A DNA stretch of 64,000 nucleotides from Planktothrix rubescens CCAP 1459/22 (GTDB taxonomy: Bacteria > Cyanobacteriota > Cyanobacteriia > Cyanobacteriales > Microcoleaceae), in NCBI GenBank assembly GCA_904830895.1, contig LR882958.1:3860001-3924000 (forward strand). Direction: 5' to 3'. The translations under genes were made by a program, and so were the position numbers. Below the pieces are notes generated by a model, which saw only the letters and a program-made list of their open reading frames with translations, was not told where the DNA came from and made no database searches. This document shows, in pieces, positions 1 to 64,000 of this stretch. Position 1 is the first letter of the stretch, and every line of letters starts with the position of its first letter.

Positions 1-1
1 T

Positions 2-1807
2 CAATTGGTTAATGTAATTGATGAGAAAAATTTATCTGGGTTTACGAACAATCTTTCTATTTTGATTGTTAGCTTTGTGTTGATCACTCTCTTGACGGGA
101 CTTTCTAAGTTTGTGAGAGAGAAAATGGCCATTGACTGGTATGAATGGCTGAATAATTATATGTTGCAGAAATATTTTAGCAATCGTGCCTATTATAAGA
201 TTAACTTTGACTCAAATATTGATAATCCTGATCAACGTCTAACCCAAGAAATTAAACCCATCGCCAAAACAACCCTCAGTTTTTTTGCAACTTGTGTCGA
301 GAAAATCTTGGAAATGATAGTTTTTTTCGTGATTCTCTGGCAGATTTCTAAAACCATTGGAGTGGTTTTGATTATTTATACCACTATCGGTAATTTGATT
401 GCCTTTTATTTAAGCCAAGAATTTAATAAGATTAACCAAGAAGAACTTGAAGTTGAAGCCAATTATAATTATGCTGTTACCCATGTTCGTAATCATGCTG
501 AATCTATTGCTTTTTTTCAGGGAGAAGATCAAGAATTTAATATTCTTAAAAAACGATTTAGTTCTTTGATTCAAACTGCTTTGCAAAAGATTAATTGGGA
601 AAGAAGTAAGAATTTTTTTGACCGAGGCTATCAGTCAATTATTAACGTTTTTCCCTTTTTACTCGTCGCCCCTTTATATATTAGAGATGAAATTGATTTT
701 GGACAGGTAAATCAGGCTAGTTTAGCCGCCAATCTTTTTGCCACAGCTTTGGGTACATTGATCACTGAATTTGCAACTTCAGGAAGACTTTCTAGTTATA
801 TTGAGCGTTTGGTGAATTTTTCAGAAACCTTAGAAACAATTACCCAACAAGCTGAGGGTGTAAGTACCATTAAAAGTATTGAAGAAAACCGTCTCGCTTT
901 TGAGGATGTTACCTTACAAACTCCTAATTATGAAAAAGTAATCGTTGAAAATTTAACAATTGAGTTAGCACCAGAACAGGGTTTATTAATTGTTGGACCG
1001 AGTGGACGGGGCAAAAGTTCTCTTTTAAGAGCGATCGCTAGTTTATGGAATTCAGGCACTGGACGTTTAATACGACCACCAGGAAAAGAAATCCTATTTC
1101 TACCCCAGCGTCCATATATCATTCTCGGAACATTACGCGAACAATTACTTTATCCGAATGTGGATCGTCAAGTGAGCGATCAAGAACTCAGTGAAGTTCT
1201 ACAACAAGTGAATCTTCAAGATGTGCTTACCAGGGTCGGAGGCTTTGATCAAGAAGTCCCTTGGGAAAATATATTATCACTAGGGGAACAACAACGTTTG
1301 GCTTTTGCCCGAATATTAGTGACCCGTCCTCATTTTGTTATCTTAGATGAATCAACTAGTGCTTTGGATTTGATCAATGAAAAGAATTTATATCAACAGT
1401 TAAAAGAAACAAAAACAACCTTTATTAGTGTGGGACATCGGGAAAGTCTTTTTGATTACCACCAATGGGTTTTGGAACTCTCACCCGATTCTGGTTGGCA
1501 ACTGTTAACCGTACAGGATTATCAGCGGCAAAAATCTAAAGAAATTATCAATATTCCCCTTGACAATGCTCAAATCACCATAGACAATCTTTCTAGTAAT
1601 GAATCCCCGACTCAGCCCATACCTGAAATAGCGGTATTAACTGACAAATTTGAGGGATTTTCCCATAAAGAAATGGAGGTCTTGACCAACTACTCAATAG
1701 GCACTATCAGAAGTAAAGCCAGCCTTGGTAAGTCTATTACTGGCAATGACGGCTTTACCTATCGCTATAACAAAGATTCCCGGGTCTCGAAGTGGCTAAG
1801 GGTTTAG
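2..1807 (+). CDS. ABC transporter, fused permease/ATPase (SbmA/BacA-YddA type), 5' end outside window
   Basis: This is an export-type ABC protein with membrane and ATPase parts in one chain. The reading frame is open to the left edge, and alignment by eye with the complete paralog at 3943-5736 shows that about 75 N-terminal residues are missing. The ATPase half has Walker A GPSGRGKSS, signature LSLGEQQRLAF, Walker B VILDEST and the switch His in SVGHR. Unlike its paralog it carries about 80 extra C-terminal residues after the ATPase, ending in a segment around SHKEMEVLTNYSIGTIRSKA that looks helical and may be a small appended domain of unknown role. It is followed by a metallopeptidase-like gene and a methyltransferase on the same strand, then the microviridin genes. 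A transport role in peptide export is inferred; the substrate is unknown. Confidence 0.85.
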   Translation, partial: QLVNVIDEKNLSGFTNNLSILIVSFVLITLLTGLSKFVREKMAIDWYEWLNNYMLQKYFSNRAYYKINFDSNIDNPDQRLTQEIKPIAKTTLSFFATCVEKILEMIVFFVILWQISKTIGVVLIIYTTIGNLIAFYLSQEFNKINQEELEVEANYNYAVTHVRNHAESIAFFQGEDQEFNILKKRFSSLIQTALQKINWERSKNFFDRGYQSIINVFPFLLVAPLYIRDEIDFGQVNQASLAANLFATALGTLITEFATSGRLSSYIERLVNFSETLETITQQAEGVSTIKSIEENRLAFEDVTLQTPNYEKVIVENLTIELAPEQGLLIVGPSGRGKSSLLRAIASLWNSGTGRLIRPPGKEILFLPQRPYIILGTLREQLLYPNVDRQVSDQELSEVLQQVNLQDVLTRVGGFDQEVPWENILSLGEQQRLAFARILVTRPHFVILDESTSALDLINEKNLYQQLKETKTTFISVGHRESLFDYHQWVLELSPDSGWQLLTVQDYQRQKSKEIINIPLDNAQITIDNLSSNESPTQPIPEIAVLTDKFEGFSHKEMEVLTNYSIGTIRSKASLGKSITGNDGFTYRYNKDSRVSKWLRV

Positions 1808-1854
1808 CGGTAAATCAAAATATAATTTGCATCAAAATTCAGGACAGATAAAAA

Positions 1855-3024
1855 ATGACAATAGCCCTCGTAAACGAACAAAATTTAGTCAAACAAGTAG
1901 TTCAAGATATTCAGCAAAATGAAATTACTATTGCTGCCAAAAAATTGCGTCAACAGGCTGAAAATTCTTGTGAACTTCCCCACGAATGGCTACTAAAAAC
2001 AGCAGAGGCTTTAGAAAATAACGACTGGAGTATTTTGGCGGAAGATTTTATCAATATGGATTTTATTGGTAAAAATGGTTATTTCTTAATTATTGCCCCT
2101 TATAAAATTAATCGACAATGCCAAGGTCAGGTAACTTTAAGTGCGATTTCTGGAAAAATACACGATAATTCTCAACCCTCTATTGAACAATTAGAAAATC
2201 TCAGTCGGGAAAAATTTGGCACTTTAGGTCAACCTGTTCCTAGAAACCTTTCCTTTACCGAAATTGCCAGTTGCGGTCATCTTAGTGGGGAAAAAGGTGA
2301 AGCCTTCATTGTTCCCAATGGCTGGCCTTTTCCTAATAGTATTGAGGGCCCAGCATTAAACAATTCCAGTGAACAGCGACGACGTTTTTTAGGTTTCAGC
2401 CACCAATGTATCCAAACAATTTTTGAACCGGAAACTGCTAATTTATTATTAGCCCCCTTAGAAGATGAAATCAATAGTGAACGCTATCGCCACGTTGACA
2501 CTCAAGTACATGAAGCCGGCCATGCAAGCGGTTTAGGATTTGATTTCAAGGCAAACCAGAACCTTTTTCAAAATTATACATACGCGGGTGTAGAAGAATG
2601 GCGATCGGATAGTCTCGGATTTGAGTTTGCTGCTTGCACTTTACCTGCTGAAGAAGCTGGGAAATTGGTAGCAGTTAATTTCTGCATTCGCTTTGGTTTA
2701 GATGCTCACCGTTTAGGCGGCGTAGAAAAAGATACGGATGTTCATGCTAGTTTGATTAGCTTAGAATATCTTTTTCAAAATGATGCCATTTATATTACTA
2801 AAAATGGTCAATTAGCTTTGCGTAATTTGAGTTATCCCGGTTTACTACAAGCGGTGGAACTTCATCGAGCGCAAGCATTATCTATTACCCGCAGGGAGTT
2901 AAATCTGAAAAGTCCTACAGGTATTTTCTCGCTGTACAAAATAGACATTCACCCATCAACTTTGTCAGTTTTTCAAGGACTAATTATAGAACGTTGTCAA
3001 GGAATATGGAGACATTTGCAGTAG
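1855..3024 (+). CDS. HEXXH metallopeptidase-like protein in the RiPP neighbourhood
   Basis: This 389-residue protein is not a family I can name. It has an HEAGH motif at about residues 219-223 and, about 24 residues later, EEWRSD (247-252). That layout is HEXXH followed by E-x-x-x-D, as in gluzincin zinc peptidases, and the second motif recalls EECRAE of the dipeptidyl-peptidase III family. I see no signal peptide and no clear membrane segment, so it should be cytoplasmic. It starts 47 bases after the transporter stop and is followed by a methyltransferase, which suggests one operon. Microviridin clusters lack an obvious leader peptidase, so a role in trimming a precursor is an attractive inference, but it is untested and no direct evidence links it to the precursor at 8583. 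Confidence 0.75.
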   Translation: MTIALVNEQNLVKQVVQDIQQNEITIAAKKLRQQAENSCELPHEWLLKTAEALENNDWSILAEDFINMDFIGKNGYFLIIAPYKINRQCQGQVTLSAISGKIHDNSQPSIEQLENLSREKFGTLGQPVPRNLSFTEIASCGHLSGEKGEAFIVPNGWPFPNSIEGPALNNSSEQRRRFLGFSHQCIQTIFEPETANLLLAPLEDEINSERYRHVDTQVHEAGHASGLGFDFKANQNLFQNYTYAGVEEWRSDSLGFEFAACTLPAEEAGKLVAVNFCIRFGLDAHRLGGVEKDTDVHASLISLEYLFQNDAIYITKNGQLALRNLSYPGLLQAVELHRAQALSITRRELNLKSPTGIFSLYKIDIHPSTLSVFQGLIIERCQGIWRHLQ

Positions 3025-3101
3025 CATACTGATCATATAATTGTGGAGTGGCAAAAAGCCTTACAGATAAATCAATCAAAGATCAAAACTGGAGATTAAA
3101 A

Positions 3102-3899
3102 ATGGATAGAAACGAATGGATTAGTAAATTTGATGGTTTAATTCTCAATCCTTCGATTCGGAAATTCTACGGTCAAAAAGAGTTTTTTAATGTGGGTTAT
3201 TGGCGCTCAGATACCCAAAATCAACAGGAATCTTGTTTTAATTTAATGGAAAAACTTTTAGAATTTATTCCCGAAAAGCAGGGAAATATTCTCGATGTTG
3301 GCTCCGGTTTGGGCGCAACAACCAGTTACCTCCTCAATTATTATTCCTCGGCAGCAATTGTGGGAATTAATATTTCCCCTACACAAATTGAAAGAAGTAT
3401 TTTGAACGCTCCTGACTGCAAATTCCTGTTAATGGATGCGGTTAATATGGAATTTGAGGATAATTTTTTTGATAATATTATTTGTGTAGAATCAGCTTTC
3501 TATTTTGATACCAGAGAAAAGTTTCTAAAAGAGGCTTGGCGGGTGTTGAAACCGGGGGGAAATTTAGTTCTCTCGGATATGAGTTTTGCCACGACAGAAT
3601 ATTTAGGTGATTGGACTGTTCCCCAAGCTAATACGGTTAAAGATATTGCCGAATATCAAAATATTTACCAACAGTTGGGATTTCAACAGTTACAATTCGT
3701 GGAGGCGACGGAGGAATGTTGGTTCCGACATTTTCGACATCTAAAATCTTGGCTGGGAGAAGAATTTCAATCAGAAAAGATGGACGAAGAAACCTATAAT
3801 GCTAATGTTAATGCTATAGATAATTTATTAAGTTCTTCAGCAATAACTTATTTATTGGTAGCAGCAAAGAAACCATTTGGAGTTAGTCAAGTTAAATAA
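3102..3899 (+). CDS. class I SAM-dependent methyltransferase
   Basis: A 265-residue methyltransferase. Motif I is ILDVGSGLGATTSYLL, followed by an acidic region, the motif IV-like DNIICVESAFYF and the post-motif VLKPGGNLVLSDM. The fold and order match small-molecule or peptide O/N/C-methyltransferases of the ubiE/SAM-MT type. I place the start at ATG 3102 because GGAG lies 7 bases upstream. A longer frame beginning with GTG at 3048 is possible but has no good ribosome-binding site. The gene sits between the HEXXH protein and mvdA. Its substrate cannot be read from the sequence. It may modify the product of a peptide pathway upstream or a carboxylate of the microviridin; both are inference. 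Confidence 0.85.
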   Translation: MDRNEWISKFDGLILNPSIRKFYGQKEFFNVGYWRSDTQNQQESCFNLMEKLLEFIPEKQGNILDVGSGLGATTSYLLNYYSSAAIVGINISPTQIERSILNAPDCKFLLMDAVNMEFEDNFFDNIICVESAFYFDTREKFLKEAWRVLKPGGNLVLSDMSFATTEYLGDWTVPQANTVKDIAEYQNIYQQLGFQQLQFVEATEECWFRHFRHLKSWLGEEFQSEKMDEETYNANVNAIDNLLSSSAITYLLVAAKKPFGVSQVK

Positions 3900-3942
3900 T
3901 TTATAACTTATCCGGTGTCAATAATTACCAGTTTTTTAGGAT

Positions 3943-5736
3943 ATGCAAACTCAAGTTCCCCCTGACAAAACTATCACCAATCCCCTTTCATCTTTGACTC
4001 GATTTTTGCAAGATGTTAAAATTATTGCTCAACCTTACTGGTATCCCACAGAGTTAAATGGACGGGCATTTTCCGATGTGATTTGTTCCTGGGGAATGTT
4101 GGCTCTAATGGTTTTAAGCATAATTTTGCTAGTGAGTGTCGATGCTTTTGCCAGCTTCTGGAATCGCCATGTCCTAGATATTGTGATTGAACAAAGAGAC
4201 CTTTCTAAGTATCTTGAGACTCTCTGGCTGTCTAGCTTTTTGATTGTGCTGATCACCTGTTTAGTCGCCCTGGCTCAATTTGTTAGGAAAAAAGTTGCTC
4301 TTGATTGGTATAAGTGGCTAAGTAATAACACCTTAAAACAATATTTGAGCGATCGCGCCTATTATAAAATTGGTTTTACATCGGGTTTAGAAAATCCTGA
4401 CCAACGTTTATCCCAAGAAATTGAACCGATTACCACCATAACCTTGAGGTTTTTAACAACCTTATTAGAAAAGAGTCTGCAAATGATCACTTTTCTGGTT
4501 ATTCTTTGGACAATTTCCCAAGAGATTACTATTTATCTAGTTATCTATACCATTTCTGGTAACTTTATTGCGGTGTATTTAACCCAAGAGTTAAATAAGA
4601 TTAATCGAGCGGAACTTAACTCTAAGGCTGAATATAATTATGCCCTAACCCATGTCCGAGATCATGCGGAATCCATTGCTTTTTTTCGAGGGGAGGAACA
4701 GGAAGAAAAAATCATCGAACGCAGATTTAATAATATTATCAAAAATGCTGAACAAAGAATTAATTGGGAGAGATTTCAGGATCTTTTTAATCGTGGCTAT
4801 CAGTCTGCGATTAGTGTTTTTTCGATGTTTATTCTGACACCAATGTTCATTCAAGATAAAATTGATTTTGGAGAAATTAGTCAAGCCAGTTTATGCTGTT
4901 TTCTCTTTTCTAATGCCTTGGGACAACTGGTAAGTGAGTGGGGAACTTCAGCAAAATTATCTAATTATATTGAGCGTTTAGCCTCCTTTTCTGATGGCTT
5001 AAAAACAGTGAGCCTAGAACCAAAAAACCTCGGTAGGATTACAACAGTAGAAGACAACCGTTTAGCTTTTGAGAATTTTACTCTACAAACCCCAGATTAT
5101 GAGAAAGTAATTGTTGAAAATTTATCCCTATCAGTTCCATCGGGAAAAGGTTTATTAATTGTTGGCCCTAGTGGTCGCGGTAAAAGTTCTTTGCTACGAG
5201 CGATCGCAGGTTTATGGAATGCAGGAACCGGGCGTTTAGTGCGTCCTGCCCTCGAAGAAATGTTATTTTTACCCCAACGTCCTTATATTATTTTGGGCAC
5301 TCTGCGTGACCAACTCCTTTATCCCCATACCACTGATCAAATTGCTGATCAAGAACTGGAAAAAATCCTAGAAAAAGTCAACCTTCAACATTTATTAACT
5401 CAAACTAATGTTTTTGATAAACAAGTAAATTGGGAAAATATTTTATCATTAGGAGAACAACAGCGACTAGCCTTTGCCCGAATGTTAGTTGCCCGTCCCA
5501 GTTTCGCCATATTAGATGAAGCCACCAGTGCTTTAGATTTAATTAATGAAGAAAGTTTGTATCAACAATTACAGCAAACCCAGACAACTTTTATCAGTGT
5601 AGGACATCGTGAAAGTCTATTTAATTATCATCAATGGGTACTAGAACTTGCAGAAAATTCTCGTTGGCAACTTTTGACCGTTGAGGACTACCAACAGCAA
5701 AAATTCGGGGCGATCAATTTTCTTAAAAAATCTTAA
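3943..5736 (+). CDS. mvdA: microviridin cluster ABC transporter (MvdA/MdnE type)
   Basis: A complete 597-residue half-transporter with several N-terminal membrane helices and a C-terminal ATPase (Walker A GPSGRGKSS near residue 407, signature LSLGEQQRLAF near 501, Walker B ILDEATSALD near 522). It belongs to the same SbmA/YddA-type family as the gene at the left edge and the one at 60458. In Planktothrix and Microcystis microviridin clusters a transporter of this type is encoded with the ligases and is thought to export the peptide and help hold the modification complex at the membrane. Its position directly before the acetyltransferase supports the name mvdA. Export of this particular peptide is inferred from context. 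Confidence 0.88.
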   Translation: MQTQVPPDKTITNPLSSLTRFLQDVKIIAQPYWYPTELNGRAFSDVICSWGMLALMVLSIILLVSVDAFASFWNRHVLDIVIEQRDLSKYLETLWLSSFLIVLITCLVALAQFVRKKVALDWYKWLSNNTLKQYLSDRAYYKIGFTSGLENPDQRLSQEIEPITTITLRFLTTLLEKSLQMITFLVILWTISQEITIYLVIYTISGNFIAVYLTQELNKINRAELNSKAEYNYALTHVRDHAESIAFFRGEEQEEKIIERRFNNIIKNAEQRINWERFQDLFNRGYQSAISVFSMFILTPMFIQDKIDFGEISQASLCCFLFSNALGQLVSEWGTSAKLSNYIERLASFSDGLKTVSLEPKNLGRITTVEDNRLAFENFTLQTPDYEKVIVENLSLSVPSGKGLLIVGPSGRGKSSLLRAIAGLWNAGTGRLVRPALEEMLFLPQRPYIILGTLRDQLLYPHTTDQIADQELEKILEKVNLQHLLTQTNVFDKQVNWENILSLGEQQRLAFARMLVARPSFAILDEATSALDLINEESLYQQLQQTQTTFISVGHRESLFNYHQWVLELAENSRWQLLTVEDYQQQKFGAINFLKKS

Positions 5737-5777
5737 ACTTCCAGATAATAAGTCTCAATAGGTTGTAATATTTTATC

Positions 5778-5834
5778 GTAGGGGTTGGGTTTCCCAACCC
5801 TCTTTGCGCCTGGGTTTGGAGACCAAACCCCTAC
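5778..5834. repeat. double palindromic intergenic repeat
   Basis: A 57-base repeat with outer arms GTAGGGGTTGGG and the matching end AAACCCCTAC. Each half is itself a palindrome (GGGTTGGGTTTCCCAACCC, and GGGTTTGGAGACCAAACCC). It lies between mvdA and mvdB and could fold into one long or two short hairpins, so it may affect mRNA stability or read-through. It looks like a dispersed cyanobacterial intergenic repeat rather than a designed operator. Confidence 0.75.
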
Positions 5835-5872
5835 AGGTTTTTATCACCAATCATTTAGAATTACTATATAAC

Positions 5873-6412
5873 ATGGGTGATCTTGTTACCAAACGATTAC
5901 GTTTAGTGCCTTTTAAATTGCCAATTGTACAAGCGGCAATGATTGGCGATACTGAATTAGCAAAAGTTCTAGGTGTTACGGTTTTATCTGACTGGATTGA
6001 TCAAGAATTTTATGATAACTTGTCAGAAATTGCCAATATACTGAACAAAAGTCCATTGCAAGGGGAATGGGGATGGGGAAATTTAGTGATTCAACAAGCA
6101 GAAAATACCCTGATTGGTCACGTCATGCTTAAAATTATTCCAGATATCCCCGATCCCACAGGTTCCCCCACAGGAGCACTGGAAATTGGCTATCAAATCG
6201 CTCCCTCCTATCGACGACAGGGATACGGATCTGAAGCGACAAAAGCAGTGTTAGACTGGGCATTCTCTCAACCTTCTGTGGAAAAAGTGACAGCCGGCTG
6301 CTATGCTGATAATATCGGTTCCAAAAGATTGCTAGAAAAAATCGGAATGCAGCACACAGAAACCCGATCCAATGGTCAAGTATTAGTTTGGGAATTATCG
6401 CGTTCTTCTTAG
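5873..6412 (+). CDS. mvdB: GNAT acetyltransferase, microviridin N-acetylation
   Basis: A 179-residue GNAT-fold enzyme. The acetyl-CoA pyrophosphate loop RRQGYGSEA is visible, preceded by the LEIGYQIAPSYR strand and followed by the C-terminal ADNIGSKRLLEKIGM segment typical of RimJ/RimL-like members. In microviridin pathways this enzyme (MvdB/MdnD) acetylates the new N terminus after the leader has been removed. I chose ATG 5873. The frame extends further upstream, but that part runs through the palindromic repeat and encodes repeat-derived residues. It is followed after 59 bases by the ATP-grasp genes. Confidence 0.88.
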   Translation: MGDLVTKRLRLVPFKLPIVQAAMIGDTELAKVLGVTVLSDWIDQEFYDNLSEIANILNKSPLQGEWGWGNLVIQQAENTLIGHVMLKIIPDIPDPTGSPTGALEIGYQIAPSYRRQGYGSEATKAVLDWAFSQPSVEKVTAGCYADNIGSKRLLEKIGMQHTETRSNGQVLVWELSRSS

Positions 6413-6471
6413 TTTCAAAATTCCCCTTTTAAAGCAAAATTCACAATCGAAATTACGGAGAAAATAGTTCT

Positions 6472-7446
6472 ATGTCTTTGTCTCGTGATGTCGTTTTATT
6501 GATTACTCATAGTGGAGATTTTTTCACCATTGATCGAGTCATAGAAGCCCTATTAAAAAAAGGCGTACAACCCTTTCGTTTTGATACGGATCAATTTCCC
6601 CTCAATGTCCAATTAACTGCAAATTTTGGCAAATTAAAAAGCGATCATCAACTGGAATATAATGGTCATTCTATCAGCACAAAACAGGTACAAGCGGTTT
6701 GGCTACGACGGATCTGGGAGCCTGATTTTCAGGAATTAGACCCCCAATATCAACAGGCCTGTGCTAAGGAATCAAAGGCAACTTTAAACGGCTTTTGGGA
6801 CAGTCTGAGAGAAGCTAATTGGGTTGATCATTTAGCAAAAATTGAGGCGGCAAGTAATAAACTACTGCAATTAAGATTAGCCTCAGAATTGGGATTTACT
6901 ATTCCGCAAACATTGATCACAAATAAAGCCGAAGCCGCACGGGAATTTTTTCAACAAGTTAACGGCAAAATGGTGAGTAAGCTATTAACCGCTCTTTCTC
7001 GTAGTATGGAAAGCACTTCTTTTTTTCTTTATACTAGCTTAGTTAAAGAGGAAGATTTACAAGATGCGGAGTCATTACGTTATTGTCCAATGGTTTTCCA
7101 AGAACAAATTTCTAAGCAACAGGAATTGCGAGTTATTTATGTGAATGGTAAGGTATTTGTGGGCGCGTTAAATGCTTCTGTTTATGAAGATTCTACAGTG
7201 GATTGGCGATCTCCTGGTATCGAGGTTGGTGCCTGGCAAAATCATCAACTTCCTGAAGAATTGATCCGTCGTCTTCAAACTTTTATGGGTGAATTGGGGC
7301 TATTATTTGGAGCTTTTGATTTTATTCTTACACCGTCGGGAGATTATGTCTTTTTAGAAGTTAATCCTGGCGGTGAATGGGGAATGCTGGAAAGGGATTT
7401 GAATTTGCCGATTTCTCAAGCGATCGCCGATACCTTGATTCCCTAA
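6472..7446 (+). CDS. mvdC: microviridin ATP-grasp ligase, omega-amide (MdnB/MvdC type)
   Basis: A 324-residue ATP-grasp ligase beginning with the VVLLITHSGDFFTIDRV segment characteristic of MdnB/MvdC. The C-terminal grasp region contains GAFDFILTPSGDYVFLEVNP, with the Asp, Glu and Asn expected to bind Mg-ATP. From the known pathway, this member forms the lactam between the core Lys and the acidic residue near the C terminus, after the ester ligase has acted. GGAG lies 11 bases before the ATG. It is followed by its paralog after 35 bases. The split of roles between the two ligases is assigned by resemblance to the known pair. Confidence 0.92.
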   Translation: MSLSRDVVLLITHSGDFFTIDRVIEALLKKGVQPFRFDTDQFPLNVQLTANFGKLKSDHQLEYNGHSISTKQVQAVWLRRIWEPDFQELDPQYQQACAKESKATLNGFWDSLREANWVDHLAKIEAASNKLLQLRLASELGFTIPQTLITNKAEAAREFFQQVNGKMVSKLLTALSRSMESTSFFLYTSLVKEEDLQDAESLRYCPMVFQEQISKQQELRVIYVNGKVFVGALNASVYEDSTVDWRSPGIEVGAWQNHQLPEELIRRLQTFMGELGLLFGAFDFILTPSGDYVFLEVNPGGEWGMLERDLNLPISQAIADTLIP

Positions 7447-7481
7447 AATTTACTACTTAACCATTATTATTCAGGAGATTT

Positions 7482-8474
7482 ATGACGGTTTTAATTTTCA
7501 CTTTCAGCAACGATAATGAAAGTATTCCCCTGGTTGTTAAAGCTATTGAAGCTAAGGGTGAAAAAGCCTTTCGTTTTGATACCGATCGCTTTCCTACGGA
7601 AGTAAAACTCGATATTTATTCGGGTGATTTTGAGGGAGGAATAGTTACTGATGGAGAACAGAAATTAGACTTAAGTGAAGTCTCCTCGGTTTGGTATCGG
7701 CGTATGAGATATGGCGCCAAACTTCCTGATAGTATGGATCAGCAATTTCGGGAAGCGTCTCTAAAAGAATGTCGCCTTACCGTCCGAGGATTAATTGCTA
7801 GTCTACCGGGCTTCCATTTTGATCCGATGATTAACGTTGATCGGGCTAATAATAAGCAATTGCAATTACAAATTGCCCGACAATTGGGTTTATTAACTCC
7901 CCGGACTTTGACCTCAAATAATCCCGAAGCTGTCAAACAATTTGCCCAGGAATGTAAAGAGCAAGGAATTGTTACTAAAATGCTCTCTCAATTTGCAATT
8001 TATGGTGAAAATAAAGAAGAAAATGTCGTGTTTACCAGTCCCGTAACTGATGATGATTTAGATAATCTGGAAGGGCTAAGTTTTTGTCCGATGACTTTTC
8101 AAGAAAATGTCCCTAAAGCCCTAGAATTAAGGACAATTATTGTCGGGAAACAGGTATTTACTGCTGCCATCAACTCTCAACAATTAGACGGAGCTACCTA
8201 TGATTGGCGGAAAGAAGGAAGGGCTTTAACTGAAAAATGGCAAACCTATAATTTACCCGAAGATATTCAGAAAAAACTACTGCAACTGACGGCTTATTTT
8301 GGCTTAAACTATGGAGCTATTGATATTATTGTCACCCCCGATGGTCGGCACGTTTTCCTAGAAATTAATCCCGTTGGCGAGTTTTTCTGGTTGGAATTAT
8401 TTTCTCCCTATTTCCCTATTTCCCAGGCGATCGCTGAAATTCTGCTCACTCCTACAAACCATCTTAGTGATTAA
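7482..8474 (+). CDS. mvdD: microviridin ATP-grasp ligase, omega-ester (MdnC/MvdD type)
   Basis: A 330-residue ATP-grasp ligase. Features of MdnC/MvdD are plain: the N-terminal VLIFTFSNDNESIPLVVKAIE, the VWYRRMRYG segment, LQLQIARQLGLLTPRTL, and the C-terminal GAIDIIVTPDGRHVFLEINPVGEF with the metal-binding Asp, Glu and Asn. In the known pathway this enzyme binds the precursor leader helix (PFFARFL) and forms the two ester bonds between core Thr/Ser and Asp/Glu. A strong ribosome-binding site, AGGAG, precedes the ATG. The gene directly precedes the precursor. It shows no sign of decay. Confidence 0.93.
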   Translation: MTVLIFTFSNDNESIPLVVKAIEAKGEKAFRFDTDRFPTEVKLDIYSGDFEGGIVTDGEQKLDLSEVSSVWYRRMRYGAKLPDSMDQQFREASLKECRLTVRGLIASLPGFHFDPMINVDRANNKQLQLQIARQLGLLTPRTLTSNNPEAVKQFAQECKEQGIVTKMLSQFAIYGENKEENVVFTSPVTDDDLDNLEGLSFCPMTFQENVPKALELRTIIVGKQVFTAAINSQQLDGATYDWRKEGRALTEKWQTYNLPEDIQKKLLQLTAYFGLNYGAIDIIVTPDGRHVFLEINPVGEFFWLELFSPYFPISQAIAEILLTPTNHLSD

Positions 8475-8518
8475 GGATACTTTTTTAATAAAAGTTAATC
8501 ATTTGTTCTGGATTTCCC

Positions 8519-8549
8519 TTGACATATCCTGATTGATTCGTGATAGAAT
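8519..8549 (+). promoter_or_regulatory. putative promoter of the precursor gene
   Basis: An extended -10 box, TGATAGAAT (8541-8549), lies 33 bases before the mvdE start. About 19 bases upstream of it is a TGACA segment that could serve as the -35 region. The spacing is slightly long, so the extended -10 would carry most of the recognition. A separate promoter would let the precursor be made in excess of the enzymes. This is read by eye only. Confidence 0.45.
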
Positions 8550-8582
8550 CCCAACAATTAGCTTTCTGAAAAGTAAACTACT

Positions 8583-8735
8583 ATGTCTAAAAATATCAAG
8601 GTATCGACCGGATCAGCAGTCCCCTTCTTTGCTCGTTTCTTGTCAGAGCAAGACACAGAAACTGGTGATTCTACTTCTACCGATATCCCCACGATCTGGA
8701 CTTTGAAGTGGCCTTCCGATTGGGAAGATAGTTAA
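8583..8735 (+). CDS. mvdE: microviridin precursor peptide (MvdE/MdnA)
   Basis: A 50-residue peptide. The leader holds the invariant PFFARFL motif at residues 14-20, which the two ligases recognise. The core lies at the C terminus: T40-L-K42-W-P-S45-D46-W-E48-D49-S50. By analogy with microviridin B, esters would join T40-D46 and S45-E48, and the lactam would join K42-D49. If the core is 14 residues it begins at T37. Compared with the common TxKYPSDWEEY pattern, this core has Trp for Tyr after Lys, Asp instead of Glu at the lactam position, and Ser rather than an aromatic residue at the end. No clear ribosome-binding site precedes the ATG. A strong terminator follows. Only one core is present. 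Confidence 0.95.
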   Translation: MSKNIKVSTGSAVPFFARFLSEQDTETGDSTSTDIPTIWTLKWPSDWEDS

Positions 8736-8765
8736 GTAGACCAGAGCCATCTTGATCGAAAATTA

Positions 8766-8811
8766 AGGGAGTAGCAGTTATTCAATAACTAAAAGCTACT
8801 CCCTATTTTTG
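8766..8811 (+). terminator. rho-independent terminator after mvdE
   Basis: Stem arms AGGGAGTAGC (8766-8775) and GCTACTCCCT (8795-8804) are perfectly complementary, with an inner AGTTATT/AATAACT helix, followed by ATTTTTG. It separates the precursor transcript from the downstream dehydrogenase-like gene. Confidence 0.85.
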
Positions 8812-8862
8812 TTTAAATATTAAGTTAAAGTAGTTTTATATTTTGATACCCAGGAGAAAATA

Positions 8863-9600
8863 ATGTTTGAGTTGCTATCAGGAAAAAAGGTAGTTATTAT
8901 TGGCATGAATTCAGGAGTTGACCTGGCGATCGCCAATAAAATGCTAGAATTGGGGGCAAAAGTTGTACTTTCTCACCCATCTTCAGAGAAATTAAATCAG
9001 GCGATCGGATTAATTTATGGAGAGATTGAAGCTAAAACCGTTAACATTTTGAATCAAGATTCAGTTAATACTTTTTTTGAAGAAGTGGGAAACTTTGATC
9101 ATTTAGTCGTAACTGCTATCGGAGACAGAAATATGCCCCGATCGCTATTAGCAGAAATGACCACAGAAACGGCTCAAGGTGCCATGGACAAGTTCTGGGG
9201 AACATTTTTTGCTGTGCGTGCCGGGTTGAAAACCATAGCCACCGATGGCTCCATTACCCTAACCTCCAGTGTTTCTATGTTTAAATCTTCAAAACTGGGA
9301 GGGATTTCCGTGATCGCCGCCGCTAATAGTGCCGTTGCCGCATTTGGCCGATCGCTGGCCTTAGAAATCGCACCAATTCGGGTCAATGTGATTGCTCCTG
9401 GACTGATAGAGGATAACAGCATCTGGAGCAGTCAAGGCGAGTCTGAACGTTCAGACCTCAGTAAGTGGGCGATCGCAGCCTTACCTGTGGCCCATCTGGG
9501 GCAACCCGATGAACTAGCGCAAGCGGTATTAAGTTTGATGACTAATCCCTATATGACCGGGGTGATTTTACCTGTTGAGGGTGGAGTCACCTTGATCTAA
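8863..9600 (+). CDS. SDR-fold protein with degenerate active site, downstream of microviridin precursor
   Basis: A 245-residue protein with the length and overall pattern of short-chain dehydrogenases (for example APIRVNVIAPGLIEDN and the C-terminal TGVILPVEGG). The dinucleotide loop reads IGMNSGVD instead of TGxxxGxG. Ser138 of the catalytic triad is present, but the YxxxK motif is I151-A-A-A-N155, so both catalytic Tyr and Lys are gone. It is therefore unlikely to be a normal NAD(P)-dependent reductase; a binding, scaffold or altered catalytic role is possible. AGGAG precedes the ATG. It occupies the place of a sixth gene in a microviridin-type cluster but is separated from the precursor by a terminator. 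Confidence 0.85.
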   Translation: MFELLSGKKVVIIGMNSGVDLAIANKMLELGAKVVLSHPSSEKLNQAIGLIYGEIEAKTVNILNQDSVNTFFEEVGNFDHLVVTAIGDRNMPRSLLAEMTTETAQGAMDKFWGTFFAVRAGLKTIATDGSITLTSSVSMFKSSKLGGISVIAAANSAVAAFGRSLALEIAPIRVNVIAPGLIEDNSIWSSQGESERSDLSKWAIAALPVAHLGQPDELAQAVLSLMTNPYMTGVILPVEGGVTLI

Positions 9601-9607
9601 TCGACTA

Positions 9608-9778
9608 TATAGCAATCCTAAATAGGTTGTAACATTTCAATACTGATATGAAACGGCCAGAAGTATTACCCCAGATCCCTCCCCCCCTAGCCCCCCGTGC
9701 ACGGGGGGTTTGGGGGGGCTGTTCCGGTGTTCCCTTTTGATCAGGGATTTTAAACACAACTCAAATAGGATTGCTATA
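9608..9778. repeat. MITE-like element with terminal inverted repeats
   Basis: Terminal repeats TATAGCAATCCTA (9608-9620) and TAGGATTGCTATA (9766-9778) bound about 170 bases without coding capacity. The centre holds a C-run/G-run palindrome, CCCCCCGTGCACGGGGGG. This fits a small non-autonomous element between two convergent genes, where the palindrome may also end transcription. Confidence 0.65.
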
Positions 9779-9783
9779 GTAGC

Positions 9784-10722
9784 TTAGTCATCGAAATTTT
9801 CAATCATCCAGTTTACAATTTCCCTATTTACCCTGTCTGGACATTCATCATGGGCGCAATGTCCGGCATTTTCCAATTCCACTAATTTTAATTGAGAGTA
9901 ATATTGTAAATATTGACGAGGGTTAGCAAATTTAACTGGAATTAAACGATCTTGTAAGCCACAAAGTAACAAAATAGGAGCCGTTAATTGGGGAAATAGA
10001 CTTTTAACTGTTGGGCCCAAACGAGGATTTCCCATCATTTTAATAATCGAACAAAAAGCCCGGGCTGCCCCCCGTTCCAGAGCCGGAGTTACTAAAATAT
10101 CAACTAATTCATCGGTAATTGCATCGGGATTATTATAGGCTAACTGTACCCAACGCCGGATAAAACTCGGACGACGAGCTAAGGCAAAAAATAGCCTTAA
10201 AACTGGAGGAGAAGCCACAATATTTTGCACAGTTTCTACCACAGGAATTGACCAAGGCGGTAACATTTCTAATTGTAATCCGGGGTCAGGAAGACTAATT
10301 AAAACTAATCCCTTTGCTAATTTAGGGTTTTGGGATGCCACCATTAAACTAACCAAAGACCCGATAGAATTGCCGACTAAAATTACAGGTTCTCGGATAA
10401 ACGTTTTCCAAAAATCATAGACTAAATCTACCCATAATTGAGTATTGTAGGGGGCGATCGCTTTTTCCGAACCGCCAAAACCCAATAAATCCAAAGCATA
10501 AACCATACTCGTTTGACTCAATACAGCCAAATTATATCGCCAATGTCCAATAGAAGCCCCAAATCCATGTAAAAATAACATCGGGTAACTGGGACTAGAA
10601 GATAGGGACAAACCGGGCCGACTATAGGCGTAACGAATCCGCCAACCCCGCCAAATCCAATCCCGTTGATCACCTACTTGGTCTTGCCAGCTTGCGGAAC
10701 TAATCAAATATCCTCCGATCAC
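9784..10722 (-). CDS. alpha/beta hydrolase
   Basis: A 312-residue alpha/beta-hydrolase. The oxyanion region PMLFLHGFGASIGHWR, the nucleophile elbow GNSIGS (Ser), the acid in LLCGLQDRLIP and the His in ENAGHCAHDECP give a complete catalytic triad. The pattern resembles cyanobacterial and plant chloroplast hydrolases that act on small esters, but the substrate is not evident. The start is uncertain: the open frame begins with GTG at 10722, while GGAGG lies just inside it and could serve a nearby TTG. It is divergent from infC. Confidence 0.85.
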   Translation of the reverse strand: MIGGYLISSASWQDQVGDQRDWIWRGWRIRYAYSRPGLSLSSSPSYPMLFLHGFGASIGHWRYNLAVLSQTSMVYALDLLGFGGSEKAIAPYNTQLWVDLVYDFWKTFIREPVILVGNSIGSLVSLMVASQNPKLAKGLVLISLPDPGLQLEMLPPWSIPVVETVQNIVASPPVLRLFFALARRPSFIRRWVQLAYNNPDAITDELVDILVTPALERGAARAFCSIIKMMGNPRLGPTVKSLFPQLTAPILLLCGLQDRLIPVKFANPRQYLQYYSQLKLVELENAGHCAHDECPDRVNREIVNWMIENFDD

Positions 10723-10859
10723 AACATAACTTTATATTGATAATCTTAACGTTTATGGAATTTAGGTTAAATTTGGAACAGAATATCGATGGGAATGAGT
10801 ACAATAGGAAACTGTAGAACCATATCACCATCATATTGAATCGCTTGCAAACTTCTTTA

Positions 10860-11393
10860 ATGCCTGTGACCGATAAAAAAATCAATCGCAATTTGCCTCC
10901 AATTAACGAAAATATCCGGTTTCCTAAAATCCGGGTCATAGATGCAGATGGCTCTCAATTAGGGATTCTCACCCCCCGGGAAGCCTCGCGCATGGCGGAG
11001 GAAAAGGAACTCGACTTGGTATTGGTTAGCGACAAAGCCGACCCCCCGGTGTGTCGGATTATGGACTATGGCAAATACAAGTACGAACAGGAAAAGAAAG
11101 TTCGAGAAGCCAAGAAAAAACAACACACCGTTGATGTCAAGGAAGTCAAAATGCGCTACATCATTGACGAGCACGATTACAAAGTGCGCGTCAATCAAGC
11201 CAAACGCTTCCTGCAATCAGGGGATAAAGTTAAAGCCACCATTATGTTCCGTGGTCGGGAAATTCAACACAGCCACCTCGCCAAAAGCCTCCTGGAACGT
11301 ATGGCCTCTGAGTTACAAGAATTGGCTGAGGTGCAACAGGAACCCAAACAAGAAGGACGCAGCATGATGATGTTGCTCTCACCCAAAAAGTAG
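10860..11393 (+). CDS. infC: translation initiation factor IF-3
   Basis: A 177-residue IF-3. The N-terminal domain has the [13 protein letters not shown] and [10 protein letters not shown] signatures, the linker is [15 protein letters not shown], and the C-terminal domain has [21 protein letters not shown] and [10 protein letters not shown]. It binds the 30S subunit and checks start-codon selection. I chose ATG 10860, which gives the usual cyanobacterial length; a longer frame from TTG 10836 adds eight residues. No rpmI or rplT follows, so the gene stands alone here. A long imperfect hairpin follows the stop. Confidence 0.95.
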
Positions 11394-11398
11394 AATTC

Positions 11399-11456
11399 AG
11401 GTGTTGAATGGCTGACTTCTAAGGATTCGGTTGCCTTGGGATGTCAGCTTCAGCAC
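11399..11456 (+). other. structured region after infC
   Basis: GGTGTTGAATGGCTGAC (from about 11400) is largely complementary to GTCAGCTTCAGCACC (ending about 11457), which would form a long imperfect stem. It has no U-run directly behind it, so it may be a 3' stabilising structure rather than a simple terminator. Confidence 0.4.
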
Positions 11457-11519
11457 CCAATCTCTAATTACCAGCCGAAACTAGAAATCTTCCCATCCTC
11501 CTTGTTAGCAAGGGGGACT

Positions 11520-12326
11520 TTAATTGTGAATACTTAACATCTGCGACCAAGTTTGTAACTTTTGTAATTCTGTAATATGGGTAAGGTTATATTGTAGGGG
11601 GGTGATGGTGATCAGATTTTGACGTAAAGCATGAACATCCGTCATCCATTCATCCAAGTCTGAGGGTTCGTTTAATAGTTCTACATCTTCCATTAATTCT
11701 CCAGTTAACCAATAATAGGTTTTTCCCCTAGGGTCGATACGTTTTTCCAAAATATCAACATAACGACGAATTCCTTGACGGGTAATCTTCACCCCCTGAA
11801 TGTCCTGGGGGGGGACACTGGGAACATTAACATTTAGTAACATCGCTTCGGGTAGGGGATGTTTTTCTAAGGTGTGAATTAACCGTTGGGCAAATTCCAC
11901 CGCCCCTTGAAACTCCCGTGAAGAATAACTCCCCAAACTAAAAGCAATACTGGGAATTCCTTGAATTAACCCTTCCATGGCTGCTGAAACCGTACCGGAG
12001 TACAGAATATCCGTGGCCACATTCGGCCCATGATTAATTCCGGCTAAAACCAAATCCGGCGGGGTTTCCATCACCCCAAATAGTCCCACTTTCACCGAGT
12101 CGGCGGGGGTTCCCGAACAGGCCCAGGCGGTTACGGACGGTTCAAAAATATCCTCTACCTGTTCAGCGCGAATGGGATGGTGTAAGGTTAAACCATGACC
12201 CGTTGCCGAACGTTCTTGATCGGGACAAACCACAGTTACTTCATGTCCGACTTGGGCTAAACCATTGGCTAAACTGCGAATTCCTTGGGCAAAAACCCCA
12301 TCATCATTACTAATTAATAGTTTCAT
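11520..12326 (-). CDS. surE: 5'-nucleotidase SurE (first copy)
   Basis: A 268-residue SurE phosphatase. The metal site starts with LLISNDDGV, and the [32 protein letters not shown] and SIAFSL motifs all match the family. It dephosphorylates nucleoside monophosphates and related compounds. It is divergent from pheS with a short spacer. A second, shorter SurE is encoded at 30362-31039; the two are clearly different in sequence, so this is not a recent duplication. Confidence 0.95.
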
Positions 12327-12379
12327 TGACTTTAATTAATTAAACGGTCATCCTTAAATAGTCTATTTTGAATGGTGAT

Positions 12380-13381
12380 ATGGCAACCCAACTTAGTGAA
12401 TTAGAAACCCAACTCGAAGACCTCCGCACCGAAGGAACAGATGCGATCGCAACTTCTCAAACCCTAGAGGAATTAGAACAATTGCGAATTAACTATTTAG
12501 GCAAAAAAGGCAAAGTTTCAGTCGTTTTAGGGGGAATGGGAAAACTAGACCCCAGTGAACGGCCCCGCATTGGAGCTTTAGCTAATGATGTCAAAAAAGC
12601 CTTAGAAACGGGTTTAGAGGATAAACGCACCGCCCTCCAACGCGCCCAACTCGAAGCCCAACTCCAGTCGGAAACCCTGGATGTCACCATGCCAGGAGTC
12701 TATCATTCCCAGGGCCGAATTCATCCCCTAAATGGCATTATTGATCGGGCTTTGGATATATTTGTTGGGTTAGGATATACCGTGGCTTCTGGCCCGGAAA
12801 TGGAAACGGATTATTATAATTTTGAAGCCCTAAATACTCCCCCCGACCATCCAGCTAGGGATATGCAGGATACTTTTTATTTACCCGATGGTAACTTATT
12901 AAGAACCCATACTTCATCGGTACAAATTCGCTACATGGAAGAACACCAACCCCCCATCCGCATTGTCGCCCCCGGTCGGGTTTATCGTCGGGATACCGTT
13001 GATGCGACCCATGCGGCGGTGTTCCATCAAATTGAACTATTAGCTATTGAAGAAGGCTTAAAGTTTACGGATTTAAAAGGCACAATTAAAGAGTTTTTAC
13101 GGCAAATGTTCGGGGATTTACCCGTGCGATTTCGGGCGAGTTATTTCCCCTTTACTGAACCCTCGGCCGAAGTGGATTTACAATGGCAAGGAAAATGGCT
13201 AGAAGTGTTAGGATGTGGCATGGTTGATCCGAATGTGTTAAAAGCGGCTGGATATGACCCGGAAAAATACACGGGATTTGCGGCCGGTTTTGGTGTAGAA
13301 CGGTTTGCAATGGTTTTACATCAAATTGATGATATTCGGCGGGTTTATGCCAGTGATTTACGCTTTTTACGTCAGTTCTAA
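12380..13381 (+). CDS. pheS: phenylalanyl-tRNA synthetase alpha subunit
   Basis: A 333-residue alpha chain. The N-terminal coiled-coil arm is followed by the class II core: motif 2 region [42 protein letters not shown], and motif 3 GFGVERFAM. It charges tRNA-Phe together with PheT, which is not in the window. ATG 12380 gives the normal length. The gene is followed after 38 bases by a secreted SH3 protein that is probably independent. Confidence 0.96.
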
Positions 13382-13419
13382 TTGTTAAAATTGAGTGTGG
13401 TTAATGAGGAGTGAAATTA

Positions 13420-14073
13420 ATGAATAATTTGGGATTGAGGAGTAAGTCTTTTCGGGTTTTAGCATTAGTTGTATTAGCGGTTATGGGGAGTCAATTACCC
13501 ACTTTAGCAACGATACAAACTAAACCCCCGACAACAAATTCAGAAACAAAAATAGCCCAAAACCGTTCTAGTTTGTGCCGAATTATTGGGGAACAACAGG
13601 GGTTAGCGGTTCATTCTCGACCGACTCCCACTTCTCCGGTGGTTGGGGGTGTGGGATTTAAAACGGAAGTGACTTTAGCTAATAATTCCGGCGGGACTCG
13701 TGGCCCGGATGGTCGGACTTGGGTAGAAATTAGCGCCCCGATTAAGGGTTATATTTCTAATGGTTTTCCTGATAGAAGTGGGAATTTGCAAGACTGTTCG
13801 GGTCAAGTACAAAAACCCGAACCTCCAACAACACAACCCGTTAGTTTATGTCGTCAAATTGATTTTGCCGCCGCCCCCAATGGGGTTGTGGTCAGGGAAA
13901 AACCCTCTCGATTTTCTGACCGGGTTGGGAGTTTGGCTTCAGGAGCCCGAGTTAGACTGATACAGAATTATAAGTTAATTCCTGATCCGAATGGGGAAAA
14001 ACGCGATTGGGTTGGCATTAGTGAGCCCGAGGAGGGATATATCTCAGCTAATACTTTGATTATGTGTCGGTAA
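13420..14073 (+). CDS. secreted protein with two SH3-type domains
   Basis: A 217-residue protein with a signal peptide (FRVLALVVLAVMGSQLPTLA then TIQTK). The mature part has two bacterial SH3-like repeats, each starting with a Cys-containing strand (SLCRIIGEQQGLAVHSRP and SLCRQIDFAAAPNGVVVREKP) and ending near GYIS followed by a Cys. The paired cysteines could form disulfides in the periplasm. SH3 domains of this kind often bind peptidoglycan; no catalytic domain is attached. ATG 13420 is preferred because GAGGA lies nine bases upstream. Confidence 0.8.
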   Translation: MNNLGLRSKSFRVLALVVLAVMGSQLPTLATIQTKPPTTNSETKIAQNRSSLCRIIGEQQGLAVHSRPTPTSPVVGGVGFKTEVTLANNSGGTRGPDGRTWVEISAPIKGYISNGFPDRSGNLQDCSGQVQKPEPPTTQPVSLCRQIDFAAAPNGVVVREKPSRFSDRVGSLASGARVRLIQNYKLIPDPNGEKRDWVGISEPEEGYISANTLIMCR

Positions 14074-14075
14074 TA

Positions 14076-14104
14076 GTAGAGACGTGCCATGGCGCGTCTC
14101 TCTA
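14076..14104. repeat. GTAGAGACG-type palindromic repeat (copy 1)
   Basis: A palindrome with arms GTAGAGACG and CGTCTC around TGCCATGGCG, lying two bases after the SH3-protein stop codon. A nearly identical copy is at 17801-17828 and a related tripled form lies inside the gene at 58256-59389. It may double as a transcription stop. Confidence 0.8.
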
Positions 14105-14174
14105 TATTTAACTCTCTATATTTAACTATATTTAACCACAAAGACACGGAGGCACAAAGGGGTTATAACGGGAT

Positions 14175-15422
14175 TCAAGTTTTTTGCAGAAGTTCAAAAA
14201 AACAACCTAATAAATACAATGATCCACAAATAACTGGTAAGGTATTTTCATTTTTAATAGCAGCGTCTAACGCGGGAATTAATGTGGGATAGGTTTGACA
14301 ATTCTTTAAATCGGGACATAAACTTTTAGCTAGAGTTGCTAACTGTTGGGGGTCTGCATGGGGATGATTAGGAATAGGAACTAAATATAATTGATCACCG
14401 GGTCTTAATAGGGCTTGAAAAATATTAGTATGATCTTTTGTCGATAACATTCCCATCACCCAAATAATAGATGAAACCTCTAAACTATCTATATATTGAC
14501 GTAACGCGATCGCCGCGGCGGGGTTATGGGCTCCATCAATTAATAGGCGATGTTGTTTCCAGGTAATCCATTGCAGGCGTCCTGGCCATTGAGCTTTTTC
14601 CATGCCTTGAATTAAGGCATTTTCTGAAATTTTCCATCCTTTTTGATGTAGAATTTGAATAGTAGCGATCGCGATCGCTGAATTGATTAATTGTATTTCT
14701 CCCAATAGGGGTAAAGGGTATTCTAAACCTTGATAATTAGCTGTTTGCTGTATACCATTTTGTTTTACCCAAACCGCAGGTTTAACCCAGGTTACAGGGG
14801 CGTTTAATTCCGTTGCCCGTTGTTGAATTACTTGTTTAGCATCTGGGGGTAAAATACCCACGACAACTGGACAGTTAGATTTAATAATTCCCGCCTTTTC
14901 AAAGGCAATTTCTGCTATCGTTGACCCCAAATATTCTTGATGGTCTAAACCAATGGAAGTAATCACACTAACCAAGGGATGATCACAAACATTAGTGGCG
15001 TCTAAACGTCCCCCTAACCCTACTTCCATGACTGCAATATCTACTTTTTGTTGAGCAAAATAGACCCAAGCTGCAACGGTGACAATTTCAAATAAAGTGG
15101 GGGGAACTTCATCGGGGGGAATGGCATTTTCTACCTGTTGTAAAACTTCTAAAAAATCCGCTTGTGAAATCGGTTGTTCATTAATTGATAAACGTTCTGT
15201 CCAATCGACTAAGTGGGGGGAAATATAGCGTCCAACTCGATAACCTGCTTGTGATAAAATAGAAGATAGGTAAGCACAAACCGAACCTTTACCATTAGTT
15301 CCGGCTACATGAATTATAGGAACATTTAGGTGAGGATTTCCTAAGCGTTTTAGTAGGTTTTTAATCCGTTCTAAACCTAAATTAATCCCAAATCGTTGAT
15401 ATTTTTGTAAAAATTTTTCCAT
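14175..15422 (-). CDS. folC: bifunctional folylpolyglutamate/dihydrofolate synthase
   Basis: A 415-residue Mur-ligase-type enzyme. The P-loop is HVAGTNGKGSVCAYLSS, followed by GYRVGRYISPHL, the EVGLGGRLDATN motif and the C-terminal LIDGAHNPAA motif. It adds glutamate to dihydropteroate and folates. The gene begins six bases after the PIN-toxin gene ends, so the toxin-antitoxin pair and folC may share a transcript. No truncation is evident. Confidence 0.95.
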   Translation of the reverse strand: MEKFLQKYQRFGINLGLERIKNLLKRLGNPHLNVPIIHVAGTNGKGSVCAYLSSILSQAGYRVGRYISPHLVDWTERLSINEQPISQADFLEVLQQVENAIPPDEVPPTLFEIVTVAAWVYFAQQKVDIAVMEVGLGGRLDATNVCDHPLVSVITSIGLDHQEYLGSTIAEIAFEKAGIIKSNCPVVVGILPPDAKQVIQQRATELNAPVTWVKPAVWVKQNGIQQTANYQGLEYPLPLLGEIQLINSAIAIATIQILHQKGWKISENALIQGMEKAQWPGRLQWITWKQHRLLIDGAHNPAAAIALRQYIDSLEVSSIIWVMGMLSTKDHTNIFQALLRPGDQLYLVPIPNHPHADPQQLATLAKSLCPDLKNCQTYPTLIPALDAAIKNENTLPVICGSLYLLGCFFELLQKT

Positions 15423-15427
15423 ATTAT

Positions 15428-15850
15428 TTATATTTCATCAGCAATTATTAAATCAATCATTTCCTGCTGATTTTTGCGATAAATTCTAAAATCACTATCT
15501 AAGGTTAATATAGAACTCCCTGGAATTAATTCACTCATTCTGACTAAACAAGCATCGGCTAAAGACATTGGTACATTCTGATAACGCTGCATTAAATTTC
15601 CAATAGCTTCAATTTCTTCTGTTAAATGAAAGGGTATTTTAATCACTCCCGATTTCAATAAAGCAATAACAGCTTCCTCTCCTCCATAGGTTCGATGCAG
15701 CAAAAAACACGCTTCAGAAATAACCGCTTCACAAGTGAATAATGGCAATTGACTTTTTCCCCATTCAGTCACTGCCCAACTATGATATTTATCTTGGCGT
15801 TTTAGATAAGATACTAACGGCCCTGTATCCAATAAAATCTTATTTCTCAT
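15428..15850 (-). CDS. PIN-domain ribonuclease toxin (VapC-like)
   Basis: A 140-residue PIN domain. Acidic residues expected at the active site are seen in LLDTGPLV (Asp8), VISEACFLL, SLADACLV and TLDSDF. PIN toxins cleave RNA, often tRNA or rRNA, when their antitoxin is lost. The gene follows a short ORF by three bases, the usual antitoxin-toxin order. The RNA target cannot be inferred. Confidence 0.85.
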   Translation of the reverse strand: MRNKILLDTGPLVSYLKRQDKYHSWAVTEWGKSQLPLFTCEAVISEACFLLHRTYGGEEAVIALLKSGVIKIPFHLTEEIEAIGNLMQRYQNVPMSLADACLVRMSELIPGSSILTLDSDFRIYRKNQQEMIDLIIADEI

Positions 15851-15853
15851 TTT

Positions 15854-16105
15854 TTACCAATTCCCCTGTAAATACTTTTTATTGGTAGAGAGGTCAGAAG
15901 GGCCACCTTCTAAACAACCTGCAAACTCTTTAGCAGCTTCATAGGCTGAAATCCCTTGTTGTTCTGCTTCTTGAGGTTTAATTTCTGGTTTTTGGGCTTT
16001 AAAATGCAAAAATTCAATAAAATTAATCACTTCCTCCTGTTGTGGAAGCGATAAGGTTTTAATTATCTCGACAAGGGCTTCTGCTTGAGTAATAGTTTGA
16101 GTCAT
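15854..16105 (-). CDS. antitoxin partner of PIN toxin (DUF2281-like)
   Basis: An 83-residue protein beginning MTQTITQAEALVEIIKTLS, with QQEEVINFIEFLHFKAQKP typical of small DUF2281-type antitoxins, where an N-terminal segment binds DNA and the C-terminal tail wraps the toxin. It lies immediately before the PIN gene on the minus strand. A good AGGAGA lies upstream of its ATG. Assignment rests on size, order and sequence resemblance. Confidence 0.75.
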   Translation of the reverse strand: MTQTITQAEALVEIIKTLSLPQQEEVINFIEFLHFKAQKPEIKPQEAEQQGISAYEAAKEFAGCLEGGPSDLSTNKKYLQGNW

Positions 16106-16205
16106 GATCTTCTCCTATGGTTGATAATAATATAAAATTGCTATATTCAATTTATTATAACATATCTCTACTAGAAAATCATTTAGATTGAGTGATTTTG
16201 TTAAT

Positions 16206-16676
16206 TTAATTCGGTAGAAATTCACTATCGAGGGTAGCTTCTGGTGTAAACGGACAAACCACAGGAAATACTTCTAAAGTTAAACCCGTTTCTAAGGCTG
16301 CTTCTTGTCTAGCATCTTGATAACATTCCTCAAACACTTCTGTATAGTAAGGTTTTAAACTAGGACTACTTTTTAATGCTTTTCTCAGTCTTCTACGATG
16401 TTCATAAATCGAAGATAACCAACTATTGGAACGTTTATCTGGTTGATATTTATATTTCAATAGATGTAGTAAAACAATAATTAAATTACTTTCTAGTGCT
16501 TGTTTTTCACTGCGTCCCATAGATTCGATTTCTTCAATTAAATTTCCCAAATCAACCTCTAATAATTGCCCTGTTTTTAACTGATTTACCGTATTTTCAA
16601 TCCATAAGTAAAAATCTTGTTCATACAGGCTTAAATTTTCTGTTGATTTTAATTGAGGGTGTTTAGAGCTTACCAT
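16206..16676 (-). CDS. DUF29 family protein
   Basis: A 156-residue protein with the DUF29 pattern: LYEQDFYLWIENTVNQLKTGQ, DLGNLIEEIESMGRSEKQALES, LLHLLKYKYQP and SSIYEHRRRLRKAL. Function is unknown; the family is abundant and often multi-copy in cyanobacteria and may behave like small mobile or toxin-associated genes. It is separated from the antitoxin gene by about 100 bases and is probably transcribed alone. Confidence 0.85.
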   Translation of the reverse strand: MVSSKHPQLKSTENLSLYEQDFYLWIENTVNQLKTGQLLEVDLGNLIEEIESMGRSEKQALESNLIIVLLHLLKYKYQPDKRSNSWLSSIYEHRRRLRKALKSSPSLKPYYTEVFEECYQDARQEAALETGLTLEVFPVVCPFTPEATLDSEFLPN

Positions 16677-16860
16677 TGATACCTCATTTGAGAGTTAAGA
16701 GGATTAGGGTCTATTATATTAATTTATAACTGAAAAAGGCGCGTAAGACGCACCCTATCAACTGATAATTTGTATAGCACAGAACATAAGATTATACTCA
16801 AATCCAGAGAGTAAAGTCTTTTCTTACTGATTGCCTGCTATTATATTCAACTTTTAGGTA

Positions 16861-17205
16861 TGGGGGCGGTGGGACTTGAACCCACACGACCTTATAAGGG
16901 TCAACGGATTTTCATTCTCCCGTAGCTTTCGCTACTACCAATTGGCTTTGAGAATTGGACTCTCTCTTTACCCTCGGCTTAACGTTAGGGTAGCTCCCGT
17001 CGAGTCTCTGCACCTTCCTAGGTATTGATCTTAGATTGGGGAAACTCCCTCATTTCTAATACCCCTAGGCTTGGCTCAGGATTGCCTTGTCTGAATTTAC
17101 AGATTTAGGTTTCCCTGAATTTGACAGCTTACACTTGAGGAATTTCTCGCCTCAAGGCTCAATTTATCTTTAAGTCCGTAGCGTCTACCATTCCGCCACG
17201 CCCCC
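16861..17205 (-). tRNA. trnL-UAA: tRNA-Leu(UAA) interrupted by a group I intron
   Basis: On the minus strand the acceptor stem GGGGGCG (17199-17205) pairs with CGCCCCC just before the discriminator A at 16861. Exon 1 is 17172-17205 and ends in GGACTT; exon 2 is 16861-16912, starting AAAATCCG and including the T-loop GTTCAAGTC and a long variable arm. Joined, they make an 86-nt leucine tRNA with anticodon UAA split after its first base, the classic position of the cyanobacterial and plastid tRNA-Leu intron. CCA is not encoded. Confidence 0.97.
16913..17171 (-). other. self-splicing group I intron in tRNA-Leu
   Basis: A 259-nt intron. The conserved core elements are readable on the minus strand: the P element CAGGGAAACCTAAATC, CAAGGCAATCCTGAGCCAAG (P/Q), GGTGCAGAGACTCGACGGGA (R) and AAGAGAGAGTCCA (S), ending in GAGAATG. 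No homing endonuclease gene is inside. It is the ancient cyanobacterial tRNA-Leu intron. Confidence 0.96.
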
Positions 17206-17594
17206 GGATTGGGTTATGTGTTGATTCGCTTTTGAATTTTCACATTTCTACATCTAAGCATTTTATTTTGATTTACGCAAGGGTTTTGGGAAAGTTTTTT
17301 TTCAATAATAGCCAAAACTTTTTGCTGTCAAGGTTTTCAGCGATATGGCAAAGGCTATAACTTCACCCCCCTTACCAAGCCAGGCTGTTTCATGTTTTCA
17401 GATTCCGACAGATTGAAATCTGTCGCTACACAGGCGAAACCCGCCGACGCGGGTTTTGAAATCAAATATTAGTGATTACAAATCGCGGTAACAGTTTCAA
17501 CTGTTGGGAAGCCGTGAAAATGAAACAGCCCTGCTTACCAAAGGGGGCAGGGGGGGGTAAACTAAGATTGAGTCCACCTAAGCCTTAAAATATT
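17206..17594. other. intergenic region between tRNA-Leu and ndhS
   Basis: About 390 bases without a supported gene. Most is taken up by the MITE-like element at 17361-17560. The remainder is AT-rich and probably carries the divergent promoters for the tRNA and ndhS. Confidence 0.7.
17361..17560. repeat. MITE-like element with imperfect terminal inverted repeats
   Basis: The left end (AAGCCAGGCTGTTTCATG at about 17377) reappears inverted as ATGAAACAGCCCTGCTT at about 17520, with C-rich and G-rich outer ends. Inside are two more palindromes, CGACAGATTGAAATCTGTCG and AACCCGCCGACGCGGGTT. There is no ORF. It looks like a non-autonomous insertion upstream of ndhS. Confidence 0.6.
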
Positions 17595-17792
17595 ATGATT
17601 TTGCCAGGTTCCGCCGTGCGAGTCACGAACCCTATTGATACTTATTACGGTTTCCAAGGTCTAGTTCAACGAGTCTGTGACGGGAAGGTCGCTGTTCTGT
17701 TTGAAGGAGGAAACTGGGATAAACTGGTCACTTTCAGACGTTCTGAACTAGAAGCCATTGATACAACTGCTGGACGCAAAGGCAAAAAGTAA
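17595..17792 (+). CDS. ndhS: NDH-1 subunit NdhS
   Basis: A 65-residue protein matching Ndh[24 protein letters not shown] and [24 protein letters not shown]. It forms an SH3-like fold on the peripheral arm of the photosynthetic NDH-1 complex and helps dock ferredoxin for cyclic electron flow. Full length. A palindromic repeat follows its stop codon. Confidence 0.93.
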
Positions 17793-17800
17793 TAATGATA

Positions 17801-17828
17801 GTAGAGACGTGCCATGGCGCGTCTCTAC
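17801..17828. repeat. GTAGAGACG-type palindromic repeat (copy 2)
   Basis: A 28-base palindrome starting GTAGAGACGTGCC and ending GCGCGTCTCTAC, almost identical to the copy at 14076. It lies just after ndhS and before a heptamer repeat tract. Confidence 0.85.
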
Positions 17829-17861
17829 ACTGATAACTGATAACTGATAACTGATAACTGA
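17829..17861. repeat. heptanucleotide tandem repeat TGATAAC
   Basis: About four and a half copies of TGATAAC in a row, a short tandem repeat of the type common in filamentous cyanobacteria. It lies directly before the next gene and overlaps its leader. Confidence 0.85.
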
Positions 17862-17864
17862 TTT

Positions 17865-18530
17865 ATGCGTCTTCCCTTTCCTGCATTTTCAACTTCTGCC
17901 CGTTCTCAACAACATATTGGTGAGGTAATTGAAACGGCGACAACGGAATATTTAGCCCAATGTTTGGAACCGGAAGATTTAAGTTTTCCGGTGATGCCTG
18001 CGTTTGGAAGTTGGGTTAAATCTAGGGATGAGGAGTCGGGAAATAAGGTTTATGGGGTAGTTTATCATGCTACAACTAGCCCGATTGATTCGGTGCATCG
18101 GGCGAGGGCGCTAGGATTAAGTTTAGAGGAATTGCGAGAACAGCAACCGCAAATTTTTGCGATGTTAAAAACGGAATTTCGGGTGGCAATTGTGGGGTTT
18201 GAGTTGGTGGGTGAGGGAAATAATTCTCAACCGCAACGGGGCAAGATTTATCAATATATTCCGCCCCGTCCTCCTCAAATTCATCAGGGGGTGTATGAAT
18301 GCGAACCGGATGAAATTGTTGGTTTTAGTCAGGAATTAGATTTTTTAAGAACTTTATTAGATGTGGGTAATGCTCCGGTGGATTCTTTGGTGGCTGCGGC
18401 AATTCGAGAAGTTTATAAGTTCAAAACATTAGATCGAGCTTGGTTAATTGAAGCGGGACGAACCCTGAGCATTTTATTAAAAGATGATTATGATCGCTTG
18501 CGGGTGATTCTCAAACAAATTCATCCTTGA
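17865..18530 (+). CDS. conserved cyanobacterial protein, HAS-barrel-like
   Basis: A 221-residue protein. The first part (IGEVIETATTEYLAQCL, FGSWVKSRD, VYGVVYHATTSPIDSVHRARALG) looks like a small beta-barrel of the HAS-barrel type found at the start of HerA-like ATPases, but no ATPase domain follows. The C-terminal part is helical. Function unknown. The tandem repeat ends just before its ATG, so no ordinary ribosome-binding site is present. Confidence 0.75.
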   Translation: MRLPFPAFSTSARSQQHIGEVIETATTEYLAQCLEPEDLSFPVMPAFGSWVKSRDEESGNKVYGVVYHATTSPIDSVHRARALGLSLEELREQQPQIFAMLKTEFRVAIVGFELVGEGNNSQPQRGKIYQYIPPRPPQIHQGVYECEPDEIVGFSQELDFLRTLLDVGNAPVDSLVAAAIREVYKFKTLDRAWLIEAGRTLSILLKDDYDRLRVILKQIHP

Positions 18531-18684
18531 TTATGGAGGAATTAAATTGATTCAGCTTTTGTCACTTTCCGAATTAAGCAAGTATTAAATAAACTAATTT
18601 AGCCAAATGTCATCGGAATACTGCATTTTTTCCTAGGTTAAAAGTATATTTAACTCTCCTCCGTTACTCTTGGAGAGAGGAAAA

Positions 18685-19617
18685 TTATAGGTTTGATTCG
18701 GTTAAATTTAACAAGTCTAAACAAGAACAGAAAATCTCAGTTTGTTGCTGAAAAATTTCTTCAGCCGTCAAATTTGATTGAGACTCAGAAATAAAATTAA
18801 CTTGATCAGAAGCACTTTGATATGTTGTTTGAATTGTCAACATTAGTTTGAGAAAATTATCCAAGTTATCTTTATCTTTGAGTGCCGGGATAATTACATT
18901 GCTGGGTAAAGACTCAAGTATTTTAATAAAATCGGCATCTTTTAGGTTTAAGAATGCAGCCCGAAGTTTCCTGTATTTTTGGTTAATCTCCATGCTATCA
19001 TTGTGTCTATATTCATTAAGGAAATCAGGTTTTACTGACTGTTTTTTCTGAAGAATAGCCAGGTGATGTCCTGATTCAATAATTTCTATATCAAAACTAT
19101 CGGGATATACTGACAACCAATTTTTTAAAATAATCTTTTCACTTTCTCGATTGAAATCATCCAAAATAACAATACCACCAATACGGAGTTGGTTATAGAC
19201 TTGATATAAACAGGCTTCTCTTCCTCTTAAGGTATAGAATGGTGGCCCATCTATAATTACGCAGTCAAAACTAAGGTTGTTTAAGGAATTATCTTGAGTA
19301 TAAGCAAAAATCGTACCCAAACCATATTCTTGAAAACTCAAAGGCTGATATTTTAACTCAAAGAGAGATTCTGGTTGAAGAAATTCTTTAGCAAGCTCTT
19401 GAGTTTGATGATAACAGTCTAAATCTGCATCTATTGAGATTATTTTGGTTTGAGGAAAACTTAAAACTAGACGGACGGAACTTGCACCGCTACCAAATTC
19501 TAAAATATAATTTGGCAAATTAACTTTCTCATTGATCAAGTCAACAATTTTTAGGAATCCTTCTTCCCCAATCCGCCAAGCCCAATTAAGATTTAACTGA
19601 TGATTATCAAAATTCAT
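18685..19617 (-). CDS. class I SAM methyltransferase-like protein
   Basis: A 310-residue protein. The N-terminal half has the Rossmann pattern ILEFGSGASSVRLVL, then IISIDADLDCYHQT and DCVIIDGPPFYTLRG, with GGIVILDDFNRE after it. This fits class I methyltransferases related to those acting on sugars or surface polymers. The C-terminal 120 residues are helical and Gln/Leu-rich without a known domain. It is divergent from a glycosyltransferase operon and may modify its product; that link is inferred. Confidence 0.7.
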   Translation of the reverse strand: MNFDNHQLNLNWAWRIGEEGFLKIVDLINEKVNLPNYILEFGSGASSVRLVLSFPQTKIISIDADLDCYHQTQELAKEFLQPESLFELKYQPLSFQEYGLGTIFAYTQDNSLNNLSFDCVIIDGPPFYTLRGREACLYQVYNQLRIGGIVILDDFNRESEKIILKNWLSVYPDSFDIEIIESGHHLAILQKKQSVKPDFLNEYRHNDSMEINQKYRKLRAAFLNLKDADFIKILESLPSNVIIPALKDKDNLDNFLKLMLTIQTTYQSASDQVNFISESQSNLTAEEIFQQQTEIFCSCLDLLNLTESNL

Positions 19618-19814
19618 TAATTCATGGGATCATTAGATCATAAATAATTGCTTAATTGTATACAAAAAACCTAAATCGGTAATTTTATGACAATTTTGGC
19701 GACAAGCTTTGATTAAAGCCTCCGTTATGTTAACATGGATTCGTCTATTTTGGATAAAAATCTTGAATATCCTGTGCTGTTAGTTGTTGTTCTCATAAAA
19801 AAATTAGGAGCAGA

Positions 19815-20702
19815 ATGTCATTATCCATAGGTTTTATTTTACTTACCCACAGAAACCCAGAGCAAATTTACAGACTAATAGATCATTTAAACAGAATGTT
19901 CAATTATCCAACTATTGTCTGTCATCATGATTTTTCTAAATGTGATTTATCTGTGGATACCCTACCGAAAAACATCTCCTTTGTCCGTCCCCATATAGAA
20001 ACCGCATGGGGTGAATTTTCCGCAGTAGAAGCTATAATTAAAGCCATTAAACTAATGTATGAGTCTGTAAATCCGCCAGATTGGTTTATATTACTCAGTG
20101 GAGCAGACTATCCCATCAAAACTGCTAAACAGATATTAGACGATTTCAATTCAACTGAATATGATGCTTATATACACCATGAAGAAATTATATATAAAGT
20201 TTATAAACAAAATGTCAAAATGAGCGTTATCTGGCAAATACTAGCCTATCAGCGATATTGTAGTTACGAATTATTTTCAGTTCCCTTCTTCAAAAATTTC
20301 ACAATTCGTCTGGAACATCCATTATTAACTAAACCCTTTCTGCCATTTTCTAATAAATTTCGCTGCTTTGCTGGAGGTCTATGGTTTTGTGCAAATCAAC
20401 GAGCGGCAGAATATATTATTGAGTTTCACAATCAAAAAAATGCCTTAGCATCACACTATTATCATCGAATGTTTGTAGATGAATCATATTTTCAAACTAT
20501 CCTGGCTAATGCACCACACCTTAATCTAAAAAACGATGATTACCGCTATGTAGACTGGTCAACACAAGGGGCTCATCCCAAAACAATGGTTATGGAAGAT
20601 TTGCCCCATCTTCTTGCCTCATCATGCCATTTTGCGCGGAAATTTGATATAGATGTAGATAGCAATATTCTTGATCAACTTGACACTATTACTTTAGCAT
20701 GA
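19815..20702 (+). CDS. GT14-like (core-2/I-branching) glycosyltransferase
   Basis: A 295-residue protein of the family of beta-1,6-N-acetylglucosaminyltransferases. Diagnostic stretches are IGFILLTHRNPEQIYRLIDHL, the VRPHIETAWGEFSAVEA segment, WFILLSGADYPIK and the C-terminal HPKTM. It probably transfers a sugar to a surface glycan. GGAG lies upstream of the ATG. The stop codon overlaps the start of the next gene (ATGA). Confidence 0.82.
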   Translation: MSLSIGFILLTHRNPEQIYRLIDHLNRMFNYPTIVCHHDFSKCDLSVDTLPKNISFVRPHIETAWGEFSAVEAIIKAIKLMYESVNPPDWFILLSGADYPIKTAKQILDDFNSTEYDAYIHHEEIIYKVYKQNVKMSVIWQILAYQRYCSYELFSVPFFKNFTIRLEHPLLTKPFLPFSNKFRCFAGGLWFCANQRAAEYIIEFHNQKNALASHYYHRMFVDESYFQTILANAPHLNLKNDDYRYVDWSTQGAHPKTMVMEDLPHLLASSCHFARKFDIDVDSNILDQLDTITLA

Positions 20703-21862
20703 TAACTTCAGTCTTGATTACAGATTCATCTCAGTTAAAAATCAAAAAAAATTGTATGATTAAAACTTATGTAAGTAATGCTTTTTTAAAAATAGAAGAT
20801 TCCCAACTGTATGCTATTTTTGCTTGGAGTCAGCGCACAGCAGAAATTATTACGGCTAAATCTTGGTTAACAATATTAGAAATATTTGTTCACGAACATT
20901 CTTTAGAAAAAGCTTACCTAATATTTGAACAAATTAAATCAGCTTCAGTAGCAGAGAAACTGACTGAGGAGCTAGAGCAATATCAACATCTGATTGAAAA
21001 TGCCATAGTATTTTTAGCCGATGGAAAAATTACAATTTTTGGTAAAGGATTTCGCAGCTTTATTGAAAAAGAAATGTTATTTGAACTTGGCGATATTAGT
21101 CAAGAAAATTACCAAGTTCTGACACAATTATTTTTTAAATATCAATTAAAAGATGACTTAGAATCTATTAAAAATATAGAAGAATTTCGCAAGCTAGTAG
21201 AACATTTAGAACAACTTGGGTTGCTATCTCCTGCTACAAATTCTATAGATTGGGGTGATTTAAAAAAAGCTGTTCCTATTTGTCAAGCATTTGGCTTAAC
21301 TAGGGGTACACCCGTAGATAGATATTATCTTAGCAAATATTTACAGGAAATTCAAACGCAAATTTCTGGGAATATTTTGGAAATAGGAGGAATACCAAAA
21401 GATAAGGATTTCTATGAAGTTAACCCTGGTACATCCTATCAAATTATGAATATAGAACCCGGTTTGGGAATAGATATAGTGGGTGATGCTCACGATACAT
21501 CTATGATTAAACCTGAGTCATTTGATTCCATCGTAATATTTAATGTTCTCGAACATTGTTACGCACCTTGGCAAGTAGTAGAAAATATTTATACTTGGTT
21601 AAAACCTGGAGGTAAATGTTTTGCAATGGTTCCCAGTTCCATTAGAATTCATGCTACTCCAATGGACTATTGGCGGCCTTTACCTGATGCTTTTGCTTGG
21701 ATGTTTAGAAACTTTTCTCAGCAAAAGTTATATGTTTATGGTAATCCTACAACGGTCATAGCTAGTTATCATGGCATTGCTGTGGAAGAACTGACAACTG
21801 AAGAACTAGACGCATTTCATCCAGATTATCCGGTTGCTACCTGTATCGTTGCTGAGAAATAA
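20699..21862 (+). CDS. protein with C-terminal methyltransferase domain
   Basis: A 387-residue protein. The N-terminal two-thirds is helical and resembles TPR-like or bundle regions without a clear family. The C-terminal part has a methyltransferase core: NILEIGGIPKDKDFYE, GIDIVGDAHDTSMI, DSIVIFNVLEHCYAPWQVV and WLKPGGKCFAMVPSS. Translation is coupled to the GT14 gene by an ATGA overlap, and a GT2 gene follows 22 bases later. A role in modifying a glycan or glycolipid is inferred. Confidence 0.75.
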   Translation: MITSVLITDSSQLKIKKNCMIKTYVSNAFLKIEDSQLYAIFAWSQRTAEIITAKSWLTILEIFVHEHSLEKAYLIFEQIKSASVAEKLTEELEQYQHLIENAIVFLADGKITIFGKGFRSFIEKEMLFELGDISQENYQVLTQLFFKYQLKDDLESIKNIEEFRKLVEHLEQLGLLSPATNSIDWGDLKKAVPICQAFGLTRGTPVDRYYLSKYLQEIQTQISGNILEIGGIPKDKDFYEVNPGTSYQIMNIEPGLGIDIVGDAHDTSMIKPESFDSIVIFNVLEHCYAPWQVVENIYTWLKPGGKCFAMVPSSIRIHATPMDYWRPLPDAFAWMFRNFSQQKLYVYGNPTTVIASYHGIAVEELTTEELDAFHPDYPVATCIVAEK

Positions 21863-21884
21863 AATTCACAATCTATAAATTGCC

Positions 21885-22550
21885 ATGAGTCCTATCAAAT
21901 TTGATATTCAACCAGAAGTTAGCATCATTTTATGTACATACAATCGAGCAAAATATTTAAATCAATGTCTTGATAGTGTGATTGATCAAACTTTTCAAAA
22001 TTGGGAATTGTTAGTAGTTGATGATGGTAGTGATGATCATACATTTGAAATAGTTAATCCCTATTTAGAAAAAACTCAAAATGTCCGTTATTTGAAACAT
22101 AAAAACCGCAAATTAGCCTACTCTAAAAATGTGGGTATCCAAGCCTCATTTAGCCCATATATCACATTTTTAGATAGTGATGATACTTATGCACCTAATC
22201 ATATAAAATCACGGCTTAATTATCTAAAATCTCATCCTGAAATTGATTTAATACAAGGTGGATTCTTTTCCGAAGAAGAAATTTTAGTGCCTGATTATTA
22301 TGAACCAGGAAAAACTATTAATTTAAAAGAATGTGTTTTAGGCCCCACATTTTTCGGTAAACGTAAAGTATTTTTTGAATTAAAAGGATTTGATAATATT
22401 GCTTATGGTGAAGATACAGATTTTTGGCAACGAGCAGAAAAAATATTTAAAACCGAAAACATTACCAACCCAGAAACCTATATTTACACAAGAGCAGAAA
22501 CAAGTATTACTAAGAGTGTTTTAGAAAATATTTCTTTACATGAAAATTAA
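21885..22550 (+). CDS. family 2 glycosyltransferase
   Basis: A 221-residue GT-A enzyme. The N terminus VSIILCTYNRAKYLNQCLDSV binds the nucleotide, LLVVDDGSDDHT follows, and the metal-binding DxD is in ITFLDSDDTYAP. The YGEDTDFWQRA segment provides the likely catalytic acidic residue. Shorter than many GT2 proteins but complete by motif. It is the third gene of the glycan operon. Confidence 0.87.
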   Translation: MSPIKFDIQPEVSIILCTYNRAKYLNQCLDSVIDQTFQNWELLVVDDGSDDHTFEIVNPYLEKTQNVRYLKHKNRKLAYSKNVGIQASFSPYITFLDSDDTYAPNHIKSRLNYLKSHPEIDLIQGGFFSEEEILVPDYYEPGKTINLKECVLGPTFFGKRKVFFELKGFDNIAYGEDTDFWQRAEKIFKTENITNPETYIYTRAETSITKSVLENISLHEN

Positions 22551-22630
22551 TATTTTGTTTTGCTAAATTAGCTGAAAACCAAGTAACATAAAGTAACAAA
22601 ATTTAACCAACAATTTTCACAGGTTTTTAT

Positions 22631-23503
22631 ATGAAAAATAGAGGAGTTATCTATTGTGCAACAGGAAATGTTTTATATCTGGAAGCAACTTTAATCAGTG
22701 CGATTGTCCTCCGTCAGATAGAACCAACGATACCTATCACTATCATCTCTGATCATCCGTTACTGAAAATTCTCCCTCTGGAAAAGTACGAAATTAGTTC
22801 TAGATTTATTGATCTCAGTGAGATAAATGATAGCGGTTCATTTTCATCTAGGGACATCAAGACACGTCTATCAACCTTTAGTCCATATCAGGAAACACTT
22901 TTTCTGGACGCGGATATTCTTCCCTTCAAACCTATTTCCGACCTGTGGGATTATCTTGATTATGGAGATATGTGTATGGTGGTTGACCTAGTTCCAACAT
23001 TGGGATTGTGCGATCATATTTCGGAAGAAGAGAAGAATTACACCTTACAATATTTGCCAGAAAGTACAACTCACTTTAATAGTGGAGTAATTCTTTGGAG
23101 AAACACCACCCAAACTCAGTCTTTATTTGAGTTATGGAATCGGGAGTGGCTAAAATTCAAAAAGCAAGATCAGTTAGCTCTAGTTAGAGCTATTAATAAG
23201 GCAGAATTCTCTGTTCAAAGCCTTCCTTGTATATACAATATTTCCCCAATAGACGCTATATCGAGGATAGAGAATAAATCCGTTAATACACTGGCTGAAA
23301 TACATGAACTGTGCCAATTCAAAGCTTTATCTATGCTCCAACAATCTATGTTGAAGCAGAAACATGATATTTGCTTGATTCATTGCTGGGGTGGATATGT
23401 TGCTTTAGGTAGATTTCCGGAAATTGCTCAGAAATTTTATCCAAATATAGTTGAACAAGTAGTTGCAACTGGAATTTTTAGGAATGAATTACCTGTGAGT
23501 TGA
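22631..23503 (+). CDS. nucleotide-diphospho-sugar transferase-like protein, copy 1
   Basis: A 290-residue GT-A-type protein. YCATGNVLYLEATLISAIVLR begins the nucleotide-binding fold and ETLFLDADILPFKPISDLW holds the DxD motif, with STTHFNSGVILWRN downstream as in GT8-like enzymes. The gene is followed by a near-identical copy at 23610-24482. The acceptor is unknown. The duplication includes the leader GGTTTTTATATG before the start. Confidence 0.75.
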   Translation: MKNRGVIYCATGNVLYLEATLISAIVLRQIEPTIPITIISDHPLLKILPLEKYEISSRFIDLSEINDSGSFSSRDIKTRLSTFSPYQETLFLDADILPFKPISDLWDYLDYGDMCMVVDLVPTLGLCDHISEEEKNYTLQYLPESTTHFNSGVILWRNTTQTQSLFELWNREWLKFKKQDQLALVRAINKAEFSVQSLPCIYNISPIDAISRIENKSVNTLAEIHELCQFKALSMLQQSMLKQKHDICLIHCWGGYVALGRFPEIAQKFYPNIVEQVVATGIFRNELPVS

Positions 23504-23504
23504 C

Positions 23505-23609
23505 ACTCCCCAGCCTGAAGGCGTGGAGATTCTTGGTTCAGCGAAACCACTTAATCAAAGTACCTTGCAGTCCTTTAAAACGAATTTTACCATTTTCAAA
23601 GGTTTTTAT
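23505..23609. mobile_element. possible IS200/IS605-type end remnant
   Basis: Between the two duplicated genes lies CTCCCCAGCCTGAAGGCGTGGAG, an imperfect hairpin (positions about 23507-23529; outer CTCC/GGAG and inner GCC/GGC), followed by TTCTTGGTTCAGCGAAACCA. This arrangement resembles sequences often found at the ends of cyanobacterial TnpB elements. No transposase is present here. The call rests on recollected resemblance and is weak. Confidence 0.3.
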
Positions 23610-24482
23610 ATGAAAAATAGAGGAGTTATCTATTGTGCAACAGGAAATGTTTTATATCTGGAAGCAACTTTAATTAGTGCGATTGTCCTCCGTCAGATAG
23701 AACCAAATATACCTATTACTATAATCTCTGATCATCCATTACTTAAACTTTTCCCTCTTGAAAAGTACGAAATTAGTGCTAGATTTATTAATCTTAGTGA
23801 GATAAATGATAGCGGTTCATTCTCATCTAGGGATATCAAGACAAGTCTATCAAAATTTAGTCCATATCAGGAAACACTATTCCTAGACGCGGATATTCTT
23901 CCCTTCAAACCTATTTCTGATCTGTGGGATTATCTTGATTATGGAGATATGTGTATGGTGGTTGACCTAGTTCCAACATTGGGATTGTGCGCTCATATTT
24001 CAGAAGAAGAGAAGAATTACACCTTACAATATTTGCCAGAAAGTACAACTCACTTTAATAGTGGAGTAATTCTTTGGAGAAACACCACCCAAACTCAGTC
24101 TTTATTTGAGTTATGGAATCGGGAGTGGCTAAAATTCAAAAAGCAAGATCAGTTAGCTCTAATTAGAGCTATTAATAAGGCACAATTCTCTGTTCAAAGC
24201 CTTCCTTGTATATACAATATTTCCCCAATAGACGCTATATCGAGAATAGAGAATAAATCCGTTAAGACACTTACTGAAATACATGAAATGTGCCAATTTA
24301 AAGCTTTATCTATGATCAAACAATCTATGCTGAAGCAGAAAAATGATATTTGCTTGCTTCATTGCTTGGGTGGGCCTATTGCTTTAGGTAGATTTCCTGA
24401 AATTGCTCAGAAATTTTATCCAAATATAGTTGAACAAGTAGTTGCAACTGGAATTTTTAGGAAGGAATTACCTGTGAACTAA
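23610..24482 (+). CDS. nucleotide-diphospho-sugar transferase-like protein, copy 2
   Basis: A 290-residue near-copy of the preceding gene. It keeps the DxD motif LFLDADIL and HFNSGVILWRN. The main differences lie in the region 30-70 and near the end (HCLGGPIALG against HCWGGYVALG), so both copies could be active with slightly different specificity. I start at ATG 23610, which matches copy 1 and its leader; the frame is open 29 codons upstream into the linker. Confidence 0.75.
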   Translation: MKNRGVIYCATGNVLYLEATLISAIVLRQIEPNIPITIISDHPLLKLFPLEKYEISARFINLSEINDSGSFSSRDIKTSLSKFSPYQETLFLDADILPFKPISDLWDYLDYGDMCMVVDLVPTLGLCAHISEEEKNYTLQYLPESTTHFNSGVILWRNTTQTQSLFELWNREWLKFKKQDQLALIRAINKAQFSVQSLPCIYNISPIDAISRIENKSVKTLTEIHEMCQFKALSMIKQSMLKQKNDICLLHCLGGPIALGRFPEIAQKFYPNIVEQVVATGIFRKELPVN

Positions 24483-24535
24483 TCTACAGATAACTCAAGA
24501 CGTGGTATAGTGGAAAGGTTGTCTAAAAATCACAC

Positions 24536-24606
24536 ATCCAGGGATTCGGGTGTTTCTAGGGTTTAAACCCTTAGCTGATACGCCTGGATGGAGGATTAAC
24601 CCGAAT
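24536..24606 (+). promoter_or_regulatory. structured leader of rpsB
   Basis: ATCCAGG (24536-24542) pairs with CCTGGAT (24583-24589), enclosing a second perfect hairpin AGGGTTT/AAACCCT (24558-24571). In addition ATTCGGGT (24544-24551), in the enclosed loop, is complementary to ACCCGAAT (24599-24606) right before the AGGAG of rpsB, which would make a pseudoknot or a switch. Such leaders commonly let S2 repress its own translation; this is inferred here from the pairing only. Confidence 0.5.
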
Positions 24607-24621
24607 TAGGAGTTATAAAGA

Positions 24622-25413
24622 ATGGGCGTTATTAGTTTGGCAGAAATGCTGGAGTCTGGAGTTCACTTTGGACATCAGACCCGCCGTTGGAATCCGAAAA
24701 TGTCTCCCTATATCTACACGGAGCGTAACGGGGTTCATATTATTGATTTAGTTCAAACCGCAGAACTGATGGAGGAGGCCTATGATTATGTCAGAAGTTC
24801 CTCCGAAGATGGGAAAAAGTTTCTGTTTGTCGGAACTAAACGTCAAGCTGCTGGAATTATCGCCAGCGAAGCCGCCCGTTGTGGTGGATATTATGTCAAC
24901 CAACGTTGGTTGGGGGGAATGCTGACCAACTGGGCGACGATTAAAACCCGGGTTGACCGTCTGAAAACTTTGGAAGACCGCGAGTCTAGTGGTTATTTTG
25001 ATTATCTTCCTAAAAAAGAAGCTTCGGTTTTACGTCGAGAATTGACGAAATTACGGAAGTATTTAGGCGGAATTAAAGCCATGCGTCGTGTTCCTGATGT
25101 GGTAATTTTAGTTGACCAACGCCGGGAATATAATGCGGTGATGGAATGTCGGAAATTAGATATTCCGATTGTATCTTTATTAGATACTAATTGTGATCCT
25201 GATTTGGCAGATATTCATATTCCCGCCAATGATGATGCTATTCGTTCAATTAAGTTGATTGTTGGTAAGTTAGCCGACGCAATTTATGAAGGGCGTCATG
25301 GTCAAGGTGCAGAAATAGCTGAAGAAGATTATGATTACGAAGCCGAATATGAAGAAGATGAAGAAGTTGAAGATATCGGCGATTTAGATTCTGATTCGGA
25401 GTCGGAAGAATAA
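24622..25413 (+). CDS. rpsB: 30S ribosomal protein S2
   Basis: A 263-residue S2. The start [27 protein letters not shown] and the [20 protein letters not shown] and LLDTNCDPD motifs are diagnostic. The C-terminal tail is long and very acidic (Glu/Asp/Tyr-rich), as in many cyanobacterial S2 proteins. AGGAG precedes the ATG. It forms the usual pair with tsf. Confidence 0.97.
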
Positions 25414-25581
25414 GACCTAAAATATTTCTCAGGAGTCTTTTTTCAGGACAGGTTTAAGCTAAATTATCCGATGGGGACTCCTGGGAAGTAATCATGGAAA
25501 ACATTTAGATTCATTTGTTATAATTTTTTTTAACAGATGAGTGATGGCGATAGGTAAACATAAAACAAATCTGAGGAAAAG

Positions 25582-26241
25582 ATGGCGGAAATCTCAGCAA
25601 AAGTGGTTAAGGAACTGCGCGATAAAACTGGCGCGGGGATGATGGACTGTAAGAACGCCCTGATTCAAAATGATGGGGATATCACGAAGTCTATAGAATG
25701 GTTACGTCAAAAGGGTATTACTTCTGCGGATAAAAAGATCTCTCGCAGTGCTACCGAAGGCTTGGTGGGAAGTTATATTCACACTGGCGGACGGGTGGGG
25801 GTAATTGTGGAAGTCAACTGCGAAACTGACTTTGTGGCGCGTCGGGAGGAATTTAAAGCATTAGTGAATAATATTGCCATGCAAATTGCAGCTTGTCCTA
25901 ATGTGGAATATGTTTCTATTGATGATATTCCCGCCAGCATTACCGCTAAGGAAAAAGAGATTGAAATGAAGCGGGATGATTTAGGAAATAAACCCGATAA
26001 TATTAAGGAAAAAATTGTTCAAGGACGAATTGATAAGCGTCTTCAAGAGCTATCCTTAGTTGATCAACCTTACATTCGCAATCAAGATATTACGGTGGCG
26101 GAGTTGGTGAAACAAAGTATTTCTCTGTTAGGCGAAAATATTAAAATTCGTCGCTTTGCTCGTTTTGTTTTGGGTGAAGGCTTGGAGAAGGAAGAAAAGA
26201 ATTTTGCGGATGAAGTCGCCGAACAAATGGGTAAAGCCTAG
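25582..26241 (+). CDS. tsf: elongation factor Ts
   Basis: A 219-residue EF-Ts. The N-terminal domain has [21 protein letters not shown], followed by [14 protein letters not shown] and a shortened core, the length expected in cyanobacteria and plastids. It exchanges GDP for GTP on EF-Tu. It lies 168 bases downstream of rpsB, and the spacer contains complementary CAGGAGTC/GACTCCTG segments that may attenuate or stabilise the transcript. Confidence 0.97.
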
Positions 26242-26270
26242 GTTATTTCTGAAGTTAATTAATAGTTAAG

Positions 26271-26318
26271 ACTCCGATCAGATCAAATTTTAATTATGAT
26301 CGGAGTTCATTCATTTTT
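26271..26318 (+). terminator. rho-independent terminator after tsf
   Basis: ACTCCGATCA (26271-26280) and TGATCGGAGT (26297-26306) form a perfect ten-base stem, followed by a T-rich tail. It ends the rpsB-tsf transcript. Confidence 0.8.
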
Positions 26319-26368
26319 AATTCCTAATTCGTAATTCCTAATTCCTAATTCCTAATTCCTAATTCCTT
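26318..26368. repeat. tandem repeat of TAATTCC type
   Basis: Several copies of TAATTCCTAAT-like units (period 8-9) run up to the start codon of the next gene. It leaves no room for a normal ribosome-binding site. Confidence 0.8.
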
Positions 26369-26369
26369 T

Positions 26370-27197
26370 ATGGCTGGATCAATAAATCGCGTTGATCAGG
26401 ATATCGCTGCTTTGGAAGAGGCGATCGCTAAAATTGCCCAAGAGTTTCATCACGCCTATGAGGTGTATTTGGTTGCTCTGGGGCAAGGAGTACGTCAACA
26501 ATTGATTTTGGCAAGTTATCATCTCTGCACTCAAATCTATCCTCAAGTATTTTTAGAGTTATCGGTTTCACAACGACAAAAATTACAACAGGGGCTAAGA
26601 AATTTAGCCCGACAAATGCAGACGGATTTATGCGAGTCTCTGCAAGCTCCGGCTGATTTTGAACTTGAGGATTTAGATGATGATTTTACCTCTGAACCGG
26701 AGGAGGAACAGCCAGAGGAAAATTTGCAGGTTTCTCAGACTCCAAAACCGTTAACCCCTGAGCGTTTATTCTCTTGGCAAGATGGGATTGAAACCGGAAT
26801 TGTCCGACTGTTGAAATTGCTATCTAAGGATACCAACTTGCAGTTACAACGGTTTGGACTGTTACCAAAAAAATTACCCCAAGCTATTCTGGAAGTGGCT
26901 TCTAAGGCTGATGCTTCCAGCGATATGGTGGCTGGGCCAGCGAATCTACTCCAGATCATGATTGAGACGGAGGATGATGACGAGCCCCAAACCTCGATCA
27001 TGACAAGGTTAACGGCTATTCATCTGCGCTTGGGGGAAATTGAGTTTGCTGATGCTAATGTGATGGCGCGACGTCACCAACTCCGCCATTTGTCGGGACA
27101 GTTTACTAATATCCGTCGGGAGTATCAAAAAAAGTTACGCGAGAGAGCCATACTCCAGGCAGAATCCGCTTGGAGATCTATTTGGTATGAGGATTGA
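26370..27197 (+). CDS. conserved cyanobacterial protein of unknown function
   Basis: A 275-residue protein I do not recognise. The first 90 residues form helices (DIAALEEAIAKIAQEFHHAYEVYLVALGQGVRQQLILASYHLC), then an acidic linker (DLDDDFTSEPEEEQPEE), then another helical domain around RLFSWQDGIETGIVRLLKLLS and a basic C terminus RREYQKKLRERAILQAESAWRS. No membrane segment or catalytic motif is seen. It lies between tsf and recG with its own leader. Confidence 0.7.
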   Translation: MAGSINRVDQDIAALEEAIAKIAQEFHHAYEVYLVALGQGVRQQLILASYHLCTQIYPQVFLELSVSQRQKLQQGLRNLARQMQTDLCESLQAPADFELEDLDDDFTSEPEEEQPEENLQVSQTPKPLTPERLFSWQDGIETGIVRLLKLLSKDTNLQLQRFGLLPKKLPQAILEVASKADASSDMVAGPANLLQIMIETEDDDEPQTSIMTRLTAIHLRLGEIEFADANVMARRHQLRHLSGQFTNIRREYQKKLRERAILQAESAWRSIWYED

Positions 27198-27237
27198 GAA
27201 ATGCTTGAAATGCTTATAGGTTGAGTTGTATAGCTTT

Positions 27238-27540
27238 TAATTGACTAAAAAATCAAGAGTAGGTACGCACGACCCCCACCAGCGTATACTTAAATTATAG
27301 CACCTAAAAATTATTCGTGTCAACCTTGTTTAAAATTTGCTTTAATTCTACCCAAAAACTCAGGGGCGGAAAATTCATCAAAGTCTGTAATCCTATAGAT
27401 AAAGGGTTTTATCTATAATTGATTAAAAAGTCAAGCGTAAAGCCATGCTCCTGCATACAGCATTTGCTAAAATTATAGCAAAATGGATTTGTTATTGTCA
27501 ACCCCTGGAAAAATTTGATTTAATTCCTATTATTAAAAAG
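27238..27540. repeat. two divergent copies of a structured intergenic element
   Basis: Copy 1 (27238-about 27355) and copy 2 (27416-about 27540) share TTGAYTAAAAARTCAAG, then a hairpin, AAATTATAGCA, and a TGTCAACC...TTTAATTC tail. The hairpin arms differ in sequence but stay complementary: AGTAGGTACGC with GCGTATACT in copy 1, AGCGTAAAGC with GCATTTGCT in copy 2. Neither contains a credible ORF. Function unknown. The rest of the 27198-27655 gap holds only the leader of recG. Confidence 0.6.
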
Positions 27541-27655
27541 CTGAGTAGGAAGGTTAAAGAAAAGCTAAGTAAATCTCTGTGGTGCTGACAATACTGTATA
27601 TTATAATAGGCTGTGGTGAGTCACAAATACAGGGTAATTAGGAAGTTAGATTAAG

Positions 27656-30139
27656 ATGAAATCTTATCAACCAGACTGGTGGAGATTTAGTAAAGCGTTG
27701 TGCGTTGAAGCAGAACGGGGTTTTACAAATTTGCAGGGTAGTCAATATAAATTCCATGAATTTTTTTATGTGAGTTTAAAGGAATTGTTTGAAAATGCAC
27801 CGCCGGAGACCCAACAACGGTGTCAAGATTTGGCGGAGGATTTTTTGCGTTATCCTGAATTAAAATTAGAAGACCGCCAACATTTAATTGCAGATACGAG
27901 ACGGTTTTTGCTGCAATTACAACGGTTATTTGATTGTCGGAATCAGGTATCGAAAATTCGGGAAACGGAACAAGATCAAAAGCAAAATCAACAAACAGTT
28001 ACAAAGACAACTGGGATTACAGAACAGGCAAAGGTTGTTAATATATCCTTAGAACAATCCTTAGAAAAAATTATCGGGCCTAGAAATAGCGATCGCGTAG
28101 CAAAATTAGGGGTTTTAACCGTATTTGATTTACTGTATTATTATCCCAGGGATCATATTGACTACGCCCGACAGGTCAAAATTAATGAACTAGAACCTGG
28201 GGAAACCGTCACCTTAATTGCTCAGGTAAAACGGTGTAATTGTTTTAGTAGTCCTCGGAATAAAAAATTAACCATATTAGAATTAGTATTAAGCGATAAT
28301 ACCGGACAGCTTAAAATTAGTCGATTTTATGCTGGAAATAGATATAGTAGTAAAGGTTGGCAACATCAACAAAAAAATAATTATGCAACCGGGGCGTTAA
28401 TTGCAGCATCAGGTTTAGTCAAAAAAAATCAATATGGAATTACCTTAGATAACCCGGAATTAGAAGTTTTAGATGATGCCGGGGGTCAAATTGAATCAAT
28501 GAAAATCGGGCGACTTTTACCTGTGTATCCGTTATCGGATGGGGTCGGGGCGGATGTAGTTAGAAAAGCGGTAATTGCAGCTTTACCTGCGGCGAAACAA
28601 TTGGCAGATGCCTTACCCGAAGAAGTATTAAATCAATATCAATTAATTGGGTTAACTAATGCCATTGAGAATATCCATTTTCCTCCAGACCGAGATTGTT
28701 TATCGGCGGCGAGACGGCGGTTAGTGTTTGATGAATTTTTCTATTTACAGTTAGGATTATTAACCCGAAGACAACAACAGAAACAGGTTGAAACCAGTGC
28801 AGTTTTAGCACCCAAGGGAAAATTAATTGATGAATTTTATCAGATGTTACCGTTTAAATTAACCAATGCTCAAAATCGGGTAATTCAAGAAATTCTCCAA
28901 GATTTATATTCTCCTGAACCGATGAATAGATTAGTTCAAGGAGATGTAGGAGCAGGGAAAACTGTAGTGGCGGTGGTGGCAATGTTAGCGGCAATTCAAG
29001 CCGGATATCAAGCCGCATTAATGGCCCCGACGGAAGTTTTAGCCGAACAACATTATCGAAAATTAGTCGAGTGGTTTAATTTAATGCACCTACCTGTAGA
29101 ATTATTAACAGGTTCAACAAAAGTTGGCAAACGACGTCAAATTCATGCCCATTTAGAAACGGGAGAATTGCCTGTTTTAGTCGGAACCCATGCCTTAATT
29201 CAAGATCAGGTTAATTTTCATCGTTTGGGGTTAGTAGTGATAGATGAACAACATCGGTTTGGAGTTCAACAACGAGCTAGATTACAACAAAAAGGAGAAT
29301 CTCCCCACGTTTTAACCATGACGGCGACGCCCATTCCCCGAACATTAGCCTTAACCTTACATGGGGATTTAGATGTGAGTCAAATTGATGAACTTCCCCC
29401 CGGTCGCCAACCAATTCAAACTACAATTTTAAACGGAAAACAACGACGGGATGCCTATGATTTAATTCAGCGCGAGGTAGCAAAAGGCAGACAGGTTTAT
29501 GTGGTGTTACCGTTAATTGAAGAATCGGAAAAATTAGATGTTAAATCGGCGGTGGAGGAACATCAAAAATTACAGTCTAAGATTTTTCCTGAGTTTAAAA
29601 TTGGGTTGCTCCATGGTCGAATGAGTAGCGCGGAAAAAGATCAAGCTATTACTCTATTTCGGGATAGAGAAACCCAAATTCTGGTGTCAACAACGGTGGT
29701 GGAAGTGGGGGTTGATGTTCCCAATGCCACGGTGATGTTAATTGAAAATGCAGAACGATTTGGATTATCTCAGGTGCATCAATTACGGGGTAGGGTGGGT
29801 CGTGGAAAAGATAAATCCTATTGTTTATTAATGTTAGGAGGTTCTACCCCGGAAGCGCGACAAAGGTTACAGGTTTTGGAACAATCTCAGGATGGGTTTT
29901 TGATTGCAGAAATGGATTTACAATTGCGGGGGCCAGGACAGGTTTTGGGTACTCGTCAGTCGGGTTTACCGGATTTTGCTTTAGCGAGTTTAGTCGAGGA
30001 TCAGGAGGTGTTACAATTAGCTAGGGATGCCGCCCAAAAGGTATTAAAAAAAGATCCAAAGTTACAGGGTTTACCTTTAATGCGGGATGAATTAAATCGT
30101 CGTTATATTAAGATTATGGGAGGCAGCATTTTAACCTAA
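27656..30139 (+). CDS. recG: ATP-dependent DNA helicase RecG
   Basis: An 827-residue RecG. About 130 N-terminal residues precede the wedge domain (GVLTVFDLLYYYPRDHIDYA), as is usual in cyanobacteria. The helicase core has motif I QGDVGAGKTVVA, motif II VVIDEQHRFGV, motif III MTATPIPRTLA and motif VI QLRGRVGRG. It remodels stalled replication forks and Holliday junctions. ATG 27656 has AGGAAG upstream. Confidence 0.96.
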   Translation: MKSYQPDWWRFSKALCVEAERGFTNLQGSQYKFHEFFYVSLKELFENAPPETQQRCQDLAEDFLRYPELKLEDRQHLIADTRRFLLQLQRLFDCRNQVSKIRETEQDQKQNQQTVTKTTGITEQAKVVNISLEQSLEKIIGPRNSDRVAKLGVLTVFDLLYYYPRDHIDYARQVKINELEPGETVTLIAQVKRCNCFSSPRNKKLTILELVLSDNTGQLKISRFYAGNRYSSKGWQHQQKNNYATGALIAASGLVKKNQYGITLDNPELEVLDDAGGQIESMKIGRLLPVYPLSDGVGADVVRKAVIAALPAAKQLADALPEEVLNQYQLIGLTNAIENIHFPPDRDCLSAARRRLVFDEFFYLQLGLLTRRQQQKQVETSAVLAPKGKLIDEFYQMLPFKLTNAQNRVIQEILQDLYSPEPMNRLVQGDVGAGKTVVAVVAMLAAIQAGYQAALMAPTEVLAEQHYRKLVEWFNLMHLPVELLTGSTKVGKRRQIHAHLETGELPVLVGTHALIQDQVNFHRLGLVVIDEQHRFGVQQRARLQQKGESPHVLTMTATPIPRTLALTLHGDLDVSQIDELPPGRQPIQTTILNGKQRRDAYDLIQREVAKGRQVYVVLPLIEESEKLDVKSAVEEHQKLQSKIFPEFKIGLLHGRMSSAEKDQAITLFRDRETQILVSTTVVEVGVDVPNATVMLIENAERFGLSQVHQLRGRVGRGKDKSYCLLMLGGSTPEARQRLQVLEQSQDGFLIAEMDLQLRGPGQVLGTRQSGLPDFALASLVEDQEVLQLARDAAQKVLKKDPKLQGLPLMRDELNRRYIKIMGGSILT

Positions 30140-30171
30140 ACTCTTTCTATTACCCATTACCTATCACGGAT

Positions 30172-30336
30172 TTAAAAGGATTACGCAGATTAACACAGAT
30201 TAAAATCCGTGAAATCTGAACACTGATTAAAAGGATTACGCAGATTAACACAGATTAAAATCCGTGAAATCTGAACACTGATTAAACGGATTACGCAGAT
30301 TAACACAGATTAAAATCCGTGAAATCCTCTTAAATC
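30172..30336. repeat. three tandem copies of a 55-bp repeat
   Basis: The unit beginning TTAAAAGGATTACGCAGATT recurs at 30172, 30227 and 30282 with a period of exactly 55 bases and almost no change. Each unit has a partial inverted repeat (ACACAGATTAAAATCCGTG). It fills the gap between recG and the second surE. Confidence 0.9.
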
Positions 30337-30361
30337 CGTGTTCCCTATTCCCTTAAAAAAA

Positions 30362-31039
30362 ATGAAAATAGTATTAACAAATGATGATGGTATTGATGCA
30401 CCCGGAATTAAAGCGTTAGGGGAGGCGATTTCTGGGGAAAAAATCTGGATTGCTCCTGAAAAAGAATATTCTCAATGTGGGCATCAAGTGACGACCAATC
30501 AAGGAATTAAGGTAGAAAAACGTTCAGAAATTGAATATGCAATTGGGGGAACTCCCGCCGATTGTATTCGGTTAGCGGTGTCCCATCTTTGTCCTGATTT
30601 AAGTTGGGTAATTTCGGGGATTAATTCGGGGGGAAATATGGGGGTTGATGTTTATATTTCTGGGACGGTGGCGGCAGTTAGGGAAGCAGCAATTCAAGGA
30701 ATTCCGGGGATAGCTTTATCCCAATATCGTAAAAAAGGAAAACCCGTAAATTGGAAAACGGCAACCCGTTGGGCAAGTTTAGTGTTAAATGAATTAATGA
30801 AACATCCTCCGCAACAGGGGTATTTTTGGAATGTTAATTTTCCCTATTTGGAACCGGAAGACCCTGACCCAGATATGGTATTTTGTAAATTAGGAACCCA
30901 ATCTTTGCCGATTAATTATAGAATAGAAGGGGACTATTTTCATTATCATGGAAATTATAGCGATCGCCTTTATGAAGTGGGAACGGATGTAGAAGTGTGT
31001 TTTCGTGGTAAAATAGCTGTGAGTTTAATTAAATTGTAG
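30362..31039 (+). CDS. surE: 5'-nucleotidase SurE (second copy)
   Basis: A 225-residue SurE starting MKIVLTNDDGIDAPGIKALG, with GGTPADCIRLAV and SGINSGGNMGVDVYISGTVAA. It is shorter and divergent from the copy at 11520. The start is ATG 30362; the frame upstream enters the tandem repeat and is not credible. Both copies keep the metal ligands, so both are probably active, perhaps with different substrates. Confidence 0.92.
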   Translation: MKIVLTNDDGIDAPGIKALGEAISGEKIWIAPEKEYSQCGHQVTTNQGIKVEKRSEIEYAIGGTPADCIRLAVSHLCPDLSWVISGINSGGNMGVDVYISGTVAAVREAAIQGIPGIALSQYRKKGKPVNWKTATRWASLVLNELMKHPPQQGYFWNVNFPYLEPEDPDPDMVFCKLGTQSLPINYRIEGDYFHYHGNYSDRLYEVGTDVEVCFRGKIAVSLIKL

Positions 31040-31057
31040 GTGAGGGGTCAAGATTAA

Positions 31058-31092
31058 TTGAACCACAAAGACTCAAAGACACAAAGAGGTTA
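31058..31092. repeat. AACCACAAAGAC repeat
   Basis: AACCACAAAGACTCAAAGAC followed by ACAAAGAGG. Related tracts lie at 14133-14161 (ACCACAAAGACACGGAGGCA) and 56242-56272 (ACACAAAGGCACTAAGACAC). It is a dispersed intergenic repeat, here in the 213-base gap before ho1. Confidence 0.7.
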
Positions 31093-31252
31093 GAAATTTA
31101 ACCGGCTGGTTGGTATCATGGGTGAATGTGACAATTCTTAACACCATTTATCATGAAATTAGTTTAATATCAAAAATTAGGTGGTTTTTCTAGGTGCTGT
31201 GATTAGTAAGACGCCTATTTGTTGAATTTAGCTTTGGGATTAAAATTTTAGT

Positions 31253-31975
31253 ATGAGCGTTAACTTAGCAACCCAACTGCGAGAAGGCACGAAGAAGTCT
31301 CACACAATGGCGGAAAACGTTGGTTTTATCAAGTGCTTTTTAAAGGGTACGGTAGAAAAAACGTCTTACCGGAAATTGGTGGGTAATCTCTATTTTGTTT
31401 ACTCCGCAATGGAAGAAGAAATGGAGCGCCACCGTAACCATCCAATTTTATCTAAATTGTATTTTCCTGAACTGAATCGCAAACAAAGTTTAGAGCAGGA
31501 TTTATACTTTTATCATGGTGCAAATTGGAAAGAAGAAGTACAATCTTCTGAAACAACAAAAGCTTATGTTGCTCGAATTCGAGAAATCTCCAATTCTGAA
31601 CCCGAATTGTTAATTGCACATCTCTATACTCGCTATTTAGGGGATTTGTCCGGGGGGCAAATTCTTAAGGGAATTGCTCAAAATGCGATGAACTTACAGG
31701 ATGGACAAGGAACTCAGTTTTACGAGTTTAATGATATTCCCGACGAAAAAGCGTTTAAGGTCAATTATCGTCAACAAATGGATAGCGTTGATATTGACCA
31801 AGAAATGGCAACTCGCATTGTTGATGAAGCCAATGATGCGTTTGGGATGAACATGAAAATGTTCAATGAATTAGAGGGGAATTTAGTTAAAGCTATTGGT
31901 CAAATGTTATTCAATACCTTAACTCGTCGCCGGACAAAAGGGACAACGGAAGGGTTAGCAACCGCCGCCGAATAA
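31253..31975 (+). CDS. ho1: heme oxygenase 1
   Basis: A 240-residue heme oxygenase. The proximal His is in LREGTKKSHTMAENVGFIK, and the distal helix has the YTRYLGDLSGGQ motif. It opens heme to biliverdin with ferredoxin electrons, the first step to phycobilins. It begins a tetrapyrrole gene group; hemJ, hemN and a second heme oxygenase lie on the opposite strand next to it. The C-terminal tail past residue 220 is basic. Confidence 0.97.
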   Translation: MSVNLATQLREGTKKSHTMAENVGFIKCFLKGTVEKTSYRKLVGNLYFVYSAMEEEMERHRNHPILSKLYFPELNRKQSLEQDLYFYHGANWKEEVQSSETTKAYVARIREISNSEPELLIAHLYTRYLGDLSGGQILKGIAQNAMNLQDGQGTQFYEFNDIPDEKAFKVNYRQQMDSVDIDQEMATRIVDEANDAFGMNMKMFNELEGNLVKAIGQMLFNTLTRRRTKGTTEGLATAAE

Positions 31976-32054
31976 TCAGTTAAAATACGGAAGATTCAAT
32001 TAATTTCATCCTGAACGCGAGAATTTGCCTTGTGTTCGGGATTTTGTGGTTTTG

Positions 32055-32092
32055 AACTACCTACACTTACTCGTAGAGAAGTGTGGGTAGTT
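32055..32092. terminator. palindrome between convergent ho1 and hemJ
   Basis: AACTACCTACACTT (32055-32068) is complementary to AAGTGTGGGTAGTT (32079-32092). Placed between two convergent genes, it can stop both transcripts. The sequence TGAACTACCTACACTTACT is very like TGAACTACCCACACTGACT at the right end of the TnpB element near 56920, so it may be a relic of such an end. Confidence 0.6.
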
Positions 32093-32107
32093 TAGTTGAC
32101 TATCGGC

Positions 32108-32665
32108 TTACTGACTAACAACTTGCTGGGTGTTTTTTTGTCTATGGAAGGCATAGAGTTGAAAGAAAACAATCATCCCTACAATAAAACTACCCGTGAC
32201 AGCAACGGCTGTATTTAGGGGTAAACTATTTTTGAATACTGCTAGTAAAACAATCACCAATAAAAGTACCGTTGGGACTTCATTTAAACTGCGGAATTGT
32301 TGACTGGTGAATATAATTTTATTTGTGGCTAATTGTCGCATAATTCGACCACAATAAAAATGATAGGCGACTAAAACCGCAACTAATCCTAATTTGATAT
32401 GCAGCCACATATCTTGTAAAAGACTGGGTTGTGTAATTAAAAGGGCGATCGCCATCACCACCGTTACCACCATTCCAGGGGTTGTAATAATCCCATAAAG
32501 ACGCTTTTCCATCAATTCATATTGTTCTTTTAAAATGCTGCGGGCGGGCTCGGGTTTGTCTTCGGCTTCGGCGTGATAAACAAATAATCTCACCAAATAA
32601 AATAAACCCGCAAACCAGACAACCATTCCGATGATATGAAAGGATTTAAACCAAAAATAAGTCAT
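32108..32665 (-). CDS. hemJ: protoporphyrinogen IX oxidase HemJ
   Basis: A 185-residue membrane protein with four to five helices. The conserved His is in FWFKSFHIIGMVVWFAGLFYLVRLFVYH, and WLHIKLGLV with a second conserved His follows. HemJ is the usual protoporphyrinogen oxidase of cyanobacteria and binds heme b. It lies downstream of hemN on the same strand with a 70-base gap. Confidence 0.93.
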   Translation of the reverse strand: MTYFWFKSFHIIGMVVWFAGLFYLVRLFVYHAEAEDKPEPARSILKEQYELMEKRLYGIITTPGMVVTVVMAIALLITQPSLLQDMWLHIKLGLVAVLVAYHFYCGRIMRQLATNKIIFTSQQFRSLNEVPTVLLLVIVLLAVFKNSLPLNTAVAVTGSFIVGMIVFFQLYAFHRQKNTQQVVSQ

Positions 32666-32735
32666 AGATCCAATAAAATCCTCAACAATAAAGGTGGCTA
32701 TAAACTACCTTACTGGATTCTGGACAATCTGGCAA

Positions 32736-34121
32736 TTAAATCGCCCGGGATAATTTCTGTTGCTGTAGGGCGGGGGTATGGGTATCAAATAAAAAGGCAA
32801 TATTTCTAACTAAAAGTCTGCCTAGATTTGTCACCACAATGGAATCATAATTAGACTGAACTAAACCATCGGCAATTAAGGGACGCATGGCGATTAATTC
32901 CTGGGCAAAGTAACTGTCAAAATCCAGATGATATTTAGCTTCAATTTGAGATTTATCTAAGTAAAAACTAGACATAATTTGCATAATTACATCTCGTCTG
33001 AGCATATCATCTTTACTTAATTTAAACCCTTTACTGACAGGTAAAATTCCCTGATTAATGGCTTGATAATACTCTTTTAATCGTTTATGGTTTTGAGCAT
33101 AGATATCTTCTAACATACTAATAGAAGTTAACCCAAAGCCATATAATTCTGCTTCTGGTTGGGTTGTATATCCTTGAAAATTCCGTTTTAAAGATGAATT
33201 TTGTTGGGCGATCGCTAATTCATCATTGGGTTTCGCAAAGTGATCCATGCCAATAAAAACATAGCCATTATCAGTTAATTCTTGGATCGACATTTGCCAA
33301 ATTTCTAACTTTTTATGGGGTTGAGGTAAGGCAGATTCAGGAATATTTTTCTGTACGGGTTTCATCCAGGGAACATAGGCAAAGTTAAAAATAGCAATCC
33401 GATCAGGATCAAGTTTAATCGTCTTTTTAATGGTTTCTTTGAAGCTAGATAAAGTTTGATAGGGTAAGCCATAAATTAAGTCCACATTCACACTTTCAAA
33501 CCCAGCTTCCTTAATCCAATCCATCACATCAAATAACAGAGCTTCCGGCTGCACTCTATTAACAGCTTCTTGCACCTGGGGATTAAAGTCTTGAATCCCA
33601 AAACTAATCCGATTAAACCCAATTTGTTTTAGAAAAAAGATATAGTTTTTATCGACATAGCGCGGATTGATTTCAATTGAAATTTCAGCTTTTTCGTCAA
33701 AAGTAAACTGTTTATTAATTGTTTCCCATAGGGATTCAACCTGTTCTAAGGATAGGTAATTGGGTGTACCACCGCCCCAATGCAGTTGGGTAACTGGGCG
33801 CCGAGTATCAATAAACTGAGCAGTGAATTCAATTTCTTTTGACAAATATTCGATGTAAGTTTTAGCTGCATTTTTATTATTAGAAACAATCACATTACAG
33901 CCACAGAAATAACAAGCTGTCTGGCAAAAAGGAATATGGAAATAGAGAGATAAGGGAGATTGGCGTTGATTAGATTCAGTTATGGAAAATTCCCAATCTA
34001 AGGGCGTAAATTCATCTTTTAATTCTGTAGCTGGTGGATAACTGGTATAACGGGGAACGGCATTCCCATATTTTTCAATTAAATCAAAATCAAACGCCAC
34101 ATTTGCAACCGAAAAAACCAT
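32736..34121 (-). CDS. hemN: oxygen-independent coproporphyrinogen III oxidase
   Basis: A 461-residue radical-SAM enzyme. The cluster motif is YFHIPFCQTACYFCGC (CxxxCxxC plus the next Cys), followed by LHWGGGTPNYLS and GFNRISFGIQDF. It decarboxylates coproporphyrinogen III without oxygen. It lies 50 bases downstream of the second heme oxygenase gene on the same strand. In Synechocystis-type cyanobacteria, hemN, ho2 and chlAII are grouped and induced at low oxygen; the arrangement here is similar. Confidence 0.96.
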   Translation of the reverse strand: MVFSVANVAFDFDLIEKYGNAVPRYTSYPPATELKDEFTPLDWEFSITESNQRQSPLSLYFHIPFCQTACYFCGCNVIVSNNKNAAKTYIEYLSKEIEFTAQFIDTRRPVTQLHWGGGTPNYLSLEQVESLWETINKQFTFDEKAEISIEINPRYVDKNYIFFLKQIGFNRISFGIQDFNPQVQEAVNRVQPEALLFDVMDWIKEAGFESVNVDLIYGLPYQTLSSFKETIKKTIKLDPDRIAIFNFAYVPWMKPVQKNIPESALPQPHKKLEIWQMSIQELTDNGYVFIGMDHFAKPNDELAIAQQNSSLKRNFQGYTTQPEAELYGFGLTSISMLEDIYAQNHKRLKEYYQAINQGILPVSKGFKLSKDDMLRRDVIMQIMSSFYLDKSQIEAKYHLDFDSYFAQELIAMRPLIADGLVQSNYDSIVVTNLGRLLVRNIAFLFDTHTPALQQQKLSRAI

Positions 34122-34171
34122 TGATTTATTCTCCCTAATTAGTTATAATGGTAGATGGTAAATAGACAAAA

Positions 34172-34819
34172 TTAAACAGTTGCTGGAGTTGGAATTTCTC
34201 CTAAATCTCGCAGCATGGCAATATTCAGGACAAAGGCGTTATTAGCTTCGGCGACAATTTGATCTTGGAGTTTTTCACTTAAGACTAATTCATTCAATCT
34301 TTGACGATAGAGGTTTTTAAATTCATTGATATCAGGAATTTGATCAAATTCATAAAAACAAATCCCTTGATGTTCCTCTAAATTAAAGACAGATTGGACG
34401 ATTTTTTTCAAACTTTGCCCCCCAGATAAATCACCCATATAACGAGTATAGGAGTGGGCAATTAATAAGGTGGATTCGGTACCAGAAAGTTCACGAAGTC
34501 GGGAAACATAAGATTGGGCGGCGGGAGAAGCGGTAATATTATCGGGCCAATGTTCTCCATAATAAAAGTTTAAGTCTTTCTCTAAATTAGCTTTGCGGTT
34601 GAGTTCAGGGAAATAAATTTTGCTAATATTGGGATGGGTTTGATGGGATTGTAATTCCGCTTCTAATTGGCTATAAACAAAATATAAATTACTCAAAAGT
34701 TGACAAAAAGATTCTCTACTAATACCCCCAGATAAAAAGTTTCTCATAAATCCGGTATGTTCGGCATTACTATGAGATTGTTGGGTTCCGATTTTGAGTT
34801 TTTCAGCTAAGTTTGTCAT
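34172..34819 (-). CDS. ho2: heme oxygenase 2
   Basis: A 215-residue heme oxygenase with KIGTQQSHSNAEHTGFMRNF (proximal His) and YTRYMGDLSGGQ. It is clearly a paralog of ho1 at 31253, about half identical by eye. I place the start at ATG 34819 (MTNLAEKLKIG); the frame extends 27 codons upstream without family support. Its pairing with hemN and the divergent cyclase suggests the micro-oxic form. Confidence 0.95.
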   Translation of the reverse strand: MTNLAEKLKIGTQQSHSNAEHTGFMRNFLSGGISRESFCQLLSNLYFVYSQLEAELQSHQTHPNISKIYFPELNRKANLEKDLNFYYGEHWPDNITASPAAQSYVSRLRELSGTESTLLIAHSYTRYMGDLSGGQSLKKIVQSVFNLEEHQGICFYEFDQIPDINEFKNLYRQRLNELVLSEKLQDQIVAEANNAFVLNIAMLRDLGEIPTPATV

Positions 34820-35044
34820 GGTTTTAGAGATAAATAAGATTAAATTTTTCCTAAGACTAAAAACAGGAGAAATGGCAAGCCGAGGTTTGGTTTTCTCCAC
34901 TTGAATGAATGTATCACTATATCACTGATTAGTTATATGGTCGTTACAATTCTTTACTCACGGGGGAATTTTGGGGAAACCCCTAGACAAAACAAAAATT
35001 ATATAGTTCAATAACTAGATAGTAATATTTAAGGACTCGCAGCG
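34820..35044. promoter_or_regulatory. divergent promoter region between ho2 and acsF
   Basis: This 225-base region must drive both ho2-hemN and acsF. A near-perfect inverted repeat, ATATAGTTCAATAACTAGAT (35001-35020, arms TAGTT/AACTA), lies 25 bases before the acsF start. A related GATTAGTTAT occurs near 34926. This could be an operator for a MarR-type regulator such as ChlR, which controls similar genes elsewhere; that link is inferred. Confidence 0.5.
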
Positions 35045-36121
35045 ATGGTAAATACTATCCAAAACCCCGAAACTCAAGGACTGCGCCCCGGGATTAAAAA
35101 TCCGGTTCAAGAGACGTTGCTGACCCCTCGCTTCTATACGACCGACTTTGACGCGATGGCGAATATGGACTTATCTAGTTGTGAGGAGGAATTTTCGGCG
35201 GTTTTAGAGGAGTTGCGGGCGGACTATAACCGTCACCATTTTGTTCGGGATGAACAATTTGACCAAAGTTGGGAACAAATTGACCAGAGAACCCGCCTAG
35301 CGTTTGTTGACTTTTTAGAAAGGTCTTGTACCTCTGAATTTTCTGGTTTTTTATTATTTAAAGAGTTATCTCGTCAACTGAAAAATCGCAACGCTTTATT
35401 ATCAGAAGCGTTTCATTTATTAGCTAGAGATGAAGCTCGTCATGCGGGGTTTATTAATAAGGCGATGTCGGATTTTAATTTATCCTTAGATTTAGGCTAT
35501 TTAACTAAAAACCGGACTTATACTTTCTTTAAACCGGAGTGGATTATTTTCGCGGTTTATTTATCGGAAAAAATTGGTTATTGGCGCTATATTACGGTGT
35601 TTCGTCATTTAGAAAACCATCCCGAACATGAATATTATCCTTTATTCCGCTATTTTGAAAACTGGTGTCAGGATGAAAACCGTCATGGGGATTTCTTTAA
35701 GGTTTTATTGCGATCGCAGCCCAATATGTGGCAAACTTGGAAAGGTAGACTGTGGGCAAGGTTTTTCTTATTAACCGTGTTTGCAACCCATACTTTAACC
35801 GTGAATGAACGAGAAGATTTTTATGAAACTTTGGGGTTAGATGCAAAGGAATATAATCGTCATGTGGTGCGGAAAACTAATGAAACTTCCCTAAGAGCAT
35901 TTCCAGAGGTTTTAGATACAGAACACCCGGACTTTTTCCGTCGTTTAGAACAATGTTCTGAGAATAATGTGAAGAATCAAAAAATTAATGCTACCGAAAA
36001 ACCAAAATTGGTTAAATTCCTATTAAAATTACCCACTAATTGTTCAACTTTGTGGCATTTGCTAAGAATTTATTTAGCTAAACCCATTGATGCCGAAGCA
36101 TTACGGGCAGAAGTTCATTAA
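35045..36121 (+). CDS. acsF: Mg-protoporphyrin IX monomethyl ester oxidative cyclase
   Basis: A 358-residue diiron enzyme. The iron-binding ExxH motifs are LLARDEARHAGF and WCQDENRHGDFF. It forms the fifth ring of chlorophyll using oxygen. Cyanobacteria often have two versions; this one is divergent from ho2 and hemN, the arrangement of the low-oxygen form (ChlAII). Which form it is cannot be decided without the second gene. Confidence 0.95.
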   Translation: MVNTIQNPETQGLRPGIKNPVQETLLTPRFYTTDFDAMANMDLSSCEEEFSAVLEELRADYNRHHFVRDEQFDQSWEQIDQRTRLAFVDFLERSCTSEFSGFLLFKELSRQLKNRNALLSEAFHLLARDEARHAGFINKAMSDFNLSLDLGYLTKNRTYTFFKPEWIIFAVYLSEKIGYWRYITVFRHLENHPEHEYYPLFRYFENWCQDENRHGDFFKVLLRSQPNMWQTWKGRLWARFFLLTVFATHTLTVNEREDFYETLGLDAKEYNRHVVRKTNETSLRAFPEVLDTEHPDFFRRLEQCSENNVKNQKINATEKPKLVKFLLKLPTNCSTLWHLLRIYLAKPIDAEALRAEVH

Positions 36122-36137
36122 TATTTTTACGCAAAAC

Positions 36138-36173
36138 TAGGGTTTTATATATTGTGTTAAAACCCTATTTTTT
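36138..36173. terminator. bidirectional terminator after acsF
   Basis: TAGGGTTTTA and TAAAACCCTA flank a short loop and are followed by a T-run on the plus strand. It lies between the convergent acsF and pentapeptide-repeat genes. Confidence 0.8.
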
Positions 36174-36182
36174 AATCATAAA

Positions 36183-36926
36183 TTAATCATGAATTGTGCC
36201 ATCGGGCATCATCGCTCGATTCAGATTAGCATTAGTTAAAATCGTTCGAGTTAAATCTGCACCTCGCAAATTTGCATCGGATAAATTCGCCCCACTAAAA
36301 TCGGCATAACTTAAATCAGCATCTTTGAAATTCACACCACTAAGGTTAGTATTGTAGCTTTGTTCCGAACTTAAAACTCCTAAACCTGAAACCCCAAAAA
36401 TAGCGTGACAGAGCTTGGCTTTTTCAAAGTTAGCTTGTTCTAAAATTGCCCCGCTAAAATTAGTATAACTCAAATCTGCCTCAACTAGAATTGCATCGGT
36501 TAAATCCGTTTGTTGATTCTGGTTAGGGCGAAAATTAGCTTCAAAAATAATAGCGTGGGAAAGGTTGGCATTTTTTAAATTACATCCCGATAAACAAGCT
36601 TTGATGAGTTGAGTTTTTTCTAGGGATGTTTTAATTAATTTTGCTCCGGTTAAATCAGCTTCTCGTAACTGAGCTTGATATAAATTGGCTTCGCTTAAAT
36701 CAGCCCCCCAAAGAATGGTTTCACTGAGGTTAGCATAGCTAATATTGGCTTTAGAAAGGTTAGCTTTTCCTAATCTTGCTTCCCGTAAATCTGCATAACT
36801 TAAATTTGCTCCGGTTAGGTTTAAATTGACTAAATTAGCTTCTTGTAAATCAACATAAGATAAGTCAATATCAGGAAAATTCCGTTCGGCGGCGGCATAT
36901 CTTAGGAGAAATTCATCAACATTCAT
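36183..36926 (-). CDS. pentapeptide repeat protein
   Basis: A 247-residue protein built almost entirely of A(D/N)Lxx repeats (for example ANLSYADLREARLGKANLSK), which fold into a right-handed quadrilateral beta-helix. A short insert of about 15 residues (VSGLGVLSSEQSYN) breaks the helix near the middle. No other domain or signal peptide is present. Function cannot be assigned. Confidence 0.92.
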   Translation of the reverse strand: MNVDEFLLRYAAAERNFPDIDLSYVDLQEANLVNLNLTGANLSYADLREARLGKANLSKANISYANLSETILWGADLSEANLYQAQLREADLTGAKLIKTSLEKTQLIKACLSGCNLKNANLSHAIIFEANFRPNQNQQTDLTDAILVEADLSYTNFSGAILEQANFEKAKLCHAIFGVSGLGVLSSEQSYNTNLSGVNFKDADLSYADFSGANLSDANLRGADLTRTILTNANLNRAMMPDGTIHD

Positions 36927-36963
36927 GGCAATATTTAGTTAAATCAAGGATTAAAAAAATAAA

Positions 36964-37335
36964 CTAAACAGCAGATTTAATGGCTCGAAGTTGCTCTAAC
37001 TGTTGGTTTTGTTGCTGCATTTGAGCAACTAGAGATTCACAGACTAAATCACAAACTTCAAATAAAAGTGGATTAGCAATTTCATAATAAACACTAACCC
37101 CTTGTTGGGTGCGAGTCACAATTCCAGCTTGGGCTAAAAGTTTTAAATGTTTAGAAACATTTGCCTGTCCTAACCCGGTGGCTTCAATAATTTGGGTAAC
37201 ATTTTTAGCTCCAGATTTTAAACAGCAAATAATTTGTAAGCGACTTACTTCTGATAACACTTTAAAAAAGTCTGCCATTAATGCTAGGGCGGCGGGAGAT
37301 AATTGTAAATAATCGCAGGTTGAAGTCAGTTGCAT
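36964..37335 (-). CDS. ArsR/SmtB family transcriptional regulator
   Basis: A 123-residue winged-helix regulator: LMADFFKVLSEVSRLQIICCLKSG, recognition helix GLGQANVSKHLKLLAQAGIV, wing TRTQQGVSVYYEI. Two adjacent Cys lie in helix 3 region ICCLK, and another Cys near the C terminus, which could sense metal or redox state. It is 37 bases upstream of the pentapeptide gene and may be cotranscribed with it. Confidence 0.9.
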   Translation of the reverse strand: MQLTSTCDYLQLSPAALALMADFFKVLSEVSRLQIICCLKSGAKNVTQIIEATGLGQANVSKHLKLLAQAGIVTRTQQGVSVYYEIANPLLFEVCDLVCESLVAQMQQQNQQLEQLRAIKSAV

Positions 37336-37470
37336 GGATTTTAAACTGGGGTTGGTGATGGCTAGGACTCAGTGGCTTTATTGATATTACTTATCTATTA
37401 TATTACCACATTATCTGATAATTGAAAAATTGTAGGTAGAGACATTTCTGTTAATATCTCTACCCAGGTT

Positions 37471-38895
37471 TTAATGGAGATTTTCCTGCCGTTTTTTCTC
37501 GCTAAGTTGTAGTAAAATATCGGCGTGAACCTCTTTTGTGATCGGATATAAAAAAGTAAAAATCATCCCAATAATTAGGACAATAGTTGGTAAAGGGCCA
37601 ATAGCAAACCGCACGGCTAACAGAGCCGAGTCCGGTTGAATGGGGGCGGGTTGACCGGGAACTGTGGAAAGAAATCCAGCAATATCTAAGGCTTGTCCGA
37701 CCAAAAATAAGCCAACGGCTAACCCAATTTTTTGTAATAAAACCATGAAAGAATAGAAAACTCCTTCCCGTCTTTGTCCAGTATTTAATTCATCTAAATC
37801 AATGACATCAGGAATCATTGACCAGGGAACTAAATAGGCTGTTGAGACCCCACATCCGGCTAGAATTGCTAGAATATACATTAAGCCAACCTGTCCAGGT
37901 TGGAGGAAAAATAAACCCGCTTGGGCAATAATCCATACTCCCATTCCCATAAAATAAACTGACTTTTTCCCATAGCGTTTACTGATAGAACTCCAGACAA
38001 ATAACATTACTAAAGCTGTTCCTTGAACCGCAATTGCCACCTGGGGAAAAGTTGCTTCCGGCATCTGCATCCAATTCACTACAAAATAGGGTAAAATTGA
38101 AGCGGTCAGTTGAACCCCCAACCAGGAACAAAGATAAATTCCAATAACCAATAAAAAGGGTCGATTACTAAAGGCAATTTTGATTTGTTCAGCAATCGGA
38201 ATACTATCGGAATTATCCTGATTGTCTGCTACAGAATGTCCCGCCCATACCCGCTTTCGAGTTCCCAAAAAACACCAAAATAGGGGGAAAATTGATAGAA
38301 TTGCACAAACTGCCCCTAAAATTAAATATTTTTGATAGGGAGAATCGGGGAAAAAACTAAAAATAATTTGTGCTAAAATCAACGAAAAAATACTACCACT
38401 GATAGAAAAAGAAAAGCGAAAACTATTGAGACTGGTACGTTCGTTATAATCTGATGTTAATTCAGGAGTTAGGGCAGTGTAAGGTAAATTAACGGCGGTG
38501 TAAGCGGTATTAAATAAAATCCCAATAATTACATAATACCAAAACAAAAACCATTGATTATTACTCGGAACAATCCACTGTAAAAAGAACAGAATCCCAA
38601 AGGGAACTGCCCCAAAAACCATCCAAGGATAGCGCCTTCCCCAAGGGTGAACTGTGCGATCGCTTAATACTCCCACAATCGGATCATTAATCGCATCCCA
38701 AATTTTTCCGACCATTAATACACTTCCGGCTAATCCGGCAGGTAAACCCGCAACATTAGTCAGAAAAACCAAAACAAAAAATACAGAAATATTAGCAGTA
38801 ATTGCTGGGCCTAAATCTCCAGCACCAAAGGCTAATTTTGTCGATAAATTTAGCTTTTCTGGAGGAGAAATAGTTGGAGAAGGAGTGGAGTTCAT
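37471..38895 (-). CDS. MFS transporter, GPH (glycoside-pentoside-hexuronide) type
   Basis: A 474-residue protein with about 12 membrane helices. KLAFGAGDLGPAITANI at the start, WDAINDPIVGVLSDRT and RRYPWMVFGAVP are typical of the GPH cation-symporter family. In cyanobacteria such proteins are common and their substrates are mostly unknown; sugars are plausible. The YLVPWSMIPDVIDLDELNTGQRREG motif in the second half is also conserved. Confidence 0.9.
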   Translation of the reverse strand: MNSTPSPTISPPEKLNLSTKLAFGAGDLGPAITANISVFFVLVFLTNVAGLPAGLAGSVLMVGKIWDAINDPIVGVLSDRTVHPWGRRYPWMVFGAVPFGILFFLQWIVPSNNQWFLFWYYVIIGILFNTAYTAVNLPYTALTPELTSDYNERTSLNSFRFSFSISGSIFSLILAQIIFSFFPDSPYQKYLILGAVCAILSIFPLFWCFLGTRKRVWAGHSVADNQDNSDSIPIAEQIKIAFSNRPFLLVIGIYLCSWLGVQLTASILPYFVVNWMQMPEATFPQVAIAVQGTALVMLFVWSSISKRYGKKSVYFMGMGVWIIAQAGLFFLQPGQVGLMYILAILAGCGVSTAYLVPWSMIPDVIDLDELNTGQRREGVFYSFMVLLQKIGLAVGLFLVGQALDIAGFLSTVPGQPAPIQPDSALLAVRFAIGPLPTIVLIIGMIFTFLYPITKEVHADILLQLSEKKRQENLH

Positions 38896-39010
38896 GTTGA
38901 TTAATATTAAAGAGTATTGTCAGCTTAGAACCAAAACCCGACGGCTAACAATAGGATATCTTAAAATGATAAGCTGATTGAATCACAAATAATTAGGGAG
39001 AAGTCAAACT

Positions 39011-39613
39011 ATGGCTGCTTTAGGCGATCGCTTTAATCGGATGATCGGGAAAACTCGATTTGTCGTCAGTCGTTTGTTTCTGCATTTAGGAGGAGATCAG
39101 GTCGCTCCCCTGTTGGGAATACTCAACCGAGCCGCCAGAGATGTTATTGATGCCGAGGGAGACTTGCAGGTAACAGGAGAGGCGTTAGTAGAAGTCTGCC
39201 AAGGTCTGCTTCAGTATGATACTTATTGGCAGTCAGGATCGAATGAAGGGGATGTGGTTTGGAGTGAGGGGGAGGCGGCGGACTACTTTAACGAACTATT
39301 TACGGATTCTGGACAACGGTATTTAAGCCAGCCGGATTTATCTCAACCCCTTGATGAAAGTCAATACCTATCTGTGCCAATTACCCACAATTTAATTGTG
39401 ATGATTACAATAGTAAGTGAAGGGGAAGTTCCCGATTTAGAAACGGATTTAGCAAGTTTGGAGGCGATGAATCTTGGGTTAAAAGCAATTATTAATCTGC
39501 ATTATCAACACAGACTCCGAGGGATTCAAGTGCATTTTTCCCCGGCTGTTTTAGGAGATGAATTAACCAGTGATCAATTATTAGAGAACTTTCCCGAACT
39601 GATTCCCCTTTAA
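39011..39613 (+). CDS. conserved cyanobacterial protein, DUF1517-like
   Basis: A 200-residue protein without membrane segments. It has an N-terminal amphipathic stretch (RFNRMIGKTRFVVSRLFLHLGG), a central region with DLQVTGEALVEVCQGLLQYD, and a C-terminal part resembling the DUF1517 domain (ITHNLIVMITIVSEGEVPDLETDLASLEAM and HFSPAVLGDELTSDQLLENFPEL). Function unknown. It is divergent from the GPH transporter with about 115 bases between. Confidence 0.7.
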   Translation: MAALGDRFNRMIGKTRFVVSRLFLHLGGDQVAPLLGILNRAARDVIDAEGDLQVTGEALVEVCQGLLQYDTYWQSGSNEGDVVWSEGEAADYFNELFTDSGQRYLSQPDLSQPLDESQYLSVPITHNLIVMITIVSEGEVPDLETDLASLEAMNLGLKAIINLHYQHRLRGIQVHFSPAVLGDELTSDQLLENFPELIPL

Positions 39614-39689
39614 GGAATAGTATCGGTTGATATTGAAATCAAAAAACAGTGATCAATTCAGATTTTTCTTGTTAGAATAGGAGATATAA

Positions 39690-40571
39690 ATGTTGAAAAA
39701 AGTTAATTGGTTTATGTGGAAAAAATTCTTAATTCTGTTGATTTCGGTAACATTTTGTTGGACAACAGTTGCTTGTGGGTCTGCAACTACTTCATCGAAT
39801 ACCCAACAATCCACTCGCACCACATCGGCGCCCCAAAATCAAGTTATTGAGGGTAAATATCCCGTTCAGCAAGCCCAATATAATGACGTCGATGGGGAGT
39901 ATACCCTCATGTTATTAAATACTCCGGCGGGTAAATCTGCTACCTACCGGACAACAGATTTACAAATGGCGCAATTAAGCGATGAACAAATTAAAGCCGG
40001 AGAAAAAAGTACCTTAAATATTACCAATGGTCAACCCGTTTTGTATTTAACCGAAGACTTTCGCATCGAATATGTTCATAACGTTACCGAAACTCAAACC
40101 AACCCCGCCACAGGTCAACCGCAAACCGTTGTCGTGCGACAAGAATCGAGTTTCTGGACACCTTTTGCCGCCTCTTTGGCCGGAAGTGCAATCGCTAATA
40201 GCTTATTTGCCCCCCGCTATTATGTCCCTCCCATGTATCAACCTGGCCGTGTGATGACCGGATATGGCGGTTACGGTTCCAATTATAATCAAGCTGTCAA
40301 CGACTATCGGACTCGATACAATACTCCCCCGGCAGCGGTAAAAAATAGCACCACCCTACGCACCACCGGAAATATTCGTAACTCCAACCCGAATTCCTCC
40401 GGTAAGCGTTCCACCTCCCCCAATTCCAGCCGTTCAACGGGGTCGGGGTTCGGAGCAACGGATTTGCGCACCTCCCCGAATAAAGGTTCAACCCAACAAC
40501 GCAAACCCAGTTTCGGCAGTGGTTCCCGCAGTCGCTCCTCCTCTGGAAGTAGCAGCAGAAAACGCCGTTAA
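39690..40571 (+). CDS. putative lipoprotein with low-complexity Ser/Arg tail
   Basis: A 293-residue protein. A lipoprotein signal is clear: WKKFLILLISVTFCWTTVAC, with Cys at about residue 29 as the lipidation site, then a Ser/Thr-rich linker. A central domain (QYNDVDGEYTLMLLNTPAGKSATYRTTDLQMAQL) is followed by a hydrophobic segment FAASLAGSAIANSLFAPRYY and a long Ser/Arg/Gly/Thr-rich tail. It is probably anchored on the periplasmic side. Function unknown. Confidence 0.75.
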   Translation: MLKKVNWFMWKKFLILLISVTFCWTTVACGSATTSSNTQQSTRTTSAPQNQVIEGKYPVQQAQYNDVDGEYTLMLLNTPAGKSATYRTTDLQMAQLSDEQIKAGEKSTLNITNGQPVLYLTEDFRIEYVHNVTETQTNPATGQPQTVVVRQESSFWTPFAASLAGSAIANSLFAPRYYVPPMYQPGRVMTGYGGYGSNYNQAVNDYRTRYNTPPAAVKNSTTLRTTGNIRNSNPNSSGKRSTSPNSSRSTGSGFGATDLRTSPNKGSTQQRKPSFGSGSRSRSSSGSSSRKRR

Positions 40572-40575
40572 AACC

Positions 40576-40597
40576 GTAGTGAGCCCTTCAGGGCTCC
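40576..40597. repeat. GTAGTGAG palindromic repeat (CCCTTCAGGG stem)
   Basis: GTAGTGAG is followed by the hairpin GAGCCCTTCAGGGCTC. It lies just after the lipoprotein stop and may act as a terminator. Related copies with different stems are at 45333-45500, 49326 and 52171. Confidence 0.7.
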
Positions 40598-40683
40598 TTC
40601 TTCCTTGGTAATTAAATTACGGATAATGGATTAAACCCCTGAAATTATCACCATTTGATTCAAAATCACTACAACTGATAGAG

Positions 40684-42080
40684 TTGGATTTAGAAAAAGC
40701 GATCGCTTCTTTGGAAGAAAGCCAACCTGCGAGGAAAGTTAAATTGAGTATTCACCCTTTAGAATTTAAACTAATATCAAATCCCAATCAGCAGGATATA
40801 ATTACCTCTGAAAAAGATTGGTACAACACAATTATTTTAGGTGATTGCTCAAAGGTTTTGCAGCAAATTCCTTCTAATATAGCCGATCTGATTGTAACAT
40901 CTCCTCCCTATGCAGATAGCCGGAAAAAACCTATGGCGGGATTAATCCAGATGATTATGTCCAATGGTTTCTTCCCATTTCTAAAGAACTGTACAGAGTT
41001 TTAAAAGAAGATGGAACCTTTATTATTAATATCAAAGAAAAAGTTGTTAATGGAGAAAGGCATAACTACGTTATTAAGTTAATTTTAGAAATGCAACAAC
41101 AAGGATGGTTATGGACAGAAGAATATATTTGGCATAAAAAGAATAGCTATCCTGGTAAATGGCCTAATCGTTTTCGTGATGCTTGGGAACGTTGTCTACA
41201 GTTTAATAAGCAGAAAAAATTCAAAATGTATCAAGAAAGGGTTATGGTTCCGATGGGAGATTGGGCTAAAACTCGCTTAAAAAATTTGAGTGAAATTGAT
41301 CAAATACGGGATAATTCTAAAGTCGAAAGTGGATTTGGCAAAAATGTCTCTAATTGGTTAGGACGGACAATGGTTTATCCTACAAATGTTTTACATTTAG
41401 CAACGGAATGCAGCAATAAAAGTCACAGTGCTACATTTCCTAAATCTCTGCCTTCCTGGTTTATTCAATTATTTACAGAACCAGAAGATATAGTTTTTGA
41501 TCCCTTTTTGGGTTCGGGAACAACTGCGATGGTAGCGAAAGAGTTAGGTAGACGTTATATTGGTATTGAGATTAAAGAAGAATATTATCAGAGGGCTTTA
41601 ATTAATATAGAAAAAACCCTATTTAATTGTCAAAATCAAAGTTTTTCTGGGATTAATCAAACACAAGAAGTTAATAATTTAGCCATGAGCGAATCGAATC
41701 ATCAAATTTATTCTAAATATCTAATTGAGAATGTTTTGAACCCATTTTATGACAAACGATTTGAAAAGTTGAGACAACTTCAGATTAGAGATATTATTAA
41801 GCGTAAAAATCCTTATTTGTTTAAGGCTAAAAATATTGAATTGGCAGGAGAATTTGTAAAAAGTATTGTCGATGCTTTTCTATCTTCCCAAGAAGAAACG
41901 ATTTTCGGAAATTTATTAGAAGGTTTTGCTATATATATCTCAGAAACACTATATGGAGGAGTCAAATGGATTAAATTAGTTGATTATGTTTGAAAGCGAG
42001 AAGATGTAAAATTAGAATCAGTAGAAGCACAGTTGTCTTTAGATTTAGAATTAGAAGAATCTTCTGATTTAGAAGAATAA
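40684..42080 (+). pseudogene. DNA (cytosine-N4/adenine-N6) methylase with frameshift and internal stop
   Basis: The 5' part encodes NTIILGDCSKVLQQIPSN and the catalytic TSPPYADSRKK. At the run of six A near 40924-40929 the frame is lost; one extra A restores TYGGINPDDYVQWFLPISKE, and the frame then runs on through WHKKNSYPGKWPNRFRDAWE and the SAM-binding FDPFLGSGTTAMVAKELG. At 41991 an in-frame TGA interrupts the protein again; reading through it gives KREDVKLESVEAQLSLDLEL and a stop at 42078-42080. The C-terminal 100 residues may be the target-recognition part or a fused restriction-like region. With two lesions it is probably inactive. Confidence 0.8.
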
Positions 42081-42258
42081 GCGATCTATTGCTAATTTTT
42101 ATTATTCATATAGCCAAACAAAAATAGCGAATGGACTTAACCTATTATTAACTTAAAAATATATTTTTGCTGGGTCATAATTCATGTTAAAATGACTCTC
42201 TGGTTAACAAAAATAGCACAATAGAAGCAGATTGAAGAAGAATTATTGAGAACCGACT

Positions 42259-43584
42259 ATGAGTGATTCCAAAACAGAACCTTTAATGATCCTCAAAGGC
42301 GTTGGTAAATCCTATCAACAGCCCAATGGTCAAGAAATTCCGATTCTCAATAACATTAACTTAGAATTGCGCCGGGGCGAAATCATCGCTTTATTAGGGC
42401 CTTCTGGTTCAGGAAAATCCACCTTAATGCGAATAATTGCCGGGTTAATTTATCCAACCCAAGGACAAGTCCTCTGTCATGGAAAACCATTAATTGGAAT
42501 TAATCCCGGGGTAGCAATTGTCTTCCAAAGTTTTGCCCTTTACCCTTGGTTAACGGTTTTAGAAAATGTCGAATTAGGATTAAAAGCCGGGGGATTTCCT
42601 GTAGACTGGCGACAACAAAAAGCCCTAAAAATGATCGATATTATTGGTTTAGATGGATTTGAAAATGCTTATCCCAAAGAACTATCAGGGGGAATGCGAC
42701 AACGGGTTGGATTTGCTAGGGCTTTAGCCGTTGAACCGGAATTATTATGTATGGATGAACCTTTCTCCGCTTTAGATGTTTTAACCGCAGAAAACTTGCG
42801 AATTGAACTGTTAGATTTGTGGTTAGAAAAACGTATTCCTACCCAAGCAATTTTAATTGTAACTCATGGGATTGAAGAAGCGATCACCTTAGCGGATCGG
42901 GTGATTGTTTTAGGTAGAAATCCTGGGCGAATTCGGGCAAATTTATCAATTAAATTAAGTCATTATCGCGATCGCAAAAGTGCAAGTTTCCAAGCCTTAG
43001 TCGATCAAGTTTATAAAATTCTCACCAACCCAGAATTAGAAACCATAGAACCTCAAACAACCGTTAAAAATACTCTGAATAAATATCAATCTTTACCCTA
43101 CGTCCGCATTGGTTCTATTGCGGGTTTATTAGAACTCTTAGAAGATCGACAAAATCCTGATTTATATCGTTTAGGGCAAGAACTGCAACTGGATGTTGAT
43201 GATTTACTCCCCATTTTAGAAGCCGCAAAATTTATGGATTTAATCGAAATTCGAGAAGGAGATTTTAACCTAAAACCAATCGCCCTAGAGTTTATTCAGG
43301 GAAATATTGACCAGCGAAAACAAATTATTCGTCAACAATTACTGAGTCATATTCGCCTAGTTCAACAAATCTATACCCTTTGTCAATCTAAACAAAATCG
43401 TCGTATTCCCGAAGATTTAGTCTTAGATGTTCTGAATAATCATTTTAGTCCTAAAGAAGCGCAACGACAGTTAAATACAGCCATTGACTGGGGACGTTAT
43501 GCAGAACTTTATGCCTATGATGAACCCAGTGGGGAAATCTTTTTAGAAACATCTGATTTTAGTTCAATAACACCGGAGGTATAA
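42259..43584 (+). CDS. ABC transporter ATPase, NitT/TauT type with AAA-associated C-terminal domain
   Basis: A 441-residue ATPase. Walker A GPSGSGKSTLMR, signature LSGGMRQRVGFARAL and Walker B LLCMDEPFSALD are intact. After residue 250 an AAA-associated domain follows (YVRIGSIAGLLELLEDR and later helices), seen in ATPases linked to nitrate/sulfonate/bicarbonate-type permeases. It is followed by its permease after five bases. No binding protein is in the window, so the substrate is unknown. Confidence 0.92.
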   Translation: MSDSKTEPLMILKGVGKSYQQPNGQEIPILNNINLELRRGEIIALLGPSGSGKSTLMRIIAGLIYPTQGQVLCHGKPLIGINPGVAIVFQSFALYPWLTVLENVELGLKAGGFPVDWRQQKALKMIDIIGLDGFENAYPKELSGGMRQRVGFARALAVEPELLCMDEPFSALDVLTAENLRIELLDLWLEKRIPTQAILIVTHGIEEAITLADRVIVLGRNPGRIRANLSIKLSHYRDRKSASFQALVDQVYKILTNPELETIEPQTTVKNTLNKYQSLPYVRIGSIAGLLELLEDRQNPDLYRLGQELQLDVDDLLPILEAAKFMDLIEIREGDFNLKPIALEFIQGNIDQRKQIIRQQLLSHIRLVQQIYTLCQSKQNRRIPEDLVLDVLNNHFSPKEAQRQLNTAIDWGRYAELYAYDEPSGEIFLETSDFSSITPEV

Positions 43585-43589
43585 ACTAT

Positions 43590-45317
43590 ATGACTCGTTC
43601 TCTTACCCCTAAAAATCAAACCTTAGATCGCTCTCGTTTAACATGGCAAGATGGCTTATTAATTCTAGCAGTTATTACTGTACTTTTAGTAATTGTTCGC
43701 ACGGCTTCCCAATTAACCGGAGACTATCAACCCGATGTCATCATCTCCACTGATTTAGATCAACTTCCAAGTTATGCCGCCCAAACATTATTAAGGATGG
43801 GAGCAGCTTATTTTTTATCCTTAATTTTTAGTTTAGTTTATGCCTATTCTGCTTATCGTTTTCCCTTGGCGGCTAAAGTTTTAATTCCCTTATTAGATAT
43901 TTTACAATCCATTCCGGTTTTATCATTTTTACCTGGGGTTGTACTCGCTTTAATTGCCCTATTTCCCGGTCAAAGAATTGGAATTGAACTGGCAGCTATT
44001 CTGTTAATTTTTACGGGAATGACTTGGAATTTAGTCTTTAGTTTCTATCAATCTTTATCGAGTATTCCTAAAGAATTATTGGAAGTAGCAAAAGTCTATC
44101 ATCTCAATTCTTGGCAACGGTTTTGGTCAGTGGAATTACCATCGGGAATCTTAGGATTAGTTTGGAATAGTGTGATGTCCGTTGCCGGAGGATGGTTTTT
44201 TTTGATGGCAATTGAATCCTTTACCTTAGGCGATCGCAGTTTTCGCCTTCCCGGTTTAGGATCATTTTTAGCTCAGGCTTCTGATCAAGGTGATTTTATT
44301 GCTATTGCTTGGGGAGTAGCAGTTTTAATTGGAATTATTATTCTTCTAGATTTTTTGGTCTGGAAACCATTAATTGCTTGGGCAGAAAAATTCAAGTTAG
44401 AAACCGTTGAATCCCAAAATATTCCCCAATCAATTGTATTAGATTTCCTGCGACGTTCTCCTACTTGGCGAATTGTAACCGAACGTTTTGGGCAGCTTTG
44501 GTCAGATAAAATTTCTCAGCGCATCGTCAAAGCTAATCCCACCTCCACCCCAGTTTTACCATCAAAATCCGATCAAAATTGGTGGAGTCGGATATTTTTA
44601 ACTGGGTTTGGATTTATGGTTTTATGGGGAACTTGGGAAGGAGTTATATTATTACAAAAACTAGATTTTCAAGACTGGAAACAAGTGATTACCGGAGCTA
44701 TTTTAACCGCTTTACGGGTTATTATCGCCTTATTTTTATCCTTATTATGGACTGTACCTGTGGGAGTTGCTATTGGCCGAAATCCTCGACTAGCCCAAAC
44801 TTTACAACCCTTAGTTCAAATTGCTGCATCAGTTCCAGCAACAGCTTTATTTCCCGTCTTATTACTATTTTTAGCGCGTTTAGGAGGAGGTTTACAAATC
44901 GGTTCTGTGGCGCTGATGATGTTAGGAACAATGTGGTATATCTTATTTAATGTAATTGCCGGGGCGCAGGCAATTCCCTCAGAGTTATTTGAAGCAGCTA
45001 GTATTTATAAACTCTCGTTAGTGCTGCGATGGCAAACTGTGATTTTACCCGGAATTTTTCCCTATTTAATTACAGGGATGATTACGGCCGTTGGTGGGGC
45101 GTGGAATGCCAGTATTGTTAGCGAATATGTTCAGTTTCAAAACCAAACTTTAATCACACCAGGGTTAGGATCACTAATTTCTCAAGCAACAGAAACAGGT
45201 AACTATCCTCTGTTGTTTGCTTCTACGGCTGTGATGTCATTATTAGTAGTCTTAACCAACCGTTTAATCTGGCGAAAATTATATCAATTTGCTCGTTCAA
45301 AATACCAACTGTTGTAA
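43590..45317 (+). CDS. ABC transporter permease, two fused membrane domains
   Basis: A 575-residue permease with two tandem BPD-type domains. Each has the EAA-type loop: LEVAKVYHLNSWQRFWSVELPSGI in the first and FEAASIYKLSLVLRWQTVILPGI in the second. A single polypeptide can therefore supply both halves of the channel for the ATPase encoded just upstream. The family is widespread but poorly studied in cyanobacteria. Confidence 0.9.
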   Translation: MTRSLTPKNQTLDRSRLTWQDGLLILAVITVLLVIVRTASQLTGDYQPDVIISTDLDQLPSYAAQTLLRMGAAYFLSLIFSLVYAYSAYRFPLAAKVLIPLLDILQSIPVLSFLPGVVLALIALFPGQRIGIELAAILLIFTGMTWNLVFSFYQSLSSIPKELLEVAKVYHLNSWQRFWSVELPSGILGLVWNSVMSVAGGWFFLMAIESFTLGDRSFRLPGLGSFLAQASDQGDFIAIAWGVAVLIGIIILLDFLVWKPLIAWAEKFKLETVESQNIPQSIVLDFLRRSPTWRIVTERFGQLWSDKISQRIVKANPTSTPVLPSKSDQNWWSRIFLTGFGFMVLWGTWEGVILLQKLDFQDWKQVITGAILTALRVIIALFLSLLWTVPVGVAIGRNPRLAQTLQPLVQIAASVPATALFPVLLLFLARLGGGLQIGSVALMMLGTMWYILFNVIAGAQAIPSELFEAASIYKLSLVLRWQTVILPGIFPYLITGMITAVGGAWNASIVSEYVQFQNQTLITPGLGSLISQATETGNYPLLFASTAVMSLLVVLTNRLIWRKLYQFARSKYQLL

Positions 45318-45332
45318 TATAACTCCATTTCC

Positions 45333-45500
45333 CCGTAGTGAGGCGTTCACGCCTTATCTTTATCTTTGAGTAAGAATTGAGGCGTAAACGCCGCGTAGTG
45401 AGGCGTTCACGCCTCCTTTTTATCTTTGAGTAAGAATTGAGGCGTAAACGCCTCACTACAAAGTTAGAAAATTATGAGGCGTAAACGCCTCACTACGAAG
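45333..45500. repeat. tandem GTAGTGAGGCGTT palindromes
   Basis: Four palindromes of the form GAGGCGTTCACGCCT or GAGGCGTAAACGCCTC lie in a row, joined by a repeated spacer TATCTTTGAGTAAGAATTGA. Each is flanked by GTAGTGAG or its complement CTCACTAC. The tract separates the permease gene from the convergent DUF1830 gene. Confidence 0.88.
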
Positions 45501-45508
45501 TTAGGGAA

Positions 45509-45769
45509 TTATTCGGTTTCTTCAACTTTTAATGTATCACAGGGGATTTTTTCTAGTTCGATTCGGGTGGGATCTCCACTAGAATAAACCTCCAAATCCT
45601 GATTAGATTCTCCGACAAATAAGCAATATTCCCCTGGAAAAATAACCCGTTCAAAATAACCCTGAACTGTAGTTTCCATACGCAGAATTTGCACCTGTTT
45701 AGTGGGGTTTTTATAACCGCACAAAATTTCAGTCTTAATCGAATCTACAGCCAATTTTACGGTTTGCAT
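45509..45769 (-). CDS. DUF1830 family protein
   Basis: An 86-residue protein with the DUF1830 pattern: ILCGYKNPTKQVQILRMETTVQGYFERVIFPGEYCLFVG. The family is cyanobacterial and of unknown function. A repeat array lies immediately after its 3' end. Confidence 0.85.
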   Translation of the reverse strand: MQTVKLAVDSIKTEILCGYKNPTKQVQILRMETTVQGYFERVIFPGEYCLFVGESNQDLEVYSSGDPTRIELEKIPCDTLKVEETE

Positions 45770-46070
45770 GATGTTTTATTAAAGTTAGGTTTTAAAGGAC
45801 TATTTTGAAAGTTCTTAGCTTTTCAGTTAAGGGAGAGGGTAGGAATCAAAAGCTCGATTAGAAATCGGGAACGTGATCTATCTTTCTGACGTTGGATAGA
45901 CTTATCCTGACCGTTCTCTCTGCAACCCTGATAAGAATCGTTAATCTTGTGATGTTATCAAATCATCATAACTTAACAATTTATGAATTAAGTTATGTTA
46001 ACTAAATTATACACATATTATCCCATTTGCCACAAGCAGATAAGTTGCCAGAATAATCAACAAGATTCCT
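45770..46070. other. intergenic region without supported gene
   Basis: About 300 bases between the start of the DUF1830 gene and the end of the RND gene. I see no credible gene, no strong hairpin and no repeat here. It should contain the DUF1830 promoter. Confidence 0.5.
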
Positions 46071-49000
46071 TTACAAATTCTGGGTTTGATCAGAACTTTG
46101 TGAAGATTTGGTCAGATGATCCCGATGGGATGTCACAGTTTCCTTACCATTACTATGACTATTTCCATTATAATGAGATCCGTTGTCTGTATTCGGCGCG
46201 ACATTTTCTAAATTTTGGCGTTGAGAATTATGCCCCATCAAACGAGATTGGATACTGGTGGCAATCACATAAAAAACCGGAATAATATACAGACTCAAAA
46301 ATGTAGAAACAAACATTCCACCCATCACCGCCATGCCAATTGCGACCCGACTCGCGGCTCCTGCCCCCGTCGCAAAAGCCAGAGGCATTACCCCTAAAAT
46401 AGTAGATAATGCCGTCATCATAATTGGTCGAAATCGTAAGCGACAGGCTTCAATTGCCGCCTGTTGAATTGATAATCCCTGTTCTCGTAATTGATTGGCA
46501 AATTCCACAATTAAAATAGAGTTTTTTGTCGATAATCCTATCAACATAATTAACCCAATCCGACTAAAAGCATTTAACTCTAATTGTGCTATCCACAGAG
46601 CACCAAATGCTCCTAATAAAGACAGAGGAACCGCTAATAGAATAATCACCGGGTCAATATAACTTTCAAATTGGGCGGCTAAGGTCAGAAAAATAAAAAC
46701 TAAGGCGAGGGCGAAAATAAAATTAGTCGATTGACCCGCTTCTTTAAATTCTAAAGACTCCCCAGAAAAAGAGGTTCGCATTTCAGGGGGTAGAATATCT
46801 TTGGCTAAATTTTCTAAGGCATTTAAAGCGACTCCTAAACTAACTCCCTGGGCCGGACTTCCTTCTAAAGTTGCAGAACGAAAGCGATTAAAATGGTTAA
46901 TTTGAGGGGGTGTTGTCGCGGTAGAAATCGTAACTAAATTACTCAAAGCAATCATTTCTCCCTGTTGGGAACGCACATATAATTGCTTTAAATCCTCTGG
47001 ATTTGAGCGATATTTTTCCTCAGCACGAACCACAACTTCATAGCGTTGATTTCCCTGATTAAAATTAGTAATTTCCTGACCGCCAACCAAAATTTGTAAG
47101 GTTCGGGCAATATCCTGTACAGAAACTCCTAAATTTCCTGCTTGAGAACGATCTACACTAATAGTTAATTCCGGTTTATTCAATTTTAAATTAGTATCAA
47201 TATTAACTAATTCAGGTAAATCCCTAGCGCGAATTACAAAGTCTTGAGAAACTTGTGCCAATTGTTCTAAATCATTACCTTGTAAGACAAATTGTATGGG
47301 TTGACCTTGACCGCCTCCGGGTAATCCCCCTGGATTTGTAGCGAAGACTAAAGCATCAGTAATTGTTGAAAATTTACCCAATAATTTCTTCACCAAAGAT
47401 TGTTGAGATTGTTCAGGTTTCGGGCGTTCAGACCAAGGTTTTAAACGAGCAAAAGAGAATCCTGTATTAGCTTGAGATGCCCCTCGACTAGAACCTGCGA
47501 TCGCAAAATAACTGGTAATTTCCGAAACTTGACTGAAGATATTTTCAACCTGTTTAACCACTCGATTAGTATAGTTAATACTAACCCCTTCTGGAGCCGT
47601 AATCGGAGTAAAAATTCGACCTCGATCTTCACTGGGCAAAAAGCCTTGAGGTAACTGTAAAAACAACCAAACAGTTAATCCTAAACTGGCAATAAATCCT
47701 AAAATAACGACGGGTTTAGTTGCCATTAATAGCCGTAATGTCCAACCATAAATAGCCGTAGTTTTATTCAAAACCCATTCAAATAAATCCAGGGGGAAAG
47801 ATAGGATTTTCATTAATCCTTGGGGCTTAGTTTCATGACGTAGTAAACGGGCGGAAAGAGGAGGAGCTAAAGTTAAGGCAACGATACTGGAAAAAACCAC
47901 AGAAGCAGCTAAAGTTAAGGCAAATTCATTAAATAATCGTCCACTGGTTCCCCCTGCAAAGGCGACGGGAACAAATACTGCTACTAAAACAACCGTTGTG
48001 GCAATCACCGCAAATACCACCTCTCCAACGGCCGCGTATGTCGCTGGAAAGGCATCTAGCCGTTTTTCTTCCATATAACGGATGATATTTTCTAAGACCA
48101 CAATCGTATCATCTACGACTAAACCCGTGGCTAAAGTTAAGGCAAATAGTGTTAAGGTATTAATCGAAAATCCCATAAAAAACATCACACTAAATGCCCC
48201 AATTAAAGAAATGGGAATCGTAATGGCTGGAATTAAAGTGGCTCTCCAATTTCTCAAGAATAAAAAGATAATTAAAACCACCAGTCCAATCGAAATTAAC
48301 AGACTGATCCAAACTTCTTCAATCGCAAGTTCTACAAACTCAGAATAATCTACCGCAATTTCATAGCTGAGTCCTTCAGGAAAACTTTTTTTGAGTTCCG
48401 CTAATTTAGCTTTAATTCCGTGGGCAACTTCAATTAAATTCGCATCGGCAAGTTTACTAATTCCTAATCCCACCGCAGGATTTCCATTGAAACGGGCAAT
48501 TACCCGATCATCTTTTGCCCCAATTTCTGCCCTTCCAATATCTCTAATTTTAACTTGCGAGCCATTATCATTACGCTTAATAATTAAGTCTTCATAATCT
48601 TGGGGAGTTTCCAGTCTTCCCAAAGTTCTTACGGGATATTCTGTTTCTTTTCCTTCAATTCGACCACTGGGAATTTCAATATTTTGTCGTCTTAGGGCTT
48701 GTTCAACATCTAAAGCGGTAATTTGACGGGCTGCCATTTTCAGGGTATCTAACCATAATCGCATGGCATAACGGCGTTCTCCTGAAATAGAAACACTATT
48801 AACACCATCAACAGTTTCTAAAGAATTTTTAATATAAAGATCTGCGTAATTACTTAACTCTAAAGCTGATAAAGTTTGACTAAAAAAGGCGATCCATAAA
48901 ATTCGTTCATCATCTCCAGATCGTTTTTCTACTACTGGAATATCAACATCATCGGGTAATCTTCCTGCCCCTCTAGCCACCCGACTTCTAACTTCTTGGG

Positions 49001-49310
49001 CGGCTACTTCTAAATCTCGATTTAATTGAAATTGAACAGAAATAGAACTGCTACCTTCTCGACTACTGGAAGTTAAGGTTTTAATCCCAGCAATACCGTT
49101 AATTTGTGCTTCTAAAATCTCCGTAACTTCTGTTTCTACTACTTGGGGACTCGCCCCCGGATAGCTGGTTGTCACCGTAACAATAGGCGGATCAATTTTA
49201 GGATATTCTTGCACCGGAAGCCGAGTAAAACCGACCATTCCTAAAATAATAATTAGCAATGAACAAACCGAAGCAAAAACAGGTCTTTTAATGAAAAAAT
49301 GAGTAAACAT
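46071..49310 (-). CDS. RND efflux pump inner-membrane transporter (HAE1 type)
   Basis: A 1079-residue AcrB-like protein. It begins with FFIKRPVFASVCSLLIIILG, has the proton-relay Asp pair in LATGLVVDDTIVVLENI, large periplasmic loops and the second-half helices. The C-terminal tail is His/Asn/Ser-rich and hydrophilic. It works with the adaptor encoded upstream and an outer-membrane TolC-like channel, not in the window, to pump out hydrophobic compounds. The substrate cannot be inferred. Confidence 0.95.
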   Translation of the reverse strand: MFTHFFIKRPVFASVCSLLIIILGMVGFTRLPVQEYPKIDPPIVTVTTSYPGASPQVVETEVTEILEAQINGIAGIKTLTSSSREGSSSISVQFQLNRDLEVAAQEVRSRVARGAGRLPDDVDIPVVEKRSGDDERILWIAFFSQTLSALELSNYADLYIKNSLETVDGVNSVSISGERRYAMRLWLDTLKMAARQITALDVEQALRRQNIEIPSGRIEGKETEYPVRTLGRLETPQDYEDLIIKRNDNGSQVKIRDIGRAEIGAKDDRVIARFNGNPAVGLGISKLADANLIEVAHGIKAKLAELKKSFPEGLSYEIAVDYSEFVELAIEEVWISLLISIGLVVLIIFLFLRNWRATLIPAITIPISLIGAFSVMFFMGFSINTLTLFALTLATGLVVDDTIVVLENIIRYMEEKRLDAFPATYAAVGEVVFAVIATTVVLVAVFVPVAFAGGTSGRLFNEFALTLAASVVFSSIVALTLAPPLSARLLRHETKPQGLMKILSFPLDLFEWVLNKTTAIYGWTLRLLMATKPVVILGFIASLGLTVWLFLQLPQGFLPSEDRGRIFTPITAPEGVSINYTNRVVKQVENIFSQVSEITSYFAIAGSSRGASQANTGFSFARLKPWSERPKPEQSQQSLVKKLLGKFSTITDALVFATNPGGLPGGGQGQPIQFVLQGNDLEQLAQVSQDFVIRARDLPELVNIDTNLKLNKPELTISVDRSQAGNLGVSVQDIARTLQILVGGQEITNFNQGNQRYEVVVRAEEKYRSNPEDLKQLYVRSQQGEMIALSNLVTISTATTPPQINHFNRFRSATLEGSPAQGVSLGVALNALENLAKDILPPEMRTSFSGESLEFKEAGQSTNFIFALALVFIFLTLAAQFESYIDPVIILLAVPLSLLGAFGALWIAQLELNAFSRIGLIMLIGLSTKNSILIVEFANQLREQGLSIQQAAIEACRLRFRPIMMTALSTILGVMPLAFATGAGAASRVAIGMAVMGGMFVSTFLSLYIIPVFYVIATSIQSRLMGHNSQRQNLENVAPNTDNGSHYNGNSHSNGKETVTSHRDHLTKSSQSSDQTQNL

Positions 49311-49325
49311 ATTAAATTAATAATT

Positions 49326-49346
49326 GTAGTAAGCCCTTCAGGGCTT
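49326..49346. repeat. GTAGTAAG palindromic repeat inside RND operon
   Basis: GTAGTAAGCCCTTCAGGGCTT lies in the 59-base gap between the adaptor and transporter genes (21 bases; stem AAGCCCT/AGGGCTT). It is the same family as 40576 with one substitution that is matched on the other arm. Confidence 0.75.
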
Positions 49347-49369
49347 CAATCCCCAGTAAATATCCCAAT

Positions 49370-50965
49370 TTAACGTTTACCCTTGGAACTCTGATCAGAA
49401 TTAGCAGGTAAAATATTAATCGCGGCACCATCGGATAGTTTTTGTGTACCAGAAATAATCAATTTCTGTCCGGGTCTAAGTCCTTCTAAAATTTCCGCCC
49501 GATCATCTTGAATTAAACCTAATTTAATCGGTTGTTTTTTAGCAGTTAATTTTTCTTCCCCTTCCGCAATAAATACAAATCGCTGATCACCTTGAAATTT
49601 AACAGCAGTCATCGGAATTACCACAGCATTTAGTTTTTGTTTCCAAACTACTTCAGCCCGCACAAATTGACCATCTTTAAATAATCCTTGACTATTATCA
49701 AAACTAGCCTTTGCTAAAATAGTTTGGGAGTCTTGATTTACCGAAGGAGAGATAAAACTAATTCGTCCTGTTCCTAATATTTTACCTTGAGGATCAACCA
49801 TTTGTACCGATAATCCTAACTTTAAATCCTCTTTACGTTCTAAGGCTATTGGTAAACGCAATTCTAACTGATCATTCGCGGTTAAACGGGTGAGGATATC
49901 TCCTTTACTAACATAATCTCCAACTTTAATTCCCACATCGCCAACTACTCCGGTAAACGGTGCTAAAACGGCTGTTTCTTGTAAATCTAATTCAATATTG
50001 CGAACCTGAGCAGCCGCTTCAGCAACCTGGGCTTCCGCCTGTTGAATTTCTTGAATTCGAGTGCCATTTTCTAATTGGTTTAAAGCCTGTTTTTCCTGTT
50101 CAACAACGGCTTTACGGAGATTAATTTCTGATTGTCGATTTTTTTGTAATTGTTCTAAACGGCGTTTAGCCGCTTGTAAATTTGCATTAGCACTGTTTTT
50201 TTGAGCGGATAAAGCATCAAATTGATCTTGAGAAATTGCCCCTGATTCGCTTAAATCTTTAAAGCGATTTACCCGATTTTGAGCTAATTCAGCATCGGCT
50301 TGAATCGAATCAATTTGAGATGTGGCTTGATTAATTTCTGCTAATAAACTCCCCGATTCGGCATCAGCTAATCTGGCTTTTGCTTCGGCTAATTTTGCCC
50401 TTCCCTGAGCAATTTCTTCAGGACGACTTCCGGCTTGTAATTCTGATAAACGAGCCTGAGTTCTAACTAAATTAGCTTTAGCTTGATTTAAACTCGATTC
50501 TACACTATCACTTTTGAGGCGAGCGATCGTTTCTTCCTGTTGAATCACTTGCCCCGAACGCACTAAAATCTGAGTAATTCTACCTTCGATTTCTGGCTTA
50601 ATATCTACCGCCCGTTGTGCCTCTAATGTGCCTACAAAATCAGAGGTTTCTTCAAATTTAAAAGTTTCTACCGCAGCGATTTTAACTGTATTTCCCCTCG
50701 GCTTATTAGCTTTTTCTGACTTTGGATTATCCTCATTTTTAGGCGTGCTTTGCCACCATTGTCCTCCAACAAAACCAATCCCCAATGCCATTGAAATAAT
50801 AAGTAGAATTTGGAACCATCCCGTTTTAGAATTTGATGGTTGTGGGGTAATTTTTATGGGTAAAGATTCAGCAAGAAAATCAGTTTTTTCTCGGTAGTTT
50901 TCTTGCTGAATCCATTCTTGATCCTGTTTTTTCACGTTAGATTTTGGGGATTGCAAATTAGACAT
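49370..50965 (-). CDS. RND efflux periplasmic adaptor (membrane fusion protein)
   Basis: A 531-residue HlyD/AcrA-like protein. A single membrane helix (FQILLIISMALGIGFVGG) at about residues 50-70 anchors it. Lipoyl half-motifs (VEGRITQILVRSGQVIQ and APFTGVVGDVGIKVGDYVS) flank a long coiled coil rich in Ala, Gln and Glu, followed by beta-barrel domains. The N-terminal 48 residues are cytoplasmic and polar. It is the first gene of the pump operon. Confidence 0.93.
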   Translation of the reverse strand: MSNLQSPKSNVKKQDQEWIQQENYREKTDFLAESLPIKITPQPSNSKTGWFQILLIISMALGIGFVGGQWWQSTPKNEDNPKSEKANKPRGNTVKIAAVETFKFEETSDFVGTLEAQRAVDIKPEIEGRITQILVRSGQVIQQEETIARLKSDSVESSLNQAKANLVRTQARLSELQAGSRPEEIAQGRAKLAEAKARLADAESGSLLAEINQATSQIDSIQADAELAQNRVNRFKDLSESGAISQDQFDALSAQKNSANANLQAAKRRLEQLQKNRQSEINLRKAVVEQEKQALNQLENGTRIQEIQQAEAQVAEAAAQVRNIELDLQETAVLAPFTGVVGDVGIKVGDYVSKGDILTRLTANDQLELRLPIALERKEDLKLGLSVQMVDPQGKILGTGRISFISPSVNQDSQTILAKASFDNSQGLFKDGQFVRAEVVWKQKLNAVVIPMTAVKFQGDQRFVFIAEGEEKLTAKKQPIKLGLIQDDRAEILEGLRPGQKLIISGTQKLSDGAAINILPANSDQSSKGKR

Positions 50966-51458
50966 GGTTCAGCCAAAATTAAGGTCATTTTTATCAGAGT
51001 AAAATAGCGATCAAATTGAGACTAAATTAGAGTTTAATCTAAAGCTACAATATATTAAGATCGGTCTATATCTTTCTCGAGATAGATTAGGATTGTCATA
51101 TTTAGAAACCTTTTCACCATCGGTAACTGAATATCTTACTACATAATACTGAAAAAAGATGGGGTCAACGTAGGTACGGAGTTGACCTGTCTTTCATACC
51201 ACCGCTCACCTGGGTACAGGTAGATCGGGGGACTTCCCGGCGGTGTAAGTTAAATGGTTTTTATTGTAAACTATTGTTTTTGGACAATAGGATTATATTT
51301 GAGTTTAGCATCTTTGCGCCTAAGTCCTACGTCTGAACCGTTAGGGCAGCGGTTGTTGAGTTGAGGTAATGTTAGTTTCCGATCAAGTCGAATTCACCCC
51401 TAAATTCTTTCAAAGTAAAGAGGTAAAATAAGGATCGAACAAGTATCTAAGATGAAAA
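50966..51458. other. intergenic region upstream of cobO and the RND operon
   Basis: About 490 bases between divergent genes. It contains the IS-derived fragment at 51087-51253. The 200 bases before cobO hold no cobalamin riboswitch that I can recognise. Confidence 0.6.
51087..51253 (-). mobile_element. internally deleted derivative of the TnpB element
   Basis: Positions 51087-51124 match an internal part of tnpB (57546-57584, for example TATTTAGAAAC and TTTTCACCATC). From 51127 to 51253 the sequence matches the left end of the element at 58175-58299, including CTTACTACATAATACTGAAA and GACTTCCCGGCGGTGTAAGT. Most of the transposon is therefore missing. It is a relic or a non-autonomous derivative next to the RND operon promoter. 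Confidence 0.8.
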
Positions 51459-52088
51459 ATGGAAACTAACACAACGAGCGAATTCAGTCTCACCGCCGAA
51501 CAACACCGTTTAAAAATGCAACGGCGCAAGGAAGTTCAGGATCAACGAGTAGCCGAACGGAATCAAACTAAAGGATTAATTATTGTTAATACTGGAAACG
51601 GAAAGGGAAAAACCACTGCCGCTTTAGGGATGGTGTTAAGGTCTTTGGGTCATGGCTATCGGGTCGCTATTATTCAGTTTATTAAAGGTGCTTGGGAACC
51701 CGCAGAAAAGGCGGTTTTTAGTAAATGGCCGGAACAATTAGAATTTCATGCGTTAGGGGAGGGATTTACTTGGGAAACTCAAGACCGAGATCGAGATATT
51801 GAAAAAACCCGGGAGGCTTGGAATTTAGCCCTAACTTTTATTGGAAATTCTGAGTTTAAATTGATTTTACTGGATGAAATTAATATTGCTATAAAACTAG
51901 GTTATTTACCCGTTGAAGAAGTTCTCGCTGGACTTGAAAAAAAAGCTGAGGATACCCATATTATTTTAACAGGTCGAGGTGCTCCCCAGGCTTTAATTGA
52001 ACAAGCAGATCTGGTGACAGAAATGTCTTTAATTAAACATCCTTTTCGAGAACAAGGTATTAAGGCTCAACCCGGAATAGAATTTTAA
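51459..52088 (+). CDS. cobO: cob(I)yrinic acid a,c-diamide adenosyltransferase
   Basis: A 209-residue CobO/BtuR enzyme. The P-loop is IIVNTGNGKGKTTAALGM, followed by VAIIQFIKGAW and LDEINIAIKLGYL, then ILTGRGAPQALIEQADLVTEM. It adds the adenosyl group to corrinoids. It stands alone here, divergent from the RND operon. Confidence 0.96.
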   Translation: METNTTSEFSLTAEQHRLKMQRRKEVQDQRVAERNQTKGLIIVNTGNGKGKTTAALGMVLRSLGHGYRVAIIQFIKGAWEPAEKAVFSKWPEQLEFHALGEGFTWETQDRDRDIEKTREAWNLALTFIGNSEFKLILLDEINIAIKLGYLPVEEVLAGLEKKAEDTHIILTGRGAPQALIEQADLVTEMSLIKHPFREQGIKAQPGIEF

Positions 52089-52170
52089 ATATCTATTTAA
52101 TATTGCTTGAATTAGTTTCATTCCTAGGGGCGGGTTTATCTCAATTGAGATAATTAAGAAAGATTTGATT

Positions 52171-52191
52171 GAGTCCTGAAGGACTCACTAC
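52171..52191. repeat. GTAGTGAG palindromic repeat overlapping the aat stop codon
   Basis: On the minus strand it reads GTAGTGAGTCCTTCAGGACTC. The TAG stop codon of aat (52188-52190) lies within GTAG, so the repeat supplies the end of the gene. Confidence 0.75.
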
Positions 52192-52775
52192 TTGAGAGAG
52201 CAGGGTTGATTGATTGCTTTTTTTAAGATAGTTTTGTACTCTTTATTTTTAATAATATAAGAGCCAAATCTTTCTAGGTGAGGGTTATTCATTTGAGCAT
52301 CAAATAAAATAAACTCTTTCTGTCTTAACCGTTCAACTAACTTTACCATTGCTACCTTGGAACCATCGGGGATTCTAAAAAACATGGATTCCCCAATGAA
52401 AGCTCCACCAATCACAATTCCTAAGATGCCTCCGGCTAATTCATCTCCTTGCCAAGTTTCAAAACTATAGGCAAATCCAGCTTCGTTTAAGGCATGATAA
52501 ATTTCTTTTAATTCTGAAGAAATCCAAGTTTCTTCTCGATTTGCACAACCTTCTACAACGCTAGTAAAATCTCGATTAATGGCGACGGTAAACCGATTTT
52601 GATTCAAAACCCGTTGCAAAGAACTGGGATAGCGAAATCGTTGATCGAGGGGAATTAGGGCCCGTTCTCGACTAGAATACCATTCCAAGCTATGTTCCCC
52701 GTCATTTGCCATCAAAAAGTATCCTACTGCATACCCTTGGATAATTGCGTTGACATCATATTGCATAGGTGACAA
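52188..52775 (-). CDS. aat: leucyl/phenylalanyl-tRNA-protein transferase
   Basis: A 195-residue Aat enzyme. QGYAVGYFLMAN, LEWYSSRERALIPL, TWISSELKEIYHALNEAG, SFETWQGDELAGGILGIVIGGAFIGESMFF and HLERFGSY are characteristic. It adds Leu or Phe to N-terminal basic residues and so marks proteins for degradation by the Clp system. The start may be GTG 52775 or ATG 52766. Its stop lies in a palindromic repeat. Confidence 0.93.
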   Translation of the reverse strand: MSPMQYDVNAIIQGYAVGYFLMANDGEHSLEWYSSRERALIPLDQRFRYPSSLQRVLNQNRFTVAINRDFTSVVEGCANREETWISSELKEIYHALNEAGFAYSFETWQGDELAGGILGIVIGGAFIGESMFFRIPDGSKVAMVKLVERLRQKEFILFDAQMNNPHLERFGSYIIKNKEYKTILKKAINQPCSLK

Positions 52776-52821
52776 ACTTTGCTATACTTTGGTTAATATA
52801 CTAAGGAGTATTGTCTCATCT

Positions 52822-53241
52822 ATGCTAAATCTTAACTCATCTTTTATGTTAGAGAGTACCTTAACAAAACTTCTCAATAAAACCGAGAAAACCTGGGGTT
52901 ATCTCCAAGTCTATCATAGGGGAGAATTATATTATCTCACCATCCCCGGATACGGAGATGATATTCTAAAATTTAAAGGTAATGATTCCACCTATTCCTA
53001 TCAATTATATTGGTATAAACGTCCCAATCCTTCAGTTTTTGTAGAGGCAAAAACCGAAAAAACCTATAGGAAAGAAACAAAGACCTACGACAAAGCTAAG
53101 AGTTTTCAGGTTTGTTTTAAAAGAGAAGCTAATTCCATTGAATCCTCAATTAATCGGTTATTTGCCGAATTAATTAAAAACAAAATATCAGAGGAATATA
53201 AAGGTAAAGATTCTCCGATTATTACCCTAATTCAAGACTAG
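52822..53241 (+). CDS. hypothetical protein
   Basis: A 139-residue protein I do not recognise. It is basic and Tyr-rich (GYLQVYHRGELYYLTIPGYGDDILKF, YQLYWYKRPNPSVFVEAK). It has no signal peptide or membrane segment. AAGGAG lies 14 bases before ATG 52822, a little far. The longer open frame from 52750 would overlap the divergent aat start and is less likely. Confidence 0.55.
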   Translation: MLNLNSSFMLESTLTKLLNKTEKTWGYLQVYHRGELYYLTIPGYGDDILKFKGNDSTYSYQLYWYKRPNPSVFVEAKTEKTYRKETKTYDKAKSFQVCFKREANSIESSINRLFAELIKNKISEEYKGKDSPIITLIQD

Positions 53242-53290
53242 AACCATCAAATGTTATAGTCAAAAGTCAACCGTGAATATTTAACCGGAT

Positions 53291-53644
53291 ATGAATGAAC
53301 CCATTGCACCCATAACCTTACCCCCTAGTGAGAATTTGCAACAGGAAGGAGAATGGTTAAAACAAACCTTAAATCGTTGGTTGGATGAACAATTTATCCC
53401 TGAATCTGTGAATGAAACTATTGCACAGCGTGTCGCTCAAATTTATGTTCGTCAACGAATGGAAGGGGAAAATGATGTGGGTTCTTTGGTGCTGGCGATT
53501 GTGACTGAAATGGAATCTTTTGATTTTTCTAAAAGTTTTTTTGGAGAATTTGCGATCGCTAATGCGGTCAGCGATTTGTTATTAGATAGCTTAGGAATTG
53601 AACGCTGTTGTGGACGCTCAATATTCCCAGACTCTCTGACTTAG
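53291..53644 (+). CDS. hypothetical protein, helical
   Basis: A 117-residue protein of mostly alpha-helical character (QQEGEWLKQTLNRWLDEQFI, NETIAQRVAQIYVRQRMEGE, ANAVSDLLLDSLGIERCCGRS). It looks like a conserved small cyanobacterial protein, but I cannot name a family. It is transcribed toward a minus-strand ORF with which it is nearly end to end. Confidence 0.65.
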   Translation: MNEPIAPITLPPSENLQQEGEWLKQTLNRWLDEQFIPESVNETIAQRVAQIYVRQRMEGENDVGSLVLAIVTEMESFDFSKSFFGEFAIANAVSDLLLDSLGIERCCGRSIFPDSLT

Positions 53645-53645
53645 T

Positions 53646-53903
53646 TTAACGACAAGCACCATGTCCTTCCATAGAATGACCGAAAATTCCTGTTTTATGG
53701 GGGATGACGGGAAAATTTTGGATATCTGCTTGAATTGTAAAGTTTTCTGACCTACAGATTAATCCCAAAAGGTAGTAAAGTACGGGAAGAGGGTGAGATT
53801 GAGCTTGGGGTGGTTGACAGACGAAAGATCCCATCTCGCTATGACAACTTGCAGTAAAAATGGCGATAGAACCAGACTTTACCACCAAAGCATAAACTTT
53901 CAC
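53646..53903 (-). CDS. small hypothetical protein
   Basis: An 85-residue ORF with natural-looking composition: VYALVVKSGSIAIFTASCH, PPQAQSHPLPVLYYLLGLICRS, FPVIPHKTGIFGHSMEG. It fits exactly between two other genes and ends two bases from the convergent neighbour. I know no family for it. It could be a real small gene or a chance ORF. Confidence 0.45.
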   Translation of the reverse strand: MKVYALVVKSGSIAIFTASCHSEMGSFVCQPPQAQSHPLPVLYYLLGLICRSENFTIQADIQNFPVIPHKTGIFGHSMEGHGACR

Positions 53904-54049
53904 AGATTAGATTCCAAGCAGAAATCCTCTGTAAACTTTCAATTTCTCAACTTATTTTATCAATCGGAAAAGCGATCTCTGGTTTTCCGTAATCTCCTTT
54001 TAATATCTTGTAGACTCCTTTTAATTAAACCTTAAAATCTTTTTCAATC

Positions 54050-54691
54050 ATGATTAATCCAAATTTTGTTAAACACCAAAATTTTGTTAAACACCAAATT
54101 GGCATTAAGTTTTTTACTCATCAAGAGTTATTGGAAATTGCCTTAACTCATCCTGATGCTATTGTAGAAAACCTGGATTTAACGCCCAAGGAAAGGAAAC
54201 TCAGAACCCTAGAATATTGGGGTATTACTCATTTAGGTTCTAACTTATTTAGCCAAATGGTGAGTGATTATTTATATCTGCACTATTCCCATTTAGGAGA
54301 AGCAACCCGGACGCTTTTAAAAAGTGATTTAGTTAGTCCCATAATTTTAGCAAAATTAGCGTTAAAAATCAAGATCGATCAAGGCAGTGATTTGGGAAAA
54401 AACTATCCTTTCAAACCGGAGTTTGAACAACAAAAAATATTATCAGAAATGTTTGAAGCATTAGTTGGTGCAGTTTATTTAGAGTGGGATCGAGATTTTG
54501 AGAAAACCTATAATTGGTTAGTGAATCAATTTATTGCTAAGGTTGTCAATCAAATTATGATGGATTTATTTCTTGAATTTGTACCAAAGGCGGATTGGGA
54601 TGCTAATTTTTATCCTTGGTTTGGTTCCAATCATTTAACCTGTCCTTCTCAAAAATCCACATCGCAATTAACCTGTATTTTCTGCTCCTAA
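54050..54691 (+). CDS. RNase III-like domain protein with degenerate active site
   Basis: A 213-residue protein. The order of elements follows RNase III: FFTHQELLEIALTHPDA, then LRTLEYWGITHLGSNLFSQMVSDYLY in place of the RLEFLGDAVL signature, then KILSEMFEALVGAVYLEWD. The second site keeps Glu in FEAL, but the Asp of the signature loop is replaced, so cleavage is doubtful. No dsRNA-binding domain follows. The N terminus has a perfect six-residue duplication (NFVKHQ twice). It may bind RNA without cutting it. Confidence 0.7.
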   Translation: MINPNFVKHQNFVKHQIGIKFFTHQELLEIALTHPDAIVENLDLTPKERKLRTLEYWGITHLGSNLFSQMVSDYLYLHYSHLGEATRTLLKSDLVSPIILAKLALKIKIDQGSDLGKNYPFKPEFEQQKILSEMFEALVGAVYLEWDRDFEKTYNWLVNQFIAKVVNQIMMDLFLEFVPKADWDANFYPWFGSNHLTCPSQKSTSQLTCIFCS

Positions 54692-54813
54692 AATTATCAA
54701 TTTGTCAAAATTAATCTTTAAAATAATGGGGTAAGTTGAGAATATTCAGAACAAAATAGCTAATTTTAAAAGCCATCTAAATATTTGACAACTACCCCAT
54801 AAAAATATCTTTT

Positions 54814-55938
<1,125 letters not shown>

Positions 55939-55950
55939 TTAAGGGATAAT

Positions 55951-56200
55951 ATGAACTCTAATTCTTCCACTTTAGAATCAGTTGCCCGTTTTTTCAACTT
56001 TCGAGAACTTCAGACTAATTTTAGGATTGAAATTATAGCTGGGGTCACGACTTTTATGACTATGGCTTATATTTTAATTGTCAATCTTGCTATTTTATCC
56101 TGTGATTAAATCCTGTCAAGGTAAGTTTCATGAAACCAATATTGCTATGTGGATTTTAGCGGTTATTTTTGTTTTGAAGTTTGTGTTTGTGGGAAAATAA
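55951..56200 (+). pseudogene. NCS2/AzgA-type purine permease, internally deleted remnant
   Basis: The 5' piece encodes MNSNSSTLESVARFFNF and RELQTNFRIEIIAGVTTFMT, the typical start of AzgA/PbuG permeases. After about 50 residues the frame ends (GAT TAA). In the next frame an overlapping piece encodes YPVIKSCQGKF, HETNIAMWILAVIFVLKFVF and stops at 56198-56200, which is the end of the same family. About 350 internal residues are missing, so this is a dead gene with both ends left. Confidence 0.8.
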
Positions 56201-56295
56201 GCATGGGGTATGGCGTGAAGATTGAGAATTTGACAATTTGAAGTAAACACAAAGGCACTAAGACACAAAGAAATGCAGCAGGATATCAGGGGGAT

Positions 56296-56895
56296 TTATG
56301 GGAGTTTAGCACCAAAATAGTTTAATTTCCATAAACAACCAGACATAAAATTAGTAAAAATATGGGCTATAATCGGAATTAATAAATTACCTGTGGCGAT
56401 CGCACTATACCCTAAAATAAACCCCACAACCGTTGCCCAAATCACATAAGGCCATTGTTGAGAACCGCTAAAATGTAGAACCCCAAAAGCAATACTAGAA
56501 ACAACTAAAGCCAGAGTTCCTAATCCCAAATCCGATAACATTACTCCTCGGAATAATAATTCCTCACTCAGTCCGGGTAATAGGCCTAACCAAATTAAAT
56601 CCGGCCATAATAAAGGAGTTAAGACTAATTTTAAATAGGTATCGGCACTACGACTATAGGCAGGCCAAATTTTATACATAACAAAACTAGCCATTGTAAT
56701 CATTAACCCGACACCTAACCCCAACCCTAAACTAATCCAGGTAAAGTTAATCGGTAAAAGGGTGACATGACTCAGATATAACCAAGCTTTAGCGATCGCT
56801 AATAATATAATAGCCGTCCCCCCCATGGCTATCAAAACCTGAGTCCGGGTTAAAGATTCGAGTTCAAAATTGTTGGGTGTTTTTTGTTCTACCAC
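56296..56895 (-). CDS. CPBP family intramembrane metalloprotease
   Basis: A 199-residue membrane protein with the type II CAAX-protease (ABI/CPBP) pattern: SEELLFRGVMLSDL (two Glu and Arg), FGVLHFSG (His) and LIPIIAHIFTNFMSG (second His motif). Several hydrophobic helices are present. Members cleave prenylated or small peptides, and some mature bacteriocins, but the substrate here is unknown. The TnpB element is inserted just in front of it, and the tnpB frame overlaps its first codons. Confidence 0.88.
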   Translation of the reverse strand: MVEQKTPNNFELESLTRTQVLIAMGGTAIILLAIAKAWLYLSHVTLLPINFTWISLGLGLGVGLMITMASFVMYKIWPAYSRSADTYLKLVLTPLLWPDLIWLGLLPGLSEELLFRGVMLSDLGLGTLALVVSSIAFGVLHFSGSQQWPYVIWATVVGFILGYSAIATGNLLIPIIAHIFTNFMSGCLWKLNYFGAKLP

Positions 56896-58156
56896 GGGAG
56901 TTAAAAATTAATAGGATGTGAACTACCCACACTGACTTGGAGTACCAAGTACAGTGTCGGCTTCTGTACTCACAGGCGAATGCCTCAAGACAGACTTGCG
57001 CCCCCCTTTTGGTCTTACCTCCCATCCTACAGCGCCAAACGGCTGAACCATCCGTCTTTAGGATTCTGATACCTTCTGTTCTAATATTTATAGCTGCGTT
57101 TCCATCACGATCATGATCAGTACCACAATTAGGACAAGTCCATTCACGAACATCCAATGGCATCTGACTGACTTGATAGAAACAATTAGAACAGAGTTTG
57201 GAACTGGGAAACCATCTATCTATCTCAACTAACTTACCGCCTTTTTGTTCTAGTTTGTAAGCTAAGAAATTAGTGAAAGTTCCCCATCCACAATCAGATA
57301 TTGATTTTGCCAAATTATGATTACGAACCATGCCTTTGACATGAAGATTCTCTACTATAACAGCTTGGCTATCGCTGACCAACTTATGACTAAGTTTATG
57401 TAAAAAATCTTGCCGGGAATTACTCACTCGTTCGTAAACTTTGGCAACAATTTTTCTATACTTTTGTCTTGATTTACTTCCTTTTTGTTTGTGGGCTAAT
57501 TTTTTCTGTTTGCGTTTGAGATTTTTCTCATGTTTAGCAAGATGTTTAGGATTATCGTATTTAGAAACATTTTCACCATCAGTGACAACGGCAAAGTGTT
57601 TGATTCCTAAGTCAATACCATAGATTTTACCTTCTGAAATAGTGGGATTTTCCCCTTCAATTTCTGTTAGGATAGATGCCAAATATTTCCCAGAAGGAGT
57701 TTTACTAACAGTTACCGTCTTGATTTTCCCTGCAATTGGTCTATGTATTTTGGCTTTGACTATTCCAATATTTCCAGGAAGTTTGACATTACCATCAACA
57801 ATTTTGACGTTTTGAGGATATTGAATTGACTGTTTACCATGTTTAGATTTAAACTTAGGGAAGCCTGCTCGTTGCTCAAAAAAGTTTTTATAAGCAGTGG
57901 TTAGATTAAGTGTTGTAGCTTGTAAAACCTGACTATAACAATTAGCTAACCACAGGGTATCTTCGGCTTTTTTGAGCTTAGGCAGTAGGGCGTTGAGTGC
58001 TACCTGTCCCAGCCCTTTCCCGGTATCTTGATAAACCTGAATGGATTTATTTAAAGCATAATTCCACCACCAGCGCGAACATCCAAATGTTTGGGCAAGA
58101 TGTGCTTTTTGCAATGCAGTTGGATACAGACGGACTTGTACAGCTTGATGTAGCAC
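56864..58156 (-). CDS. tnpB: TnpB RNA-guided endonuclease of an IS200/IS605-type element
   Basis: A 430-residue TnpB. RuvC motifs are IYGIDLGIKHFAVV (Asp near residue 183), AVIVENLHVKGM (Glu near 268) and DHDRDGNAAINI (Asp near 348). A zinc ribbon, SKLCSNC...WTCPNCG, lies before the last motif. All catalytic residues are present, so it may be active. GTG is the start, preceded by AGGAGG. The last 60 or so residues read through the element end into the CPBP gene and are unlikely to be needed. No tnpA transposase is encoded, so it would depend on one in trans. Confidence 0.93.
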   Translation of the reverse strand: MLHQAVQVRLYPTALQKAHLAQTFGCSRWWWNYALNKSIQVYQDTGKGLGQVALNALLPKLKKAEDTLWLANCYSQVLQATTLNLTTAYKNFFEQRAGFPKFKSKHGKQSIQYPQNVKIVDGNVKLPGNIGIVKAKIHRPIAGKIKTVTVSKTPSGKYLASILTEIEGENPTISEGKIYGIDLGIKHFAVVTDGENVSKYDNPKHLAKHEKNLKRKQKKLAHKQKGSKSRQKYRKIVAKVYERVSNSRQDFLHKLSHKLVSDSQAVIVENLHVKGMVRNHNLAKSISDCGWGTFTNFLAYKLEQKGGKLVEIDRWFPSSKLCSNCFYQVSQMPLDVREWTCPNCGTDHDRDGNAAINIRTEGIRILKTDGSAVWRCRMGGKTKRGAQVCLEAFACEYRSRHCTWYSKSVWVVHILLIFNSRGRTKNTQQF

Positions 58157-58300
58157 TCGATTTGCACCTCCTGGTCTGAATATCTTACTACATAATACTG
58201 AAAAAAGATGGGGTCAACGTAGGTACCTACGTTGACCCGCCTTTCATCCCCCCGCTCACCTGGAAGTAGAGCGGGGGACTTCCCGGCGGTGTAAGTTAAG
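56905..58300 (-). mobile_element. IS200/IS605-type insertion element (tnpB only)
   Basis: The element holds tnpB and is bounded upstream by the end sequence that is repeated at 51127-51253, finishing near 58299 (CGGCGGTGTAAGTTAA). Downstream on the minus strand a hairpin (ACTGTACTTGG-TA-CTCCAAGTCAGT, about 56929-56955) marks the other end, where the guide-RNA part would lie. Left of it begins the CPBP gene; right of it the DUF3326 gene is cut. Exact ends are uncertain by several bases. Confidence 0.8.
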
Positions 58301-59389
58301 TTGATTCAAGGATAATATATTCGGACGCAGGGAGTTGGGATCAAGTCCAGCTTTATGCGCCACTAAAACTCCTAAAGCCTCTAAATAAGAGTTTACCTGT
58401 ATGGCATTAATTCCTAACTGTTCCGGGGTAACTTGCATTCGGGTTTGATTTTCCCCGACGGCAATAATTTGAGGCCAGACGCGCCGTGGCTCGGAGACGC
58501 GCCGTGGCTCGGAGACGCGCCGTGGCTCGTCTCTACTGAAACTGAGGACAGCAGAACCCCCACAGGCCGTTGCTGGAACCACAATAGCATCTACTTGATC
58601 CGCCCAAATTGTCCCCGCCATAGCTGTATTTACGAATTGGGGGGCACGACTCAACCCCACTAACACACAGGGTAGGAAGGTATAGCCCAATTCCTCCGCC
58701 GCCGAACGAGGGGATAATTCCGGGTCAATGGCCAGAGGAGAAAGGGCCGGAGCGTGGGCAGAGGGAATTTGAAAGGTGCGGACAATTAAATGGCTGATCA
58801 CTGCTTCGGCCCCTGCTAAGGGATCAACCCCCTGTCCATGACGATAGGCCTCTAAAACCCCACTATTTTCTGGTTCAGGAAAACGAGCAACCACGGCGAT
58901 CGCCTCGGCTTTAGCCTCCTTAATTAAGCGTTCTGCGGCCCTTAGCAGGCTGTCTGGGTTGCCAATAGTTCCCCAGGAAGCCCCCGAAGTCGAGGTTCGA
59001 ATAGCCACGTTCAGAGGGGCATCTGTTACCACATAGTCGGTTAAAGTTAGGCCCAGGGTTGCCCTAGCTGCGTCCGCCACTTGTAAATGTCGGAGGCGCA
59101 ATTCTGGCTCAATGGCTTGATCGAGGAGTAACCCCACCCGGTTTTGGTGGACAGGTTGCAGTCCCCAATTTCCGGCGGCCAATTGATCCAGGGCAAACCC
59201 TTCCACATATAGGGTATTGGGCATTGGCCAATAAAGTTGGGCACCATTGAGAACGTTAGGATGGGTAATCAGGGTATCTGCAACTTGAGCGATCGCCCGC
59301 GCTACAGGTAAACCATCCCCCGCATACCCACCAATGGCCGCACCAATTCCCGTTGGGATAATTAAAACAACCGTATAGGGCCGAGGCAT
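58256..59389 (-). CDS. DUF3326 protein, C terminus altered by insertion and by in-frame repeats
   Basis: A 377-residue protein of the cyanobacterial DUF3326 family: VVLIIPTGIGAAIGGYAGD at the start, then NVAIRTSTSGASWGTIGNPD and IVVPATACGGSAVLSFSR. Function unknown. Two oddities are visible. A palindromic repeat has inserted three tandem 18-base units that read EPRRVS in frame after SFSRD. The last 14 or so residues (LNLHRREVPRSTSR) are encoded by the left end of the TnpB element, so the natural C terminus has been lost. The rest looks intact. Confidence 0.8.
   Translation of the reverse strand: MPRPYTVVLIIPTGIGAAIGGYAGDGLPVARAIAQVADTLITHPNVLNGAQLYWPMPNTLYVEGFALDQLAAGNWGLQPVHQNRVGLLLDQAIEPELRLRHLQVADAARATLGLTLTDYVVTDAPLNVAIRTSTSGASWGTIGNPDSLLRAAERLIKEAKAEAIAVVARFPEPENSGVLEAYRHGQGVDPLAGAEAVISHLIVRTFQIPSAHAPALSPLAIDPELSPRSAAEELGYTFLPCVLVGLSRAPQFVNTAMAGTIWADQVDAIVVPATACGGSAVLSFSRDEPRRVSEPRRVSEPRRVWPQIIAVGENQTRMQVTPEQLGINAIQVNSYLEALGVLVAHKAGLDPNSLRPNILSLNQLNLHRREVPRSTSR
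58477..58535. repeat. in-gene triple repeat of the GTAGAGACG palindrome family
   Basis: The unit AGACGCGCCGTGGCTCGG occurs at 58477, 58495 and 58513 (period 18), and the last continues into TCTCTAC. It is related to the palindromes at 14076 and 17801. Because 18 is a multiple of three, the host frame is kept. Confidence 0.85.
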
Positions 59390-59433
59390 AGCAGATTAGG
59401 GGGAACAATCTTAGAAAAGTTAACTATTAACCA

Positions 59434-59622
59434 TCAAACCTTAGAGGTTTCCTCAACAGTTACAACAGCTTCAACATGGGCTTTTTGTTGTTCAGAATCA
59501 ATACTGGTAATTGCCCAGCGTAGGGGTTCCCCCCGTTTTTTTAATTCCGCTTCAATGGCTTGATTTAACTGGGTTGGAGATTCCTGAATATCAATTTCAG
59601 CCGTAATAAAATGGGTTGTCAT
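59434..59622 (-). CDS. conserved small cyanobacterial protein
   Basis: A 62-residue protein beginning MTTHFITAEIDIQESPTQLN, with RWAITSIDSEQQKAHVEAVV near the end. It looks like a compact alpha-beta domain. Function unknown. ATG 59622 is chosen over a longer frame because of the good start context. It lies between the DUF3326 gene and a ferredoxin gene, all on the minus strand. Confidence 0.7.
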   Translation of the reverse strand: MTTHFITAEIDIQESPTQLNQAIEAELKKRGEPLRWAITSIDSEQQKAHVEAVVTVEETSKV

Positions 59623-59659
59623 GGTTTGATTTAATCCTCTATATTTTCTATTCAAAAAG

Positions 59660-59704
59660 TAATGGGTAATTGCGAATTACGAATTACGAATTACGAATGG
59701 GTAA
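59660..59704. repeat. heptanucleotide tandem repeat GAATTAC
   Basis: Three to four copies of GAATTAC in a row, followed by a GAATGGGTAAT segment. It lies between the ferredoxin and the small protein gene. Confidence 0.8.
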
Positions 59705-59739
59705 TAAAAAGAGTTTGCCTCCCCTACCCCCTCTGTTCA

Positions 59740-60060
59740 CTAAGAAGTTTGGGGATATTGACGATGATAAACTTCGTCTTCTTTTCCGGCAACCAGTTTC
59801 AAATTAGAACGGGGATAGGCAATACAAAGAAGGACATAACCTTCAGCTTGAAGTTCGGGACTTAATCCCATACCCTCAGTTTGATCAACTTCGCCTTCCA
59901 TAATTTGGGCTGCACAGGTGGTACAAACCCCTGCATTACAAGAATTGGACAACTTAATTCCGGCATCCAAGGCAGCTTGGAGGATTTGTTTATCCTCTGG
60001 AACTTCGACTGTTTGGACGTTTCCTTGATCGTGAAATTCAACTGTATAGGTTTCAGACAT
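59740..60060 (-). CDS. plant-type [2Fe-2S] ferredoxin
   Basis: A 106-residue ferredoxin. Cluster ligands are in LSNSCNAGVCTTCAAQI (three Cys) and LLCIAYP (fourth Cys). It has the ILQAALDAGI helix and a short C-terminal extension (EDEVYHRQYPQTS). The extension and divergence from the main photosynthetic PetF suggest a specialised electron carrier. Partners are not evident. Confidence 0.92.
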   Translation of the reverse strand: MSETYTVEFHDQGNVQTVEVPEDKQILQAALDAGIKLSNSCNAGVCTTCAAQIMEGEVDQTEGMGLSPELQAEGYVLLCIAYPRSNLKLVAGKEDEVYHRQYPQTS

Positions 60061-60457
60061 TGTATTCTTGTTAGACCCTGAACTATTGTATCCTTGAGTG
60101 CAGCCGATCTGAATATTGAGCCTTCCTGATTGTGCAAAGAGACATCAAATTACCCATACAAACTAAATCAACTTTTGTCATCTATCCTAGGATATATATT
60201 ATAAAAATGATCAACTAGGCAAAATCATATTAGGTTTTACGGTTAAAATTTTTTCGGTTTGGTGACTATAGAGTTGAACCCAATGTGTTATAGTTATTCG
60301 GGTTAGATTTCTCCAGTCAATAGTATCTGATCTCCTCACCCTCTTGTGCCAATTTTGTAACTACTTGGAAGAAAATATAGCCTTTTTCACACACTGAGTC
60401 TGTGAAAACTAGCTATGGAATGTAGAAATTTGATAGGATGGGACGTTTGTGTTAAAA
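60061..60457. other. intergenic region upstream of the third ABC transporter
   Basis: About 390 bases between divergent genes. A palindrome, TTTTCACA with TGTGAAAA (60385-60410), extended by ATAGC/GCTAT, lies about 45 bases before the transporter start and could be an operator or hairpin. No gene is supported. The first part should hold the ferredoxin promoter. Confidence 0.5.
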
Positions 60458-62422
60458 ATGATGGAAAATATGAATAAATTTGATACTCAACTTTGGCAAC
60501 GTTTTTTAAGAATTGCTCAACCCTTCTTTTATCCTTTAGAACCAGGTAGTGGCAAGGTTTTTTTAAGTTTATTATTGTTATTATTAATCTTTCTGGGTGC
60601 TACGGTATTTGTTTTAGTGAGTGTTGTTGTTGTTATCAGTCAATCGGTTTTTCCCGATTTCTTTAATAGCATTGCTCCAGGTTTGTATGAATTGATCGCC
60701 AGGATTATTTATTCTCGCTATATTATTATCATTCTCTTAATGCTTGTCGTTCCTATCGGAACATTTTTATTGTACAGAAATCAAATTAAAACCCGTTGGC
60801 AACCTTGGGCATTTTTGAGTGTGCTTTTATTTATATCCCTATCTGTCAGTGGATTAAATGTAATTATTAGTTATGTTAATAACTTTTTTACGACAGCTTT
60901 AGCGGAAAGAAATCAGGATGAATTTTGGCGTTTTCTCTATGTTTATGCCAGTGTGTTTGTCGTAGGAACTCCCATTGTTGTCATCTATTCTTATACCCGC
61001 GATCGCTTGGGAAACTATTGGCGAAAATGGTTAACGGATAAATTTTTAGACCAATATTTAAGTCAGCGAGCATTTTATAAAATAGAATCGGAAAATAAAC
61101 TTGATAACCCAGATCAACGAATTACAGAGGATATTAAGGCATTTACGATTACCAGTTTAAAATTTTTACTAATTATTCTAAGTTCAATTATTGATGTAAT
61201 TTCTTTTACCGGAATCCTCTGGTCTATTTCTAAATCTCTTTCCATATTTCTATTGATTTACGCTTCTGTTGGTACGATAATCACGGTTTTTGTTGGACAG
61301 CGTTTAATTCCTATAAACTTCAATCAATTAAAACGAGAAGCTGATTTTCGTTATGGATTAATTCATGTCCGAGATAATGCCGAATCTATTGCTTTTTATC
61401 AAGGGGAAGAACAGGAACTCCTCCAAGTCAAAGAAAGATTTTTCAAAGCCTTTAAAAACTTTAATTTATTAATTGGTTGGCAGAGAAATGTTGATTATTT
61501 TACCACAAGCTATGGATATGCTGTGGTTATTATTCCTTCGCTAATCTTAGCTCCTATTTATTTTGCTGGAACAATTAAATATGGGGATATTAGCCAAGCT
61601 GGTTTTGCCTTTGCTCAAGTTTTAGGGGCTTTTTCAATTGTAGTAAGTCAGATTGAAATATTAAGTGCTTTTGCCGCCGGAATTAACCGTTTATCAACCT
61701 TCTCGGAATTTTTAGAATCTCCTAAATCCATGGAGGAAGGTCAGACACAAATTGATATGAAAGTTGATGATTCCCTAGCTTTAGATCACGTTACTGTCAA
61801 CACACCCAACTATCAAAAAATACTGGTTAAAGACTTATCTTTGAGCTTACCCGAAGGTCAAGGATTATTAATTATGGGTCAAAGTGGAGTCGGAAAAAGT
61901 TCTTTATTACGCACCATTGCCGGGTTATGGACATCAGGAACCGGGAGCTTAGTTCGTCCTGAATTATCATCAATGTTATTCTTACCCCAACGTCCCTATA
62001 TGATTTTAGGAACATTGCGTCAACAATTACTTTATCCTAATAGTAATCGAGAGGTGAGTGAAACGGAATTACATCAAATATTACAGTTAGTGAATTTAGC
62101 CGATTTACCCGAACGAGTTAGCGGTTTTGATACCGAATTAGATTGGGGTAATGTTCTTTCCGTGGGAGAACAGCAACGATTAGCTTTTGCCCGATTATTA
62201 ATCAGTAAACCTCGCTACGCGATTTTAGATGAAGCCACCAGTGCCCTAGATTTAAAAAATGAAGAACTACTTTATAAAAAACTATATGAAACTGGAACAA
62301 CTTATATTAGCGTTGGGCATCGAATCAGTTTATTGCGTTATCATAACAACGTTTTAGAACTCATGGGAGATCAAAAATGGCGTCTGGTTTCGGCTGAAGA
62401 ATATCGGGCAGAAATGATTTGA
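60458..62422 (+). CDS. ABC transporter, fused permease/ATPase (SbmA/BacA-YddA type), third paralog
   Basis: A protein of about 654 residues related to the genes at 2-1807 and 3943-5736, with a longer N-terminal membrane part (two extra hydrophobic segments). Walker A is GQSGVGKSS, signature LSVGEQQRLAFARL and Walker B AILDEATSALD. It stands alone, away from any recognisable peptide genes. Several ATG codons cluster at the start (60458, 60461, 60470), and the exact start is open. Confidence 0.88.
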   Translation: MMENMNKFDTQLWQRFLRIAQPFFYPLEPGSGKVFLSLLLLLLIFLGATVFVLVSVVVVISQSVFPDFFNSIAPGLYELIARIIYSRYIIIILLMLVVPIGTFLLYRNQIKTRWQPWAFLSVLLFISLSVSGLNVIISYVNNFFTTALAERNQDEFWRFLYVYASVFVVGTPIVVIYSYTRDRLGNYWRKWLTDKFLDQYLSQRAFYKIESENKLDNPDQRITEDIKAFTITSLKFLLIILSSIIDVISFTGILWSISKSLSIFLLIYASVGTIITVFVGQRLIPINFNQLKREADFRYGLIHVRDNAESIAFYQGEEQELLQVKERFFKAFKNFNLLIGWQRNVDYFTTSYGYAVVIIPSLILAPIYFAGTIKYGDISQAGFAFAQVLGAFSIVVSQIEILSAFAAGINRLSTFSEFLESPKSMEEGQTQIDMKVDDSLALDHVTVNTPNYQKILVKDLSLSLPEGQGLLIMGQSGVGKSSLLRTIAGLWTSGTGSLVRPELSSMLFLPQRPYMILGTLRQQLLYPNSNREVSETELHQILQLVNLADLPERVSGFDTELDWGNVLSVGEQQRLAFARLLISKPRYAILDEATSALDLKNEELLYKKLYETGTTYISVGHRISLLRYHNNVLELMGDQKWRLVSAEEYRAEMI

Positions 62423-62434
62423 GAAATTCAATCC

Positions 62435-62797
62435 TTAATCAGCTAAAACGGATTCAAAAAAACGACATTCTTGACAAGGGCCAAGGGGATTCACCGCACA
62501 GCGTATCAGTTCAGAATAGGCATTAAAACGACAGTTTGCATTTCCTAGAATCCAATGTCCATCAATTAAGGTTCTATCTTCAGGTCGTTGTACTGATTGC
62601 ACATACAAGGAAATTTTATGCAGTCGGTAACGACCGGATTTGAGTTGATAGCGATGACGACGCTCTAAAACAGTATAGGTTTGACCCTGGAAATTTAGAT
62701 AATGACCCGGTTGGGGTGTCCAATCTAAACAAATACGTCCAAGAGATTTATGAGAATGTGTTAGTATCAATTCCGTTGGTAGTGAATTTGGCTCCAT
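62435..62797 (-). CDS. conserved cyanobacterial protein, DUF6464-like
   Basis: A 120-residue protein. YLNFQGQTYTVLERRHRYQLKSGRYRLHKISLYVQ and a C-terminal Cys cluster (GNANCRFNAYSELIRCAVNPLGPCQECRFFE) are conserved-looking. The four Cys near the end could bind a metal. The family assignment is from memory and tentative; function is unknown. It converges with the ABC transporter gene. Confidence 0.65.
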   Translation of the reverse strand: MEPNSLPTELILTHSHKSLGRICLDWTPQPGHYLNFQGQTYTVLERRHRYQLKSGRYRLHKISLYVQSVQRPEDRTLIDGHWILGNANCRFNAYSELIRCAVNPLGPCQECRFFESVLAD

Positions 62798-62925
62798 GAT
62801 GGTTTGATTTAATTCAACAGGTTTTGAGATTATCCTCCTGAATGTTACGGTGTTCAGTCACCAAAAACAAGAGGATTTTTTGGTTTTATCCCATAAATAA
62901 AATATAAAAATTCTATTTATTCACC

Positions 62926-64000
62926 TTAATATTTACGTTCCTGGGGTTCAAATAGGGTAATTTTTACCGGACGATAGGCTAAATCAATACCCGCAGGGGA
63001 ATAATAGGCTAAAGTATGTTTTAGGAAGGTTTCATCATGGCGTTGAGGATAATCTTCCCGACTATGGGCGCCTCGACTTTCTTGGCGATTTAAGGCCGAA
63101 GTTAAAATCATATTTCCTACAATCATCAGACTTTTTAATTCCAATGCTTCAATTAATTCTGTATTCCAACATTTGCCTTTATCATCTAAATAAATCCGTT
63201 GATAACGATTCTGTAACTCCTGAATTTGACTTAACCCTTCTCGCATAACTGTATCGGTTCTAAATACACCACAATGGGAGGTCATAGCATCTTGAAACTC
63301 CTGACGCAGTTTCCCAATTCTGTAGTCTCCAGACTGGTCTAATAAACCTTGTAATTGCAATGCAGTTTCTTTCAAATAACGCTGTTCATCAATATTTGGT
63401 AACTTGCGATTTTGGACAAATTTGGCAATAGCCGCCCCGGTTCTTTTTCCATAAACCACACATTCTAATAACGAGTTACTGCCTAAACGATTAGCTCCAT
63501 GCACCGACACACAAGCGGCTTCTCCGGCGGCAAATAATCCATCAACAAAACTATCCGCACCACTTAAAACTTGACCATTAATATTAGTGGGAATACCCCC
63601 CATCGAATAGTGAACGGTTGGACGTACAGGCATCGGTTCCACCGCCGCATCAATTCCTAATAAACGGTGAGCTTCTTCCCAACAAAAGGGAATCCGACTC
63701 ATAATTTTTTCCCGTCCTAAATGTCGCAAATCCAAATAAATATAAGGCCCCCCGGCACTGCCATCGGGGTTAATTCCACGGCCTGCCCGCAGTTCTAAAG
63801 TAATCGCGCGAGAAGTAATATCCCTAGGTGCTAATTCCATCCGACTCGGGGCATAAGTCGCCATGAACCGCTCCCCATTACTATTAATTAAATAGGCTCC
63901 TTCCCCCCGCACAGCCTCGGAAATTAACACCCCCACCGGATATAGTCCCGTAGGATGGAACTGGACAAACTCCATATCTTGCAAGGGAACCCCCGCCATT
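62926..64000 (-). CDS. sdhA: succinate dehydrogenase/fumarate reductase flavoprotein subunit, C-terminal part
   Basis: The last 357 residues or so of the flavoprotein; the N-terminal FAD-binding part lies beyond the window. [15 protein letters not shown], the substrate-site [11 protein letters not shown], and [26 protein letters not shown] are diagnostic, and [21 protein letters not shown] is near the C terminus. It oxidises succinate and feeds electrons to the quinone pool in the thylakoid or plasma membrane. Confidence 0.95.

Follow-up and report, generated by a model that had tools for sequence, protein, structure and literature searches.

A probable mvdF-type microviridin precursor as the only precursor of a Planktothrix rubescens mvd cluster

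Microviridins attract study as inhibitors of proteases and as deterrents of grazers, and Arg at their specificity position has been tied to trypsin inhibition. In Planktothrix, the potential precursor genes are mvdE and mvdF, of which one or both are present; predicted peptides were detected in strains with mvdE, and strains that have mvdF only yielded no detected peptide (PMC9366434). For P. rubescens PCC 7821, microviridin is listed as n.d. by LC-MS in Table 5 of that paper and as N.D. by LC-MS in Table 2 of PMC6784222, which itself names low amount as a possible reason for non-detection. Microviridins that await assignment are on record for P. rubescens CPCC 507 and 733 (PMC10891876). The published consensus TXK(Y/W/F)PSDW(E/G)(E/D) includes Trp after Lys (PMC8310014), and the standard description of the core has Glu/Asp13 (PMC9826346, where a platform of ligases fused to the leader is also described). 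In Nostoc sp. TH1S01, Tyr is replaced by Phe and Trp, and the three microviridins isolated all stem from one cluster (PMC8386392).

The window analysed here is a stretch of 64,000 nucleotides from P. rubescens CCAP 1459/22. It carries an mvdA-B-C-D cluster, in which the reading frames of both ligases, MvdC and MvdD, are intact, and downstream of it an intact class I microviridin precursor gene (Table 1) with the 50-residue translation MSKNIKVSTGSAVPFFARFLSEQDTETGDSTSTDIPTIWTLKWPSDWEDS, followed by a stop. Its sole match to a solved structure at E <= 1 is 5ig9, a microviridin precursor (E 2.5e-6). As family scores exceed their cut-offs and GNAT, MvdC and MvdD are encoded upstream, a chance reading frame is excluded. 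As in class I microviridins, the leader contains PFFARFL and a single TxKxPSDx(E/D)(E/D) core (T40-D49) lies at the C-terminus, which reads T40-L41-K42-W43-P44-S45-D46-W47-E48-D49-S50; the translation has no double-glycine motif, and Pfam matched no C39 peptidase domain in either of the window's two ABC proteins. A second such precursor was not found in the same genome, where the next match has E = 1.95 and PF12559 matches once. The original prediction had recognised the precursor from PFFARFL and the T-x-K-x-P-S-D-x-E scaffold and had pointed to Trp after Lys, Asp49 at the lactam position and the terminal Ser. Translation and profile scores bear this out, and a Lys-Asp lactam is indeed one carbon smaller than a Lys-Glu lactam.

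Table 1. Features of the microviridin locus, with positions in the window.
Feature	Position	Strand	Basis
SAM methyltransferase, neighbour of uncertain role	3048..3899	+	PF08241
mvdA, ABC transporter	3943..5736	+	PF06472, ABC_tran; 96-99% identity to two other Planktothrix genomes
mvdB, GNAT N-acetyltransferase	5804..6412	+	PF13302; mvd gene set as in PMC7823629
mvdC, ATP-grasp lactam ligase	6472..7446	+	TIGR04185, 520 bits (cut-off 425)
mvdD, ATP-grasp ester ligase	7482..8474	+	TIGR04184, 547 bits (cut-off 475)
Hybrid promoter-like stretch: TTGACA (8519-8524), 19 nt, TAGAAT (8544-8549)	8519..8549	+	alignment with G045; read by eye
Junction of missing segment: ~750 bp with two mvdE genes in G045, absent in window	8530..8535		alignment with G045
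Microviridin precursor, mvdF type (KW)	8583..8735	+	translation; NCBIfam NF033738, 45.4 bits (curated cut-off 26); Pfam PF12559, 43.6 bits (curated cut-off 21)
Leader motif PFFARFL (residues 14-20)	8622..8642	+	translation
Predicted 14-residue core TIWTLKWPSDWEDS	8691..8732	+	alignment with MvdE precursors; ring pattern from PMC9826346
Inverted repeat AGGGAGTAGC...GCTACTCCCT 3' of precursor, possible terminator	8766..8804	+	by eye; not called by scan
SDR oxidoreductase, neighbour of uncertain role	8863..9600	+	PF13561

Very long open frames upstream of the window are read as the apn NRPS, and the ABC gene at 5-1807 is read as apnE from its position and PMC9366434. Between this apnE-like gene and the methyltransferase gene, a DUF6014 protein with a HEAGH stretch is encoded (1855-3024), which is kept in Planktothrix. 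Homologues of the DUF6014 protein, the methyltransferase and the SDR are grouped in some other cyanobacteria as well, once adjoining a thioesterase domain.

The three residues had been taken as unusual, but each of them turned out to have a precedent in print. Trp after Lys is covered by the consensus and by microviridin-1748 (see below); Asp13, the lactam position, occurs in microviridins E, I, L and others (PMC8310014 for part of these); and the core of Microcystis PCC 7005 ends with EES (PMC8310014). A set of our own, drawn from 157 loci, comprises 80 distinct precursors whose core matches K[WYF]PSD[WFL], many of them near-copies; 76 were counted, leaving out four two-core or fragment rows. 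The 22 KW rows among these have Asp at the lactam position in 18 cases and Ser as last residue in 11. The original prediction had proposed a search for an identical core: in the running text of the literature, which the search covered, the exact core and combination of features was not found, and three further Planktothrix genomes encode close copies. In view of these copies and of the precedent for each feature, we consider it highly improbable that the core is unusual enough to yield a structurally new congener. A new congener as such is possible, but the gene type is already known, and the claim is unproven since the peptide was not detected in the strains with mvdF only.

PF12559 matches in 5 of 61 genomes of the family. 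Within the genus, 7 of 10 genomes match a DNA pattern for PFFARFL and four, including the source of the window, have a KW precursor; the other three copies are identical to that of the window at 44, 45 and 49 of the 50 residues. G045, from the same species, encodes the precursors FSTYKYPSDFEDF and YGNTMKYPSDWEEY, followed by TIWTFKWPSDWEDS, and PCC 11201 encodes YETRKYPSDWEEF, followed by PVWTLKWPSDWEDS, so that in both genomes the KW precursor sits after the canonical mvdE gene or genes. The draft genome UBA8402 has PVWTLKWPSDWEDS on a contig of 4.8 kb that carries no further mvd gene, and MvdD is encoded on a different contig. Four loci outside the clusters (L226, L227, L229, L230) were considered as extra precursors and rejected as not precursor-like. 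Among the Planktothrix KW genes, dN/dS is about 0.1-0.6 on 3-11 nucleotide differences; it is about 0.5-0.6 in the four distant pairs, on only 10-11 differences each, so that constraint may be weak among these.

From this gene order we infer, with a probability of about 0.8, that the window gene is the mvdF-type second class I microviridin precursor of Planktothrix: it corresponds to a second precursor that is the sole one in some strains and for which no product has been detected in the strains described in PMC9366434. The mdnA gene of P. rubescens NIVA CYA 98 (PMC2739229) may be the same gene as mvdF. The span from mvdA to the precursor is 4.8 kb in the window and 5.66 kb when the SDR gene is included; the mvdA-F length of 5.6 kb printed for PCC 7821 (PMC9366434) fits only with the SDR gene.

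In the window, mvdD and the KW gene are separated by 108 bp, compared with 855 bp in the alignment with G045. Up to TTGACATATCCT, this interval matches exactly the beginning of the G045 mvdE upstream region; from GATTCGTGATAGAAT onward it is identical to the upstream region of the G045 KW gene. PCC 11201 has one canonical mvdE in the same interval, and thus loss of mvdE in the lineage of the window is the simplest reading: about 0.75 kb with the mvdE gene(s) would have been cleanly removed, leaving the KW gene as the only precursor. The junction falls within a putative promoter. Positions 8519-8530 are identical to DNA 5' of mvdE in G045 and positions 8535-8549 to DNA 5' of its KW gene, so that a -35-like box of mvdE now appears to precede the -10-like box of the KW gene itself. 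A promoter scan restricted to spacers of 16-18 nt did not list this TTGACA-19-TAGAAT arrangement. The clean absence of mvdE, which leaves a lone KW precursor under hybrid -35/-10-like boxes, is new in this analysis. The inverted repeat downstream of the precursor is also found 3' of both mvdE copies in G045, and each precursor gene may form its own transcription unit.

With mvdE gone, the precursor might be silent or a relic and the cluster without product, which is compatible with its being mvdF. The two negative mass spectrometric surveys of PCC 7821 and the failure to detect a peptide in the mvdF-only strains of PMC9366434 point in this direction, as does the 19-nt spacing of the promoter-like boxes after the loss of mvdE. 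On the other hand, frame, leader and ligases are intact, the core is kept in other genera, and a product that has another N-terminus or is scarce may have escaped the surveys, scarcity being named in PMC6784222. Overall we find a silent or relic gene somewhat doubtful. The original prediction had proposed to look for a product with three water losses, and the two surveys go part of the way towards its absence.

For the mvdF-type precursor, maturation would follow that of the family. The PFFARFL helix would recruit and activate MvdD, which would close the expected esters T40-D46 and S45-E48, and MvdC would next close the lactam K42-D49. A peptidase would then remove the leader, perhaps after P36, to leave the 14-mer, MvdB would acetylate its N-terminus, and MvdA would export the product or act as a scaffold. 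We would expect a tricyclic inhibitor of serine proteases, with Leu41 at what we take to be the specificity position. Its computed [M+H]+ is 1751.81 when acetylated and 1709.80 when not; among the values computed for N-termini from residue 24 to 40 with 2-3 water losses is also 1848.86. Gene and ligase frames, the core shared between genera and the absence of mvdE were seen directly, while the peptide is predicted.

Masses reported for related strains were compared with this prediction. The window core could not be matched to the 1971.8 ion of NIVA CYA 98 (PMC2739229) when the N-terminus, the number of water losses (0-3), acetylation and methylation were all varied; 1971.93 was reached by the G045 Phe variant alone, after two losses. 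The nominal masses 1969.8, 1640.8 and 1803.8 of PMC9366434 (decimal assumed) gave three fits of odd combination, namely 1969.97 (one loss plus methyl) and 1640.77 (two losses plus methyl) for the window core and 1803.80 (two losses plus acetyl) for the Phe variant; given the number of combinations tried, such fits do not count as evidence, and the candidates were rejected. For microviridin E, the computed plain tricyclic mass is 1632.68, compared with 1665.7 in print, a difference of about 32-33; the printed value is taken as that of the ring-opened methyl-ester form, as printed for microviridin D. The masses of the three microviridins from Nostoc TH1S01 fit three cores of one locus in our set (L021), the 1748 one being KW: Ac-YETKKWPSDWEEY minus 3 H2O has a calculated mass of 1747.7518, and 1747.7496 was observed. 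Microviridin-1748 thus fits a matured KW core by mass, within 0.003 Da, which suggests that KW cores are matured elsewhere and supports the assignment to mvdF.

The cleavage motif deserves separate mention. The residues following PFFARFL lead to LSEQ in the window and in G045, and to LAEQ at this position in PCC 11201 and UBA8402; LSEQ resembles the LAEQ/LEEQ cleavage motif and is identical to neither. Three cleavage sites of the M1 peptidase NosP have been shown in a Nostoc leader, one of them beside LEEQ, and the NosP homologue of Planktothrix agardhii NIVA-CYA126/8 is split (PMC13039773). There is one M1 peptidase match in the source genome of the window, an 875-codon open frame and a candidate of the NosP type. 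An LxEQ motif is present in 6 of 22 KW rows versus 45 of 54 other rows, where x was [AES] for the former and [AEGSV] for the latter (allowing the latter set for KW as well would not raise their number), and due to this rarity many KW precursors may be cut differently.

Although ordinary in itself, the window gene draws attention to a widely shared sub-group. Among 388 genomes of the order, 32 match the pattern K[YFW]PSDWE[DE] and 23 of these have a KW copy, eight of them together with a KY or KF copy. In each of the 23, an aromatic residue precedes the Thr of a KW copy. WTxKWPSDWE itself occurs in 20 of the 388 genomes, from seven genera, in all cases without the one mismatch allowed. We propose that the window core belongs to this shared sub-group, which is new in this analysis; neither a name for it nor a report of its finished product was found in the parts of the literature searched, and it may already have been described. 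Viral contigs yielded 94 stretches matching a pattern and no relatives. A further KW precursor is IFTLKWPSDWEDC at L155 (G652), and Nostoc loci L029-L037 in part represent a second sub-group around PWTYKFPSDLED[KR], which also has an aromatic residue before Thr and a non-aromatic end. L029 belongs to Nostoc TH1S01, a strain for two of whose three clusters the predicted products went undetected (PMC8386392).

In this sub-group, an aromatic residue stands ahead of the first ester Thr and the C-terminus is non-aromatic, a design that appears to mirror the classical microviridins. Of the 38 rows in which an aromatic residue precedes the ester Thr, 3 have an aromatic C-terminus, compared with 34 of the 38 rows in which it does not (Fisher 1.9e-13, not corrected for kinship; two rows ending at the acid were counted as non-aromatic). 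This value has to be read in the light of the trees, which show repeated label changes and only three independent pairs: in a leader-only tree, the traits are opposed in 2.4 of the three supported pairs on average, which is not significant. A single origin of the type with an aromatic residue before Thr was rejected, as the 76-row tree, built from few columns with the core columns included, needs five label changes, at least three of them forced by supported branches.

Nine of the 12 genomes of one genus (g31), which is probably Microcystis as its member G325 has an exact copy of the microviridin B core, match K[YFW]PSDWE[DE], and all nine have KW. Their 14-residue KW core is identical in eight of nine genomes, while the five KY cores in four of the genomes (one a leaderless fragment) all differ; the KW genes show low nonsynonymous change (dN 0-0.04, dS 0-0.22), more clearly so than those of Planktothrix. 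The WTxKWPSDWE precursors could form a separate functional class I lineage, in which the flanking aromatic has shifted from the C-terminus to the position ahead of Thr4. Holding their core constant beside the variable canonical cores of these genera, they might be directed at a conserved protease, perhaps one of the cell itself, rather than at the changing proteases of grazers, and might need special conditions or another leader peptidase, but we offer this tentatively and regard it as rather unlikely. An aromatic residue ahead of the ester Thr is absent from all variants in the part shown of Table 2 of PMC8310014, so that searches by mass aimed at canonical products may have missed the design.

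A further possible explanation of the missing product is that the neighbouring methyltransferase and SDR modify it and shift its mass from the plain prediction. Both genes flank the cluster in the window, and in eight of the nine KW genomes of g31 their homologues (73-78% identical) lie about 5 kb or less from the KW precursor; six of these (G325, G586, G628, G642, G653, G666) retain only a 40-49-residue piece of mvdC locally. However, both homologues occur in the same 12 of 23 KW genomes and the other 11 lack both at E <= 1e-30. The SDR (E <= 1e-60) is also found in 12 further genomes among the 388 that have no KW core, and so a role in the pathway is weakly supported. In eight of these 12, the methyltransferase lies in the same 3.7 kb locus; a thioesterase domain adjoins the pair in L215, an ABC transporter is adjacent in five loci, and three of the genomes (G521, G650, G685) have a KY core. 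Tailoring by the two enzymes is therefore quite unlikely.

MvdD is present in 22 of the 23 KW genomes, the exception being the 93% complete draft G666, and ligases lie 0.18-3.4 Mb from the KW gene in G325, G628, G642 and G641 and on another contig in G586, G653 and G710; both are full-length in G615 and G593 of g31. At the six loci with an mvdC remnant (L139, L143, L151, L193, L195, L198), full ligases exist elsewhere in five genomes and none was found in the draft G666. L156 and L157 (G641, G710) have a KW precursor and an mvdA-like transporter without ligases in 14 kb, and these were found elsewhere in both genomes. L148 (G667) combines a KW precursor with mvdD and mvdA and has no mvdC in 14 kb, and a bicyclic product is conceivable; a second ATP-grasp match, scoring like MvdC, is located some 3.3 Mb from this locus.

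In comparison with known systems, the window gene resembles mvdF (PMC9366434) in its genus, in a cluster beside apn, in being a precursor besides mvdE and in a product that was not detected, a likeness drawn from gene order and published description. The MvdE precursors of microviridins E and K from Planktothrix are 60-62% identical over the whole window precursor and share PFFARFL and the same ring residues, with Asp at the lactam position in E; they differ in having KY instead of KW, an aromatic C-terminus, no aromatic residue before Thr4 and a shorter linker. Microviridin-1748 of Nostoc sp. TH1S01 (PMC8386392) probably shares the KW core, with three water losses and an acetyl group fitting its mass, but the core assigned to it ends with EEY, has no aromatic residue before Thr and has Lys between Thr and Lys. 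The KW precursors of g31 and of Nostocales (e.g. ...APVWTWKWPSDWEDS) have the aromatic residue before Thr, KWPSDWE[DE] and the non-aromatic end in common with the window precursor, from which they differ by a Pro-rich linker and, mostly, by the absence of the LxEQ motif.
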